The notes beneath the pieces were generated by a model that saw only the letters and a program-made list of their open reading frames with translations, did no database searches and had not been told where the DNA came from. A stretch of DNA of 64,000 nt from Macrocystis pyrifera. Lineage: Eukaryota; Sar; Phaeophyceae; Laminariales; Laminariaceae. Shown here piece by piece: positions 1-64,000 of this stretch. How positions within the stretch are numbered: position 1 is the first letter of the stretch; each line of letters starts with the position of its first letter. The position numbers and the translations under genes were made by a program. Location of the stretch: the NCBI GenBank assembly GCA_031763025.1, contig JASSKH010000001.1, positions 5,434,024 to 5,498,023 of the forward strand, read 5' to 3'.

Positions 1-83
<83 letters not shown>
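1..83. repeat. Poly-C tract at the window edge
   Basis: An uninterrupted run of C fills the left edge. C-rich tails follow every copy of the 5S-like repeat in this window, so this run may be the tail of another unit to the left. A collapsed or padded homopolymer from assembly is also possible. Confidence 0.9.
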
Positions 84-93
84 ACCCTCGGTA

Positions 94-225
94 GCTTGGC
101 GCAAGCAAATGTCTACGCCTGGTCGGTGAAAACCCGACGTGCTTCCTTCCGGCATTGTAGGGATGCGAGGGTCTACGGTCATACCACTACGGGTCAAATG
201 AGTACACCCTCCCCCCCAGTGCCAG
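94..225 (+). repeat. 5S-rRNA-like repeat, copy 1
   Basis: This repeat is shared with 44148-44262 and 53239-53480. Positions 173-195 (GTCTACGGTCATACCACTAC) resemble the 5' end of eukaryotic 5S rRNA, and the TTGTAGG just before it resembles a 5S 3' end. A C-rich tract follows at 206-220. It may be a 5S-derived SINE or a fragment of a decayed 5S array. The 5S similarity is from memory and is not verified. Confidence 0.4.
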
Positions 226-404
226 CGCACGCCTCCTTGTACTCAATTGCTCATCACCTTGTATTTCGATCCCAGACGAGCCTGGTGGACCAGTGCTGTG
301 CCGGCGTGCTCGCGAATCTCACTGCGCCTGCGAACCCCTCCACTTCCACCTCCTCCCACCACGAGAGCTCGACGCAATGATTCACCCCCATCTTGCCCAG
401 CACC

Positions 405-740
405 CTGTCACCCGGGCATCGGGCATCGGGCCGGTCGGTCGTCGCACCCAACGAACAAGAAAACAAAAAAAACGGGTCGCTTTACAAATACGAGAAAAAA
501 AAATACGAACGCAAAGCAAGCAGACAAAACTGGGTTTTCCGAGCAATTGTGCCCGAGGGTGTGCTCCACACACGTACGTACAGTAATGGACTTTCGGCGG
601 GCATTCCGCAAAAAAGAAAGTTGAGAAGCGGAACCAGTCAGCCAAAACTGCGATACAGCAGTCCAGTAGGAACCTTCTGATAATACATTAGACTCACTGG
701 TCAAGTCAATTGTCCAGGGTGAGATAACACGCGCGCTCAC
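405..740 (-). other. Intron of the NAPE-PLD-like gene
   Basis: The donor GTGAGC lies just below 741 and the acceptor ACAG just above 404. The interior is A/T-rich with short A runs. I see no other feature. Confidence 0.55.
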
Positions 741-969
741 CCTTCAGTCCAGACGGCACTATCCAGAGAGGGCCGTCTCCGACAGCCTTCACCGACCCAG
801 CGTCGAGGTGGTCGTAGTGATTGTGGCTCAGCAGCACCACGTCGATGGGGGGCAGCTCGGCCACGGACACGGCCGGCGGGGCAAACCGTTTCGGCCCGAG
901 CATTTGGTTGGCGGGACGCCCTGTCCGAAAACATCGGGTCTGTCAACACGTTCAACCCGTCAATCTGTT

Positions 970-1394
970 TTTTTTTTTTGTGTTTTTTGGGTAGTATTTT
1001 GTGTACGTTTTATATATATTTTGTATATTTTGTAGTAGTATATATTGTTTATATTTTTGTATTTTATTACAATTTTTATATATATTTTTACATCATTCGT
1101 TTTATAAAATATATATATATATTTGCATTGGTCGTTTTTTTTTTTTTTTTTTATTTTTTTTTTTTTTTTTTCCATTTTTTGTTACATTCGTTTGTTTTAT
1201 TTTTCGTAGGTATTTTTATTGCATTATTTTTTTATGTACCAGGTATACATTTTGAAGCGATGAGTTTGACACGCACGCACGCAGAGAACAAACGGGGGGT
1301 GGGTGGGGGGGGGGGGGGGGGTTGGGGTTCAGGTGGGGGTTGGGGTTCAGGTGCGGGTTCAGGTGGGTGTTGGGGGGGAGTTGTACAATAATTC
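970..1394. repeat. AT-rich low-complexity block followed by a G-rich tract
   Basis: T-rich and TA-rich sequence with long T runs (1134-1170) fills 970-1255. A G-rich tract of GGGGTTCAGGT-like units follows at 1294-1380. Both lie in the intron before the catalytic exon of the NAPE-PLD-like gene, so that exon's acceptor is preceded on the minus strand by poly-A rather than a pyrimidine tract. Confidence 0.7.
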
Positions 1395-1568
1395 CGGTCC
1401 CTCTATAGTGCCGGTCGGTATGTATGGGCCAGCCAACAATACCGGCCCTATTGTAGCGGCAACCAACCGGCACTAATTACTCCGCACACTGCCCCCTATG
1501 GTCAATCTCGTCTGTGTCAAGCGATTCCACAGGCGCTATAGCGAAGTGGCGCACTACAGAGGGTAACC
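1395..1568. mobile_element. MITE family A, copy 1
   Basis: A short element with imperfect terminal inverted repeats: GGTCCCTCTATAGTGCCGG at the left and the complement of GGTTACCCTCTGTAGTGC at the right. Internal palindromes are built from AGTGCCGGTTGGTTGCC. Related copies lie at 5530-5638 and 6508-6698. No coding potential, as expected for a non-autonomous DNA transposon. Confidence 0.7.
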
Positions 1569-2391
1569 GGCACTACTGAGTTGAAGTCGGTGTTGAGGGC
1601 GGGGTTGTGGTCTGGGGTGGGGTGGGGTAAAGAAACACGCCCTCACACGTAACGCCTCCCTGCTGCCGTCGGGAGGCGATGGACCGATCGGCGCGGAGTG
1701 CAAGAGCGGCGTGACCAACTCAACGTTCATCAGCACAGTTAGTACCGTGACGTCATCACGGACAACGTGCGTCGCTTCCCGTTAAAACGCTAGTACCCAG
1801 ACCGTGAAAAAGTAACGACTAGACGGTGTAGAATAAAACGACCAGCACGTGAAACACAACGACCAAAAAGAAACGCTAGCGACCAGTAATCCATTATCTG
1901 CAATATGTCAGTCCAATTCTGCAACGTGCAGGATACCCCGTCAATCATGCCTGTCCGGAGGCGTCAAGCAAACACAGCAGCCGGACGTGCTTAAATAACT
2001 TCAATATTCCAGCCCCCACCCGCGCAAGGAAGCGGGTGGGTTCCCCGGGCGAGGGCTCGGGGCGTTCCTAGAGACAAGAAGGCGCAAGCAGCGTCTAGCG
2101 GATGCCGGTAGACCCTCCCGCCACATCACGCCACGCATCACCGATCGCAACAAGCCCAGCGCTGCATCTTCAACACCTCCCCTCGCGCGCACCGGGCCTC
2201 AATACCGCCGCTGCCTCCCCCCCCTTTCCCTTTCCCCCCTCCCCTGTTCTCACACCCCCCCAGCCCAACCCGATTCCTACCAAAATGTCTCCTCAAGGAA
2301 ATCAGTTCCAATTTTTTACCACGTCACCCTCCCCCCCCCCTATCCCGCCTCGACCGGAATTCCTCGCTCAGGGATTTCAAGCTATACTTAC
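1569..2391. other. Intron sequence, no recognised feature
   Basis: Mixed-composition intron of the NAPE-PLD-like gene. C-rich runs at 2215-2270 and 2325-2345 act as the only landmarks. No gene or repeat recognised. Confidence 0.5.
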
Positions 2392-2696
2392 CTGAATGAG
2401 CATGGTGGCGTGTCCTATCCACGTCACTCGCATAGGATCATCCTTTCCGTGTCTTGCGATCTCGTCGAGTTCCACCTGCTTGAGCGAGGCAGACCAAAAC
2501 AGGGGAGGGGCCAGACCACCACCGTGAGTTCACCACCGTGAGTTGCCTGTTGCAACTCCGAGCGCCCCCATGTTCAAATATAAAAGCAGCCGACAAAACC
2601 CTTACCTGGCATGCACTCAAAACTAACACACCACCACCCCCCATGTCCATCACCATCACCGCTAGCCGGTTATTTCACACCGCGCACTTTCCTCAA

Positions 2697-3092
2697 CACC
2701 AAACTACACCACACCACATCATCACACCATCCCTCCCCCCCCTCTGCCACCCCCCCTACCCCCCCCCACCACACCACACCATACCTTACTACACCACATC
2801 ATTCCATTCCATACCATACCATACCGTACCATACCATACCAAGCCACACCATACCATACCATACCATACCATACCATACCACACCATACCATTCCACACT
2901 ACATCATTCCATACCATACCATACCACACCACACCATACCACACCGTACCGAACCATACCATACCATATCATACTATACCATACCTTACTACACCACATC
3001 ATTTCATACCACACTATACCATACCATACCATACCATACCATACCATGCCATACCATTCCACACCATACAATACCATACCACACCATCTTAT
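2697..3092. repeat. Pentanucleotide (ATACC)n satellite
   Basis: About 400 bases of ATACC/ACACC/ATTCC pentamers lie in an intron of the NAPE-PLD-like gene. The array ends about 5 bases from the splice donor of the upstream exon at 3098. Long open frames across it are artefacts of a period that avoids stop codons. Confidence 0.95.
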
Positions 3093-3320
3093 CCCACCTC
3101 AGCTTTCGGGAGCGCTTCCTTCGCCTCCTCCTCCGTGGGCGACACGCCAAATCCCTCCTGAGATGTCATCACCTTGAACAGGTCCCCGATGCTCTTGGCA
3201 GTTGCGCCGGGGGCCCAAGGGTTGTCGTACGTCACTCGTGTTCGAGGAGACCTCGGGACTCGGTCTAGAGGGACAGCAAGGGGAGGAAAAGGTTCACACA
3301 TCGTAGAAATCAGCTAGACC

Positions 3321-3600
3321 AGATAGGTCAGATCCCCGCTTCATGACCTAGGTAGCTCAGGGCAGATAGATTAATGATCTGTATGATCCAGCTCAGATAT
3401 ATTCATGGGCTGTACGATTCAGCTCATGTTGTCCTGGTGGGAGCCGAACAATCTGCATGATCTAACACGACATCATCTACCTGTAGTACCTCTCTCCTGG
3501 GTTGGATCTGTACGAGACAGATCCTGCACAGCATGTTATATCTGCAGGTTAGGATCTATCTGATCTATCTGGTCTATCTGATCTATCCGAGCTGTGGACT
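3321..3600 (+). repeat. Dispersed repeat family C, copy 1
   Basis: Built around GATCTGTATGATC, GGTGGGAGCCG and CTGGGTTGGATCTGTAC motifs. The same order of motifs recurs at 4596-5056 (split by a SINE) and 49990-50215. No coding capacity. The terminal stretch repeats GATCTATCTG. The type is unknown; a non-autonomous element is likely. Confidence 0.65.
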
Positions 3601-4230
3601 GCTATAGGCAACGAACACAGTACCAAAAAACATAAATACAAATGGTAGTGCGAAGCTATCGAGCGGTCCCTCAATTGAGTAACCGGAAAAATAGGAAACC
3701 TTTGGGCATGCCTAGGGGGGGTGAGGGGACTCACGATGAGCGGGGCAGGCAAGTCGGCATCTGCGGGGGGCGTGATGACCGTGGGAAGCACTTGTCTAGC
3801 CGTTGCCATTCCCGTTGCTGTTGCTGCTACGGGCAGTAAGGGGGGAACAGGAGGAGGATGAGGAGGAAGGAGGAAGGAGGGGAAACGTACGAGGAGCAGC
3901 GGGGGGGGGGGGGGGGGGGGGGGAGGGGAGGTTATGCCAAGGAGAGGTGGGGGTGGGGGTGGTAAGGGTAGGGGAGAGGTAATATAAGTATGGGGGGGGT
4001 TGTAAGGGGTAGCGGGAGGAGGGTTAGCAAAAGGTGAGAGGGAACGAACAAGTTGATAAAAGGGTTTGATCGACGAACGATGCCCGTGGTTTTATTTTTT
4101 CCTTGATATATGAAGTATACAAATAGGCGACAGATAGATACCATCCCTATCAACAGCGTCTGCTAAATACTCGGGGTAACGCCGCACGCACCATGCCGGA
4201 TACAGGCGCGATCATCCCAGGCCAGAATAC
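3601..4230. other. Low-complexity region with a poly-G run
   Basis: Contains a run of about 23 G at 3901-3923 and G-rich sequence to about 4020. A possible 5' exon of the NAPE-PLD-like gene lies around 3740-3815 (minus) but is not proven. Nothing else recognised. Confidence 0.4.
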
Positions 4231-4334
4231 TACGGGGGTGCATAGTAAATAGGACCAAATCTTGACAGTAAAGATATGGAAATACATGGGTGTTTGTGTG
4301 TACCGTAGGTCCTATTAACTATGGCCCTCCGTAA
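4231..4334. mobile_element. MITE family B, copy 1
   Basis: About 100 bp with ends matching ACGGGGGaccaTAGTAAAT and its complement. Sister copies at 5350-5450 and 52270-52377. The interior differs between copies while the ends are conserved, as expected for a tiny TIR element. Confidence 0.75.
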
Positions 4335-4595
4335 TAGTAGGTGGTGCTCGCGTTTTGATTGGTAGGATGCTGAAGGACGTCTAATTGTTTCATTTGTGGA
4401 ATATTGAAAAACAAAATGTGCGCCATATATAATATACACTGAAGAGAGGGGAATTACAACGCCACACGTGCGTCATTCGGACTCTCCCGGTGTTCCCAGC
4501 AAGGCGTGGCAACCGCTCGACATCAAACCAAAGCAACACAAGAAACAAAAAAAAAAGTTTTCATATTTTACACATTGGACAGGTCATACAGGCCA

Positions 4596-5056
4596 TTCCC
4601 ACTCCATGATCTATAAACCTTTCAGAGCAGATATATTCCTGATCTGTACGATCTGTGCCTCGAGTTTCCGGGTGGGAGCCGTATTGTACAATCTTCATGC
4701 TTCCATGTATAGGACATGTCCTGCATAACAAAATGATAAGCGGAAAGCGCGAGAGCGTGAGTTAGCTGCATTCGATGAAAATCGACGAGCAGTGGGAATG
4801 CTGAACCCTATGCGCGACAAAAAAATGAAGGCAAGTACCGGGGTGGAGAGAAGGGACGACACCTGTGACCACGGCTTGTCCAGAAAATCGTCGACGGTAA
4901 AACCTACTACTAGTGAAGGCTGGAAAGTAAAAGTGATGACCAAAAAGAAAAGAAAAAAAGTCTCCCGGATTGGATCTGTACTTATACTATAAAGACCCTG
5001 CACAAAATGCTATAACGGCATTTAGGATCTAGATGATCTGTATCGATCCGATGTGT
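4596..5056 (+). repeat. Dispersed repeat family C, copy 2, interrupted by a SINE
   Basis: The left part (4596-4732, TTTCCGGGTGGGAGCCG) and the right part (4962-5056, GGATTGGATCTGTAC, then GATGATCTGTATCGATC) are the two halves of the repeat seen whole at 3321-3600. A SINE copy sits between them, so this copy is older than that SINE insertion. Confidence 0.65.
4733..4961 (+). mobile_element. tRNA-derived SINE, 5'-truncated copy
   Basis: Matches the body of the full SINE at 28629-28966 (AGCGGAAAGCGCGAGAGCG, then CGACGAGCAGTGGGAATGC, then TGACCACGGCTTGTCCAG) and ends in an A-rich tail. The tRNA-like head is absent. It is inserted into a family C repeat. Confidence 0.8.
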
Positions 5057-5349
5057 GTAGTGCAACATTTTCTACATGCGTGCTATATCTTACTCGGCAC
5101 GGCAGTATCAAGACAATTGCGGGCATGCATACGCATGTACATCGTCCGCTGTGAGATCGTTCAACAAGAACACGGCTGGACACTCGACTTTCCTTCAACC
5201 TCGCGAGCAGAACATACTTATCGCTCAGGCCGAGAATACAATACATTACTGGTCCCTCCACAGTGCCGATTGCCCGCTACATTGCCTGCTTGGTGGTGCT
5301 GTTCTCCTCGTTTATTATATTCGCCAATCTTTTTCTCGCTCCTTCCTAC
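5057..5349. other. Unassigned spacer
   Basis: About 290 bases between a family C repeat and a family B MITE. No gene or repeat recognised. Confidence 0.4.
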
Positions 5350-5450
5350 TGGGACCGTAGTAAACAGGACCAAATATTGACAGCAAAAAGGGGTAAATAT
5401 ATAGGTTTTTGTGTGTACCGTAGGTTCTATTTACTATGGTCCCCCGTAAC
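5350..5450. mobile_element. MITE family B, copy 2
   Basis: Ends GGGACCGTAGTAAACAGGACC and CTATTTACTATGGTCCCCC are mutually inverted. About 100 bp. Its core GTGTGTACCGTAGGT is shared with copy 1. Confidence 0.75.
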
Positions 5451-5529
5451 GGTAGTCGTAACTCAGTTCCGTGCCTTGCATTTTTTTATCGCGCCAAGGC
5501 TTCAGCCGTTTCTCCCCTCGTCCACCGCT

Positions 5530-5638
5530 CTAGTGTGGGAGTGCAGTGTGCGGAGTAAATAGTGCCGGTTGGTTGCATCTATAATAGTGCCGGTATTGTT
5601 TGGTTGGCGCATACGTACCGGCACTATATAGAGGGACC
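5530..5638. mobile_element. MITE family A, copy 2 (one half)
   Basis: Carries AGTGTGCGGAGTAAATAG, AGTGCCGGTTGGTTGC and the terminal GGCACTATATAGAGGGACC. It corresponds to the complement of 1395-1500, so only about half an element is present. Confidence 0.65.
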
Positions 5639-6507
5639 GGCACTACTGCATTTGTTTGGCCTTTCAAGTCAACAACAACACGGGGGGAAAATATTCCCGG
5701 CCAAGAGTAGCTGTCGATACGTAGGAACTCGCACTGCATTGAAATTTGTAACTATCGTCAGCTTGTGTGCGTTAGTGGATCCCGGTGGGTCGGTCGGTCG
5801 GTCGATCGATCGCTTCAGCTCTCTCCAAAAGGGGTTCCTGTTTGCTAGGAGACCTGCAAATACAAAAAAAAAAACTCGCATCCATGATGAGAGTGATTGA
5901 TCCCTGTCGATAATCGAGCTTTTTCCCGGCTACATGAAATCCGACTTTTCCAAAAGCTGTACCTAGAATTCAGGCACAGGCAGTGTACTTCGTATACGTC
6001 GTATGCTAAAAAAAGGGCGTCACAACATACATAAGGCGTCATGCCCTATATCAAGTTTCAGGAGGCGTTTTGTCAAGCACATTTCGTAAAATAATATCCC
6101 TGGTATCTGGTAGGGCATTTAGTCCAAGTGATACTATTTCAGCACTTTTCAGGGGTCCAAACCGCACCGAACCGCGGTTCGGTCCTCTCTCTCTGTACAC
6201 GATCACGGGGGAATCTATTTAATACCTGCCACTCTGTCCTCATGGTCATAAGGACATTTTATACTTAATATTAGTGTACAACAGTGCCTTATATTTGGGC
6301 ACAGAGAACCGAATATGGTGTGCAAACGGAGGGGGGTGCCCGGTCTTCGGGTCCATCGTGGATTCGGGCTACTGATACAGTCCGATTCGGTTCGAATCGC
6401 CCCATGACACACCTAACTTCCGTTTACCGGCTCCCGAATTTCTTGTTTTCGTATGAATCCAAGCCTGGATTTCTCAGTGCCCCTCGTCCTACAGTAATAA
6501 AGTAAAC
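5639..6507. other. No recognised gene
   Basis: A GGTC/GATC microsatellite lies at 5785-5812. Short open frames occur but none looks like a known family. Confidence 0.4.
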
Positions 6508-6698
6508 GGTCCCTCTATAGTGCCGGTTGCTAGCTAGCTTATATAGTGCCTGTGAAATCGCTTGGCACGTATGGGATCAACCAGTGTGGCAGGGCAGTGT
6601 GCGGAGGGAATAGTGCCGGTTGGTTGCCGCTGTAATAGTGCCGGTATGCTTGTTGGCTATATAGATGGTTGTTGGCTATATAGCGGCACTATAGAGCT
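6508..6698. mobile_element. MITE family A, copy 3
   Basis: Starts with GGTCCCTCTATAGTGCCGG and ends with GCGGCACTATAGAG, the inverted counterpart. About 190 bp, similar in length to copy 1. Confidence 0.7.
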
Positions 6699-6712
6699 AC
6701 TTACATATATAT

Positions 6713-8697
6713 ATATATCTCTCTCTGAGCGTGCTCGGTTGGTACATCCCTGGCCTCTCAGAGCTCCCACTTGAACACCGCCTCCTTCGATCACTTGCCG
6801 GACCTTTCCAGCGGTTCTTTGTTTTCTCTATTTTTTTTTTGGCACTTTCAGTTATTTTTTTCCTCTTTTCTTCTTTCGTTTCGTGTGCGTGCGAGTACTC
6901 AGAGCACGGCACCGCGGGCGAGCCCGGCGCCGTCGCGGGTGTCAGCGGGTGCTGGCGGGTAGAGGGGGCGTTGCAAGGAGCGCGGTCGCCGTTTTTGTGG
7001 CTAGGCGTCGCGTGTGCCTCGAAACACGAGGGGAGCATGAATGGGTTCTGTCTGGCTTCCATTTGTGGAATTGGATATAATATGTATACAAAACATAATT
7101 CAACCGGTGCTTATCTTTGCGACCAAGCTGAAGTTCACAGAGACAGCTACGCAGTCTGAACACCAATATTGTCCACAAAGCTGGCGAACGAGGGCCACGG
7201 TGAGCACCGGGCTTCACGCGAGGCGGGCGACGGGGCTCATTGTAGCAGAGACGGAGGAAAGCTTTACGCGGACCGATTCGGTGGCGAGGTGGTCGCGAGA
7301 GGGGCGGGCGGCGTACGAGGCTGAGAGAGGAGCTCTGCTGTTCGATTTTTTCTTGACCGGTGCAAGGTGTTCCAATCAGACAGATAATTATTACATGGGA
7401 GGGGACGGGGATTTTTTCTTCTTTCCATTTTCGGTTTCGTTTTCATTGTTTATGCAGTGCTGCTGTGCCGTGCTGTGCTTTCTCTTTCTTACATACAGCA
7501 CATCACAACAAGAAAATAACAAGTCGCACCCTACCTGGGGTATGTACGTACGTACGGCATGCGGCGTTCGGGTTGGTTTCCTGGATGGAGCATAGAGCTC
7601 TTGGCATTTGCAAATCGCCTGTTCGCACCTAATTGTTTGGACCGTATGTTCCGTTCTTCCATTCTTTTTCTTCCTCCTCGCGAGCGAGCGTAGCGGGCGG
7701 AACTGCCCGTGACGCGAAGCGCATTATATACATATTTTTTCTTCTTTTAATATCATCACTTTCACTTTCCAGCTTAAACTCGTTGGAGGTTTCGTTCACC
7801 GTCAGCGATCGTCTGGACAAGCCGTGGTCACAGGCGTCGTTTCTTTCTTCCCCCCCGGGTATACAGAGACACCGATACCGTAAAGGTGCCCTCCTGTACA
7901 GCAGTCTGGTGTTGTCTCCGGCTCGCCCGTACCTGCGATTTATGTTGGAGTAGGTCTGAAAAATTTCGGGGGAGTCGGGACGACGAGTGTCGCAAATTCC
8001 GTACCTCGGCGTTGAGCCCTTCCTGGTCTCACCGAGGATATCGCCCCCGCAAGACTAGCTTCTTGGGCAAGGCCAATCTGAAGTGCCTTGCTAGAGCTCT
8101 TCCCCAACGAGCGTCCACGTACCCGCCCCTCCACCCCCTCCACCACCTGTCCCGCCAGATGCACTTCTACCTGCACCCCCTCCTTCCCCTGTGTTTGATC
8201 TATTAAGGGGAACTGCGATGTATGGACGTCATCGCTTGCTCGGGGCTTGGTTTGTGTTGTAGTGTGTGGGCGCTTCTGCGCTCGGCCAGCAAAGCTCCCG
8301 AGTTTGACTTTCGCGAGCGATCCTCGGAGCAGGAAAATTTGCAAGTTCCACTCGCAAAAAAAACATAAATAAAATAAGTAAATAAATTAATGAATGAGAA
8401 AGTTGAAATTTTTTTGACACAAACCGAATTTGAAGGTACCAGTAAAAAAATCAAGCAGTACGTGCCTGATTTTTTTTTTTTTTTTTTTTTTTCAAAACTG
8501 ACAAACCTGAACGTGCAACAAAAGTGGAGAAACTAAAGATCTGCTTTTCAAAACTGAAAAAACTGAAACTGCAAAAAAATCGGAGAAAACAAAGAAGCGC
8601 TGGAAAGGTCCGGCAAGTAATAGAAGGAGGCGGTGTCCAAGTGGGAGCTCTGAGAGCTAGGGATGTACCAACCGAGCACGCTCAGAGAGAAATATAT
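6713..8697. mobile_element. Non-autonomous element with about 100-bp TIRs (family D), copy A
   Basis: The left end (6715-6812, beginning TCTCTCTGAGCGTGCTCGG) recurs inverted at 8594-8696, giving terminal inverted repeats of about 100 bp around a 2-kb element. Long TIRs suggest a Mutator-type non-autonomous element, and AT-rich flanks could be a target duplication. The interior has no convincing gene. About 600 bp of it is shared with 8786-9520 and 54915-55535. A SINE has inserted at 7735-7862. Confidence 0.7.
7735..7862 (-). mobile_element. SINE, tail half only
   Basis: Contains the SINE tail order on the minus strand: a T-rich start (poly-A on the minus strand), CACTTTCACTTTCCAGC, then GACAAGCCGTGGTCACAG. 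The head is missing. It lies inside the family D element. Confidence 0.75.
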
Positions 8698-8785
8698 CTA
8701 CAAGCAAGTCTACCAGCACTAACGTTGCAGGAATTTGGGCTTGGAGGAGGATGGGGATGTTGAGGGAAAAGGCCCAGGATACCTT

Positions 8786-10500
8786 TCTTTCTGAGCGCGC
8801 TCGGTTAGTACATCCCTGGCCTCTCAGAGCTCCCACTTGGACACCGTTTCCTTCAATTACTTGCCGACGAGAGCCTTTTTTCCTTTCTTCTTATTTCGTT
8901 TTGTGTGCGGCCGTGTACCCAAAGCGCGGCACCGCGGGCGAGCCCGGCGCCGTCGCGGGTGTCAGCGGGCGCTGGCGGGTAGAGGGGGAGTTGAAAGAAG
9001 CGTGGTCGCCGTTTTCGTGGCTAGGCATCGCGTGTCCATCGAAACACGAGGGAAGCATGGATGAGCTCTGCCTGGCCTCCTGCTGTGGGGTTGGATATAA
9101 CATGTACGGGTCTATAAGGTTCGTTTGGGACTGCAAACAATTAAAGTCAAGCGGTGCTTATTTTGGCGACCAAGCTAAATTTTACAGAGAGAGCATCGCA
9201 GTCTGAGCACCAACATTGTCAAGCTGGCGAACGACGGCCACGGTGAGCATCGGGTTTCACGCGAGGCGCACGCGCTCACTGGGGCAGAGACGGAGGAAAG
9301 CTTTACCCGAATCGGTGGCGAGGTGGTCGCGAGAGGGGAGGGCAGCCTACGAGGCTGGGAGAAGATCTGCTGCTCATTTTTTTTTTACCGGCGCAAGGTG
9401 CTCCATGCAGCAGGCGGAAACTAATTATATCAGCGGGGACGGTTTTTTATTTCTTCTTCCTGAAATTTTCGTTTTCAAGTTTTTGCGGTGCTGTACCGTG
9501 CTGTGCTTTCTAATTCAAACTTAGGCCGTTTCCTGTGCGGTTCGATTTAAAAGCGTCAGATTTTGACCCGATCGCATTTTCAGATATGAACTTGGCAATC
9601 GAAACAGTCTTCCTCTGCGGAAAAATCAGATTTATTGTGCGTGCAGAGATTCGAGCAAACGCCGAGACCAACTGCTTTTGTTGTGGTCTGGCGTCGTGGA
9701 GAGACGCGCTGGGTGCGCGTAGGATCCAAGCGTCCGAGCCCACGCTGACTGCCTCTGGTCTGGCGGCGAAGAGACGTGGCGAGTGCGCTAGAGTCAACCT
9801 GTCTTGGTATTTTGTGTTTCATTTTGTGACTGACTGCTGCTGCTGCTGCTACTGTACACCAGTGGAGTCTACGAGTATCTATCCACGGAGAGGCGCGTGC
9901 CGAGTGCGCTTCTCTTAGTCTCTAGGCCCGAGCACGCGCCAGCCGACCCTAGTCTGGCCACGGAGGGACGCGCCGTCCGCGCGTCGGGCGCGAAGCAACG
10001 TCGGTATACAGCTGTATCACCATCCAACTCATCGATCGTTCTGCTGCTGTTTGCTGTTGTGAACAACATCATGAATTTAGAGAGCATGCCATTTTTCGAT
10101 TTGAATATCTGATGACTCAGGTCGTCGGATTTTGGCGACGACCTGGGTCATCGGATTCTCAAATCGAAAAAAATCCGGTCGAATTTCGCATATTTGGACT
10201 GCATAAGCACGGTCATTCATTTTTGAGATCGAAAAATGCCAATCTGAAGCTCGAAATCGAACCGCATAGGAAACGGCCTCATGATTTAAAAAAAAAAAAC
10301 GTACCCTACCTGGGGTATGTACGTACGTACATGCATGCGGCGTTCGGGTCATTTTCCTGGATCGGGGATGGAACTCTTGGCATTGCAAGTCGCTTGTTTG
10401 CACCCAACACCCACCAGTAATTGTTTGGACCGTCTGTTCCGTTCCATTCTTTCTCGTGGACGAGTGTAGCGAGCGGAACCGCCCGCGAAGCGCTTGTAGA
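8786..10500 (+). mobile_element. Family D element, copy B (right end missing)
   Basis: Begins with the same terminal sequence as copy A (CTGAGCGCGCTCGGTTAG) and follows copy A through GCGAGCCCGGCGCCGTCGCG and the shared tail at 10300-10495 (ACCCTACCTGGGGTATGTAC). A 755-bp Harbinger-like MITE at 9524-10278 interrupts it. No right TIR found. Confidence 0.65.
9524..10278. mobile_element. Harbinger-like MITE, copy 1
   Basis: Ends GGCCGTTTCCTGTGCGGTTC and the inverted GAACCGCATAGGAAACGGCC. Flanked by TTA (9521-9523) and TCA (10279-10281), a likely decayed TTA/TAA target duplication as made by PIF/Harbinger transposases. It has an internal palindrome near 10108-10160 (GACTCAGGTCGTCGGATTTT). The second copy at 42211-42990 has intact TAA duplications. 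Confidence 0.8.
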
Positions 10501-10751
10501 CCTTACTGGTTTGCCAGGTACAGTATGCTACTGCAGTATTCGTTGTCGAGGTTTCAGCGCTACATCTCCCCGAAAGAGATGGCTGGAGGCTGGAGGCGCT
10601 ATTCCATGCTGCCATGGCCTTGCAATGCAGGTGATGAGGCGATGGTCATGTCATTTGAGTCACATCGCGCTCCAGCCACCGGCATAACGTACCGATACGA
10701 TACTCGTACCTACTACCTGGTATATACACGAGCACTATTAATAGTTGCACA

Positions 10752-10830
10752 GCAGCAGCATAGTATGAGTGTTGCACCAGGCATACCGGTATGAGTGTTG
10801 CACCAGGCATACCGGTATGAGTGCTGTATA

Positions 10831-10862
<32 letters not shown>

Positions 10863-10866
10863 GTTG
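10752..10866. repeat. Tandem 32-bp duplication and (GTT)n tract
   Basis: TATGAGTGTTGCACCAGGCA occurs twice in tandem, followed by a GTT microsatellite at 10829-10866. Read on the minus strand, the microsatellite is an (AAC)n run directly after the LINE 3' end and is probably that LINE's tail. Confidence 0.75.
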
Positions 10867-13290
10867 TTTGTTGTTTTCTTCACATTAAACCGTTCTTTCT
10901 ACGCGTCGACATCCAGCCCAACCATTGCAGTGTCCGTGCCGATTCTTCAAACCTAGAGAGATACAAGTTCTGTGGTCACAAAGCTACGCCACAGAGATAC
11001 TACGTTGCCACGTATGCAATGCAATGCCATGTCCTCATACTGCGTACGGCAGGCACGACATACCCATTCCATGACCTAGAGAAACAAAAACGAAGCAAAG
11101 AGAAAAAACAAAAACAAAAACAAAGACAATTCGAAAGAGAAAAGAAACAAAAAAATACCTGGTATATGTATATACTTCAGTATAGCAACAAACCATCGTA
11201 CCCCCGCATAGGGGACGTGGCAGACACTTGAAAATAACGAGCTGGAAAAAAAAAAAAGAAAAAGAAGAAAACATCACTAGTCGTCAACAGAGTAAGACTA
11301 AGAACCAAGGGAAAAATAACAGGCAAACCAAACAAAGCACAAGGCATGCTCCAGGTAGCGGCAGCAGTTTATGGTACGAGTAGCACAGCCAGGGTCTCCC
11401 TGCTGGCCCGCCTGGTACCTTGCTACCCTGTCTGCCGCCATCGTCCAGCGTTCGCCAACTATGCCCGGCCCCTCGGCGTCAGACAGTACGAAACAAGCAA
11501 AGCAGGCTCGTCATCCACCCACGCCACACGACTCCTTCAATAAGGCTTATCAATCGGAGAAAGGAAGAGAAATGAAAATCACATAGGGTCACCGCAAAGA
11601 AGACAATAAAATGAAATAAAAAAATACAAAAACAACAGGAAGACAAAGGAAGACCCCGTTCGAACCAGCTGCACCAGTTGGTGGTACGAGTAGTATAGGC
11701 ATGTTCTACTTCTTAGTCTGCCCGGTACCTGGCCACCCTATCTGCCATCTCCTTCCTACTTTCGTCCACTGCACTTTCCCTTCTACTCCTCTTCCCCCCC
11801 TCTCCGCATTCCCTTGGTCGGGTTTTCTGCTACTCCTCTTGTTGCCCCTCCTCCCCCCATTCCCTTGGACACCACCCACGGCGGATGCGCGGCGCTGCCT
11901 GCTCAGCTCAGCCTCAGCCTCGTGCCACCTCACCATGAACCGTTCGGCTGCTTCCAGGATCCCCCAGTACCACTTCCCCGCCTTTTTTTGCAGCAGTGGG
12001 CCACAGTGCGGTCTCAACTCCAAACACCAAGGGAGCAAGTTCCGTTGACCCTTCGGTGGCGCGGAACTCCCTAAGGTCTTCGACTACGCATCTATGCCAA
12101 GTCTTAACCTGTCCGCCAGGTCTCGGGTTCTCCCCACCAGCAATCGTCCCGAACATCACCCGGCTGGGTAATCGATCCTTGCTTTGCCATGCCACCCCCT
12201 CCGCGAAGAAGAGACGCCGTTTGCGGATGGTCGTTTCGATGCTCTCGCAACGTGTCATCTTGAGGGCCTTCGCGTACGAGAGGGTGGCATGGTCAGTACG
12301 AAGTCGGCGCTGGAAGCCAATGACTCGCAACAGGACTTGGTGGTGAGCCATTCGAAGCTTGGCAAAGTGTTCCGCTCTGAGGGTCCACGTTACATACCCG
12401 TAGAGCAGGGTCTCAATCACCTCGGCCTTCAGCATTCGGACTTTCAGGCTAAGGGGGGCGGTCGTCCTATCATACAGCTCCGGGCCGAACCGTTTGAGGC
12501 ATGCTCGCATGAGACGGATCCGTCGGTCGATTTCGAGCGAGAGGTCAGCATTTTCGTGGATAACGCCGCCTAAGTACAAGAACTGGGCCGTCTGCTTATA
12601 CCTCTGGCCTGCTGCTTCGATGACGAGCGGTGGTGCGAGGGTTTTCTGGTCTGGCGTTTGCAGAAGCATAGTCTCTGTCTTCTTTTCCGACACCGTAAGG
12701 CCTGCTGCTTCGAAGACAGTCACGATGACTGTCATCATTTTCGCGAGCCCTTCAGCCGACTTCGAGACAATCCCTGCGTCATCGGCGTACAACATGCCCC
12801 ATACAGCCCTTCGCACGCACGCCAACGGCTCCTGCTCCTTCGTTCCGACTACTCCAGCATCACTGAGTTGGACCAAATCCCTTACGATGGCTTCGTCATG
12901 GCTAAAGCGTACTAGTACGACGTGCAACGCAGCAGCGAAAAATACGTTGAACAGCAACGGTGACAGCACACAGCCTTGCCGCAGCCCCTGCGTGACATCA
13001 AACCATTCCGAGTGCTCGCCGTCATCCGTTCGCACGCGAGCCCGCATGCCATCGTGGAAATTACGGATAATTCTCAGCATCTTGGTTGGTACGCCAAAAC
13101 GTGTGAGTACTTCCAATAACAGCGGGGCGGAAGCCGCACTGTTCCTCCGGGAGTAATTCCTCGGTCTCGCAGTAGTTGCTGACGCGCGACGCGAGGATTT
13201 TCAACAAGACTTTGCCTGCGTGGGCAACAAGCGAAATCCCTCTGTAGTTGTTGCAATCAGTTCGGTCATATGTGTACCAGGCACACACAT
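10867..13290 (-). mobile_element. 5'-truncated LINE, copy 1
   Basis: Non-LTR retrotransposon in minus orientation. The reverse-transcriptase ORF lies at 13290-11914, followed by a 1-kb 3' region ending with GGTTTAATGTGAAG and an (AAC)n tail. The endonuclease is absent. The same 3' region recurs at 31410-34426. The clade cannot be fixed by eye. Confidence 0.85.
11914..13116 (-). CDS. LINE reverse transcriptase, partial (400 aa)
   Basis: This is the 3' two-thirds of a LINE polymerase, which copies element RNA into DNA at the target site. Near residue 42 is [18 protein letters not shown] (the RT block before the catalytic site), then YADDAGIVS at about 110 with the catalytic Asp pair, then a thumb-like C-terminal region with [14 protein letters not shown] and an [11 protein letters not shown] motif. 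Just upstream (13270-13145) another piece reads [16 protein letters not shown] and EEQCGFRP, the first RT blocks. Between CGFRP and the start of this ORF about 40 residues are lost, including the first catalytic aspartate block, and the frame changes. The product is therefore not expected to be active. Confidence 0.85.
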
Positions 13291-13796
13291 ATGTATATGG
13301 GTACTCCATAATACGAGGCTGACAGTTTTCGAACCAGGAAGCATACATACTTCATGGCCGCAAGCTACAGCGTGCAGCACGCGTATCAAGGCCATGGAGA
13401 CACCCTCCTATGTATCTTCCCACCTTTTCGTGAGACCTTGCGCCCAGCCAATGTGTCCCCCGTGCTCGTCATGGAGGACTCGCGCCTGGAGAGGACGTTG
13501 CGGATAGGACGCCAAGCTCTGCCTGCTGATGCCAAGCTCTGCCTGCTCATCCCAGCAGCACTCGTACTGCTTACGGCAGCGCTGCGATTTTCTTGATCCT
13601 CGCTTCTCTGAAGCACGGATTGTCCGTCCATCCAATTGGCCAACCTCGACGTGGCGCACGAGCGCTTGGAGCGGCAGCGACAAGTGGAAGTTTATCGAAG
13701 GTGCGAGAAGGTAACTGATGCCTCTCCTCTGCCAGACAGCAGCGAGCAGCGTCTCCGTCGAAAAGTTTTCGTAAACATTGAAAGGGAATATCAGAT
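13291..13796. other. Spacer between LINE and MULE
   Basis: About 500 bases with a short duplication (CCAAGCTCTGCCTGCTGATG at 13510-13549). No gene recognised. Confidence 0.4.
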
Positions 13797-13805
13797 GTTC
13801 TGAAA

Positions 13806-13890
13806 GGGACCTGGTATAAGTACCCCATGGGGTACGTGGATAAAAAGTACCCCACCAAAGAGGTACTTTTAAAAGTGCACGTACCCCAAA
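13806..13890 (+). repeat. MULE left terminal inverted repeat
   Basis: 85 bp, starting GGGACCTGGTATAAG and ending CACGTACCCCAAA. It pairs with 21423-21504 and lies at the 3' side of the transposase gene. Confidence 0.95.
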
Positions 13891-15060
13891 GGAAGACCTA
13901 CTACTGTAACTATAACACATATACATACATCCAATGTCGACGTCTCCCGAGCTTTGATCTGATCCGGTGCGCTACTGCTGTACAGCAGGCCGCGGCACCA
14001 CTACATAAGGTCACATACAGCCGCAGCAGTACTATCGTGTCATTTGGTATCTTATACTACCGCTGCCTCGCAATAGTACGTCGACGTCGTCCGTTAGAGT
14101 ATGATACTCCCACTCGTACTGGTATCCGACAGATCATGGTCTATTAATAGTACATTGTTATTGTGTATGTATCTATCTGTAACCCATCGCTCTCCGTCCA
14201 CTCCCGGCGAACAAACAACCTTTACCTGGGTATGTTACTACTGCTGCTGCTGGTTGTCCTCACCACTTTTTTTTTAGGAAATGCGTGCAGAAGAGCTATC
14301 AAGGATAATAGGTTCCTCCTGTCCTGGCCTCATGATTCGGGTGATAGACTATAATACAAACTGCTGTTTTGATGATAATATACCTAATTTTGTTGTATTT
14401 TAGAAAGAAGAGCAGACGCCATGGTGCACGAACGACCACCCACCGCACGTGCATCAAATGAGCAGCGCGAGCATCAGGCCTGTGCTGGACCTCTGCCGCC
14501 TACTGCTCAACACCTTCAGGAAGTATATACCGTGTATCTGTACATCCTGCATTGTTTAATTTTGTAGTACAACTATAAACAACACGAGTATTAGCAAGCA
14601 GCAGTAAGGCTTCACAACGTACACTGCACATATAATTAATACATTGTCGGATAGTGAAACCGTAAGTTCATGCGCAAGGAGTTTTACCTCCGATATGTTA
14701 TTCAGGTTGCCCTCCGAATATGTGCCACTCAATTTCCACTTTTCGACGTACCTTAAATATCGACATCGGTGTATATATCAGCACCATACAAATAGCTGCT
14801 TGCTTCGTACTCGATGTAGATAGTATACGCGTTCTGATGTATTAATATGGTCGTTTTGCGGCGAGAGGGTGGTAGGCAACGTAATGCCCCCCGACGACGT
14901 AGTACGTAACGCGAGCGAGTGGTCACGCTTTGGAAATATAAACATATCTCCAAGGAAACGCTGTTGCGTACCAGGGGATTCTTCAATTCATCCATGGAAC
15001 ACCATGTCTGCCTACCAGCATCTTCTATGCCTCGCGCTTTATTCACCTCGCGTTTTTGCG
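13891..15060. other. MULE interior, 3' side of the transposase gene
   Basis: No recognisable gene. Rich in TACTGCTGTA-like motifs and short AT stretches. A small open frame at 14753-15046 (minus) resembles nothing known to me. Confidence 0.4.
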
Positions 15061-15067
15061 GGGAAAT

Positions 15068-15362
15068 TTGTCTTTGTTAACCTCATTTTTACTTTGCTGC
15101 TTCAGGACAAGCCGTCTGTACTCCCCCCCGGTACGTGCCTTCATTTTTATCGCGTAGAGGGTTCAGCATTCCCGACTGGTGGTCGATTTCCATCGAATGT
15201 CGCTGACTCACGCTCTCGCGCTTTCCGCTAGTCAACTCTATGCACAAGAAGAAGTCCCGACGAGTATAGACGAGCATGCAGTGGCGGGGCTCGAACCTGT
15301 GAAATCGTCCTTGGTCGTTACGCGGTTTACCTACTACCAGGTAGACCTTAGGGGACACCATG
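15068..15362 (-). mobile_element. SINE with tRNA-like head, inside the MULE
   Basis: Read on the minus strand from 15362, GGTGTCCCCTAAGGTCTACC leads into a tRNA-like region with a B box GGTTCGAGCCC (15286-15296), followed by the shared body (AAAGCGCGAGAGCGTGAGTC). The A-rich tail end is degraded. Confidence 0.8.
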
Positions 15363-15404
15363 ACCCTAAATGACATACGCTGCGCCCAACATGAACTATT
15401 TTTT

Positions 15405-15612
15405 TCTCTTCATGTTCCCATCTCATTTCTTTTCTCGCCCCCTCTTAGTCCTAACTGAGATCCGGGGTCATATAGCAGGCTTTTCTCTCCCCCCCCGATA
15501 CGCCCCCCCCCCCCCCCCGTGCGCGCTACCGTGCACATGTTGTATTTCTATCGCGAAAAAGGTTCAGCACCTCCTTCCTGTGTCGACTCGTGTCGAATCC
15601 TACGCTCTTGGC
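15405..15612 (-). mobile_element. Degraded SINE body
   Basis: Retains the SINE body landmarks in the same orientation (GGTTCAGCACC for the usual GGTTCAGCATT, and a C-rich stretch expanded to about 17 C at 15507-15523). It ends within 10 bases of the transposase stop codon. Confidence 0.55.
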
Positions 15613-15619
15613 TGGCCAC

Positions 15620-18600
15620 CTAGGTGGCTTTGGGTCTCTTCCTGGACGAGTGTAGCTCCGTGCAGTCTAGATACCGACTCTCCTTCTTACTTCTAACCGA
15701 CGAATCGGGCGGATTGAGTATGCCCGAGATGTTGTCTGGGTCGCGAGAGAGGAGAGGGCCCCGCACAAAAGCTTGCGCATCCCGCGCGAACCTCGCCGCT
15801 ACTTCCATCCCTGCATTGTAGTAATTCGGGCGGTTTTGGTCGAAGTGGTCGATAACACTCCTGACCGCGGCAACGCATGTCTCCATCATGTTGGCGCTCA
15901 GCTTCCCTTTGATGACCGCACCTAGGGCGCTGCGCTTGACATGGTTGTCATCCTGCATGTATATCCCCCCAAAATCGTCAGTGAAGCCACCATCGTACGT
16001 CCCTCGTTCATGCCCGTCGAACACGCTAAGGTCGGCCCTGTGGATACTCCACTCGTCACCAGAATATCGCCAACGAGGGTGGATACAATCGCCATTGAAC
16101 TCTAGGGCGCGTTGCAGCCGCGTGAAGAGTGCGACTAATACGTGCCTGCATGGCAAGCCACAACGCAGCACCTGCAAGCAAGTGCATAGCTGAAAACCGT
16201 CAGGCCTGACAACAACGATGTGCGCGCTTTCGTCTTGGTACCGGAACACCACTTTTACGACAGCAGTTAGCTGCACGTGCTCAACCAGTTGATGAAACAC
16301 GGGCAAAGTTGTCGCCCCAAATTTGGGGCCCAATGGATCATAGTCCTCATCGAACCCTTCCTCCGGCACCTCCCGACATACATCGTGGTGGTCACTGCTG
16401 TGCTCTGCCAACTTCCTCAGGAAGTCGTTGGCACCATTGCCCTCTGCCAGCACGTCTGTATCATAGAGGGTGCTTGTCCGTAGTTCTTCCAGCATTTTCT
16501 GCACAAGGGTAGATGAAACCGAGCATTGATGGTTACTCAAACTATTGGACCGATCGACAGTGGTTAGATATAGAGCACTACCTTCTGGATCACTCAGTCA
16601 GTACGTAGTCAGCGCCGACTGAGTGGTCCAGCAGGTAATAATAGTGCTACATAACCACATTTCACACTGGGCCCAGGGGAGAGAGGTGCAATCTGCTCAC
16701 GGCTATAAACATATTTCAGCATGAGAATATACTGAAGGAGATTCTATGCACCACAACTGTCAAGGACGGACTACCGGCACGTATTACCGTTGTCTCCTCT
16801 CACCTTATGTGCGTAGTGGCTGACCTTAACTCTTTCGAGTTCCTGCAGCATAGGCTCGAAAGACTTGAGCACTTTGTCCTCCAGTTCCTTGATGCTGACG
16901 GCGGGGACCTTGGCGGCACGTCTTTGCGGTCGTTTCGGTCAATGTGGACAGGGCAGTCGAGGGTCTTTCAGGTGAGCATGCAGCACCCAAACATGGTGTA
17001 AGACTTGACATCTCGACGTATACCCCCCGTAACTGGGCCTAGTATCAAGGTCAGCAATCTACCGCAATCTACCCAACATCTTGAGGACCAATTTACTGTT
17101 CGTCAAGGATAATAGACTTCTCTCCTCAATCGATGTTTCCTGCCGTCTTTTTTTTCACCATTGATTACGTGTACCACGAAAGAAAAGCAACATGAGCGAC
17201 TGAACTCAAGCCAACTAACTGGCCGTATATTTCCGGATCGCCCTAAAACGAGAAGACACCAGATCGTGGAATAGAAAGCATGTGATGGATGATGTGGAGG
17301 GTTAGACATGAAACATTGGCGTCGCCCACCCTCGCCGCACTATACCCTTGATTCAAACTCACGCGAGGGATTCCACAGCAATGGCCCTTGTTCGTCTGGC
17401 CAGCTCCTCCTTCACCCAGTTCAGGGTGGATTTCCTGTTGATGACGTGGCGTGTTTTTAGCACACCGAAGATTCCCTCCACCCTCGATGATGCTGTCATG
17501 TTCAGGGTCATAGCGGTCGGGTGGTAGCAGCGGGCCCAGTGCTTCCGTTGCCTGTAAATACAACGATTGAACCATGAGATAATTTTATCGTTCTGTCTAG
17601 CAAGGCAATATGCTTTTGTCTCTGAGCAGAAACCGAAAACCATGCTCGTGCCCGTCTGACCGACGGACTCACCCGAATAGGTAGCCGCTGTGGTACGCTT
17701 GACACGTCGAGTCCTTGACCATTTCCACTACTTTCGCCCACACCCCGTCAAAGGCCTGCAACCCGTGGACGAGCGACACGGCGACAAGAACCCACGGAAA
17801 ACGCTGGTAAGGCTATATGCACCAGGTATTGGACACTCCATAAAAACAAAACAACGCAACAAACGCGGCGCAAAACCGCAGCGAACCGTGGTCGCCGGTC
17901 CTTGCAGTCTGGACCGTGCCACTTACATTCTCCGACGTAGCATATGCGCAAGCATATATCAAGCCCTGTAGGTGTGAAGTGCTTTGCCCGAGCGCGCCTT
18001 GGCACTTCTTCTTGACATTTTTCATCAAGTGCCAAAGGCAATGCAAGTGCACTGTGTTTGGAAGATGCTCCGCAACCGCGCTTGTCATGGCAGCGTCGGC
18101 GTCCGTAATAATAACCTTCACGGTGGGAGGGAATACACAATTAACGCAACACGTTAAGGCTCTGCCCGTACGGGCGTGACACGCGAGCACCAAATAGGCA
18201 GTGGCATAACATGTTCGATCGACGAGAAGTGGAGGCAAGCAGAGCAACTCATCACCAACTTTCACTGCGGCCATGGCAAGCACCCGAAAAAAACGCAGAG
18301 CACCTCACGCTTCACGAAGTAAGCGGCCAACCCTTCAGTCGACAATACGTGAATGCACACCCCTTTAGCTATCGTCGCGCTCAATAAATCGTTTGTGGTA
18401 AATGACCGTTGAATAACACAGTTTAGAGACTGGCCGTCAACTCACCTCAGGGTGCCCACCACAAATGGCGACAAAATGCTTTAAGGCGTACGCGAACGAG
18501 GTCGTCTGCTCGTCCGAGAAGAAACCTTGGGCCAGAACTACAGACTTGTTCTCGGAATCAACACCGATGAACAACATCAGTTTCAGGTCATATCTGCACA

Positions 18601-20192
18601 CACGAAGAACGCAGGAACACGTTGGAAACACGACGGACCGTTTCGGCGATACCACAACTGCGAAACTGTTAAGACATATATGCAAAGCGGTTGTCAAAGT
18701 CTGGCGCACCATGGGCAATCGAACAGCGTTGTGGTTTCCACGAACGAGACTCACTTGTTCGTCAGGCAGGTGTTATCCTGAATAACAAGGTGGCCGTATT
18801 GTTGCGCAAGGAGTTGCTGATCGGCGGTAGACCAGAAAATCTTGTTCAGTCGACCTGAACCGTCCAAGTCCCACTTGACGTAGCAACCAGGCGTGCCCTT
18901 CAACGACGTCACTAGATCCATTGCGTCGGTGGGCGTCGACCACATTTCGCGTCCCACTTTCTTTGCCATGTTCCGAACCTGGAACATTGGAGGGAGGATC
19001 GCAAGCACTACGAGTAAGCGTCATGGTAATAGAGGGAGCAAAGTATGCTGAGCGGACGTTTGCAAGCATGCGAATATGTGCGGTATACGTGGGAGGCCAA
19101 CACGCGACGAAGGGATGAATGGCGGTACCTTGTTCTCCAGGAGAACACAGTGCTCTAGAGAACATGCGCAGTCAACGACCCTTTCTATGAGCGTTTGCAC
19201 GCTCAAGCTTTAAAATGATGTACGACATTGGCAAGGTCATTATTAGTGGCCCCGGTAGCCCCGCCAACATGCCCTGCCCGACAGACAGATGAGGTGGTAT
19301 GACGACAAGGGGTGATGCATACAGGCGAGTCGTACCACACACTTTGTAGCATCCCGCCTGTTTTTTGTGTGTTTGCCTACGTAATGCTTATGAGGCAAGT
19401 ACGCCTGCACAGCTTGAGCGCATCAATTTCTACGGCCGGTGTCAACGTGCATCCTCCACCCCTCAGCATACTTAAACCTGTGCTGTTTCACTCGCCTTCT
19501 GACGGCCCGTCTCTCCTAGTTCAAGAGGCGCGAAGTGACTTGCGATCAACCTGAACATGTCGAAATAGGTTATCCCTGTCTTCGTCCAATGTCGAATATC
19601 TTCAAGGCATCCTTCCTCAATGCGGTCAGGAGGAACCATATCCTTGTTCCTGATCAGCTCCACCCTTGCCGAACACTCATCGACGTGCTCAAGGCAGACC
19701 TGTGCCGGGCGATAGGTAACGTGTGCAAAATAACACTATCACCGCATTGTCCCTTCCGGGGAGTTCATGAATAAGAAGCGTAGCAAACTGTACTGACCAT
19801 CCGGGCAAAACAAGGCAGGAAGGAGCAGGAAACTGGGCTTACCTTCCCCATCGTCGGTGGCTTGTTGTTGTTCCAGTTGACCTTCACTTTGAAGGTACAC
19901 CCACACTAATCCAAACCGGTACAAACACACGCACAGAGATGGAACGGACGCGAGGGACATAATTGGGATACATGTTGCATACGTGCAGGAGGCCTTTAAC
20001 CGAGGTTTACACCGCAACGCCCGGTGTGCCGATGCTTGGCGCTATTCTCTACCTTTCTGCGAGTTACTACGAGAAAATCGACGGCCTTCTTCTTACCTTG
20101 CCCGTCTCGCTAAGCTTTGTCTTGCTGTCCCTGCGTTGATGCCTTCGCTTGCTGTTTTTCTTCCGAGTTGAACTGTTCTTAAGTCCAGCCAT
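15620..20192 (-). CDS. MULE transposase, ten exons, 752 aa
   Basis: Cuts and rejoins the MULE at its TIRs. Minus-strand exons: 20192-20097, 19905-19843, 19699-19478, 18978-18755, 18593-18446, 18115-17927, 17803-17673, 17551-17363, 16921-16804, 16498-15620. All nine introns are GT-AG and every junction keeps phase, giving 752 codons without a stop. Residues 1-32 are basic and NLS-like. C33, C35, C55, H58 and C62 look like a small N-terminal zinc finger. The DDE core is D214 (IGVDSENK), D256 (VIITDADAAM) and E383 (SSRVEG), with the MULE C277-x2-H280 (CLWH) between. A SWIM zinc finger follows (C565, C567, C577, H579). The frame is open upstream to 20303, so the true start could be earlier, perhaps in exons near 21100-21380. 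Homology is certain; exact exon ends are by eye. Confidence 0.87.
16566..16656. mobile_element. 90-bp foldback MITE in a transposase intron
   Basis: The arms AGAGCACTACCTTCTGGATC and GGTCCAGCAGGTAATAATAG are imperfect inverses, with ACTCAGTCAGTA and GACTGAGT nearer the centre. It lies in the intron between the last two transposase exons. A half copy occurs at 23990-24030. Confidence 0.65.
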
Positions 20193-20303
20193 GATGCTGT
20201 CCTCGTCTTGCTCCTGCCGTTCAGACGAAGCACCGGACGTTCTTGACGACCGACGAAAAACACCGTTCGTGGTATTGTTGCTATGAATCGTGAATGCCGA
20301 CAC

Positions 20304-21422
20304 TACCTCGAATCAACACGTCAAGTGCGTAAGGATTCATGACAACGCAAAACACCATTCGTGTCAAATATCACGTGTCGAGATACACCTGATCAGACCC
20401 CTACATCATCTATCCGGAATACAACTTCCACCTCGGATATCTCAGGAGGGTTGGTTGTGAAAAAAACACATGAACGCTGTCAGGCCGATGCCATGGGAAT
20501 CAACGTTCCTTGTGTGCGCCCGCCTACTGCTGCAGGGTGCGAGACCCAACAACAGCAGATGCACAATGTTGCATGATGGAGCTATTGTCATTTTGTAATC
20601 GCCAAATTCGCACAAGTATGTTCGCATGCCTACTGCTGCAGGTGCGAGACCCAACAACAGCAGCTGCACAATGTTGCATGGAGATATTGTCATTTTTAAG
20701 TCGCCAGATTCGCGCAAGTGTGTACTTCCTTCGCAATTCCGTTTGACGTGTCCCTTCGCGAGCGCAGCGCGCGGCGTTGGCCGCCCGCGAAGCGGAGTCC
20801 TTGCACATATTTCAAAATGCAAATTAACAAAAAATACGGTAACAAACAAGTTGGTTGTATCTTCTCTGGCCGCCCGCGAAGCAGAGTATTCTCGGAAGGA
20901 TGAGAGAATGTGAGTTTTGTACGTACGTAAGAAGTCAAGCCCTTGAAATATTTCAAATTCAAATTACAAAAAATAGACCGGTCAGCCCGCCACAACAGGT
21001 TGGTTGTATCTGCTCTGTTTGGCGAGGAGATAACCCGGAACAAGCTGTCTCGACGAGGTATTACAACAACACCAGCACTTAGACGAGGACTGCTAACCTT
21101 CTATTGCTGTTGGGGTAGGTTGGCGCTTGCTACAGCAGAAGACTTCCCTTCCAGGCTTGCTGGCTCGAAGCTCTGAAGCCTCTCTCTTTACCGCTCTAAT
21201 TGCCTGCAGTGCCCGACGATGGAGAGCTGTGCGTGTGCTTCTAGCTGCTGTTTCCTTGGCTTGGGGTGTTTTCCGTTTGGCTTGCTCTGCGGTGCTGGCG
21301 AGTGGAAGCTGGGACGGGAACGGACCAGACGTGTCGATAGGCGATGGCCCGGCGTGGCGTTGGGGATCTTGCCGGCACAAACGAAATGCACTACGAGTAC
21401 ACTGTAGAAACCCTATGGTTTG
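20304..21422. other. MULE 5' region with two internal tandem duplications
   Basis: A unit of about 107 bp occurs twice at 20521-20735 (CCTACTGCTGCAGG, CACAATGTTGCATG, ATTGTCATTTT). A second looser doublet around 20780-21020 shares GGCCGCCCGCGAAGC and CAGGTTGGTTGTATC. The block lies between the right TIR and the transposase start, where a promoter is expected. An open frame at 21380-21093 (minus), Ala/Arg/Lys-rich, may be an upstream exon but is unproven. Confidence 0.6.
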
Positions 21423-21504
21423 TTTGGGGTACGTGCACTTTTAAAAGTACCTCTTTGGGGTACTTTTTATCCACGTACCCCATGGGGTACTTATACCAGG
21501 TCCC
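21423..21504 (-). repeat. MULE right terminal inverted repeat
   Basis: 82 bp, complementary to the left TIR. The transposase reads away from this end, so it probably carries the promoter side. Followed directly by the GTTCTGAAA target duplication. Confidence 0.95.
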
Positions 21505-21513
21505 GTTCTGAAA

Positions 21514-22440
21514 TGGGGAAGCGGTAAACGCAACTCGTGAGTCAGGCGAATATTTCGTGTACCGGGCCAGCTTTTAATTAATTTAATTCCGGGGGCGAAG
21601 CCCCCGAAAATTCTTGGAAACCCTGTGCTGTACGTAACTGGGACAGTACGCAGTAAACGAGAATAGACAGGGCTCTGCGGTGCGAGGATACATCCGCTCT
21701 GCGCTTCGATATTACGTTCGTTGCCGACTGCGACTGTAGAGTGTTCTCACTGTTGCCGGTAGCCGTCGCTGTCTGTGCACTTAGCGCTCTGCTGCTCAAA
21801 TGGGGTATTCTGGCGATATCTTTACTGTTGGTATTTGGAAGAGCGATATATCTACGTACATCAGTACTGTAGTACTCGACAACGAATTTCGTCGCGAGAG
21901 CAGGTAGTACGACGGCAATAAGTCGTAAGGAGATTGCGCTCTGGCGCATTCGTCAATATGCGAAGGATACTATCTATTTCCATCGGGAAGGAGCCTACTG
22001 GCTGTATGTACGTACATCGCATACAGCAGTAGTATAAATAGTAGTGTACATGTACCTGGCACAATAATACGTAAGCGCGGCTACTCTCTACCTTACCTGG
22101 AGCGAAGACAGCACCGTGCAGGTTCATAAATAAATGCAGAAGTGCAGATTGAGAAGACAGATACAGTGGTCATACGAGTATATAGTCTGGCACCGGTAGC
22201 TTTGTTTTTCTTTGTAAGGCGTATACTTGAAGTTTACAGTAGTAGTATGTATAATTTAGCTACCTGATATTATTTTGTCAATATTATATCACATCAATCA
22301 TGACACACGAGCCTTGTGCTACCGTAATTATTGCCGGTGGTGAATGCAACGTACATATATGCATATGCAAGCTTTTATACCGGTTATATGGCAGCCTGGA
22401 TGATCTGACTCTCTAGGTTCCCTAGTTGCCACAAAAAGGC
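21514..22440. other. No recognised gene
   Basis: Contains a palindrome GGGGGCGAAGCCCCC near 21590-21606 and scattered TACGTAC motifs. No coding signature or known repeat seen. Confidence 0.4.
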
Positions 22441-25380
22441 AAACTACTTCTTGGCCTGCTTGTTCGATGCACTCACTGATATGATAGGCCAAGCCTGAGT
22501 CAGTTCGTAGAAGCCCCTCCAGGGTATATATATATTATCGCTTAGAAAACACAAGACAAGGAAGAAAGGGGGAGAACACGAAGTACACACACAACTACAA
22601 GAAGAAGAAGGGAGAAAGCGGCGGATAGAAACACGCATATTTCCTGTGTGGAACTCCCAAATACCGTTACACATGAATCCATACACCAAGTACGTGAGCA
22701 CTCCGAACAGCCCCCCTGCTCTCTACTTGGTGAATGGGATCACCACACATCGCTCATGATAAAGTACCATGCCATGATTATAGACCACGATCACCCAAAA
22801 ATCCAAATCCAAGGTATTGTACTCAAAGATAAGTATATGTCAAGACCACCAATGTCTCCAATCAGAATATCACAAATACAAATATCAAAGTCTCAAATCT
22901 CACAAAGAAACAAACTAAAAAAAAAAAAACAGAAATCAACTCCTCAAATCTCGACTGTACAGCAAGATCAAGCCCGCCAAGCCCAGAAAAGCCCACAAAG
23001 CAACTCCTCAAAATCTCAGAAAACAATCAATCGAATCCTTGCATCATTTATATAGTGTACTGCAGTCCCCCCTTTTTTTATCTCTCCATCTGAATCAAAC
23101 ACCAATCTGACATAACCTCTCTACAGGGGACACACTAAATCCAGTCAAATGGCAACAAAAACCCAGAATTTCGTCTCTGAAATAACGCCCCAGTTTAGTG
23201 CGGTCGCCGTAGTATACTACAGATTTCAATTTCGCGTTACGTACGTAGATACGTATTCAGTATAATAATGTTATACAGTAGTTCCAAATATTTCAGTTTT
23301 CCTGCTACGTACAGCAGTCTTCCAGCCCCAACGGAACGGGATAAAAAGCACCACTCATGAATCACGATCGACTCCTCAACTCAAACCAGAATGGTACATA
23401 GTGGCATGTCGGATTCACTCCCTCGTCCCCCCCCCCCCAAAAAAATTAAATCACAAATCATAGGACCGCACGAAGTCAAATCGCCCAAAAAAATAACTCT
23501 TCAGATCTCAGCAATAAAATATCATGACCTCCAAGCTCAATAAAATCCATAAACTATCTTCTCAAATCTCATGAGATTTGTGATAACTTCCTCGAATTCC
23601 TTCTCTTGGCCTCGTCAGACATAAAAAATTGACTCAAAAATCAAATTCTTGAATCAACACTCAAATCTTCAAATCAGTATTCAAATACTCAAATCCCCAG
23701 CCTCTCTGTTGCAAACAAATAAAACTCTCGAAATCCAATGCCAAGGACGACGGCATTCTTCTCGGATTCAGTCAGGTAAAACGGCAGTTTCCGCGGAATT
23801 GGTCAAAAGATATTCAGTGGAACCTCGTCGACTTAGTACAGTGATCTCCGGGGCCCTCCCCTCGCCAAACGCTGCTGGTGTCTACGGGCACACTATCATA
23901 ATCATTCGTATTGTCTCCAGCGCGCACGCTCGAAAAGATCAACTTACGAATTCGGCGAGACTTCAACTCCCGACCCACCCTAGGGAATTATATAGCACTA
24001 CCTGCTAGACCACTCAGTCAGTACTGACTTTGAACAAAAGCACAAATTTTCAAGAACAAAAAAAAAAAATCAAACTCTCAATTTCCGAAATACTACCCAA
24101 ACCTTCCAAATCAGAAAATATTTCCTATGGACCGCACACGCCCCCAGGCGCTTCATAGTCTCTCTTCAACCTTACCCAAAAGATATCCCTCTATTTCATA
24201 AGGAATTAATGCAAATCATATAAAATATCACAGTAGTCCTACTCATCAAAATAAAAATTAAGCCAAGAAAATAAATGCCAGAGATCGCAAGGAACCCCGT
24301 TCCCCCGGACAAGGGTCTCCCCTTGTCCCCTACTCCCGCCATAGATGCACAGATCGCGACGGTAATGCGAGATAGCATACATTCCTTCACTTGAATTTTA
24401 TTTGATATTGAAACTACTCGAAAACTCCAATAACTCTCGCGGACTCCAAATCGACCAGAAAAACAACTCCAAAATACAAGCAATGAAAATATTCATCCAG
24501 ATTCAAAGGCAACCACATTTCAGTAAGAATCACCCCGATGCCCCGAACACTACTGCTGTTGCCTCCGCCGCGCCTGCCTCTCCGTTCGGTCTCATGGCGT
24601 CACCGCATCTCGAGTCATCCAGCTATTCCTCCTGGGTGAAATCAAACGTCGCCTCCGCAGCATTGACTCGGCAGACAGAAGGGATGGAACGTGCACTCGA
24701 GCGATTAGGTCTGCACATGCACTGCTTGCAAACTCCTCTTTGGTATAGTCAAGTTCTCAAATGCTACTGCAAATAAACAGCTACTTATGAACGAGAATAT
24801 CTGGTCCCACATCAAACCCATGTATTCCTCGACCACCATATATGCTGCAGTACATACTTGATGAACACATACAGCAGTGCCAAATAAACCGTTTTCGTCT
24901 CAGCTCACATTACCATACTACTTCTGCTGCTGCTGAACTCGAATAGTATATTACTCCGTCCGCAAATAAATATCTTGCCTTTAGCACGTAACAAGCGGCG
25001 CGGGTCGTGCTACACACCAACCCAACAACTCAAAAAAGAAATACCCGCATACAAAGATGTAAATATGTGAAATGCCGCAAACAGACGTGTTGCTGTAGTT
25101 GGGCACAACGGTTCATCACATACACCTCTTTCTGCTGTACTCGTGTCGATGCTCAACCAGAGCCCTCGACCAGTCAACCACAAAACAGACAGACGTCATA
25201 GTCCTACAGCAGTGCGTCTACAGAAAAACTTCAGTGAGGGAAGCTATACGTATACGTATACGTCTGTTCATCTCATTTCTTTTCCAGTATTCCCAAATAA
25301 ATCTAAATCTCCAATGTTCGCAGATTCTCTCCTACTCTCAAATCGATACACAATCAAATTAGAAACGAAAATCACCATAG
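22441..25380 (-). repeat. AT-rich dispersed repeat (family E), copy 1
   Basis: A long A-rich tract on the plus strand, full of CAAATCTCA-like words. The segment at 24200-24420, read on the minus strand, matches 38705-38920 (ATGTATGCTATCTCG, GATCTGTGCATCTATGGCGG, TTGCGATC-CTGGCAT), so it belongs to a repeat family present twice in opposite orientations. No clear ends. One short Ala/Ser-rich open frame (24402-24776, plus) is unassigned. Confidence 0.5.
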
Positions 25381-25383
25381 CAG

Positions 25384-25871
25384 TCAATCAACAAAGCCAA
25401 ACGTGCCTGGTGCGGACGTGAGTCCTTGCCGGTGGTGCCTCGATTCCTTCTCTTTCCTCCTTTCTCTTGGGGCACCGCATCCCGAACAGATGATGATGCA
25501 GACTCCTCCCCCTGCGCCCATCTTCACTCTCTCCCTCGTTCGTTCCTCCTCTCTGATCTCCAGCCGGAGCGACATCTCGGCCATCTCTCGTTTCAGGCGG
25601 GCGATCTCATCATCGCGGCCTGCGGCTCCGTCCTCCCGCGAAGCCTCGTTCCTTCTACTCGTTTCTGCTCCGCCCTCTGGCGGAGCAGTTCCGCCCTCTG
25701 GCGGAACAGGGTTTCGCGCTCCTGCGCTACTAGCCATTTCCGCGGCCTCTGCCGCGGCGTTGCTGACTGCCTCTGCTGCCGCTGTTATCGCCACTCCTGT
25801 AGCTCTCCTGGCTCTGTCGACCTCGTTGTCGCCAGTGCCTCTGCTCGGTTGATGACCCTCTGGCCTCTGCA
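25384..25871 (-). CDS. Hypothetical Ala-rich, coiled-coil ORF
   Basis: An open frame read from an ATG at 25871; the frame is open further upstream to 25953. It encodes roughly 160 residues: an Ala-rich stretch (ITAAAEAVSNAAAEAAEMA), a doubled PPEGG motif, then a charged heptad-like coiled coil (DDEIARLKREMAEMSLRLEI), then a short Cys-containing segment (CSGCGAP) and a basic tail. It adjoins the family E repeat, so a gag-like or element-encoded protein is possible, as is an exon of a host gene. I do not recognise the family. The low stop density partly reflects GC-rich, repetitive codons, so coding status is uncertain. Confidence 0.35.
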
Positions 25872-25953
25872 TCCGAAAAACTGAAAATCTCTCGCTCGTC
25901 CTCGAACGGGGAGTTGCTCTCCCGGCGTAGCCCCAACCAGCAAGTGCGTCCAA

Positions 25954-27386
25954 TTGGAACAGACGCTAGCATGTATCAACCAAAACGACGCAGCACCGAT
26001 GCCGAAGAGATGGACTGCGATTTCGCAAAAGGGTTCTGCAGTAGATCCACTGTCGATTATCAATAGGCCGCGAATGGGATCGGCATTCCGTTTCCTCTTT
26101 GGTAACGACGCCCCGCCAATAATTCCTCCTCTCACACCAATACTGCCAACATCATCGCCTTCCCCGCCCGCCGCATCACCCCCCCCCCCCTAGCATCAAC
26201 ATCCCATATCATGCTTGCTAGCCTCCTCCGCCTCTGCGCTGTGTCTGGCGCGAATAAAGACACACAGCAATGGACTAGCTTGAGCAACTTCTGAAGCGGG
26301 GACTCTCGGGAATAAGGTGCCTTCACTGAAAGCCAACCCGAAACTAGCCGGTCAGCCATCATCATTCGCTTAGGTTCCGCGTGCTCTGCCGTCTCGGCTG
26401 GGCAAGTGATCAACTTTGGATTTCTCCGTTGGCTGGACGGTTGTGAAGTGACGGATTCCTGTCTGGCTGCCTGTAAACGGCGCGAACGAATCCGATCACG
26501 GTGAGGACGCAAGGGGTGATGATACCAGGCTTTAGTACTCGCTCAGAACTCAACACCATCGCTGCGAAAGAAAATGGCACAGATGTAGAGTACATGCAGG
26601 CACGCAGTTTTTAGAGAGTCGCAAAACTGGTGCAGAAGCAGCGTCAGTAATCCATACCCAGTCAATTAATGGTGTTCCGTGCCTGTCGCACAGACACGAA
26701 CGAACGTAGCACATTATCGAGAAGTTGGTGCTCGACCGTCCACAGTTCCTATATTCGGCGCTCCCGCCTCTTCACAATCTACTGCGTCAGTGTACTCGTC
26801 CCTGCCACCTCAAACTTACGATAGAGTACACGTTTTACAGTATCCAACCTCATACTAGTCTAGCTGACATCCCGCGCGGTAACTAGCCATGCCAAAAACG
26901 CGGTACATATCTGGGTTATCCTTGAAACCCACCGTGTAAAGATAGGGTGGAACCACCCGGGTGTAGCTTCCTGCACATGGTCTATTGGTCATTGTGCGTA
27001 GAACCCTATTAAGAGCAACTTCGGGCCTATGTCCCTGCGCTTTCCCAGAAAAATCATGGGAAAATCAGGATCGACCACGACCCTTGCGAGGTCTCGCTCG
27101 AACCAGAGCTTACTACCTGCTGGGGGCGCATAGCGAACGTCTGCAAATGACGTACGAGTGAAAGCGACCTATACGACGATGGTGCTGCGTACTTGGCTAT
27201 ATTGCAAGGCTTACCTGTGTCTAGCATCTCCCCCCTTTCGACAATAGCAGTACGGGTTACAAGACGTTATGACAAACCACCCAAGAAACCGTGCACACAA
27301 AACATTTTGACGATGGTAAATGCGCTGAGGGGAGTTTAAGGGGTGTAATTCATTGGTGATCTTCAGGAAACGAAACCGATATATCC
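25954..27386. other. Upstream region of the sulfotransferase gene, no gene recognised
   Basis: Mixed-composition sequence. An open frame at 26132-26512 (minus) is Arg-rich and unassigned. No known repeat recognised. Confidence 0.4.
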
Positions 27387-27711
27387 AAAAATCAACTCAG
27401 GGGACGATAAGTAACTATCCCCTTGTACCCGCGTCGTCCAACCCCATATAAACCGTTGGATACTCCGGTCAGCAAGTCAGGCGCTACTTTGCAGAAAATC
27501 TAAAGGTTGCTGCGATTCGCTTTGCCTTCGTGCCGTGCTTAGTCACGCTGCGTGGACGGGCCATTCTCTGTGTCGGGTGTGAAAATGTTGATCTCCGTGA
27601 TCTTTCAAAAACACCATACACAACCGTTTGGTACCAAAAATTTTGGTACTAAAGGGTTGGACGACGCGGGTACAAGGGGATAGTTACTTATCGTCCCCTG
27701 AGTTGATTTTT
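27387..27711. repeat. Perfect 58-bp inverted repeat with a 209-bp loop
   Basis: 27387-27444 (starting AAAAATCAACTCAGGGGACG) is exactly complementary to 27654-27711. The loop contains TATAAACC at 27447-27454 and the palindrome GTACCAAAAATTTTGGTAC at 27631-27649. It ends 258 bases before the sulfotransferase ATG, so it could be a young foldback MITE or part of the promoter/5' leader. Confidence 0.85.
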
Positions 27712-27968
27712 TAAACCCGATCACTATCGGAGATCGACGAGACATCGGACAAACAGACAAAGCATCCCCAGGTCCCAAGGACACGATACAACCATCTGCC
27801 AAACTGTCTACACGGTTGCCAGCTGCATCCAGCGAACAAGAGCAATTGCGCTAACCTGGTCGACATCCGCTGCCTTCGGTCAGTGTTGAGAGGCTTCTCG
27901 CTCCCAGGCTATACGTAGTCACGCGTCCGAAGACCGGAGCCGAAACATACACCACGACACACTATTAC

Positions 27969-30900
27969 ATGAAGACCCGAAACATTGCGTTTTTGATGGG
28001 CATGTCAGCCTTAGCAGCAGCCGCGGAGCCGAACATGAATGGGCAAGCCCACGCAGAGGACGGGCCTGCCGAGCCCGAAGTTGCACGTCCGATCGGCATC
28101 CTGATAATGGCGGAGGGTAGGTCGGGCTCGACGATGGTTGGAGAGCTTTTCCGACAAAACAAGGTATGTTCGTGTACGTAGGTACCTGCTCGTACGTATC
28201 TTTCGCGACTTTTTTTTTCTCGTTTTTTTATCGCCTACCGTATGCTTTTTGCCCGTAGCGGTCTGTTCTGGACAAGCCGTGGTCACAGGGCCTGGTGTCT
28301 CTTTCCCCCCCCTGTACGTGCCTTCGTTTTTTATCGCGCACAGGGTTCAACGTTCCCACTGCTCGTCGATTTTCATCGAATGTAGCTAACTCACGCTTTC
28401 GCGCTTTACGCTATACCCTCGTAATCAGTTTTTATGCAAGAAAAAGTCCTTATCATCACCTGTGTACGAGTATGCACGGGTGCAGCGGTACTGCTGTAAA
28501 CACGAAACGACGCCTCTCTCAACTACAGCAGTACTGCTGACGTACTAACGCACAGCAGTAGCATATATTGAGGCAAATTGCCTCGTGTGTACGAGTACGT
28601 GGTAGAAGCATCATATCGGTACATCAGTGTTTTTTTTTTTTTTTTTTTCACTCATCACTTTCACTTTCCAGCCTAATTCGTGAGAGGTTTTACCCTCGAC
28701 GACCTTCTGGACAAGCCGTGGTCACAGGTGTCTTCCCTTCTCCCCCCCGGTACGTGCCTTTATTTTTTATGGCGCATAGGGTTCAGCATTCCCACTGCTC
28801 GTCGATTTTCATCGAATGTAGCTAACTCACGCTCTCGCGCTTTCCGCTGATAAATCTCTTTGATGCAAGAAAAAGCCTCTACGAGCATGCACTCCGTGAG
28901 ACTTGAACCCACGAAATTGATCTTGATAGGCACGCGGACCACCTACCAAACCACTGGGGACGCCGGCTTCGTATGAACATCACCGAACAGAATGCACGAA
29001 TACGACTGACTACAGGTATATAGGTACGACGGAACACACCAAGAAAAGACGTAAGGCGGTGTGCTGCTGTGTGCGCTGCTGACACAGCTCAAGTGCGCAG
29101 TGATCAAGGTGCATTACAGACAGTATTAATACGCGTTCAGCCCCAAACACGTTGCTCCTGTCCTGGCAGCAGCAGTATGGGGCAATGCTGGTACGTACAG
29201 CAAGCAGCGGTGTCAGCTTTTCGCGGGTCAGGTCAAATCTCACGGGTCGGGTCGGGTCGGGTCGGGTTGGGTCGGGTCAGCTGACCCGACCCGACCCGCG
29301 AGATTTTGAAAGCCTCTTGACCCGACCCGACCCGACCCGCGAGATTAAAAAAGTTGTTGACCCGACCCGACCCGACCCGTGAGATTTGAAAATATCCTGA
29401 CCCCCGACCCGACCCGACCCGCGAGATTTCAAAAACCTCCTGACCCGACCCCGACCCGACCCGACCCGCCACCTTCGGATTGACCCGTGAGACACGGGTT
29501 TCATGCGGGTCGGGTCACCTTGACCCGCGAGACAATTTGTCTTGACCCGCAGGTCCGACCTGCGGAGCCGGTCCGTCGGTCGACACTTCAAAAACAATTT
29601 AATATTCATTTTGTGCCCACAAGCGATATGTGGCCTGGCTGTAATGGGTATTAGTGGATGCGGGCATGCGTATATGGATTTTGACAGTGGTTTAATGTTT
29701 GAACACGATACTAGTGGATGCGGGCATGCGTATATGGATTTTGACAGTGTTTTAAAGTTTGAACAAGATACCAAAGGAGTATTATTGGGTATTTGTACGA
29801 GAAAAGCCTTTGGATAAGAGAGCGGGAAGTACTTTGAGTGTCGGGTCCGCGGGCCGGATGCGCGGATCCGACCCGCGGGTCAGCAGAAAAGAACTCGCGG
29901 GTCACGCTGGCCCGACCCGCGAGTGACCCGTTTTCTCGCGGGTCATGACCTGACCCGACCCGTGAGCTTTTCACCACCTCTTGACCCGACCCGACCCGAC
30001 CCGTGAGATTTGAAAAACTCTTGACCCGACCCGACCCGACCCGTGAGATTTGAGAACCTCTTGACCCGACCCGACCCGACCCGTGAGATTTTGACCGCTT
30101 CCTGACCCGACCCGACCCGACCCGTGACATTTTGAACACCCCGTCCCCGACCCGACCCGCGGGTCGGGTCATGACCCGCGAAAAGCCCTGGTATTTTTGG
30201 CACGTATTATGTTCGGTTGAAATATGTACTCGTATACGTATATTTGTCAAATTTTCGTACTTTTGCCAACTTTTCTCGTCTCACGAGCACTTTCAGGCAA
30301 AACTCTAAGTACACGGACACGGGAAGCCCTGCCGGACACATTGGTCTAGGTCTCGGTGCGATCCGTGCACTCTGAAGCGCGTAGCGGGCGCTCAAAGTTT
30401 TTTTCCCGGCGGGAGTGGATAAGACGATTTCCCTGGTTTCAGTAAGAGGCCTTACTTTGTACGTACGTACGTATGGGTCTGTCAGTATTTCGAGGTACGC
30501 ATTTGCGAGGAATATATATATATATATGCATGAACTGCGAAGTGCGAATACTCTCAGTATCTCGAGGTTCTGTACTGCGCATGTTGCCTTTACTAGAAGT
30601 ATTTCGTGTTTCGATACTACTGCGGGTACACACTTTCCTGTATTCTCGGGGTTCGGTACTGCTCGCATTCTCATTACTCTCAGTGTTTGGGCCTTCTCAG
30701 TGCTGGCAATATTTTTGCCGCCTGTACTCCAATACTTTCAGTGCTCGGACTGCGATTTGTTCTCGAGCATTTATCTGTGAAACCTTGATGTTACCCTGAG
30801 CACCAAGAAACATTAATTTTGGGGGAACATCGTATATATTGTACCAGTATGTATGTGCTACTGTATCTTACTCAACCGGTCACAAAGTATTGTGGCGCAA

Positions 30901-33900
30901 CCTCGACCTCGCGCAACTATTTTTTTCTTACGAATTAATCGCCGCGAGTCGGCTGGATCAATATATCCACTTACCGCTACTCTACCCGATTTTATATTAT
31001 TATTGCAGTAATGATCCCACACTATAATTCCGTGAACAGTATAATATATAATAGTCTGTCCTCAAAAATATGTTGTGTGTGTTCTTCACGTTAAAATGAT
31101 GAGTGGATGCAGGTACTACGTCTACACAAGTGTGCAGGGTTGCATACGAATGTTGTTCCGCTCTTGCGCCACTCCCCTATTCATACGGCACCTCCCGGAG
31201 GGGAACCTTGTATTTTTTATGATGTCTACTAGGTACGTACGTACGTAAGGCATTATCTATTCGGTAAATCCCTAGATCGAGACACCCCAAGGGCGCCGCC
31301 CGGAGGAAAAAATGTGAACCGTCGCAGAATACCCCTGGAATTATTTTACTTGGTATTTGGTGTGGTACCATTTCTTGTTTCGAAAATTCTAGAATGTTTG
31401 CTGTAGGGTTGGTTGTGTGTGTTCTCCACATTAAACCGTTCTTTCTACCCGTCGACATCCGGCACAACCAGTGTCCGTGCCGATTCGTCAATCCTAGGAG
31501 ATATACAAGTTCTGTGGTTACAAAGCTACGCCACAGAGATATTTCGTAGCCACGTATGCAGTAAGCACAGTGGGCAATGCAGTGCCATGTGTCATCATAC
31601 TGGATACGACAGGCACGACATACACATTCCATCACACTCTTTGGCGTACCAACCAAGATGCTGAGAATTATCCGTAATTTCCACGACGGCATGCGGGCTC
31701 GCGTGCGTACGGATGACGGCGAGCACTCGGAATGGTTTGATGTCACGCAGGGGCTGCGGCAAGGCTGTGTGCTACCACCGTTACTGTTCGACGTATTCTT
31801 CGCTGCTGCGTTACACGTCGTACTATTAATAGTACCCTTCGGCCAAGACGAAGCCATCGTAAGGGAGTTGGTCCAACTCAGTGATGTTGGAGTAGTCGGA
31901 ACGGGGGAGCAGGAGCCGTTGACGTGCGTGCGAAGGGCTGTATGGGGCATGTTGTACGCCGATGACGCAGGGATTGTCTCGAAGCCGGCTGAAGGGCTCG
32001 CGAAAACGATCACAGTCATCGTGACTGTCTTCGAAGCAGCAGGCCTCACGGTATCGGAAAAGAAGACAGACAATGCTTCTACAAACACTAGACCAGAAAA
32101 CCCTCGCACCACCGCTCTTCATCGAAGCAGCAGGCCAGAGGTATAAGCAAACATCCCAGTTCTTATACCTAGGCGGCATTATCCACGAAAACGCTGACCT
32201 CTCGCTCGAAATCGACCGACGGATCCGTCTCATGCGGGCATGCCTCAAACGGTTCGGCCCGGAGCTGTATGATAGGACGACCGCCCCCCTTAGCCTGAAA
32301 GTCCGCATGCTGAAGGCCGAGGTGATTTGAGACCCTGCTGTACGGGTGTGAGACGTGGACCCTCAGAGCGGAATACTTTGCCAAGCTTCGAACGGCTCAC
32401 CACCAAGTCCTGTTGCGAGTCATTGGCTTCCAGCGCCAGCTCCATGCCACCCTCTCGTACGCGAAGGCCCTCAAGATGACACGTTGCGAGATAATCGAAA
32501 CCACCATTCAAAACGGCGGCTCTTCTTTGCGGGGAGGGTGGCACGGCAAATCAAGGAGCGATTACACAGTCGGGTAATTTTCGGGTCGATGGCTAGTGGG
32601 GAGAACCCGAGACCTGGCGGACAGTTTAAGACTTGGCATAGATGCATATTCGAAGACCTTGGGGAGTTCCGAGCCACCGAAGGGTCAACAGAACTTGCCC
32701 CCTTGGCTTTTGGAGTTAAGACCGCGCTGTGGTCCACTGCTGCAAAAAAGGCGGGGACGTGGTACCGGGGGATCCTCGAAGCAGCCGAACGGTTTATGGT
32801 GAGGTGGCACGAGGCTGAGGCTGAGCTGAATGAGCAGTGCCGCGCATCCGCCGTGGGTGGTGTCCAAGGGAATGGGGGGAGGGGGGGCAACCGAAAGAGT
32901 GGAAGAAAACCCGACCAAGGGAATACGTGGAGGGGGGGGAACAGGAGTAGAAGGGAAACTGCAGTGGACGAAAGTAGGAAGGAGATGGCAGACAGGGGAG
33001 CAAGGTACCGGGCAGACTAGGAAGTAGAACATGCCCATACTACTCGTTCCACCAACTGGTGCAGCTGGTGTGACCGTGGTCTTCCTTTGTCTTCCTTTTT
33101 CAATTATTTCTTGCGCTGATCTTCTGTGATTTTCATTTTATTTCTTTCGCTTCCTTCCTTTGATTGATAAGCCTTATTGAAGGAGTCGTACAGCGTGGGT
33201 GGATGACGAGCCTGCTTTGCTTGTTTCGTATTGTCTAACGCCGAGGGCCCGGGCATAGTTGACGAATGCTGGACGGAGGCGGCGGGGTAGCAAGGTACGA
33301 GGCGGACTAGCAGGGAGGACCTGGCTATGCTACTCGTACCACAAACTGCTGCCGCTACCTGGAGGATGCGTTGTGCTTTGGTATGGCTGTTAATTTCCCT
33401 TGGTTCTTAGTCTTACTCAGTTTACGACGAGTACGAAGCGGTGTTTTTTCTTTTTCCTTTTTTTTTCCAGCTCGTTCTTTTCAAGTGCCTGCCACATCCC
33501 CTGCGGGGGGGGCACGAGAGTTTGTTTCCTATATATATATATATATATATATTTGCTTTTTTTTTCTCTTTCGATTTGTCTATGTTTTTGATTTTTTTTC
33601 TTTGTTTCGTGTCGTTTCTCTCTGTCATGGAATGTGTATGTCGTGCCTGTCGTATCCAGTATGATGACATGGCATTGCAATGCCCACTGTGCGTACTGCA
33701 TACGTGGCAACTAGCCTTGTGACCACAGAACTTGTATCTCTTCTAGGATTGAAGAATCGGCACGGGCACTGGTTGTGCTGGATGTCGACGGGTAGGAAGA
33801 ACGGTTTAATGTGAAGAACACACACATGAAATAGAGAAACGAAACGAAACAAAGAAAGAAGACAAATCGAAAGAAAAAAAAAAAAACGAGAAACATATAT

Positions 33901-36900
33901 AAGAAACAAACCGTCGTGCCCCCCCCGCAGGGGATGTGGCAGGCACTTGAAAAGAACGAGCTGGAAAAAAAAGGAAAAAGAAGAAAAACACCACTACTCA
34001 TCTTAAACTGAGTAAGACTAAGAACCAAGGGAAATTAACAGGCAAACCAAAGCACAACGCATCCTCCAGGTAGCGGCAGCAGTTTGTGGTACGAGTAGCA
34101 TGACCAGGCCCTCCCTGCTAGTCCGCCTGGTACCTTGCTACCCTGTCTGCCGCCTCCGCCCAGCATTCGTCAACTATGCCCGGCCCCTCGCCGTCAGACA
34201 ATACGAAACAAGCAAAGCAGGCTCGTCATCCACCCACGCCACCGACACCTTCAGTAAGGCTTATCAATCGAAGAAAGGAAGAGAAAGAAATAAAATGAAA
34301 ATCAAAGAGGATCAGCGCAAGAAATAAAAATAAAAAACAAAAGGAAGACAAAGGATTACCACATTCGAACCAGCTGCACCAGTTGGCGGCACGAGTAGTA
34401 TCATAGGCATATTCTACTTCCTAATCTGTGTATCAACCCAAATGTCACGCGTGATATGTTGATATAAGTTGAGTTGGTACATTAGCAGTATCAACTATCG
34501 CATCGACACAAGGCTGAATAGTTGATATATTATAAATCATCATGATATATCATACCAAGTGAAATTCCGTGATAATAAATTGATATTTTCAATTGGATAT
34601 TTTCACACACAAAAAGAGGCGTTTGCGTCATGTAACGCCACTTTTGTGCGTCCCAACCAAGTAGCGGATAGATATACGCGCGCGCCCCGCCCCGCGCGGC
34701 AGTCCATCTGTACGCCGAGGTTCACACGTCACACATCACTAGCTGCACACCACACAGCACTCGACATCATGCGTGACGCGGCCAGTATCGCTAGTGCTGC
34801 ATTCGCCGACAACGTGGCTCTGAGTTATGCTGCCTACGGCAGTAGAGCCTCAACGCTGGGGCCACGCCCGAAGCTGCTTCATCATCACTCGAGGACGAGG
34901 ACGAGGACGATGACGACGATGAAAGCATGAAACATGACATCTGGTAGAGAATGCTGTAGGGCGCCAAGTGCCAAGTGCGAAGTACCGCTTGCAGAGACCC
35001 GGAGGGAACGAATTGTCGCATGCAAATGAAAGGATATGTTACAGGGTTGTACGTACATCGTTGTAGAGACATCATCGTACAGAATAATAAATACTCCGTG
35101 TTGTTATGATACTGCTTTCGTTCCCGTACTCACTTTTTGCTTTTCCATGCATCTTCCTCGCCTCCCCCCCCCGTACGGGCGGCATAGCGATGGCTTTCAT
35201 TGATGATTTACTCCTGCCCCTTAAGTCTAGGTCTTCCCCCCTTTTTTTTTGACGTACTTTGCTGGCTTCGTTGCCTCGCCGTTAAGAGGTGTGGGAGTGG
35301 GTTTTGAGCAGCCGCATCTTCAACTCATGTTCTAGTTCGTGGAATCGGGGTTTCTGCGAATTTCCCATAATTCTGCATATACGGCTCATCAGAGTGGGCT
35401 AGTGTCATGGTACTGCTTTGTATGAGGTTGAAAGCCCGGTAATTACCTGGGTTCAGTCACTGGGAACGTATTTGTAGTACTTGGAAGGCGTCTCTTAGAT
35501 GGAAAACAAGGGGTTTTCCAGAGACGCACGAGCTTGGTCTCAGTCTCCGCGTGCACGAAAGGAATAAAACTGCTCTTCTTCTATAGCTAAGCAGCCAATA
35601 CACGTGAGTACCAACGATTACCGACTTAAAAGGCAGACCTGTCCAGGGATACAAAGTGTCCCGCAACCTTGATCTTAACAGTATGGAGTATGTATGTTCA
35701 TGGGTTTCACGTGTCTACCTAATAATATGTAGTGGGCTGGGTTTGTGTGATACTATTAACACTCGTGCCGTACGATCGTACAGAGTTTGTCAGTCAGCCG
35801 CATCCATATGACGTGCGTCGGCAAAATGACCTAAGAAACTACCTATTAATAGAAGAAGCGTATGGTACAACCACACACGGGCGTGAGTGTGCATTCATTT
35901 GCGTAGATGTTGCTGTCTCTGATACCTGATACAGGCTGCAGCACAATAACTTATTTCATAGGGATTAATACCAAAATTGAACACATATCATCATCACTGC
36001 TACGGACGTGCGCATGCCTGCGCATGTGCGGTGATTTCACTCGTCCTGTCGTCGCGAAATTTCAACTCATCGGGGCTCTGTTAAGCTGTTTGAACCCTTC
36101 CAAAAATATCAAGAGATCATGATAACCTGATATATCGATGTATCATGATATGTTGATATATATCAACGTATATCTATCATGATAATATCACGCCGATTCC
36201 GTCCAAAATATCAAGTATCGTATCAATCCCGTATTTGGGTTGAAACACAACCCTAGTGTGCTGGTCCACAGCCTAATCCGGGATGACACTTGAGTAGTTC
36301 GGCTCATCCAGTATGGGGGGTTTTGTTTTGGAGCAGCTGCTTTATTTGCGCCGCTTTTGGAGAAGCAGCCTCGAATACAGAGAGCGAGAGGAGTCCGATA
36401 TGAAGCAACAGCTAAGCTCGCGCAAGTCCCACACTACCCGGGAGAGATGACACGGGTACTCTCTCGGGTGGCTATCTCCACCGTACCTGCTCCTCTCGGG
36501 GGTCAGTTCGGGTCAACGTGCCCAAACTCCAGGGGGTAACAACAGCATGTTCTCATGTTACAACGGGAGCTATGGGCTTAATTGACACACGACACGAAAT
36601 TGGAACGTGGAAGTGTGGTGTTTTTACCAATCCGCCGGAGGATAAAAAAAAATTATGCTTGTACAGCAGGGGGGGATGCTATACCCCCATCGTCGGAACT
36701 CCCCGATGGTGAATGCGGGAGCCGGGTGGAGGATCCCGAAGATGATGCCATAGAGACGACGTCGCAGCTACTGCTGTAAAGTACCTTTTCGTAAGGACCA
36801 GTAGCAACAAAGCCCCAAGCGGAAGGAAGCAGAACCGAAGCAGGGAGTAGCAGAAGAGCAGCTTATTATGTTCTACTACGTATGGTTCGACTTTAACCAT

Positions 36901-39900
36901 GTGCACCTCTGCCGTGTGAAGCAGATAGGGGGAGGGCGTACAGCAGCAGCTGCGACTGAAAGCCCTATGGCAGGAGTGCAGCCGTGCGCACCCCCACCGT
37001 TCGTATAGGGTGGGGGAATTTCAAGTCGTACCGGGTTTTTTTTCCCGTGTGCAGGAGGTGACGTCGTGCGGGATTTATTTCCCCTACACGTATGCAGGAC
37101 GCCAAGTCGTGCGGGATTCATTTCCCGTATGCAGGAGGCTAAAACTCGTACGGGATTAATTTCCCGTATGCAAGAGGAAGCAGATATGGGTATACGCGAG
37201 GAACATCCTGCTCAATTCGCGAAAAGCCGCACAGCCGCCATGCTGTGCGCACCCCACCATGGGGGAATGGGGTAGCCCCGTGACGTACTATCAATAGTCG
37301 CGTGCCCTCTGCTGCGAGACGTTTAGTGGCGGAGGCGTCGCATGGGGATTGGATGCTGTCTGCAGCAATGCTACAAACGAAGGGAATATCGTCTGCACGG
37401 CAGCAAATATCATGACAGTAGCAGCAGCAGCAGCAGCAGCGGGCAGGTTGTGAAGTGGACATTCAGGTATCTCGTCAGCTGGAGCTTTTTAGTGATCCGG
37501 CACTTCGCAGGCGGGAGGTTAAGTCTAGTATTTCTGGGGGGTATTCGTAGGAGCAGTTTTCTCTTGCGATTGCATACACCCGTCGATCGAAGTATATTTT
37601 TGATCGTACAAATGGAGATATGTGTCATTTTCGACTGGGTTTGGATTCGTTCAGGGTAACTCGTATGTTGAGAGATACCGTTTGGGACGTATTGGAGATT
37701 TAAATTATATAGTAATTATCGTTCTTCCGGGGTAAGTGGTGGATAACACATGGGATATGTGTCGTTCATCACTGGTTACGGATCTCTGAATGGTATGGAA
37801 TATATAGTTTATCCCGGGAAAGTCGTGAATGATTCGAAGGTAGAACATCGTCTATAGTCATAGGTTCGTCCTGGATGGTACACGTAGCCTTTGTTCTTCG
37901 CCTTCGTTTTAAAATTTATTTTCATGTTCAAATCAACCAATCTTTGTGAATCCGAAAAACGTATACCTGGGGATGTTTTCTGTTATAGATGGGACCAGGG
38001 ACTGGTGGAACTGATACTTACATTTTTAACGGATTGTGTTAAGATCAAGGTCGAGACACTTCGTATCCCTGGACAGGTTTGCCTATTAAGTCGGTACTCG
38101 TTGGTACTCACGCGTCTTGGTTGCTTAGAGAATGAAGAAGAGCAGTTTTATTCCTTTCGTGCACACGGAGACTGAGACCAAGCTCATGCCTCTCTGGAAA
38201 AATCCACCTAAGATACGCCTTCCAAGTACTACAAATATTATCCCAGTCCCTGAACCCAGGTAATTACTGGGCCTTCAACCTCATTCAAGGCAGTATCATG
38301 ACAATTGGCGAAGTAAGGGTGCGTGGGTGCACCACGAGAGGAAAGTGGTATCGGTGGTGGCTACTGACTTTATTGACTCATGCTGGAACCTTTTGTTTGT
38401 GACCGTGTAATGGTTGCAGAATGAGGGGGGTTTGCATTCTCATCGGGTTATGCTACCAACAGTATTGCTGCGCGAACTTGGATTTGTTCGCGAAGGAGAA
38501 AAATGGAATACTTGACGTTCTGCGGATGGTCGAATAATTTTATTAGCTGGGAGGGCTTAGGCTGTTCGTGCTGAAAGTTGCAACATTTTAGTGTTTCTTT
38601 ATTCGGTTGTTAGAGGCTACTGGTAGTATACAAAAGGCGAAAAGGGAGCATTTTCGGTTTTACGTATTATTTATCACAATCGACTTTTATTTCGGGTAAT
38701 TTTAGTGCCAGATAAATTCTTGGTGAAAAAGGATGTATGCTATCTCGAGTTTACCGTCACGATCTGTGTATCTATGGCGGTGGTAGTAAGGGACAGAGGA
38801 TTTTTTTTTGTGCGGGGGACCTCGCGATCGTCTGGCATGATATGTTTCGGCTTGGTTTTTATTTTTTTGGCGCGACTACTGTTGTAATATTTTCCGTGGT
38901 TGCAATAGTTTGTGTGGGATTGAGGGAGAGGTTTTCGCTTGTCGTCGGGATGAGTTTCATTTTGCCATTGCTGTGATTGATGTAGGCCAAGGAGTTACGT
39001 TCGTTCTGTTTTTTTTGGTTCGTCACTACTATGTCAAGAGCCAGAGAGGGTGTTCGTTTGGTCTATTGATATGACAGTTGCGTACCGATGGGCACCATTG
39101 CCTTTTGTGGATTATGTGACTCTTGTCATGTGAGGTTGTAAGTGGTGACGCACGAGGCTCACTTCTTCTCTGCCCCTACCCTGTGGGAGGCCAGCAATAC
39201 ACGACCTGAAAAACATCCATCCATAGACTGCCACGCACTCTGGGCTACCGTTGCCTGGGGCTACGAACGACTCCAGCTGTATTTCTCAACATACGTTTCT
39301 TATTTGTATGGGTTTTTTTTCCATCCGCTTCATCTCTTTTTAACGGGACATTTCTTATTTGTTGGGGGAGTTTGGCGGCAGGGGACTGGATATTGATTTT
39401 TTTCAATATAAAATGATCAAAAACGAAGGAAACAGGAACTTCCACAGTGCGAGAGGAGTCCATGGTGTATTAGATGTTGGGTGTTGTACAAAGTGCTGTA
39501 GTCCGCGTTTCTTATTTTATTGGTCGTTTCCGAATAGGGCTTCGTTTCTTATGTCGTGTGGGCGTCGATCGCTGCTGTTTCTTAAGCTGTAACTTCCTAC
39601 CTTGTCGGCCAGTGTGAGGTACTTTTCTAACGCCGAATCCCTTATTCTTTGTGAAAGACCGAGCCTCAGTTTCTTTCCGATACATTTCGTAGTAGTGGGC
39701 CTTCAGCCTTTTGGGACCGAAGTCCCGCTTAAGGGGCAAACCACTCAAATTGGAAATATTGTGTCCCCAAACGGGGCTGCAATTCTAAAAGGGTTTACTG
39801 TATTCCTATCTCATCTTTGCTCGTGTGGTTGGCTTTCCTTTTAAGCTTCGAAACGCTTCGTTTGGATGAGTTAATAACCTATCATAACGGTGGGTCCTGA

Positions 39901-42900
39901 ATAAGACCAATTCTTACGCCGTTATTTCTGGAAATTATTTTTTTCCTCTTGATGAGGCCCCAGAAATATGTGCATGAGAAATGAGAAATAAGGACTACCT
40001 GGTTTCTGTTATGGCTTCTGATGTTGGAAATTGTTTTTTGTAGCGTTGGTTGGTCTTGTTTGTGTCAAAGGAAGCAAAGTCAACGGCCGCCGCGAGCGTG
40101 GTCTCGGTACCCATGTCCGGGTTGATTTTCGCCCGCGACGTCAAATCGCCGTTGATGCTGCTGCTGACGATGATGCTGATGCTGGTGCCGCTCGTGCTGC
40201 TGGTGCTGCTAGTAGTGGTGCTGCTGCTGGTGTTGCGACGTCGGATCGCCATCTCTGCTGCCGTTGCTGCTGCCGTTATCGGTTCCATGTGGGGGAGAAG
40301 CCATATCTTTACACGAGCGCCGTTGCCCGTAGTTCCAGCTCGCCGTAGGTGTAATGCTTTGGCGTTGGTGACGGATATACTCGGCAGATGGGCAGTATTA
40401 TAGTACTGCTGCTGTAGTGAAAGTACCCAAAAATCAAGTAGCTCTCAGTCCCTGGAGGCACCAAAGATCGCCCAGAACTGGGCTCAGTTCTGAGATGATT
40501 CGCTGATTTGTTGCCCCCTCAAGCAACGAGACAAAAAATATGGATAACTTCCTATCCCAAAATTGATGGCTGATTTCTGGGCTTCGGAGATTGCTGAAAA
40601 CTCCAGAAATAAGGCTACCAGTGAAAAAAATCCCATACTAGTTGGTCTATACGAATGGGTCAACAAGGCAAAAAAAAAAAAAAAAAAACCAAGAGCAGAA
40701 CAACCAAAGATAAAGAACAAGTAAGTTTTATTGGTCAAATGAAAAAAATAGACGTAGAGATCCCGATACCTCCGTTTTCACGTTTCGTTTTGCTCAAGTC
40801 CCGAAGCACTGCAGCGTTTCATTTTTACGAAATGGGTGTGAAATAAACGAAATATGGGCTACTCAGGGGCGGAGAGGAACATAGGAAGATCTCGAAGCGT
40901 TGGGATAAGGGATGAAGTTTCGATTAAGTTTCTACGACCGGTTGGCCAGCGCACGATAGCCGAGGTGGTGCATGCGGCTGCCGCGCGGCTTGTCTGCTAT
41001 CGACGGGAGCATATATGGGTAGGGCATGACTAAGGGGTGCCCTCGGCAAGAAACCGGGGGATCAGGAAGTGGCTGTGGCGGTAAATGTTTCGACATGAAC
41101 GCCACTCAACATTTAAACGTCTGCCATCGAACAGCGATGGCTGAAACACGACTTCTGGAAAACTCCGGAGGGAGCATGTGGGACCACGAGAACCGCCTGT
41201 TGTGGAGTGTGCCTCGCGTGTGTGAGTTGTGTCTATCCACCGTCGTTGTTGAGCGCTATCGCCGAGAGTCACGTGCTGTGGCGGTTGAGTCGTTCTGATA
41301 TTTTCACCGCGTAAAAAATCGATTCGGCTTCTTGTTTCTTGTTTCAGGACGTGTCCGAACAATTCGAAATCGAAAATCGAAATGCTTTCGTTTTCGAGAG
41401 CATTTAAGACGACTAGGAGTCCAAACGGAATCGAAAGGTAAAATGAAATCCAGCCAAAAAACAGCGGAGAACAACCTACGGGCCTTCATGCAATCCAGCA
41501 TTTGACAACATGGATCCACCACAGACGCAGGCAAACGCGACGGCATTTCGATCCCGGGAGATCGTTGGGCCTGCCATGGAGGTGGTGGTGCGTCCAACGT
41601 TGACGCCCCGGGATCAAACTTTAAATTATACTGAAAACGAATTTCCAACCTCGTTCTCGAGGGCATCATCCTGAATTTTCCTCAAACTATGTTCGCTTTG
41701 GCTCGAACGCCGGGAAACAAAGGCCCGAGAACGTCGGGGCTGTTGTTGTGGTTCGCCTGCTGAGTGTTTATGGGGGGTCTGTGCGGCTGTGTTGTCGTGC
41801 TAGCTATTAGTTGAGTTTTGTTGTTGCCGTGCTAGCTGTTAGTTGAGTTTCGTGTACGGCGCTCCTGATGTGGTACTTTGACGTGGCTGAGCTGACTAGC
41901 AGAGCACGCTGAAATATTGCTGTTCGTGTTTTCGATTTGCTTTCGATTTTCAGCCGTCAACTTGTTTATTTTGGCGATGGGTCGCAAATCGTTTATTTTC
42001 TCGGAACCTACAAAACGAAGGGGAACATGTTTGGGCCAGGGACCTATCAGCGCCTTGATCATTTTCATTTCGATTCTCGACTTCGACTTTCGATTCTGTT
42101 TGGACATGCCCTTAGGACTCAACTTGGTGTATTTTCCGAAAAAGCGAAATTATGTTTGCTCTTTCGTTTTCTTTTTCTTTTTTAGGACTTGCCCTAAAAC
42201 CAGAGGCTAAGGCCGTTTCCTATGCGGTTCGATTTTTGAGCTTGAGATTTTGACCCGATGGCATTTTCAGATATGAGCTTGACAAATCGAAATTGTCTTC
42301 CTATGCGGAAAAATCAGATTTATTGTGCGTGTAGAGATTCGAGCAAACCCCGAGACCAACTGCTCTTTTCGTGATTTGGCGCCGCGAAGAGACGCTCTGG
42401 GTGCGCTACCCTGCGCGTAGGACTCAAGCGTCCGAGCCCACGCTGACTGCCTCTAGTCTGGTGGCGAAGAGACGTGACGAGTGCGCTGGAGTCACCCTGT
42501 CTTGGTATTTTGTGTTTCATTTTGTGACTTGACTGCTGCTGCTGCTGCTGCTGTACAGCTGCAGTGTAGTCTACGAGTACGTGTCCACGGAGAGGCGCAT
42601 GCCGAGTGCTCTTCTCTTGGTCTCTAGGCCCGAGCCCGCGCCAGCCCACTCTAGTCTGGCCACGGAGGGACGCGCCGTCCGCGCGTCGGGCGCGAAGTAA
42701 CGTCGCTATACGGCTGTATCACCATCCAACTCATCGATCGTTCTGCTGCTGTTTGCTGTCATGGATATCATCTTGAATTTAGAGAGCATGTCATTTTTCG
42801 ATTTGAAAATCTGATGACCCAGGGTCGTCGGATTTTGGGCCAAAATCCGACGACTTGGGTCATCGGATTCTCAAATCGAGAAATTTCCGGTCGGATTTTG

Positions 42901-45900
42901 CATATTTGGACTGCGTAAGCAGAGTCATTCGTTTTTGAGATCGAAAAATACAAATCTGAAGCTCGAAATCGAACCGCATAGGAAACAGCCTAAAAGGAAA
43001 AACCAAGATGTGATAGGAAGTTCTGGTTGACCGAAATGAAAAAATGAGGGCCGAGTGGACCGGCTGAGTTTAATTTAGCGTCTCGATTAAAAACATGTCG
43101 TTTTTTTTTTAATCGAGAAAGAAAAATCTAAAAACGAATAGCCCAAGCAAAAAAGCGAAGACCCATGGCGAAACCACAGCTACAGCTCGCCGCAGACCTG
43201 ACAACCAGGAGACAGAGAACAGACAACACATAAACAACACGCCCCTGATACCAGTTGTTACAGCTTCCATAATCGCCGCAGGCAAAACCGTGACCCACGG
43301 GGCCGTCCCTATCGTATTGAGTGCTGCTGCTGTTCTGAATAGATTATTCAGATGTAGCAAGTGATGCTGCTGTTTTGAATAGCACCCGTACTTTGTCGAG
43401 CGCAGATGTCGCGCTTTAGGGTACCGATGCCCTCGCAACAGCAGCAGAGCATTGTCGACAAGCCGTGTGGGCGCACTCCCCTTTTTTTTTTCAGGGCTGG
43501 GAGCCGCCTCTTCAGCAGCTGGATGGTGAATCACTGAATCAGTGCTGGTGCTCCACCTCGACCGTTGACTCGGATGCGTTTTGAATTTTAGGTTTTGTTT
43601 TTCACGTGTATCCTGCGTTCGTTTGTACTCCATCCTCTTTTTTGCCCAAAAAATGCGAAATCTTTTCGTCTTATTAGCGTTTGCTTTCAGATTTTGTTTT
43701 TTTTTTCCTCTTCGTTCGGATTGGCCTTCACAATGTTTCTCGAAAACATACCATGTAACCCCTCGGAATCTCGGAATCACGATTTTTCGCCGTATTCTCC
43801 GCAAAAAGTGGTTGAAAAATATACCTGGTCTGAAATTTTTTAAGGGTCGCCCTGGCCGACATGTCTTTGATTCCGAAATGAAAAATAGAAAACGACCGCC
43901 ACTTCAATCGTATATTACTTAATATCAGGTACCAGTTAGTAAAGTATGTTGGAGTTTCTTACTCGTGCGTATTTTCTTGGAATCCCGAAAACTGCCAGCT
44001 CTTGTTTTGAAAAAAAGAGCAGACGGGAGCCACACTCGACACCATGTCGGAATTAAAAACAAACTAGCTGGTTGGGATTTTTTTACATAAATTAAAAACG
44101 TGATTTTTCAGTTTGGTTCACTTGACTTTAGTATACCCCCCCCTCTAACTGCCTGGTCGGTGAAAACCCGACGTGCTCCGTCCCAGCATTGTAGGGATGC
44201 GAAGGTCTATGGTCATACAACTACGGCCATGCATAATATCGAGTACAACCCCCCCCCCCCCCCTTTCTGGGACTCAAGAAACAAAAGTGGGCTGTCGTTT
44301 TTTTTTTTTGCTTTCGCTCGCGTTGCACCTTCATTCTCGACGTCAGGCTTTAGCCGAGGTGTACAGTAGTAGAGCTCTTTTTCACGTTGGGAGCCTCATA
44401 CAGAATTAGGTGCACCGCCATCGCCGTATCTCTATAGCATGCATGCGTCGTTATGTTGTTTGTTCGTTTGCCTGTACCACTATGGACGCGAATATATGGA
44501 CCACTGAAAAGTTAATATTAACACCAATCGATCCTTATATTCACGGCCAGAGCGGTGCATGCTTTTCGTTTGTCATTGCTGATTAATTGTTGTTGACTGA
44601 GAGGGACACCATGCATGTGTGCTCAACCTGTGATCTCTCGCGGCAGGATGTTCTCTACTTTTACGAGCCATGCAGGAAGCTGAAGGGGACGGACATGCAT
44701 GACTTGAAATGCCTGGCATTTCTGCAAAGGTGCGGCCATGACGTAGTTGATGAAGGTTGTTTGCCGCGGCCGGGTTGTGATCGCCGTAACGCGCTGCTGA
44801 GGTCGCGATTGATTCCATCTCCAAGTTGGTATACGAAAAAGACGGAGCAACTGGTTTCAACAAGCCCGAATGCAGAATGCTCTTCTCATCGACTAAACCC
44901 CGCCAACGTTACCTGGGGACCGCAGCGTACCTTATGAAGTAATTGCGGTAGTGTCGTACAGTACAACACTTTGCGCAATCTAACCTCTGATCTGACGGTT
45001 GCAGTGTGCGACTGAAATGAGCAGCGAACGCCGCCTTTACCTTTGTATGTTCGCTCATGCTTGTGGCACACCGGGGAGACGGAGAGGAGTGTATCCACAT
45101 GTCTACGTGCTGTAATGTAGTGCGTTCCAGGCGCGCCGCAGCGATTTTGGATTAAAAAGGAGCGCCCGGTTAGAGGCGCGCCATTACGAGTCCTTATGAT
45201 TTAGGCTTGATTCAGGCTTTGTCCTTGATTTCATGTGCTCTGTCTGCCCGATGCGTGTGCCTTGCTCTCTCGGTGCACGCCTCATTGCCGTGCGTGCATG
45301 CCGTACTTGCCGTACAATAACGCGTTGGAGGACACACTTTCTTGTTGAACTTGGCTACTACAATGGTTGCACGTGCTACCACGTTACACTAGTAGAGCTG
45401 GAGGGGTTGTCATGTACGGGTGATGACGCGGGAATGGCAGCTAAAAACGAAGGTCAGCCCTTTTGGCGTATTTTGACGTAGCGAACTCCTTCTGTTGGCG
45501 AGATGGTGAGTATGCTGGTGCCTACTACCGCGAGGCACACGCTGGAACAAGAGGGTATGTATGTTATGACACCATGGTATAGGCCCTGAGTATGTAGTGT
45601 TTCTTCTCGTGCTTCTTTAAGGTCGCGACTACGCGGACCCGGCGATGCGTACACAGCATTTTAAGAGCATTGGAGGAGTTTAACAACCAAGGCGCCGAGG
45701 AAGGGCCATTCGGCAAAACAAAACGTTCGGAAGAAAACGCCCCCCTGGCGAGGGAGTGTGCCTCTCGTCCTATCATCAAGCCTCGTGCATTTGCTTCACT
45801 TGTCTTCCTTGGCATAATCCTGAATAGAACACAACAGTAAGCTTACACCACTGCAAAAAAAAGGAAATATCATACGTGACATGCATATGTATTTACCGTC

Positions 45901-48900
45901 GAGAGTACCTGTGGTAGTTCGCCCCGCCCCCCCCCCCCTCCTAAAGCCAATCTCAAACGACTCCGTATCGTCCATCATTTGCAGGCTGACCCAGTGTACC
46001 TTCAGTCCCGAAGATTCGGCGTGGATCGCAGACGATGTCAGCGCAGCCCATAGGGGATCGCCGGCGCTCAAATCACTGCTGACTGCTTCTGGCGCAAAAA
46101 AGTTCGCGGAGGCGCACGAACATCTTGTGGACACGTGCATGAAGAGCAAGTGAGCATCCATCTGTCCACTGCTGTAGACGCGTGTTTGCCTTGTAGGGAT
46201 AGCGCCTACAGTAGCGTCTCTGAGACTCCTCGCTTGCGGTCTCTATTTCTATTTTATCCCACGCAACAACCAAGTTTGAGGAAAAGACGGAAGCTACTGC
46301 TTGTAAGCCAGATGCGCAGGCCCATTGGGCTACTGTAAGTATCTAAGGAACAGCAGTAGTGTAAAATATGTTGCTGTTGTTAGTGCGGCGACACCAGAAG
46401 CTCCGCCAGTCCCATCGAACAGTGAGTGCTGTAGCGATCCCGAAAAACTGTCTTTCCGGCAATCCCAAGCGCTTTTGCTTGCAGCGATCCCGTAAGAGCG
46501 TCTTTCCGGCGACTCCGCCTTGATGAGGCGATCCCTGTTATGGCTGGCGGTCCCTGTTGTATTTTCACAGGCTTAAATGTGATAGCCCTTGTCGAAGTCG
46601 ACGTTAGTACATCCACATCGGACCCAAACATCGGGTAGTTTGAGAGTTGCAATGGTTGAGGAGCCTCGTCAGTGCCAAGTGTTTGGATGCCACGTGTTTG
46701 GGCTGTACTATAATCAAGTGAAAGCCCTCGGGTAGGGGTTTTGCCCTTTTTGGCTCAATATTATCCGATCGGTTGAGCTTCTCAGCAACTGTTTGTGTAC
46801 CGACTAGTACAATATTTTTTTCCGATGCCCTTATCTCATCCGATGCCATCAGCTTTTATCTACTGTAATGTCCTCAACTTAATCCAATGTTTTTCACGTA
46901 TCGATGTCCTTTACTTATCCAATGTCTTAACTTATCCAATATCATTAACTTGTCCGATGTCCTTCAAGCATTAGTGGTTGCGAAAAGGCGCTTAACCCTT
47001 TCAGAACTGAAGTGCAGTTTTTGGGAACGAACCACTCTAATTCCAAGTGTTTTGTCTCCCAAACGGGACTGCGGTCCTAAAAGGTTCAGAGACTAACGTA
47101 TACCACTCGGTTCGTAAAATATAGTACGCGTTTGGACTTTTGTTGCCCGAGTATCCGAACGCGCTCTCTGTGTGGAACGGGACGTTCGGACGTTTGTCCG
47201 AAAATCAATGTAGTGCGCGCTTGGACCTTCGTTAGCCGAGTATGTATCCGAATGCACTATCTATGTGGAAGAGCACAGTGACGTTCGCGCATTTACCCGA
47301 AAGTCATTGTAGTGCACATTTAGACCATTCTTTGTTGTCCGAGTATCCGAACGCACTCTTATGTAGACGAACAGAGTGATGTTCGGACATTTATCCGGAC
47401 ATCAATGTAGTGCGCGTTTTGACCTTCATTATCCGAGTGTATCCAAACGCACTTTTACGCGGACGAGTAGAGTGACGAATCGGACATTTATCCGAGTATT
47501 AAAACGCACTCTGTGTTGGCGGCCGGAAAGGTTACCTGGTACGAATTTTGTCCGAAGGTCCTTGATCTGGCAGCAACCTCTGCCCGACCGCGCAGAACAG
47601 GTACAGACAAACAGACAGACGGACAGACGGACAGACGGACACGACGCGTGATAGGATAGGTGTGGCATGCTATTTGCGACTGACGGGGCTCCTTCTGGGC
47701 TCTGAGAAACTAGTACTCAACGTGACTGGGACCCTCTCAGTGTTTTAGTAGGGTTGGGCACTGGCTGACTCAGTCCGTAGCGATTACACTGTCGCCAAAA
47801 TCAACCAGCATACTGGATTGAGCGGTATACTGTCTGTCTTCTTTACTCTCTCCTCCCAAAACGCATTTAGTGGGTTTCCGTATTATAGTATGGCGTGTTT
47901 CTTGGGCGTACGTAAGGTGGAACTGCTGGCGAATATAATGGCCAGTTCAATAATTAGATTACTATGTACTGCCAGTAAATTACTACTTCCAGTACATACT
48001 GTCCCGGTGCCCAGCCCTATGCTTTCGCCCTTTTAGAACTGGAGTCCCGTTTTGGAGGCAAATTAGAAGTGCTTGTCCCCAGAACCGGACTGCAGTCCTA
48101 AAGGGTTAGGATAGTCGTGCTTAAGCCATGCGTGGGATTTTTCATTGAGTTGCACGTTCTGTGAATCGAAGGCTCATGACCCCTTGGCGAAATCCCCGGA
48201 TAGGCGTGTGTGTGCGGCTCCTGGGTTAGACCAGGCAGCCCGCCGCAGAGGTAAGCACTTCAGCCGGTGTCGAAGCGACTGCCTGTTTTTCGAGCTTAAT
48301 CTCTCAGAAGAACATGTACATAAAAGAAAATGGTGCTCAAGGCCAGTGTCGACTATCGGGCTTGTCCAACAGGACAGGATGAGGAGGAGGTGGAAGAGAG
48401 GAAGTAAGTGAAGACAATTGGACGAGTGTGTGTGCACGGTCGATCGATCACGGAGCTCTCAAGTCTCAAGACACCCAGCATGCGGTGGAAACTAAAACTC
48501 GAACCCAAAACGTCGGCGGAACTCGAAACGGTGTTCCGGGGTTCTGTCGCATATAGACCCGAGATAAATGGTTAAACGGAGTTTCATCACATGCTACAGA
48601 ATCACTATTGGACGTACCGCACTGCTTATACTGCTGCTGTGGCCTACTCGCTATAGACGACTATGACACCGATCAGCGACTCGGTATAGACTACCGACTA
48701 TCACATTGCCCCTACGCTGCACGCATGTTTGTCTTAAGGGCGTCTGCCAAGTGTCCCGTATTTAGCGCCCAAACGCGCAGGAAACAAACTGGTCCGAAAC
48801 CTACCCGACTCCACTAGGCCTAACCGCTAACCCTAAGTATGAATAATCGTGGGCTTTACAGCGCGGAGATTGGCTACCAACTCTCGCTTTTTGTTAGAGC

Positions 48901-51900
48901 TCGATGTCAGTGAGCATTCATCGATTGAGATTGTAGAGAGGCCCGAAAAAGTGTCCCATGGTATTGTACAGACACTCGAATAAACGTTTCGCCTCGTTCA
49001 GTACAAGGCGCTCCTAGGCTCCTAAGCGCTCGACGATACACCTGTCCTTCTTTTGCTACTATCACTGTAAACGATCATAGCAATAATTTATTGTGCAATA
49101 AGATGATGGTTCACCAAGGCCGTTCTGGCACACACTCTCCACCGTACCTGGGACATATCGAGGGACGGATGCCACAGAGATTTGGTCAAAAAGACAACGA
49201 TGTCTTGTTGTGCGTCGGCACAAAGTACGTGCATAATGCCTCCCTTCTTACGGCGCGATGCCACAGCAGGGGTGGTGCCTTTTTGTCTGAGCTCCTCATA
49301 TCATCCGATACACGAGGTCGGAGAAGTTTATTGGTGTAACCCGACCAATATTTCTCTGCGCCAGTCCTAAAGCAAACATACTACAGTAGTATAAGTCGCA
49401 TACTATTAATCACCTCACTTGAGGATTCCAGCCGATAATAAAGTATTGCCTCAGAAGGCAAAAAGCGCAACCCTTGCCATGAGATGAGTCTACAGTGCCT
49501 TCACGTTAACGCCATACAACAAGCAGAACCAACATGTGTGTATCTGCTTACCCGCAACTCCCTTCTCCTCTCCTCCTCCTCCTCCTCCTCCTCCTCCTTC
49601 GCCAATGCTTTATCCCCAGGGCTGTGGTGGCCAAATCCATTCGACTGGACACGGGCGTGGGCGGCAAGGACTACGACCTCGGGAGGCTGAAGGTGCTGCA
49701 TCTTGTGCGCGACCCGCGAGGAGTAGTGAGATCTCAGCGGCATCAATTCCACAATTTTTGGGGTGCTTCATCTGACGCTGACAGCGCGACGATTGCGCAC
49801 GCTGGTGGGGTCAGGTGAGAACGTTAATACGCCCTCCTTAGATGGCTGCAGCGCAGTCCACAATTTAGTGTACAGTTTAGGCTGCACCTTAGGGAGAGTC
49901 GTGCTACGAATGGGGATTAATTTTATTTTTGCGAAACACCCTTTACACCTCAGACAGTTGATTTGCAGATCGTCTGTGCCCACTTGCTCATCCAGATCTT
50001 TCAAGACAGATGTAGTCGCGATATTGTATGATCTGTACGATCTAGCTCATTGCCGGGTGGGACCCGCATATTCTGCATGATATAGCACGTGTTTCCTGGG
50101 TTGGATCTGCCCTATAAGGCAGATACTGCACGCACACACTCTCACAACGGCAGGTACTGAACTACTAATAGATGATCTAGATCATGATCTGTCTGATCTG
50201 TCCGTGGTGCGAACACTTGTCATTGGTCAACGGAGGTTCTCAGTTTAGGAGATATCATGCCCAACATGTTTGTGTAAAACGTGTGTTTTACTGTATTCGT
50301 GTGGGGCTTGCACCCTTGCTGTAAGGTAGTACTCTATAGGGTGGTTGGGCGTTGATGTTGTGTTGTTGGGGGTGTAAGTTGTGTTGTTGCGTCTCACATT
50401 GGCGTGTCGGCATCCTAAACCTAGCCGGTGATCGTGAGGTAGACTGAAGCAATACACTTTTGTTGTTGTGGGTAGGAACCACCTCTAAAAGGGATAAAGA
50501 ACACAACCTACGATATACCGCGTTAGGGGTGATGCACTGCCGAAGGGCAGGCCGTGTACAGCTGCGGTAGTGTCCAATGGCGGGCGGACTTGTGCGACTG
50601 TAGTATATGATGTTAGTAGTGCAGCACATGCAGTAGGAGAACAGAACGGTAGTGTACCTGACAGTAGAAGTTGAAGACGGCCCCAAGAATGTCCAACCAT
50701 CGTGCCGCCGCCCTGCATGGAGGCATTCCGATTGTTACAATATCCCAAGCCCCCCCCCCCCCCCCCCGCCCTCCCATCCCCCCCGGCTCCGGATTCGCAC
50801 CTCCTTTGCGTGCAGTATTTGTGGCACTTACAAGAAGCAGCTGGTTTCTTCAAATTATTTGGGGGACGACAGGTGGGGCAACATGGAGCCGCGATTGTAC
50901 AATGGTGTCGGTTTGGGCAGCACTACGAAGCTTGCGGGTGCCTCACGCGTGAATGGCGTGCGAATTTTGAAAATGTCATCGTCATCATCATTGTTTTGCC
51001 TGTGTATGGGTGTCCGGGTGAAACGCCCGTTCGTGTCTGGCACGTGGGACGCATTTGTACCATGTCAGACTTCACACACCTCGTACACTGTTGCAGTGGT
51101 GAGTTGCAGTTAATCACAGCTGTTCGAGCTGTTACACCAGCTAACACCGTACAAACACACAATATCGCAACATCCCCTGGGCTGAACTTCGGATATATAT
51201 ATTTTCCAGCACCGCAAGCATATTAGAGGGGGGGGGGCACACCCAACGAACAGGGCGTGGTGGCTTTGGAAATGGTTTCGTCCAGATATTTCCTTAAGAG
51301 GCATTTTCCACGTGGTCGGGAAAATCATCTTGGAGGTTCGCCCTAGGGGGTGTATTGTCTTATCACGACCCGTGCGATGTAGGGTATGTTGCGTCACCCA
51401 CTTTTCCGGCTCTTTAGGCCATCAGTGGTATGATAGCCTGCCGCAGCCATCCTTTATTGAACCGTCGTTGCCCACCGTGACCGATGGACACGCAGTCAGA
51501 TGACAAACTAACTTTACTGACGCCATGCTTTTCAGGTACCTTCGGGTGCGATACGAAGACATCACTACTTCTCCCGAGCTAGCCGCGGCGTTCATCTACT
51601 ACTGGTCCGGACTCGGCACCGTCCCCACCGAAGTCTCGGAATGGGTTGAAACTAACACGCACATGCCAACTTGCGACGACGGCGCCCATCGAAGGAGGCG
51701 CTTGCGCGCAAACACTAGGCACCACTCCTTCGGCTTCGTGTACGCAACAGCATCAGCGCATCCTTCCGCTGGGAGGGGCGATGTTGTGGAAGCTTTCGTG
51801 CGGTTGGATCAAAGAGCGTTAGGTGCCCCGCAGTCGGGGGCGAGGGAGGCAGCTGCAGCGGTGGTGTCGAAGAAAACGAAAACCAGTGGCGGCGGCGGCA

Positions 51901-52112
51901 ACAGCAGCAGAAGCAGCGATCAAAGCGGAGAGATTATTGAAGAGTGCGCCGAAAACACGAAGGAGGCCGCGTACAAGCCTTTCGGGACACGAAGGCAGTC
52001 AGCGGCTATGGCTTCGATGTGGCGCACCCTCATGCCTGAACAGGACGCGCAATCCGTTTGGGGAGCGTGTGAGGAATCGGGGATAATGGATGCCCTAGGC
52101 TATTATCCGTAG
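27969..52112 (+). CDS. Secreted carbohydrate-type sulfotransferase, seven exons, 502 aa
   Basis: Transfers sulfate from PAPS to a sugar acceptor, probably in the Golgi lumen during cell-wall or matrix polysaccharide synthesis. Exons: 27969-28163, 44647-44828, 45985-46149, 46197-46334, 49620-49814, 50816-50872, 51536-52112. All six introns are GT-AG and all junctions keep phase, giving 502 codons then a stop. Residues 1-20 form a signal peptide or anchor. GRSGST at 50-55 is the 5'-phosphosulfate loop; FYEPCRKLK follows at about 70; [13 protein letters not shown] at 255-267 is the 3'-phosphate loop (R257, S265); YLRVRYEDI near residue 313 is a conserved C-terminal motif. Ser/Gly-rich linkers precede the terminal MDALGYYP. 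Exons 3 and 4 are supported by phase and splice sites more than by motif. Intron 1 is 16483 bp and packed with mobile DNA. The substrate cannot be told. Confidence 0.88.
28206..28482 (-). mobile_element. SINE, head-truncated, in intron 1
   Basis: T-rich start (tail), GGACAAGCCGTGGTCACAGG, a C-rich stretch and TGCTCGTCGATTTTCATCG match the family. It lacks the tRNA-like head. It begins about 43 bp after the exon 1 splice donor. Confidence 0.8.
28629..28966 (-). mobile_element. Full-length tRNA-derived SINE
   Basis: Read on the minus strand from 28966, GGCGTCCCCAGTGGTTTGGT opens a tRNA-like head with an A-box-like segment, and GGGTTCAAGTC (28908-28918) is a good Pol III B box. The unique body follows (GATAAGTTT-type junction, AAGCGCGAGAGCGTGAG, ATTCGATGAAAATCGACGAG), then a poly-A tail that is the T run at 28630-28648. 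This is the reference copy for five partial copies in the window. Confidence 0.85.
29213..30190. mobile_element. Inverted-repeat element rich in GACCC units
   Basis: The left end CAGCTTTTCGCGGGTCAGG and right end TGACCCGCGAAAAGCCCTG are inverted. Blocks of (GACCC)n-GTGAGATTT repeats (period about 40 bp) lie inside each end at 29280-29530 and 29940-30170, with a strong hairpin at 29240-29300. The middle carries a 60-bp tandem duplication at 29652-29771 (GTGGATGCGGGCATGCGTAT). The CAGGG-like terminus hints at hAT, but no 8-bp target duplication was found. Open frames here are repeat artefacts. Confidence 0.6.
30191..31409. other. Intron 1 sequence without recognised feature
   Basis: TATATA and GTACGTAC microsatellites near 30455-30530. 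At 31068-31095 a short stretch resembles the LINE 3' end (TGTGTTCTTCACGTTAAA). Otherwise unassigned. Confidence 0.4.
31410..34426 (+). mobile_element. LINE copy 2 with inverted flanking pieces
   Basis: Same family as 10867-13290. The central part (about 31632-33820, plus) runs from [10 protein letters not shown] in the RT domain through the 3' region to GGTTTAATGTGAAG. On its left, 31410-31631 is the LINE 3' end in inverse orientation. On its right, 33822-34426 is an inverse copy of 33015-33640. The two right-hand arms form a 600-bp imperfect palindrome around a spacer of about 180 bp. The endonuclease and first RT blocks are missing. Confidence 0.8.
31577..33020 (+). pseudogene. LINE reverse transcriptase, copy 2, broken
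   Basis: Three overlapping open pieces (31577-32146, 32073-32330, 32355-33020) in different frames cover the same region as the intact 400-residue ORF of copy 1. [13 protein letters not shown] and YADDAGIVS lie in the first piece, and the thumb region ([20 protein letters not shown]) in the second. The frame changes near 32080 and 32330 and is replaced by an out-of-frame tail. It lacks the N-terminal RT blocks and is not functional. Confidence 0.8.
34427..36249. mobile_element. 1.8-kb element with 17-bp TIRs and TTGATATA subterminal repeats
   Basis: The ends TGTGTATCAACCCAAAT and ATTTGGGTTGAAACACA are inverted with 16 of 17 matches. Both subterminal zones (34440-34580 and 36110-36230) are dense in GATATATC/TTGATATA words. 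The interior has a short acidic coding-like stretch near 34870-34950 ([19 protein letters not shown]) but no identifiable transposase. An LTR-element remnant (35102-35680) sits inside. No clear target duplication. Confidence 0.65.
35102..35680 (+). mobile_element. Fossil Ty3-like LTR element, strongly shortened
   Basis: Same family as 58180-60740. It retains 3'-UTR-like sequence and a terminal LTR (35403-35680, TGTCATGG to TTAACA). It is broken, with no gene left. The flanks GTGT/GTAT may be a decayed 4-bp target duplication. It is inserted in the 1.8-kb TIR element and so is younger than that element. Confidence 0.7.
36250..37028. other. Intron 1, no recognised feature
   Basis: Mixed composition with GCAGCTGCT and CGGGAG motifs. 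Short open frames, none recognisable. Confidence 0.35.
37029..37172 (+). repeat. Short tandem repeat of stem-loop units
   Basis: Four units of about 35-45 bp, each with CGTRCGGGATTNATTTCCCG (a small hairpin) followed by TATGCAGGAGG. Units diverge by a few bases. Not a CRISPR: no constant repeat with unique spacers. Confidence 0.65.
37600..39100 (+). repeat. Family E AT-rich repeat, copy 2
   Basis: T-rich on this strand. 38705-38920 matches the complement of 24200-24420. Interrupted by a solo LTR at 38037-38303. Ends not resolved. Confidence 0.5.
38037..38303 (-). mobile_element. Solo LTR of the Ty3-like family
   Basis: A 267-bp LTR in minus orientation (TGTTAAGATCAAGG to CAGTATCATGACA) with identical ATTG direct repeats on both sides (38033-38036 and 38304-38307), so an intact 4-bp target duplication. 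It has the same structure as the LTRs at 35403-35680 and 58180-58461. A fossil left by LTR-LTR recombination. Confidence 0.88.
39705..39795. mobile_element. MITE family F, copy 1
   Basis: About 90 bp. CCTTTTGGGACCGAAGTCCC at the left and GGGGCTGCAATTCTAAAAGG at the right are inverted. Copies at 46993-47088 and 48027-48107. Confidence 0.7.
39796..41345. other. Intron 1 sequence with trinucleotide repeats
   Basis: A GCTGCTG/GATGATG-type trinucleotide stretch lies at 40155-40275 and a poly-A run at 40669-40688. The rest is unassigned. Confidence 0.45.
41346..42118. mobile_element. Probable TIR element rich in TCGAAA words
   Basis: The left end (GTGTCCGAACAATTCGAAAT) and the complement of the right end (ATGTCCAAACAGAATCGAAA) match loosely over about 45 bp. 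About 770 bp, non-coding. Only one copy in the window and no sure target duplication. Confidence 0.4.
42211..42990. mobile_element. Harbinger-like MITE, copy 2
   Basis: Begins GGCCGTTTCCTATGCGGTTC and ends GAACCGCATAGGAAACAGCC. Exact TAA duplications at 42208-42210 and 42991-42993 fit PIF/Harbinger insertion. Similar over its length to 9524-10278. Confidence 0.85.
43109..43804 (-). other. Open frame of 231 codons in intron 1, coding status doubtful
   Basis: A basic N-terminal half (many K/R) and a hydrophobic C-terminal half that could form one or two membrane spans. No family recognised, and its ends lie in T-rich intron sequence. It may be chance, or an element ORF. Confidence 0.2.
44148..44262 (+). 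repeat. 5S-rRNA-like repeat, copy 2
   Basis: GCCTGGTCGGTGAAAACCCG, GCATTGTAGGGATGCGAAGG and GTCTATGGTCATACAACTAC follow the same order as copies 1 and 3, then a run of about 15 C. It lies 385 bp before exon 2 of the sulfotransferase. Confidence 0.5.
46335..46992. other. Intron 4 sequence of the sulfotransferase
   Basis: Contains repeated TTATCCAATGTC-type words at 46880-46970. No gene. Confidence 0.4.
46993..47088. mobile_element. MITE family F, copy 2
   Basis: AACCCTTTCAGAACTGAAGT and the inverted CGGTCCTAAAAGGTT define the ends. The core shares ACCACTCTAATTCCAAGTG with the family. Confidence 0.7.
47121..47500 (+). repeat. 90-99-bp tandem repeat, four units
   Basis: Units start at about 47121, 47211, 47310 and 47408 with TAGTGCGCGYTTKGACCTTC, then CCGAGTATCCGAACGCACT and GTTCGGACATTTATCCG. 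A (GGACAGAC)-type microsatellite follows at 47603-47643. Confidence 0.8.
48027..48107. mobile_element. MITE family F, copy 3
   Basis: GCCCTTTTAGAACTGGAGTC and the inverted GGACTGCAGTCCTAAAGGG form the ends. About 80 bp. Confidence 0.7.
48108..49619. other. Intron 4 remainder
   Basis: No gene recognised. It ends with a (CTC)n pyrimidine tract (49566-49600) that serves as the polypyrimidine tract for the acceptor of exon 5. Confidence 0.5.
49990..50215 (+). repeat. Dispersed repeat family C, copy 3
   Basis: GTATGATCTGTACGATC, GCCGGGTGGGACCCGC, TGGGTTGGATCTGCC and GATCATGATCTGTCTGATC follow the motif order of the copy at 3321-3600. It lies in intron 5 of the sulfotransferase. Confidence 0.65.
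50216..50815. other. Remainder of intron 5
   Basis: GTTGTTG-rich sequence and a C run at 50751-50767 shortly before the exon 6 acceptor. No gene. Confidence 0.45.
50873..51535. other. Intron 6 of the sulfotransferase
   Basis: Donor GTGGGG, acceptor TTTTCAG. No repeat or gene recognised inside. Confidence 0.6.
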
Positions 52113-52269
52113 GAATACCGCGGAAAGAAGGTTGGGTTTCGATGAAAGAGCGAGAAGAACTAGTCTGGTACATAGTTTAAAGGATGATGTCTTGCGCCGC
52201 TGTGGGTCGCAGTAGCCATGTATTACTAGTGCTTGTGGGCGTTCTTGCACAGCAGCATCATCACCTCTG

Positions 52270-52377
52270 TTATCACGGGGGACCATAGTAAATAGGACCT
52301 CACACAAAAAACTGTATGTTTCGCTACTGTGGTTTTAATAACAAAATTTGGTCCTATTTACTATGGTCCCCCGTAAC
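52270..52377. mobile_element. MITE family B, copy 3
   Basis: CACGGGGGACCATAGTAAAT and ATTTACTATGGTCCCCCGT are exact inverses over the shared part. About 158 bp after the sulfotransferase stop, so it may lie in the 3'-UTR. Confidence 0.8.
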
Positions 52378-52927
52378 AACAGAACGGGGTTATTTGTTAT
52401 ATTGGGGTTGTTGGTTGCAATGAGAAAAAAATGCATCCCGCCAAGATTGGGACAGGACGAGGCGGGTGGTGATCTTGGTCAGAGCGGGTTGGAGGATACC
52501 TTTCGATACGAGACGGCGAACACAAAAGAAGAGGCTGCTACAGGTATTTTTTCTCTTTTCTTCTAGGTGGTTGAAGGCGAACTCACTTCACAAACAGTGG
52601 TGATGCACTCCACACAGCGCTTCTTCGCCATTCTGGCGTTGGGACACTTCGTGACACCCCCATCTAGAATGACCCTTGCCTTTGACCAGCGCGTTGCTCG
52701 CAACGGCATACCATTATCACAAGCGCACACCTAGGCCTGTATTTATGTGCATGGCATGCGCATTGGTGACATCTGTATTGAGCGTCGCCTGGACTCTCGT
52801 TTTCTTCCAGGCGCTCGGCCCTGATCCCCCCCTATTATATATATTATATATGGGTTGGGTTGGCGTCGGTTGGCAACGACACTGTAAAACATGCCGCTCA
52901 CTACGTGAGCTAGACATCCAGGATACC

Positions 52928-52961
<34 letters not shown>

Positions 52962-53238
52962 GGTCGCCCACAGCTGGTCGTCGAGTTAGATAATTTGTGC
53001 GAGGTACATAACCTTTACTCTGCACAAGGGAATTGATCGTATCACGTAGTGTTCAAGGTATGGCACCCAAGAGGCAGTTACATAGTACTCCTATTGCTGT
53101 CTCGAAAGTGGCTACACCGGAAATTAAACTAACTCATTGAACCTGTCATCCCTATGCATGTCCGCCTCACAAGCGGTTCTTTCTAGGATGCAGCTCACCC
53201 TTCATGCGACTCGCCGGACACACCTTACGGCGCTTCGC
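52378..53238. other. Downstream region without recognised gene
   Basis: A T run of about 29 lies at 52930-52958. Open frames here are short. Confidence 0.4.
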
Positions 53239-53357
53239 GCTTGGTGCAAGCAATGTCTGCCTGGTCGGTGAAAACCCGACATGCTCCGTCCCGGCATTGT
53301 AGGGATGCGAGGGTCTATGGTCATACGACTACGGCCATGCATGAGATCGAGTACATC

Positions 53358-53396
<39 letters not shown>

Positions 53397-53480
53397 CCCC
53401 CGACCCGAGCTTACTCCGTGTCGAAAGGGATGCGTGGTCAATGGTCATATGACTAAAGCAAGCAACGAATGAGTACGCCC
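53239..53480 (+). repeat. 5S-rRNA-like repeat, copy 3, with a partial second unit
   Basis: GCCTGGTCGGTGAAAACCCG to ATGAGATCGAGTACAT matches copies 1 and 2, followed by a run of about 36 C (53360-53400). A degenerate second unit (GGGATGCGTGGTCAATGGTC at 53428-53447) ends in another C-rich tract, so the family occurs in tandem with poly-C spacers. Confidence 0.5.
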
Positions 53481-54522
53481 CCCCTCCCCCACCCGAGCAC
53501 GCCGTTTTTGGTAACCCCGTCGCCATCGATATCACTCTGCGACGATAATAGTTTTGCCACGTAGATACCCAGGGAAAAAACATGGTATTTTGCCTCGTCT
53601 GGGTAGTGGCCGTAGTAGCTGATCGGTTAACATGTTAACAGTAGCCCAGCAAGACTAATAATACCCTAACAAATGGCGTCGACGGCAGGGCATGGGTTTT
53701 GGAGGCGCAAGTTCGAATCTCACCACCCTCCCATAGTAAGCCTTTTTATGGAAAAGTTTAACTTCCCCATATGTCGAGCATGAAGAATGCTCTCCCTCGG
53801 CTCCCGTAAAAATGCAACCGCCTGACTTTGACACATCGGCCCGTGTATCCGGTCCGGGCCTGAATACTAAAGGTCCGCCGTTCCGGAGGGGGGTGTGTTG
53901 TATGAGTTAGGGCGGATAGTAGGTGTGACCGGTTGACGTTTCACCGGTGGCCCGACAGATAAATACCTCAATAACAATACGTTTTACGTGCTTCGTACAC
54001 TGCTGCACATACATTCAGCATGTCACCCACGCTCCCAGGATGGACATGTTGCCCAGGCCGAGCTTTTGTTTTAGGTGACACCTTTTCTGTTTACGATATG
54101 CACGTTGTATAATAATTTCTGTGCTTCGATGTGGTGCGTCCAATGCCAGTTCAATTTCCCCCGCTATAAATACCTCAAACCGGAGGATCGATTACATACC
54201 ATATTATGGTGTACTGCTGTACCGGTATGTACTCAAAAAGATTGCCAAATCACCACGAAAAAAAAACATGAGGGTTTTGGGTGTTTTTTGGGAGGTTTGT
54301 TATGGTATCTCCCCTCTCCTGTTGCGGCGTTATGATTCGCAGAAAGTGTCCTCTTGTTGCACCACTCAGGTGCACGGGCGCTTGGCGCGTTGCCTCGCTC
54401 ACGAAGAGCGGTGGGTGAAACACCCAGAAGCCACGAGGCTGGAAAGAGAAAGGAAAATATTCTCTAGGTTTACCTAGGATTATCTAAAACCAAAATTAAT
54501 TTCCTTTCCTAACGGAAAAAAT
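53481..54522. other. No recognised gene
   Basis: 53663-53680 shares GGCGTCGACGGCAGG with the putative primer-binding site of the LTR element at 58463, so a further LTR remnant is possible. Nothing else recognised. Confidence 0.35.
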
Positions 54523-54530
54523 TGACAAAA

Positions 54531-54830
54531 AACGGCACACCAGCGATTTTTTGCCAGTTTACGGTACAAAAGACTTAAACCAGGCAATCACGGTGCACTA
54601 AACCCAAGGTAGATGACATTTTCTGTCAAGGTATACCGTTTTATGGCCGAACACCAATGTCCGTCCGTCTCACTTGCGAAAATGCCAAAAAACGGTACAC
54701 CATCGAATTTTTTCCAGTTTACGGTAAGAAAAAGTAAAAAGAGGTGATCAGGGCAAACTAAAATCAAGTTATATGACGTTTTCTGTCAAGGTATACCGTT
54801 TTCTGCGAAAAATCAATATCCCGGTACAGC
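54531..54830 (+). repeat. 160-bp tandem duplication
   Basis: Two units start at 54531 and 54691 with AACGGYACACCAKCGA, then CCAGTTTACGGTA and TTTTCTGTCAAGGTATACCG. Each unit's ends (ACGGTACACC and GGTATACCGT) are roughly inverted. Confidence 0.75.
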
Positions 54831-54914
54831 TTATATTTTCGAACAAAAACCGCGTTCGTCAATAGAAGCGCCTTCTTGTACTCGTGTTCATACGAACATA
54901 CCAGATATGTGTCA

Positions 54915-55535
54915 AGAAGACATTTTGCTTCGTTTCGTGCGCGTGCGTGTACTCGGAACACGGTATCGCGGGCGAGCCCGGCGCCGCCGCGGGTGTCAGC
55001 GGGTGCTAGCAGGGTAGAGGGGGGGGTGTTGCACGGAGCGCGGTCGTCGTTTGCATGGCTAGGCGTTACGTGTGCCTCGAGACACGTAGGAAGCACGAAT
55101 GGGCTCTCTCTGGCCTCCTTGTAAGGCTCCGCTTGTACCATATACGAGATATAAGGCTCGTTTTGATATGCGAAATAATATTCAAGCGGTGCATAGTTTA
55201 GCGATCAAACTACACTTCAAAGAGACGTCGATGCAGTGTGAGCACCACTAGCTTTGTCAAAGTGGCGAAGAAGGGCCACGGTGAGCACCGGGCTTCACGC
55301 GCGGCGGGCGACGGGGCTCACTGTGGTAGAGAGGGAGGAAACTTCATCCGGACCGAATCGGTGGTGAGGTGGTCGCGAGACGGGCGGGCGGCGTACAAGG
55401 CTAAGAGGGAAGCTCTGCTGTTCGTTTTTTTCTTTTTCACCGATGGCACGTGTTCCAATCAGGCATAAAATTATTACATGAGAGGAGACAGGGGTTTTTT
55501 TCCCTCTCTGTGCTTTTTCGCATCGTACATGTTCA
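54915..55535 (+). mobile_element. Family D element, copy C (internal part only)
   Basis: Shares GCGGGCGAGCCCGGCGCCG, GGGCCACGGTGAGCACCGGG and GGTGGTCGCGAGACGGGCGG with the family D copies at 6.7-7.5 and 8.8-9.5 kb. Neither terminal inverted repeat is present. Confidence 0.65.
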
Positions 55536-55561
55536 TACGAATAGCCCGTAAACATCGTAAA

Positions 55562-55903
55562 CTCTCCGAATGTTTTACGTGCAAAAGTACCTGGGTATTA
55601 CAGAATGTGTAAGTTTTATACGTGCAGTGCTGTCTTCTGTGTCGAGACGATATCCGACGATGTGCGGCATGAAGGAAGAGTTTCGTCGTCCATTGCCCAT
55701 AAAAATCCCCGGCAGGACAGAGGGAGAGTGTCTCTCCGAATGCTCTACGTGCACAAGTGCCTGTATTACAGGATGTGTGCAAGTTTTATACGTGCAGTGC
55801 TGTCTTTTGTGTCGAGACAATATCCGACGATGTGCGGCATGAAGGAAGAGTTTTGTTGTCCATCGCTCATAAAAATGCCCAGCAGGACAGAGGAAGAAGA
55901 AGC
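55562..55903 (+). repeat. 170-bp tandem duplication
   Basis: Two units (55562-55731, 55732-55903) share CTCTCCGAATG, AAGTTTTATACGTGCAGTGC, ATCCGACGATGTGCGGCATG and GGCAGGACAGAGG. Open on both strands in parts but not recognisable. Confidence 0.8.
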
Positions 55904-56531
55904 TGAAGGGAAAACATTATTTCCAATTAGTTCGAAGAAAAAAATAAGGTCGACTGCGACAAGAGTTAGCGTCCCACGACATCAACAATAGGCAAGAAGA
56001 ACGCGAAATACCTACAACCCGCGGTGCCTCCTGTTTGTAGTGCATAATACGAACAAAATGACAAAATACGTGCTTCCTACATACTTTCCTTGAGACTTGC
56101 ACTAGGCAGGCGATAGCGGCCCACGTCAACAACGGCCTACAACTTCACACCTACAACCTATACGGTACCTACTATTATTCTAGTGCCAAAACCAAATTTT
56201 ATAGTACCAAGACCAAAAGAAAAAGCGGAAATTTTATGGTACGAATACGTGCTTCCTATGTACTTTTCTTGATATTTACACTATAGGACGATATACAGCA
56301 ATTTTGTGCTCGTTGTATCGGCCGGGTTCCGTGGTTGGCAAACAGCTACCCCGGACGATTTCTTTAATTTCCTCTGCTTCCGGACACGCAAGGGAAGGCA
56401 CCAAGATGGAGCATGAAGCGTCCTGCCCCGGTGTGGGCCATGCGGGCGACGATACGTGCCTGACGGGGTCTTCGTGTGCTAAACGGTAGGCGGCCGAGTC
56501 TATTCGAAAAGGTTTTGTCTCGAAGCTGAAA
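55904..56531. other. Spacer with a short dispersed duplication
   Basis: ATACGTGCTTCCTA-TACTTT occurs at 56066 and 56243 in similar context. No gene. Confidence 0.4.
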
Positions 56532-57386
56532 ATGGCGACGAAAGAAAGCGGTAAGGGACAGGAATGGGACCCTGTCCGCCGGGTAGAAAATCCGTGTTCG
56601 AGTCCATTGGTAGATTCGTACCTTACCTTCGTCTCTGAGGAACAAAAACAGGTCGGGGTTCAGGTCAATCAGGCCGCGCCGATGTTGGAACACACACTCA
56701 TAGATCTGCTAAGCGACATGGCTCAGGTGGCCAGCTCTCTGGCAGAGCGTATTTTTCTGGCCCGAGATATCGCCTTGTATTATTTGGCCTTATATTCGTT
56801 GCGTAGGGGTTATGATCTTTCCTTTACCATGGGTCGCACGTTTTGAAGCTCCCCAGCGTCTAAGGGTTTGATTTTCAACTTTCAGTTTGGCAGGATGCTT
56901 CGGGCCTTTAGTGAGGCAGTGGTAGTCTTAGCGGACCGGGACTGCCCGGCGACTGGCGCCTTTCGGGCGGTTACGGCGTATATCTCGACCGCACGGCGGA
57001 TTGAGTGGGACATAACCACCGGGCACATCTTCCCCGTTGCTACGGCAGAAGGTGGCCGGGGCCGTCTCTCTCTTTCCGCGGTCCGTATGACGGCGAACCT
57101 GCAAAGCTATCTGCGGATGGCAGACCTGCCGACCCACTTCACGATGCACTCCTTTCGAGAGGGAGGCTCGCTCAGCAAATCCCTGGCCGGGACGGCTGTG
57201 GACGAGATAATGAAAATTGGGGGCTGGAAGGCAGAGTCAGTTGCGAAGTACTACATCGGGGCTACCTCGAGTGGACAAGTGCGGGGTAGCAAGAAGAAAC
57301 GGGGCCAGAGCTACGCGGAAGCTAGCGAATTACCAATGTCGCCAGAGTTCAGAAAGAACTTTGCGGCGTGTGCGGGAAAGGGCTGA
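56532..57386 (+). pseudogene. Tyrosine-recombinase remnant of a mobile element (Crypton-like or DIRS-like)
   Basis: The region matches the tyrosine recombinase/integrase family, which joins DNA through a tyrosine-DNA intermediate. The second half shows HSFREGG (the HxxR box), then EIMKIGGW and AKYYIG with the candidate nucleophilic Tyr, and ends in a basic GSKKKRG tail. The first half carries LYYLALYSLRRGYDLS with a candidate first catalytic Arg. The element is broken and treated as a fossil. I cannot see a reverse transcriptase nearby or terminal repeats, so Crypton (DNA-only) is slightly favoured over DIRS. Confidence 0.75.
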
Positions 57387-58179
57387 GTTCAGGTTATAGA
57401 AGTTTGGGTGAGACAACTCTGCCTCGGACCAGCGGTAAATTATACCTGGTACAAGCTATCTGAAATAACGAAGTATGGGCGGGACCACAGGCCGGCGCAG
57501 GAGGCCTCATCCAATCCAACACTTCCATTAAATGATCCACGGTAGAGAGACAGAATACTGCAATAAAATGACGATCTAATTCATGGGCTCATATTTGGCA
57601 CAAATAATGGAACCATGGATAATATCGAAATGTCTTGGAATTTGTATCGAAGCGAGCTCACTTCTTCCTTTCGCTCCCGAAACGTCGGGAGTAGAGTTGG
57701 TCGCGCCATTTCTTGAGACCATCCCACCCACCAGGCAGTAGGACTAGCATTCTTGGGCTCGTATACCCAGATCATTTACAGGTATTAACCCCGGGCAGAG
57801 TATGTGATTCGCCACTTTACTCAGCGCGGGGGGCAAATACCAGACGAGACCTCCTGCCCGGCGCAGGAGGCCTCATCTAATCCAATACTTACATTAAATG
57901 ATCCACGGTAGAGAGACAGAATATTCCAGAAATAAGTGTGGACAGGGGTTTCTTCTCGCTCTCCGGGACACTAAATATTTAGATATATATATATATTATA
58001 AAACACCATATGAGTCGAGTCTAGGCAAAAGGGGACGTATTGTCCCCTTCGCTCTGGGACCCCCCCCCAAAAACACAACATCCGGGGAGATATAACTATC
58101 TCCGTGATCTCCCTGGATGAATTGCAGGTACATAAATCACACCAATCAAGCGATCAAACTACATCATATTGTTACGCGA
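57387..58179. other. Region with a 75-bp direct repeat
   Basis: GGCGCAGGAGGCCTCATC through ATGATCCACGGTAGAGAGAC occurs at about 57493-57562 and 57860-57930, 370 bp apart. These could be the ends of a very short element or a local duplication. No gene. Confidence 0.55.
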
Positions 58180-60740
58180 TGATATGGTACTGCTTTGAAT
58201 GAGGCCGAGAGGCCGGTAATTACTTGGGTTCAGGCACTGGGATCGTATTTTGTAGTACGTGGGAGGCGAACCTTAGATGGAAAACAAGGGGTTTTCCGGC
58301 GAGGCATGAGCCTATCTTTCTGTCTCTCATCGTGCTCGAAATCAATAAAGCTGCTATTCTAATTAATATCTCGAAGCATTTAACACACGAGTACCAACGA
58401 GTACCTGCTCAATAGGCAAACCTAGCAAGAGATACGAAGCCTCCCAACCTTGGACTTCACAGTGGCGTCGACGGCAGGACACGACACGAATCTGCACGTG
58501 GAATCAAAATGGGTTTCAGTTTCCACGCCTACCTCTCACAGTTTTCGAGCGCGCTGGAGTCGCTGGCCACCAGAGTCTGGCCCGCGACCACCTAGCCTAC
58601 TGCGACTTGGCGACGGGTCGCCAGCAGCACGCGCACGATGTCGTCCGCGAACACCACGCCCTCACCGCTGCTCGCGTGAACCGCCGCAACTCCGCCCTTT
58701 CCGACACACTGCGTCCAGTTTCCAAATTCGTGATTGGCCGCTGGGTGTGAGTGTACAATACGGGCCACCATTTGCCAGGGCGCGAAGCCTGACACGGACG
58801 CCAAGGTCCTCGAGGCCAAACTCTCGCTCAACTGGACGGATCCCTACAAAGTCCTCGCAGTTGGCCCCTGCTCCTCAGCGAACTCTCCTCTCGGGGCTAA
58901 ACTCCTGTATTTGCATCTTCCTTTCGATATGTCCTGTCGCTGATGCTCGCCGGCGCGTATCGATTCAACGCTGCAAGCGCTGTGCCAACCCCCACGACCG
59001 TGGCGACATGCCGAAGTACTTTCCAGTGGAGTTGACGCAATGGATACAAGTTTTCGTAGAAATTCCCCCCGTACCACGTCACCCAGGACGACGTTTCACC
59101 TTCTCTCCAGCCACTAGAAGTGGAACAGATGACCGGACATCAATCGGTTCGAGTTTACGGTGGCGTCATCGCTGTGAAGTACGAGACCCATTGGACAGGG
59201 CTCTCCCGACCGTCCTGGGAACGGGAAATGGACCTTCAGCTCTCTCACCACGAAGTTTGCGCTACTGGGCCGGCACCCCGAACCAGCACCGCCAAACCAA
59301 CCGCCTCTACCGCCGGATGCGAACTGGTGTGGCACAACGGGAGCTTTTTTGAAGTAACGGCGAGCGGTTTCTGGTACCCAGCTATGTCTACGCATCGCTC
59401 GCCGATTGGTTTCGCCGATGCTGCAACACTGTGCTTCCCAACGGGGCCCACTTTTGGTACAACGGTGATGACGATATTTGGTGGCTTGGAATAGTCAGCG
59501 CGACTACACCGACGGGTGGGTTATATTTCTTCGATTTTTGGATGACCCGAGACCGATCAAGCTTCCTTGTTCTCGGCGCGCTACACGACTTCGACGAGAG
59601 CTGTACGAGATTCTTCGTGTATACAAATACACTCGGCTAGTGCGTTTGCACGGGGGGTCCAGCGTATCGTTGATGAATCTAGCGGCGCAGCCGTAAATAG
59701 TTGATTTTCGCGTCTCGGCTCCACTCGATAATTTTTGTCTTGCCGTTTTCCTCGCCTTCGGGGGGTTGTCTCACACTTTTTTCTATCGTTTTCGGGTTTT
59801 CGAGCCGGGGTTTTTCTACTCGGTGTGATTCAGCGCTTCCTGTTTTTTTTTTCTCTTGGGCCGGATTGGGGATGGTTTTTTTCGTGTTTCTTTCTGCTGA
59901 CCCCCCCGCTCAGTGCCGGGGGTGGTCTGGGTATAATCAGGCCACTCATTTGAAGCACAGGACACGTTCCCCGAGGTTTTGGTCCCGGTTTAGATGGTTT
60001 ATGGCGCATTCCTTATTATTTTCCTTCTTCGACCTGCCGCCCCCCGTTCGGGAGCCGGAGGCGATCTGGGTAAAATTGACTACTCATACGGGGGCACAGG
60101 ACCCCCTCACTTTTTGTGCTAACCTCACGCTGTTCCGTGGACATTTTCTGGCCCCACCCCCCGTGCGGGTAGTATGGCGATCACTTTCGTTGACGATTTA
60201 TTCCTGTCCTTGACGGTTAGACCTTTCCAAATATATACATTTTTTTGGTGTCCCTTGTCGGCTTTGTAACCTTGACGTTCAGAGGTGTGGGAGTGAGTTT
60301 TGAGGAGCCGCATCTTCGACTCATGTTCTACATACAGTAGTTCGTGGAATCTGAGTCTCCATTATTTCCCCATATTTCTGCGTATACAGCTCATCAGAGT
60401 GGGCTAGTGTTATGGTACGGGGAAATTCATGGCAGCGACAAACACGTTCTGGGTGAAGCGGGGTTTCAGAGCAAGCCCTGTCTTACCATGCTGATGTCCG
60501 GGTCTTTGGCGTTGGGTTTAGCACTTTTTTTTTAATGAGGCCAAAAGGCCGGTAGTCACCTGGGTGCAGGTATTGTTGTGATCGTATTTTTTTAGTGCTT
60601 GGGAGGCGTATCTTAGATGGAAAGTTAGAGGTTCTATCTGTGAGCTTCAGCACACGTGAGTAACAACGAACGGGTGCCTGCTCAATAGGCAAACCTATTA
60701 ACAGCAAGGGATATAAAGTGTCCCGACCTTGAACTTAACA
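58180..60740 (+). mobile_element. Fossil Ty3-like LTR retrotransposon with GCGA target duplication
   Basis: 5' LTR 58180-58461 (TGATATGG to TTCACA), putative primer-binding site at 58463 (TGGCGTCGACGGCAGG), a pol C-terminal-like region around 58500-59700, a 3' untranslated region, and 3' LTR 60408-60740 (TGTTATGG to TTAACA). Identical 4-bp repeats GCGA flank it (58176-58179, 60741-60744). At 2.6 kb it is far shorter than a whole element. It is broken in many places and lacks gag, protease and reverse transcriptase. LTR divergence suggests an old insertion. Confidence 0.85.
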
Positions 60741-60744
60741 GCGA

Positions 60745-62320
60745 CTTGTGCGCAAAGGCTATATCCTACAGCCTCCCCACCCACTGTCATGATGATAGTG
60801 TCTACCAATCTGACCGAAAATGTAACACCCATTTGGACTCTGAGACCGATATCAAACGGTGTTTATATTGTCGATCAAATTGGTATGCCGTACTACAGCA
60901 GTTAGTTACTGTAGGAGGACCACAATCATTCAACGCATAAATCCTCTTATCGTGGTACTACAAGTAAAGGCACCAGCAAATCAAACGCAGAAATTCCAAA
61001 AGCCATCAACGAACCTGAACCAAACTCTTTGCGGTGAAACCATCATCATACAAACTCATCTAAAATCCAAAAAAACACACTCAGTTTTCTAAACCATGCT
61101 GGCGTGAACTTCAACAATCTGTCACGGATCGTGATCTTTTGGCATGCCTAAAAATCACGAATCGTGATTTTTTTTTTCGGTTCGTTAGGAATGGCTTGAA
61201 AACACATGCCAGTACAGGAAGGAACGATGGGACCAATGCGATCATTGCATACTGAGTCCAGTACCGAAAAGTCGGAGGTAAAACTTGGATACCCGGGTTC
61301 CTGACTTACTCGCAAGAAGAGAAAAGTCAGTTTTTTTATAGTGAGGGAGAATGTGTGGTGGAAATCGAGTGTATAAGCCTTAAATTCATGTAGCGTTTGT
61401 TACGTAACAATTGTAGTCTACATTGGACTGACATTTTTAGTCTCAGTAAGAGCGTTTGCGAAAGAACCGATTATGGTTGGGTCGAGAACCGCAGGATATT
61501 CACCAAACCAAAACAGAATCGGGTTTGAAAATGATTTGCGAGAATCCAAAACGAACATTTCGGTTTTGAACTGGAAATAAAACTCTAGGAAAATAATGGA
61601 ATACTGCACAGCAACAAATGACAAATAACGAAATGAAAGTACGAAAAATGGAACACCAACGGCTTCGTGCGAGATGCTGCTCGCCGCTGCTGCTGCAGCA
61701 GCTAGCTGTTGCCGCATGGCTCGCTGCGTGTGTGTGTTCTCTGTGCTCTATGGCAGCCATGCGAAGAGTGCAAATCGATGCGACCGAAGCCCGTTGTGCA
61801 GTGCGTGCGCAGTCGTGCTGTGTGCGGGTGTGTGCGTGTGGTGCGGTAACACGCGCCAGAGCCCAGAGTACCGCTACTTTGTTGCCGCATCAAGAACAAG
61901 CAGCACAGCAGAGCAACAACTTCAAAAGCAGTCCACAGCGCACACGGCGCCGTCAACGATGTTGACGCTGCACCCTGCCAGCCCTCCGCCGCATATGGCC
62001 GCATGACTTTGCTGGTCTCCGCGAGAGGGCCTCGCGTTGACACGGCCTCGCCAAATGGGCCGTGCGCTTGGTTAGATAATAACTTGGTGGTGTGAGGCAA
62101 TCCATGTGTCATGCCTCCCTCCTCGTGCTGGGGTACGCTGTGCGTATGAGCACGTGACGTAGATGATTATGATTTCATGCCAAATACGAGGTTTCATTCG
62201 CCCGGGGCATCTCCGGGTTGTCCTGGCCAATGAAGCTATGATCATAATCGAAACCCAAGAAGCCAAGCCCATGCCGAAAATTTTGTGAAGATAATATATA
62301 TATATTTTAATATACCACCC
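60745..62320. other. No recognised gene
   Basis: Contains AATCACGAATCGTGATTTT (palindrome, 61148-61168) and CTGCTGCAGCAG near 61688. Open frames at 61618-62006 are alanine/cysteine-rich, short and unassigned. Confidence 0.35.
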
Positions 62321-63786
62321 TGGACAATTACTATTTCAATAGTCTATTGTGTCTACAATTGATTCAGGAGGATGTGTGCCAATTGGATTTGTCTTGACAA
62401 TTGTTTTTGGTGACTGTCTATCAATTGAAATTGTCAATACAATTGATTTCGGCGATTGCCCATTAATTGAAATTGGCCAGGCAATTGTTTTCGGCGATTG
62501 TCTATGAATTGGACTTGTCCAGGCAATTGGTTTCGAATACCATCTACTAGTTGGAATTGTGTGAGCAATAGGTTTCGAGTATTGTCTATGAATTGGAATT
62601 GTCCAAACAATTGGTTGGAGAGACTGCCAATTAATTGGAATTATCCACCAAATTGATTTCGGGTGCTATCCAATAATTGGAATTGTCCGCACAATTGATT
62701 TCGGGTGCTATCCAATAATTGGAATTGTCCAGACAATTGATTTCGGGTGTTGTCCACTAACTGAAATTGTTCGGACAATTGATTTCGGTAGCTGTCTATT
62801 AATTGGATTTGCCTGAACTTTTGATTTCGGCTGCTGCTTATTAAATGAAAATGTCCGCACAATTGATTTCGGGTGCTGTCAATTAAACGGAATTGTCCAA
62901 ACGGACTTCGGCGACTGGAAAGTAGTTGGAACTGTCCACACAATTCATTTCAATTGCCGCGAAAGAAATCAGTTAACTTTTGCTCGATAAATGTCATGGC
63001 CGTGTACCTACAGCATGCTCAGTAGTTGTTGTATTATAATAGACACTCCCCACTGAATTGATGCTATTCGTAATATGGCACAATAAAGACCTTGCAAATG
63101 ATTGCGTATTGAGGGAAGTTCCCGATCCTGTTGTAGAGGCAATACTAGCATGGTGGTACTGTTGTGTACTGACCAAATCAAATGTAGTTCTACAAGTATC
63201 TGTCAGCTTTCAAATAACAGAGCCCTCTTAAACTCGATATAGTCGCGACAATTCCAATTAGTAGATCGCTTTCGAATCCCATTGTCCGGACAATTCCAAT
63301 TAATAGACGGTATCTCAAAGCAGTTGCCCCGACAAGTCCAATTCATGTAAATCACCCGAGATCAATAGTTCAAGCAATTCCAATTAATAGACAGCCTGTG
63401 AAATCATTTGCCAGCACAGTTTCAATTGATAGGCAGTCTCCGAGCTCATTTGTCTGGACAATTCCAATTAATGAAAAGCACCAAACATCAATTGTTCAGA
63501 CAATTCCAATTAATGGACAGTCTCTAAAATCAATTATCAGGGCAACTTCAATTGATAGAGAGTCTCCAAAATCATTTGTCCGGACAATTCCAAGTGTTAA
63601 ACAGTGCCCGATATCAATTGTCCGAATAAATCCAATTGTTAGACAGCATCCAAGATCAATTGTCTACACAATTTCAATTGCTAGACAGTCTATGGCACCA
63701 CTTGCCCGGACAATTCCAATTAATGGACAACTTCGTGACTGTGCTGTAGGGGCAATAATAGTCTATTGATAAGTCTATTTTGTCCA
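62321..63786. mobile_element. Foldback element with 42-bp tandem repeats in inverted arms
   Basis: The left arm (about 62340-62950) is 14-15 copies of a 42-bp unit of the type AATTGGAATTGTCCGGACAA-TTGATTTCGGGTGCTG. The right arm (about 63247-63770) is 12-13 copies of the same unit in inverse orientation. About 290 bp of unique sequence lies between. Outer ends TGGACAATTACTATTTCAAT and TCTATTTTGTCCA are roughly inverted. Because 42 is divisible by 3, each arm gives an open frame of 14-residue repeats; I regard these as by-products. Confidence 0.8.
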
Positions 63787-64000
63787 AGGCATAAGCAGAA
63801 AAAGGCGGGATACCTCAGCGTTAGCTTTGTCTTTTATGTCCGCAGGTAGGAAGTTTTGATACCGCATAGCCCATGTGCTCAGATGTAAATCATAAAAAAA
63901 AAAAATCACGAAACAAAGTAATCCGTATGCACTGTGTTGTTTTGAAATGTACGTGCAGTTAATTTAGGAGACTGCCCACCAATGATGACATTGTCTGAAG
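63787..64000. other. Right edge of the window
   Basis: An A run at 63892-63905. From about 63957, GTTAATTTAGGAGACTGCCC resembles the left-arm repeat unit again, so another array may begin beyond the window. Confidence 0.45.

Follow-up and report, generated by a model that had tools for sequence, protein, structure and literature searches.

The window analysed here, a stretch of 64,000 bp from the kelp Macrocystis pyrifera, contains a Mutator-like element (MULE) of 7,699 bp at positions 13806-21504. Its inverted ends, which the initial annotation had described as 82-85 bp long, were found at both borders, with one 3-bp indel as their sole difference, and the perfect 9-bp duplication that had also been reported, GTTCTGAAA, is exact at the two flanks (Table 1). 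The 21-bp tip of the inverted ends occurs twice in the window, where 0.00 occurrences would be expected; GTTCTGAAA has a third occurrence at 46999-47007, the expected number being 0.73.

Table 1. Features of the element in the window, with positions counted from its first base.
Feature	Position	Strand	Basis or remark
Target-site duplication, left, GTTCTGAAA	13797..13805		identical to 21505-21513
Terminal inverted repeat, left, 85 bp	13806..13890	+	sequence comparison of ends
Second, smaller deletion, ~80-97 bp, place approximate	14340..14360		alignment of fetched copies
Exon 10; SWIM-like finger and stop codon	15620..16498	-	gene model
Exon 9	16804..16921	-	gene model
Exon 8; E367 in the 736-aa numbering, presumably the catalytic Glu	17363..17551	-	gene model
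Exon 7; upstream acceptor adds 16 codons (version of the initial annotation)	17673..17755	-	gene model
Exon 6; second catalytic Asp (D256) and C-x2-H (CLWH)	17927..18115	-	model and Pfam
Exon 5	18446..18593	-	gene model
Exon 4; first catalytic Asp (D195) close to the 3' end	18755..18978	-	model and Pfam
Exon 3	19478..19699	-	gene model; without a Pfam match of its own
Exon 2 as modelled; acceptor uncertain, a second acceptor suits longer copies better	19843..19905	-	
Deletion junction; 909 bp absent, present in 11 longer copies	19992..19993		copy alignment
Exon 1 as modelled; start codon	20097..20192	-	gene model
Terminal inverted repeat, right, 82 bp	21423..21504	-	sequence comparison of ends
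Target-site duplication, right, GTTCTGAAA	21505..21513		identical to 13797-13805

The transposase is modelled on the minus strand as ten exons, the number proposed in the initial annotation, with GT-AG junctions and agreeing phases, and comprises 736 codons; the 752 codons given there are reached when the upstream acceptor of exon 7 is used. Introns are common in brown-algal transposases (PMC12477816). The protein matches the Pfam MULE profile (PF10551) at residues 194-284 (profile 4-99) with an E-value of 1.5e-21 and 77.1 bits (cut-off 27.6), and the joins of exons 4-6 fall within this single match. Since the match begins there, we take D195, in 'QDNTCLTNKY', as the first catalytic Asp, in place of the previously named D214, which is the Asp of 'FIGVD'. 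D256 agrees with the earlier assignment; CLWH, of the C-x2-H motif, begins at residue 277. The former E383 is the same residue as our E367, its number being 16 lower in the present model, and is presumably the catalytic Glu, by analogy with the MULE family. The SWIM-like pattern consists of CTC from residue 549 and C-R-H at 561-563, and scores 16.6 bits in the whole protein and 17.7 in exon 10 alone, the Pfam cut-off being 19.6. No Pfam match was obtained for the N-terminal model (277 aa), and the search of the transposase against solved structures gave no relative up to E 1. PF10551 was also matched in 3 of 14 prokaryote control genomes, so the domain alone leaves the superfamily unfixed; it is fixed by the inverted ends and the duplications which, together with the DDE domain match, support the MULE identity initially assigned.

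The search for further copies with the same terminal repeat, which had been suggested on first inspection, returned at least 40 left ends that are 99-100% identical, the window's among them (40 scored of 177 candidates). The MULE domain occurs at 94 sites genome-wide, a number of which belong to other families. Wherever a fetched copy included its two ends (16 of 16 cases), it is flanked by an exact duplication, 9 bp long in 13 cases and 10 bp in three, which falls within the ~8-11 bp expected of MULEs. The deleted form seen in the window is present at three sites (the window, copy L048 and C189:23594423-23602126), each with a different duplication. The family is composed of young MULEs with long, near-identical inverted ends and target duplications of 9-10 bp, and it is a further member of an already well-known class. 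The recent insertion and possible mobility put forward in the initial annotation are supported by these near-identical ends, the exact duplications and the three sites of the window form. In the one assembly searched with the joined flanks, an empty site of the window insertion was not found (40 scored of 123 candidates): two of the 40 matches are the window's own two halves, and the other 38 fall in a repeat starting about 31 bp to the right of the element, a few matches beginning nearer to it, with C220:9168435 as the nearest. For another copy, a possible empty site is seen in the pair C189/C222, which has an identical 9-bp flank.

The window and 20 fetched copies (n=21) fall into four length classes: A with four members, the window type with two, B with 12, and C with three. 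The 909-bp segment missing from the window was recovered in full in 11 of 40 scored copies and nearly in full in one more (86 candidates), one of its halves being present in 23 and the other in five. These halves share 5 bp, GCAGG, an overlap that we interpret as a deletion junction of class A. The window junction is uninterrupted in three of 40 scored matches (96 candidates), and the smaller gap appears only in the window and L048 among the 21 aligned rows. The longer copies that were read have two extra candidate N-terminal exons. In the window, the join of exons 1 and 2 uses the acceptor TTAG/TG; the acceptor CAAAG/TG, which suits three of the four longer copies compared, would run into a stop there. 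BLAST pieces between copies are mostly 97-99% identical, with 96% as the lowest value within the element. A neighbouring copy beside L046 shows 83% identity in such pieces. A distance of ~7% between classes B and A was dropped because the alignment pairs OTU sequence with unrelated transposase sequence, and the class B columns of exons 1-6 were left out of the frame comparison for the same reason.

The longest copy for which ends and duplication were located measures 12,553 bp (C139:1386476-1399028); all on one strand, its MULE exon is preceded by an OTU-like protease domain and by a frame rich in Ala, Glu and Lys. This copy was read in parts (left end and 1.8 kb). Located in it by searches and reading were the left end (L038), the MULE exon, the second half of the 909-bp segment, the OTU, the exon-1 side, the right end and the matching 10-bp duplication, which has a single occurrence in the genome. 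Its OTU domain scores 24.3 bits against a Pfam cut-off of 23.3, holds 'DGNC' and 'NHF' in one frame, on the MULE strand and between both ends, and has 12 relatives among solved structures, the best at 8.5e-4. It is the only element in which an OTU domain with both Cys and His was found along with the MULE domain; the window copy has no OTU. The C-terminal half of this OTU has close DNA relatives at four places (four of four candidates scored). Of the 21 element copies compared, one of which is the window's, the C139 part read in L059/L060 matched only the 12 of class B. A truncated OTU remains in class B; class A retains the exons surrounding the first Asp. In a divergent family on C219 of the same genome, OTU and MULE exon share a strand, with the OTU 8.1 kb upstream. 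The window copy, initially called apparently intact, lacks not only the 909-bp segment but also what the C139 copy has as OTU domain and Ala-rich frame, and it does not contain all the coding parts of the longest copies.

A frame of 2,211 nt, shorter than the coding content of those longest copies, is kept in the window, L048, L040 and L042; L058 has one internal stop, and the frame of L051 is broken. Inactivating changes common to all copies, which would have argued against the mobility proposed initially, are in this simple sense absent, since four copies keep the frame. In the sampled copies, third codon positions are not enriched in substitutions (L007 has 26 changed codons, 20 of them non-synonymous); therefore, there is no sign of purifying selection, and the intact frames may only reflect youth. 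For this reason, substitution counts were left out of the coding claim. The placement of indels does support the coding model, with one exonic and 16 intronic indels over exons 4-10 of eight copies. In L006 there is a single 1-base gap in an exon; longer gaps in exonic sequence of L007 (48 bases) and L008 (38 bases), at the start of the query stretch and of the locus, were excluded.

Because longer relatives carry the 909-bp segment, the OTU and the Ala-rich frame, the window copy most likely derives, by internal deletion, from an OTU-carrying MULE, and either longer copies or its own shortened transposase would have moved it. The OTU, the Ala-rich part and more of the N-terminal sequence are missing from it, and the two ends are retained together with the DDE and SWIM region; shorter family members lack different internal parts. 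We consider it probable that this is a shortened Mutator-like DNA transposon of the cut-and-paste type, movable by the protein of longer copies, and that the short forms are deletions of a longer OTU parent. Such forms would arise by deletion from a parent like the 12,553-bp copy; the transposase would bind the inverted ends and transfer the element in a cut-and-paste manner, its staggered cuts leading to the 9-bp duplication, and the few longer copies may supply the protein that moves the others.

Alternatively, the window copy could be a complete autonomous MULE, for which a transposase of 736-752 aa would be sufficient, with the OTU copies as accessory-loaded versions. Even though both ends and the DDE and SWIM region are present, the frame is open over ten exons, and the same form lies at three sites with differing duplications, we regard this as unlikely: 11 of 40 scored copies have 909 bp more, together with the two candidate N-terminal exons where read, the frame needs an acceptor other than the one suiting most of the longer copies compared, and the combination of OTU and MULE in the divergent C219 family points to the OTU being older. 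Similarly improbable would be an ancestral class A without OTU, with the OTU and the Ala-rich part captured later into the C139/C202 lineage. The 5 bp GCAGG on either side of the A junction are what an insertion duplication would leave, and MULEs with captured parts are on record (PMC12477816, PMC6446971). However, because class B keeps the truncated OTU and class A the first-Asp exons, one longer parent with complementary deletions could account for the two, and in the C219 family, too, OTU and MULE lie on the same strand.

FAR1/FHY3-type genes have an open frame with many introns, as the kelp gene does, which would be the argument for a domesticated host gene instead of a transposon. We give this next to no credence in view of the near-identical inverted ends, the exact duplications at many sites, the dispersal of ends that are 99-100% identical and the missing sign of purifying selection. 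A domesticated single gene of this type without mobile ends is ruled out by the ends and the dispersed copies.

Going beyond the origin of the short forms by deletion from an OTU-carrying parent, we tentatively suggest, as a possibility that is still rather doubtful, a lineage of large MULEs in kelp in which transposase, OTU protease and an Ala-rich, coiled-coil-like stretch are produced together. The protease might keep ubiquitin-dependent pathways from removing the transposase or its complex, and copies without this part, such as the window type, would be parasites of the few complete ones, outnumbering them by >10:1. The kelp offers a young MULE family with very similar copies, exact duplications, four length classes in 21 copies and, at four places only, close DNA relatives of a complete OTU, a set that makes it testable which members still drive the family and whether movement requires the OTU. 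For annotation, the case advises caution, since even a copy whose ends and duplication are clean and whose frame is open is not necessarily the complete form.

Compared with the MULE superfamily (PF10551), the kelp element has the same DDE domain with both Asp, C-x2-H, long inverted ends and 9-bp duplications, and a SWIM-like pattern that scores below the Pfam cut-off, but its transposase model has nine introns, and the longest kelp copies have an upstream OTU-like domain. Kaonashi-type MULEs of land plants carry a ULP1 protease; they share with the kelp family a cysteine protease of the ubiquitin/SUMO pathway on a MULE, whereas in kelp the protease is of the OTU type and the host is not a land plant. 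In Phantom, an OTU is present. MULE group 14 (MuDR-6_HM, Cnidaria), tabulated with an 'Ovarian Tumour Gene' (PMC6446971), resembles the kelp copies, by its table description, as a MULE with an OTU-type gene, but has an animal host, and its table row gives no inverted ends. MULE-Diatoms (group 37, Stramenopiles), going by their description in the same table, have in common the Stramenopile host and inverted ends, here of 123-124 bp, are listed with SWIM, of which the kelp protein has the sub-threshold pattern, and differ in the entry 'No TSD and not indicated' (PMC6446971). The DNA/MuDR elements of Ectocarpus, a single family of 56 copies with 42 intact, are, by their table entry in PMC12477816, likewise Mutator-type elements of a brown alga with many intact copies.

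The Mutator-like transposon (MULE) of the window extends from 13806 to 21504 and has, as described in the initial annotation, inverted ends and GTTCTGAAA on both flanks. The ends measure 85 and 82 bp, and their sole difference is one 3-bp indel. The 21-bp tip of these ends occurs at no other place in the window (chance expectation 0.00). That annotation had also suggested a search for further copies with the same ends. In the 537,376,219 bases (223 contigs) of the genome assembly, the left end gave 42 matches, at least 40 of them at 99-100% identity including the window's own (30 at 100%, one of these over 83 of 85 bases, and 10 at 99%), a count that is a lower bound, as 40 of 177 candidates were scored. 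Twenty further copies (L039-L058) were compared with the window copy, and all 16 with both ends in their stretch show an exact duplication, of 9 bp in 13 cases and of 10 bp in three (L040, L047 and L048); the right end was not found in the stretches of L039, L044, L051 and L057.

The window copy and these 20 copies fall into four length classes, listed in the table. Class A has 909 bp extra relative to the window, at window 19992/19993, and class B lacks exons 2-5 of the transposase model, along with the first catalytic Asp, and carries about 1,107 bp that encode a fragment resembling an OTU-like protease domain (21.6 bits, below the cut-off of 23.3). A query over the window's 19992/19993 junction was contiguous at three of 40 scored matches and interrupted there in the other 37. 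Besides the window and L048, the third contiguous match belongs to a 7,704-bp copy of the window type, C189:23594423-23602126, which has CAGCGGGTT at either end. A full-length comparison of the window copy with L048 shows 36 substitutions and 21 gap columns. The window form therefore occupies three sites, each with a duplication of its own, which indicates that copies of this form have moved. A search of the same assembly for an empty site of the window insertion found none (40 of 123 candidates scored).

On the minus strand of the window element, the rebuilt frame is predicted to consist of ten exons and 736 codons; its junctions follow GT-AG and its phases agree. The ten exons and their phases had already been proposed, but with 752 codons; in our reading, the 16 additional codons would derive from an upstream acceptor of exon 7. 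A match to the MULE domain (Pfam PF10551; E 1.5e-21) spans the joins of exons 4, 5 and 6, and the related ZSWIM1-3 RNaseH-like model also exceeds its cut-off (35.6 versus 27.2 bits); PF10551 likewise matches three of 14 prokaryote control genomes. Because the match starts at residue 194, D195 is taken as the first catalytic Asp, replacing the earlier D214, which is the Asp of 'FIGVD'. D256 agrees with the rebuilt model, and the catalytic Glu expected in this family is presumably E367 (previously E383). The SWIM finger is recognisable, although its Pfam score is under the cut-off, and a Pfam search of the N-terminal part gave no match. Between the window copy and eight others, indels across the stretch of exons 4-10 number one exonic versus 16 intronic. 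The predicted coding model rests on this indel placement, the Pfam match and the open frames. The substitutions of the family copies gave no sign of purifying selection: in exons 7-10 of all 21 rows, 31, 22 and 21 of 423 sites vary at the first, second and third codon position, and in the introns 55 of 863 sites do.

The longer copies that were read carry two further candidate N-terminal exons. The third N-terminal exon has one base more in L040, L058 and L051 (three of the four longer copies compared; in L051 judged from lengths) than in L042, and with this base another exon 2 acceptor would, on our reading of the data, fit better than that of the window model. The second N-terminal exon keeps the frame in L040 and L051 and loses it in L042 and L058, where the A-run has one more base than in L040; L051 is damaged at other places. 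With the 909-bp segment as query, the 40 scored of 86 candidates comprised 11 full matches, one nearly full, 23 to the first half and five to the second; the two halves share 5 bp, an overlap that suggests a deletion junction in class A.

For the OTU-like stretch of class B, all 40 scored of 55 candidates matched at 96-100% identity, and a search with an OTU peptide found 74 matches among 80 scored. The longest located family member lies on contig C139, with its parts in the order tabulated. The combination of a right end with this copy's left duplication has a single match in the genome, C139:1399022-1399038, so that left end and matching right end delimit a 12,553-bp element with the 10-bp duplication CCTCGTGAAC. 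A 1.8-kb stretch read from it holds a complete OTU domain (DGNC, WGGG, NHF; Pfam 24.3 versus a cut-off of 23.3 bits), after which comes an Ala/Glu/Lys-rich frame. The OTU half absent from class B was found by DNA query at four places (all four candidates scored), a query that distant matches found by peptide only, such as that on C219 (43%), would escape; on C139 and C202 a MULE exon is close by on the same strand. The C219 locus (G000:C219:5120939-5129153) represents a divergent family, with an OTU that is 43% identical and, 8.1 kb downstream of it on the same strand, a MULE exon in a 313-aa frame.

Length classes, parts of the OTU-bearing copies and neighbouring frames
Feature	Location or copies	Size or score	Remark
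Class A	L040, L042, L058, L051 (4 copies)	three measure 8,656-8,667 bp	
Window type	window, L048 (2 copies)	7,699 bp; 7,700 bp	
Class B	12 copies	10 measure 6,944-6,977 bp	
Class C	L044, L047, L050 (3 copies)		without about window 19348-20735
Long OTU frames	C139; C208; C218	321 aa; 315 aa; 288 aa	peptide search; C218 with one stop within match
DNA relatives of OTU half absent from class B	C139; C202; C208; C196	C202 98%; C208 94%; C196 73%	
C139 left end	1386476		left-end search
C139 MULE exon	1390752		MULE-domain search
C139 second half of 909-bp segment	1392770-1393259		909-bp query
C139 OTU	1396419-1396802		OTU peptide search
C139 exon-1 side	1397519-1397626		window-junction query
RVT_1 frame	window 11914-13200 (-)	E 6.6e-16	
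RVT_1 frame	window 31565-32146 (+)	E 6.7e-10	
Low-complexity frames	window 2484-3268; 29277-30280		include TIPYH-like repeats
Frame resembling tyrosine recombinase end	window 56847-57386 (+)		by eye (HSFR...GGW...Y); no match in Pfam search

Judged from sequence, the window copy most likely belongs to a MULE family that carries an OTU, and has undergone internal deletion while keeping both ends together with the DDE and SWIM region. Since the N-terminal part is missing, its movement is more likely to have been helped by copies like those on C139 or C202 than driven by its own shortened protein.

For Ectocarpus, PMC12477816 gives one DNA/MuDR family of 56 copies, 42 of them intact, and notes many introns in transposase genes as well as families moved in trans. 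A MULE group with 'Ovarian Tumour Gene' is tabulated in PMC6446971, and the kelp family, in its longest copies, resembles it in bringing an OTU-type gene and a MULE together. No description of this kelp family was found in the literature as far as it was accessible to our search, and one may still exist.

At G000:C189:23594423-23609065, the window-type copy stands back to back with a class B copy, with a single 9-bp duplication in between; the 9-bp flank of this pair also adjoins a right end at C222:2405045, perhaps the same site before the first copy was present. L046 (G000:C206, near 10506406) is a class B copy inserted into the end of another family copy, and its duplication, TATACCAGG, is end sequence of the family. 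Two other copies, L034 (C155) and L037 (C9), share the left flank TGTTGAATG on different contigs and are perhaps duplicate assembly pieces.

Around the window element, the two reverse transcriptase frames are retroelement remains flanking it on both sides, and the low-complexity frames look like translated tandem DNA repeats. A repeat starting about 31 bp to its right (window about 21545 onwards) accounts for most of the 40 scored empty-site matches; on C211, C199 and C193 some of these matches form arrays in which they recur about every 5.4 kb.
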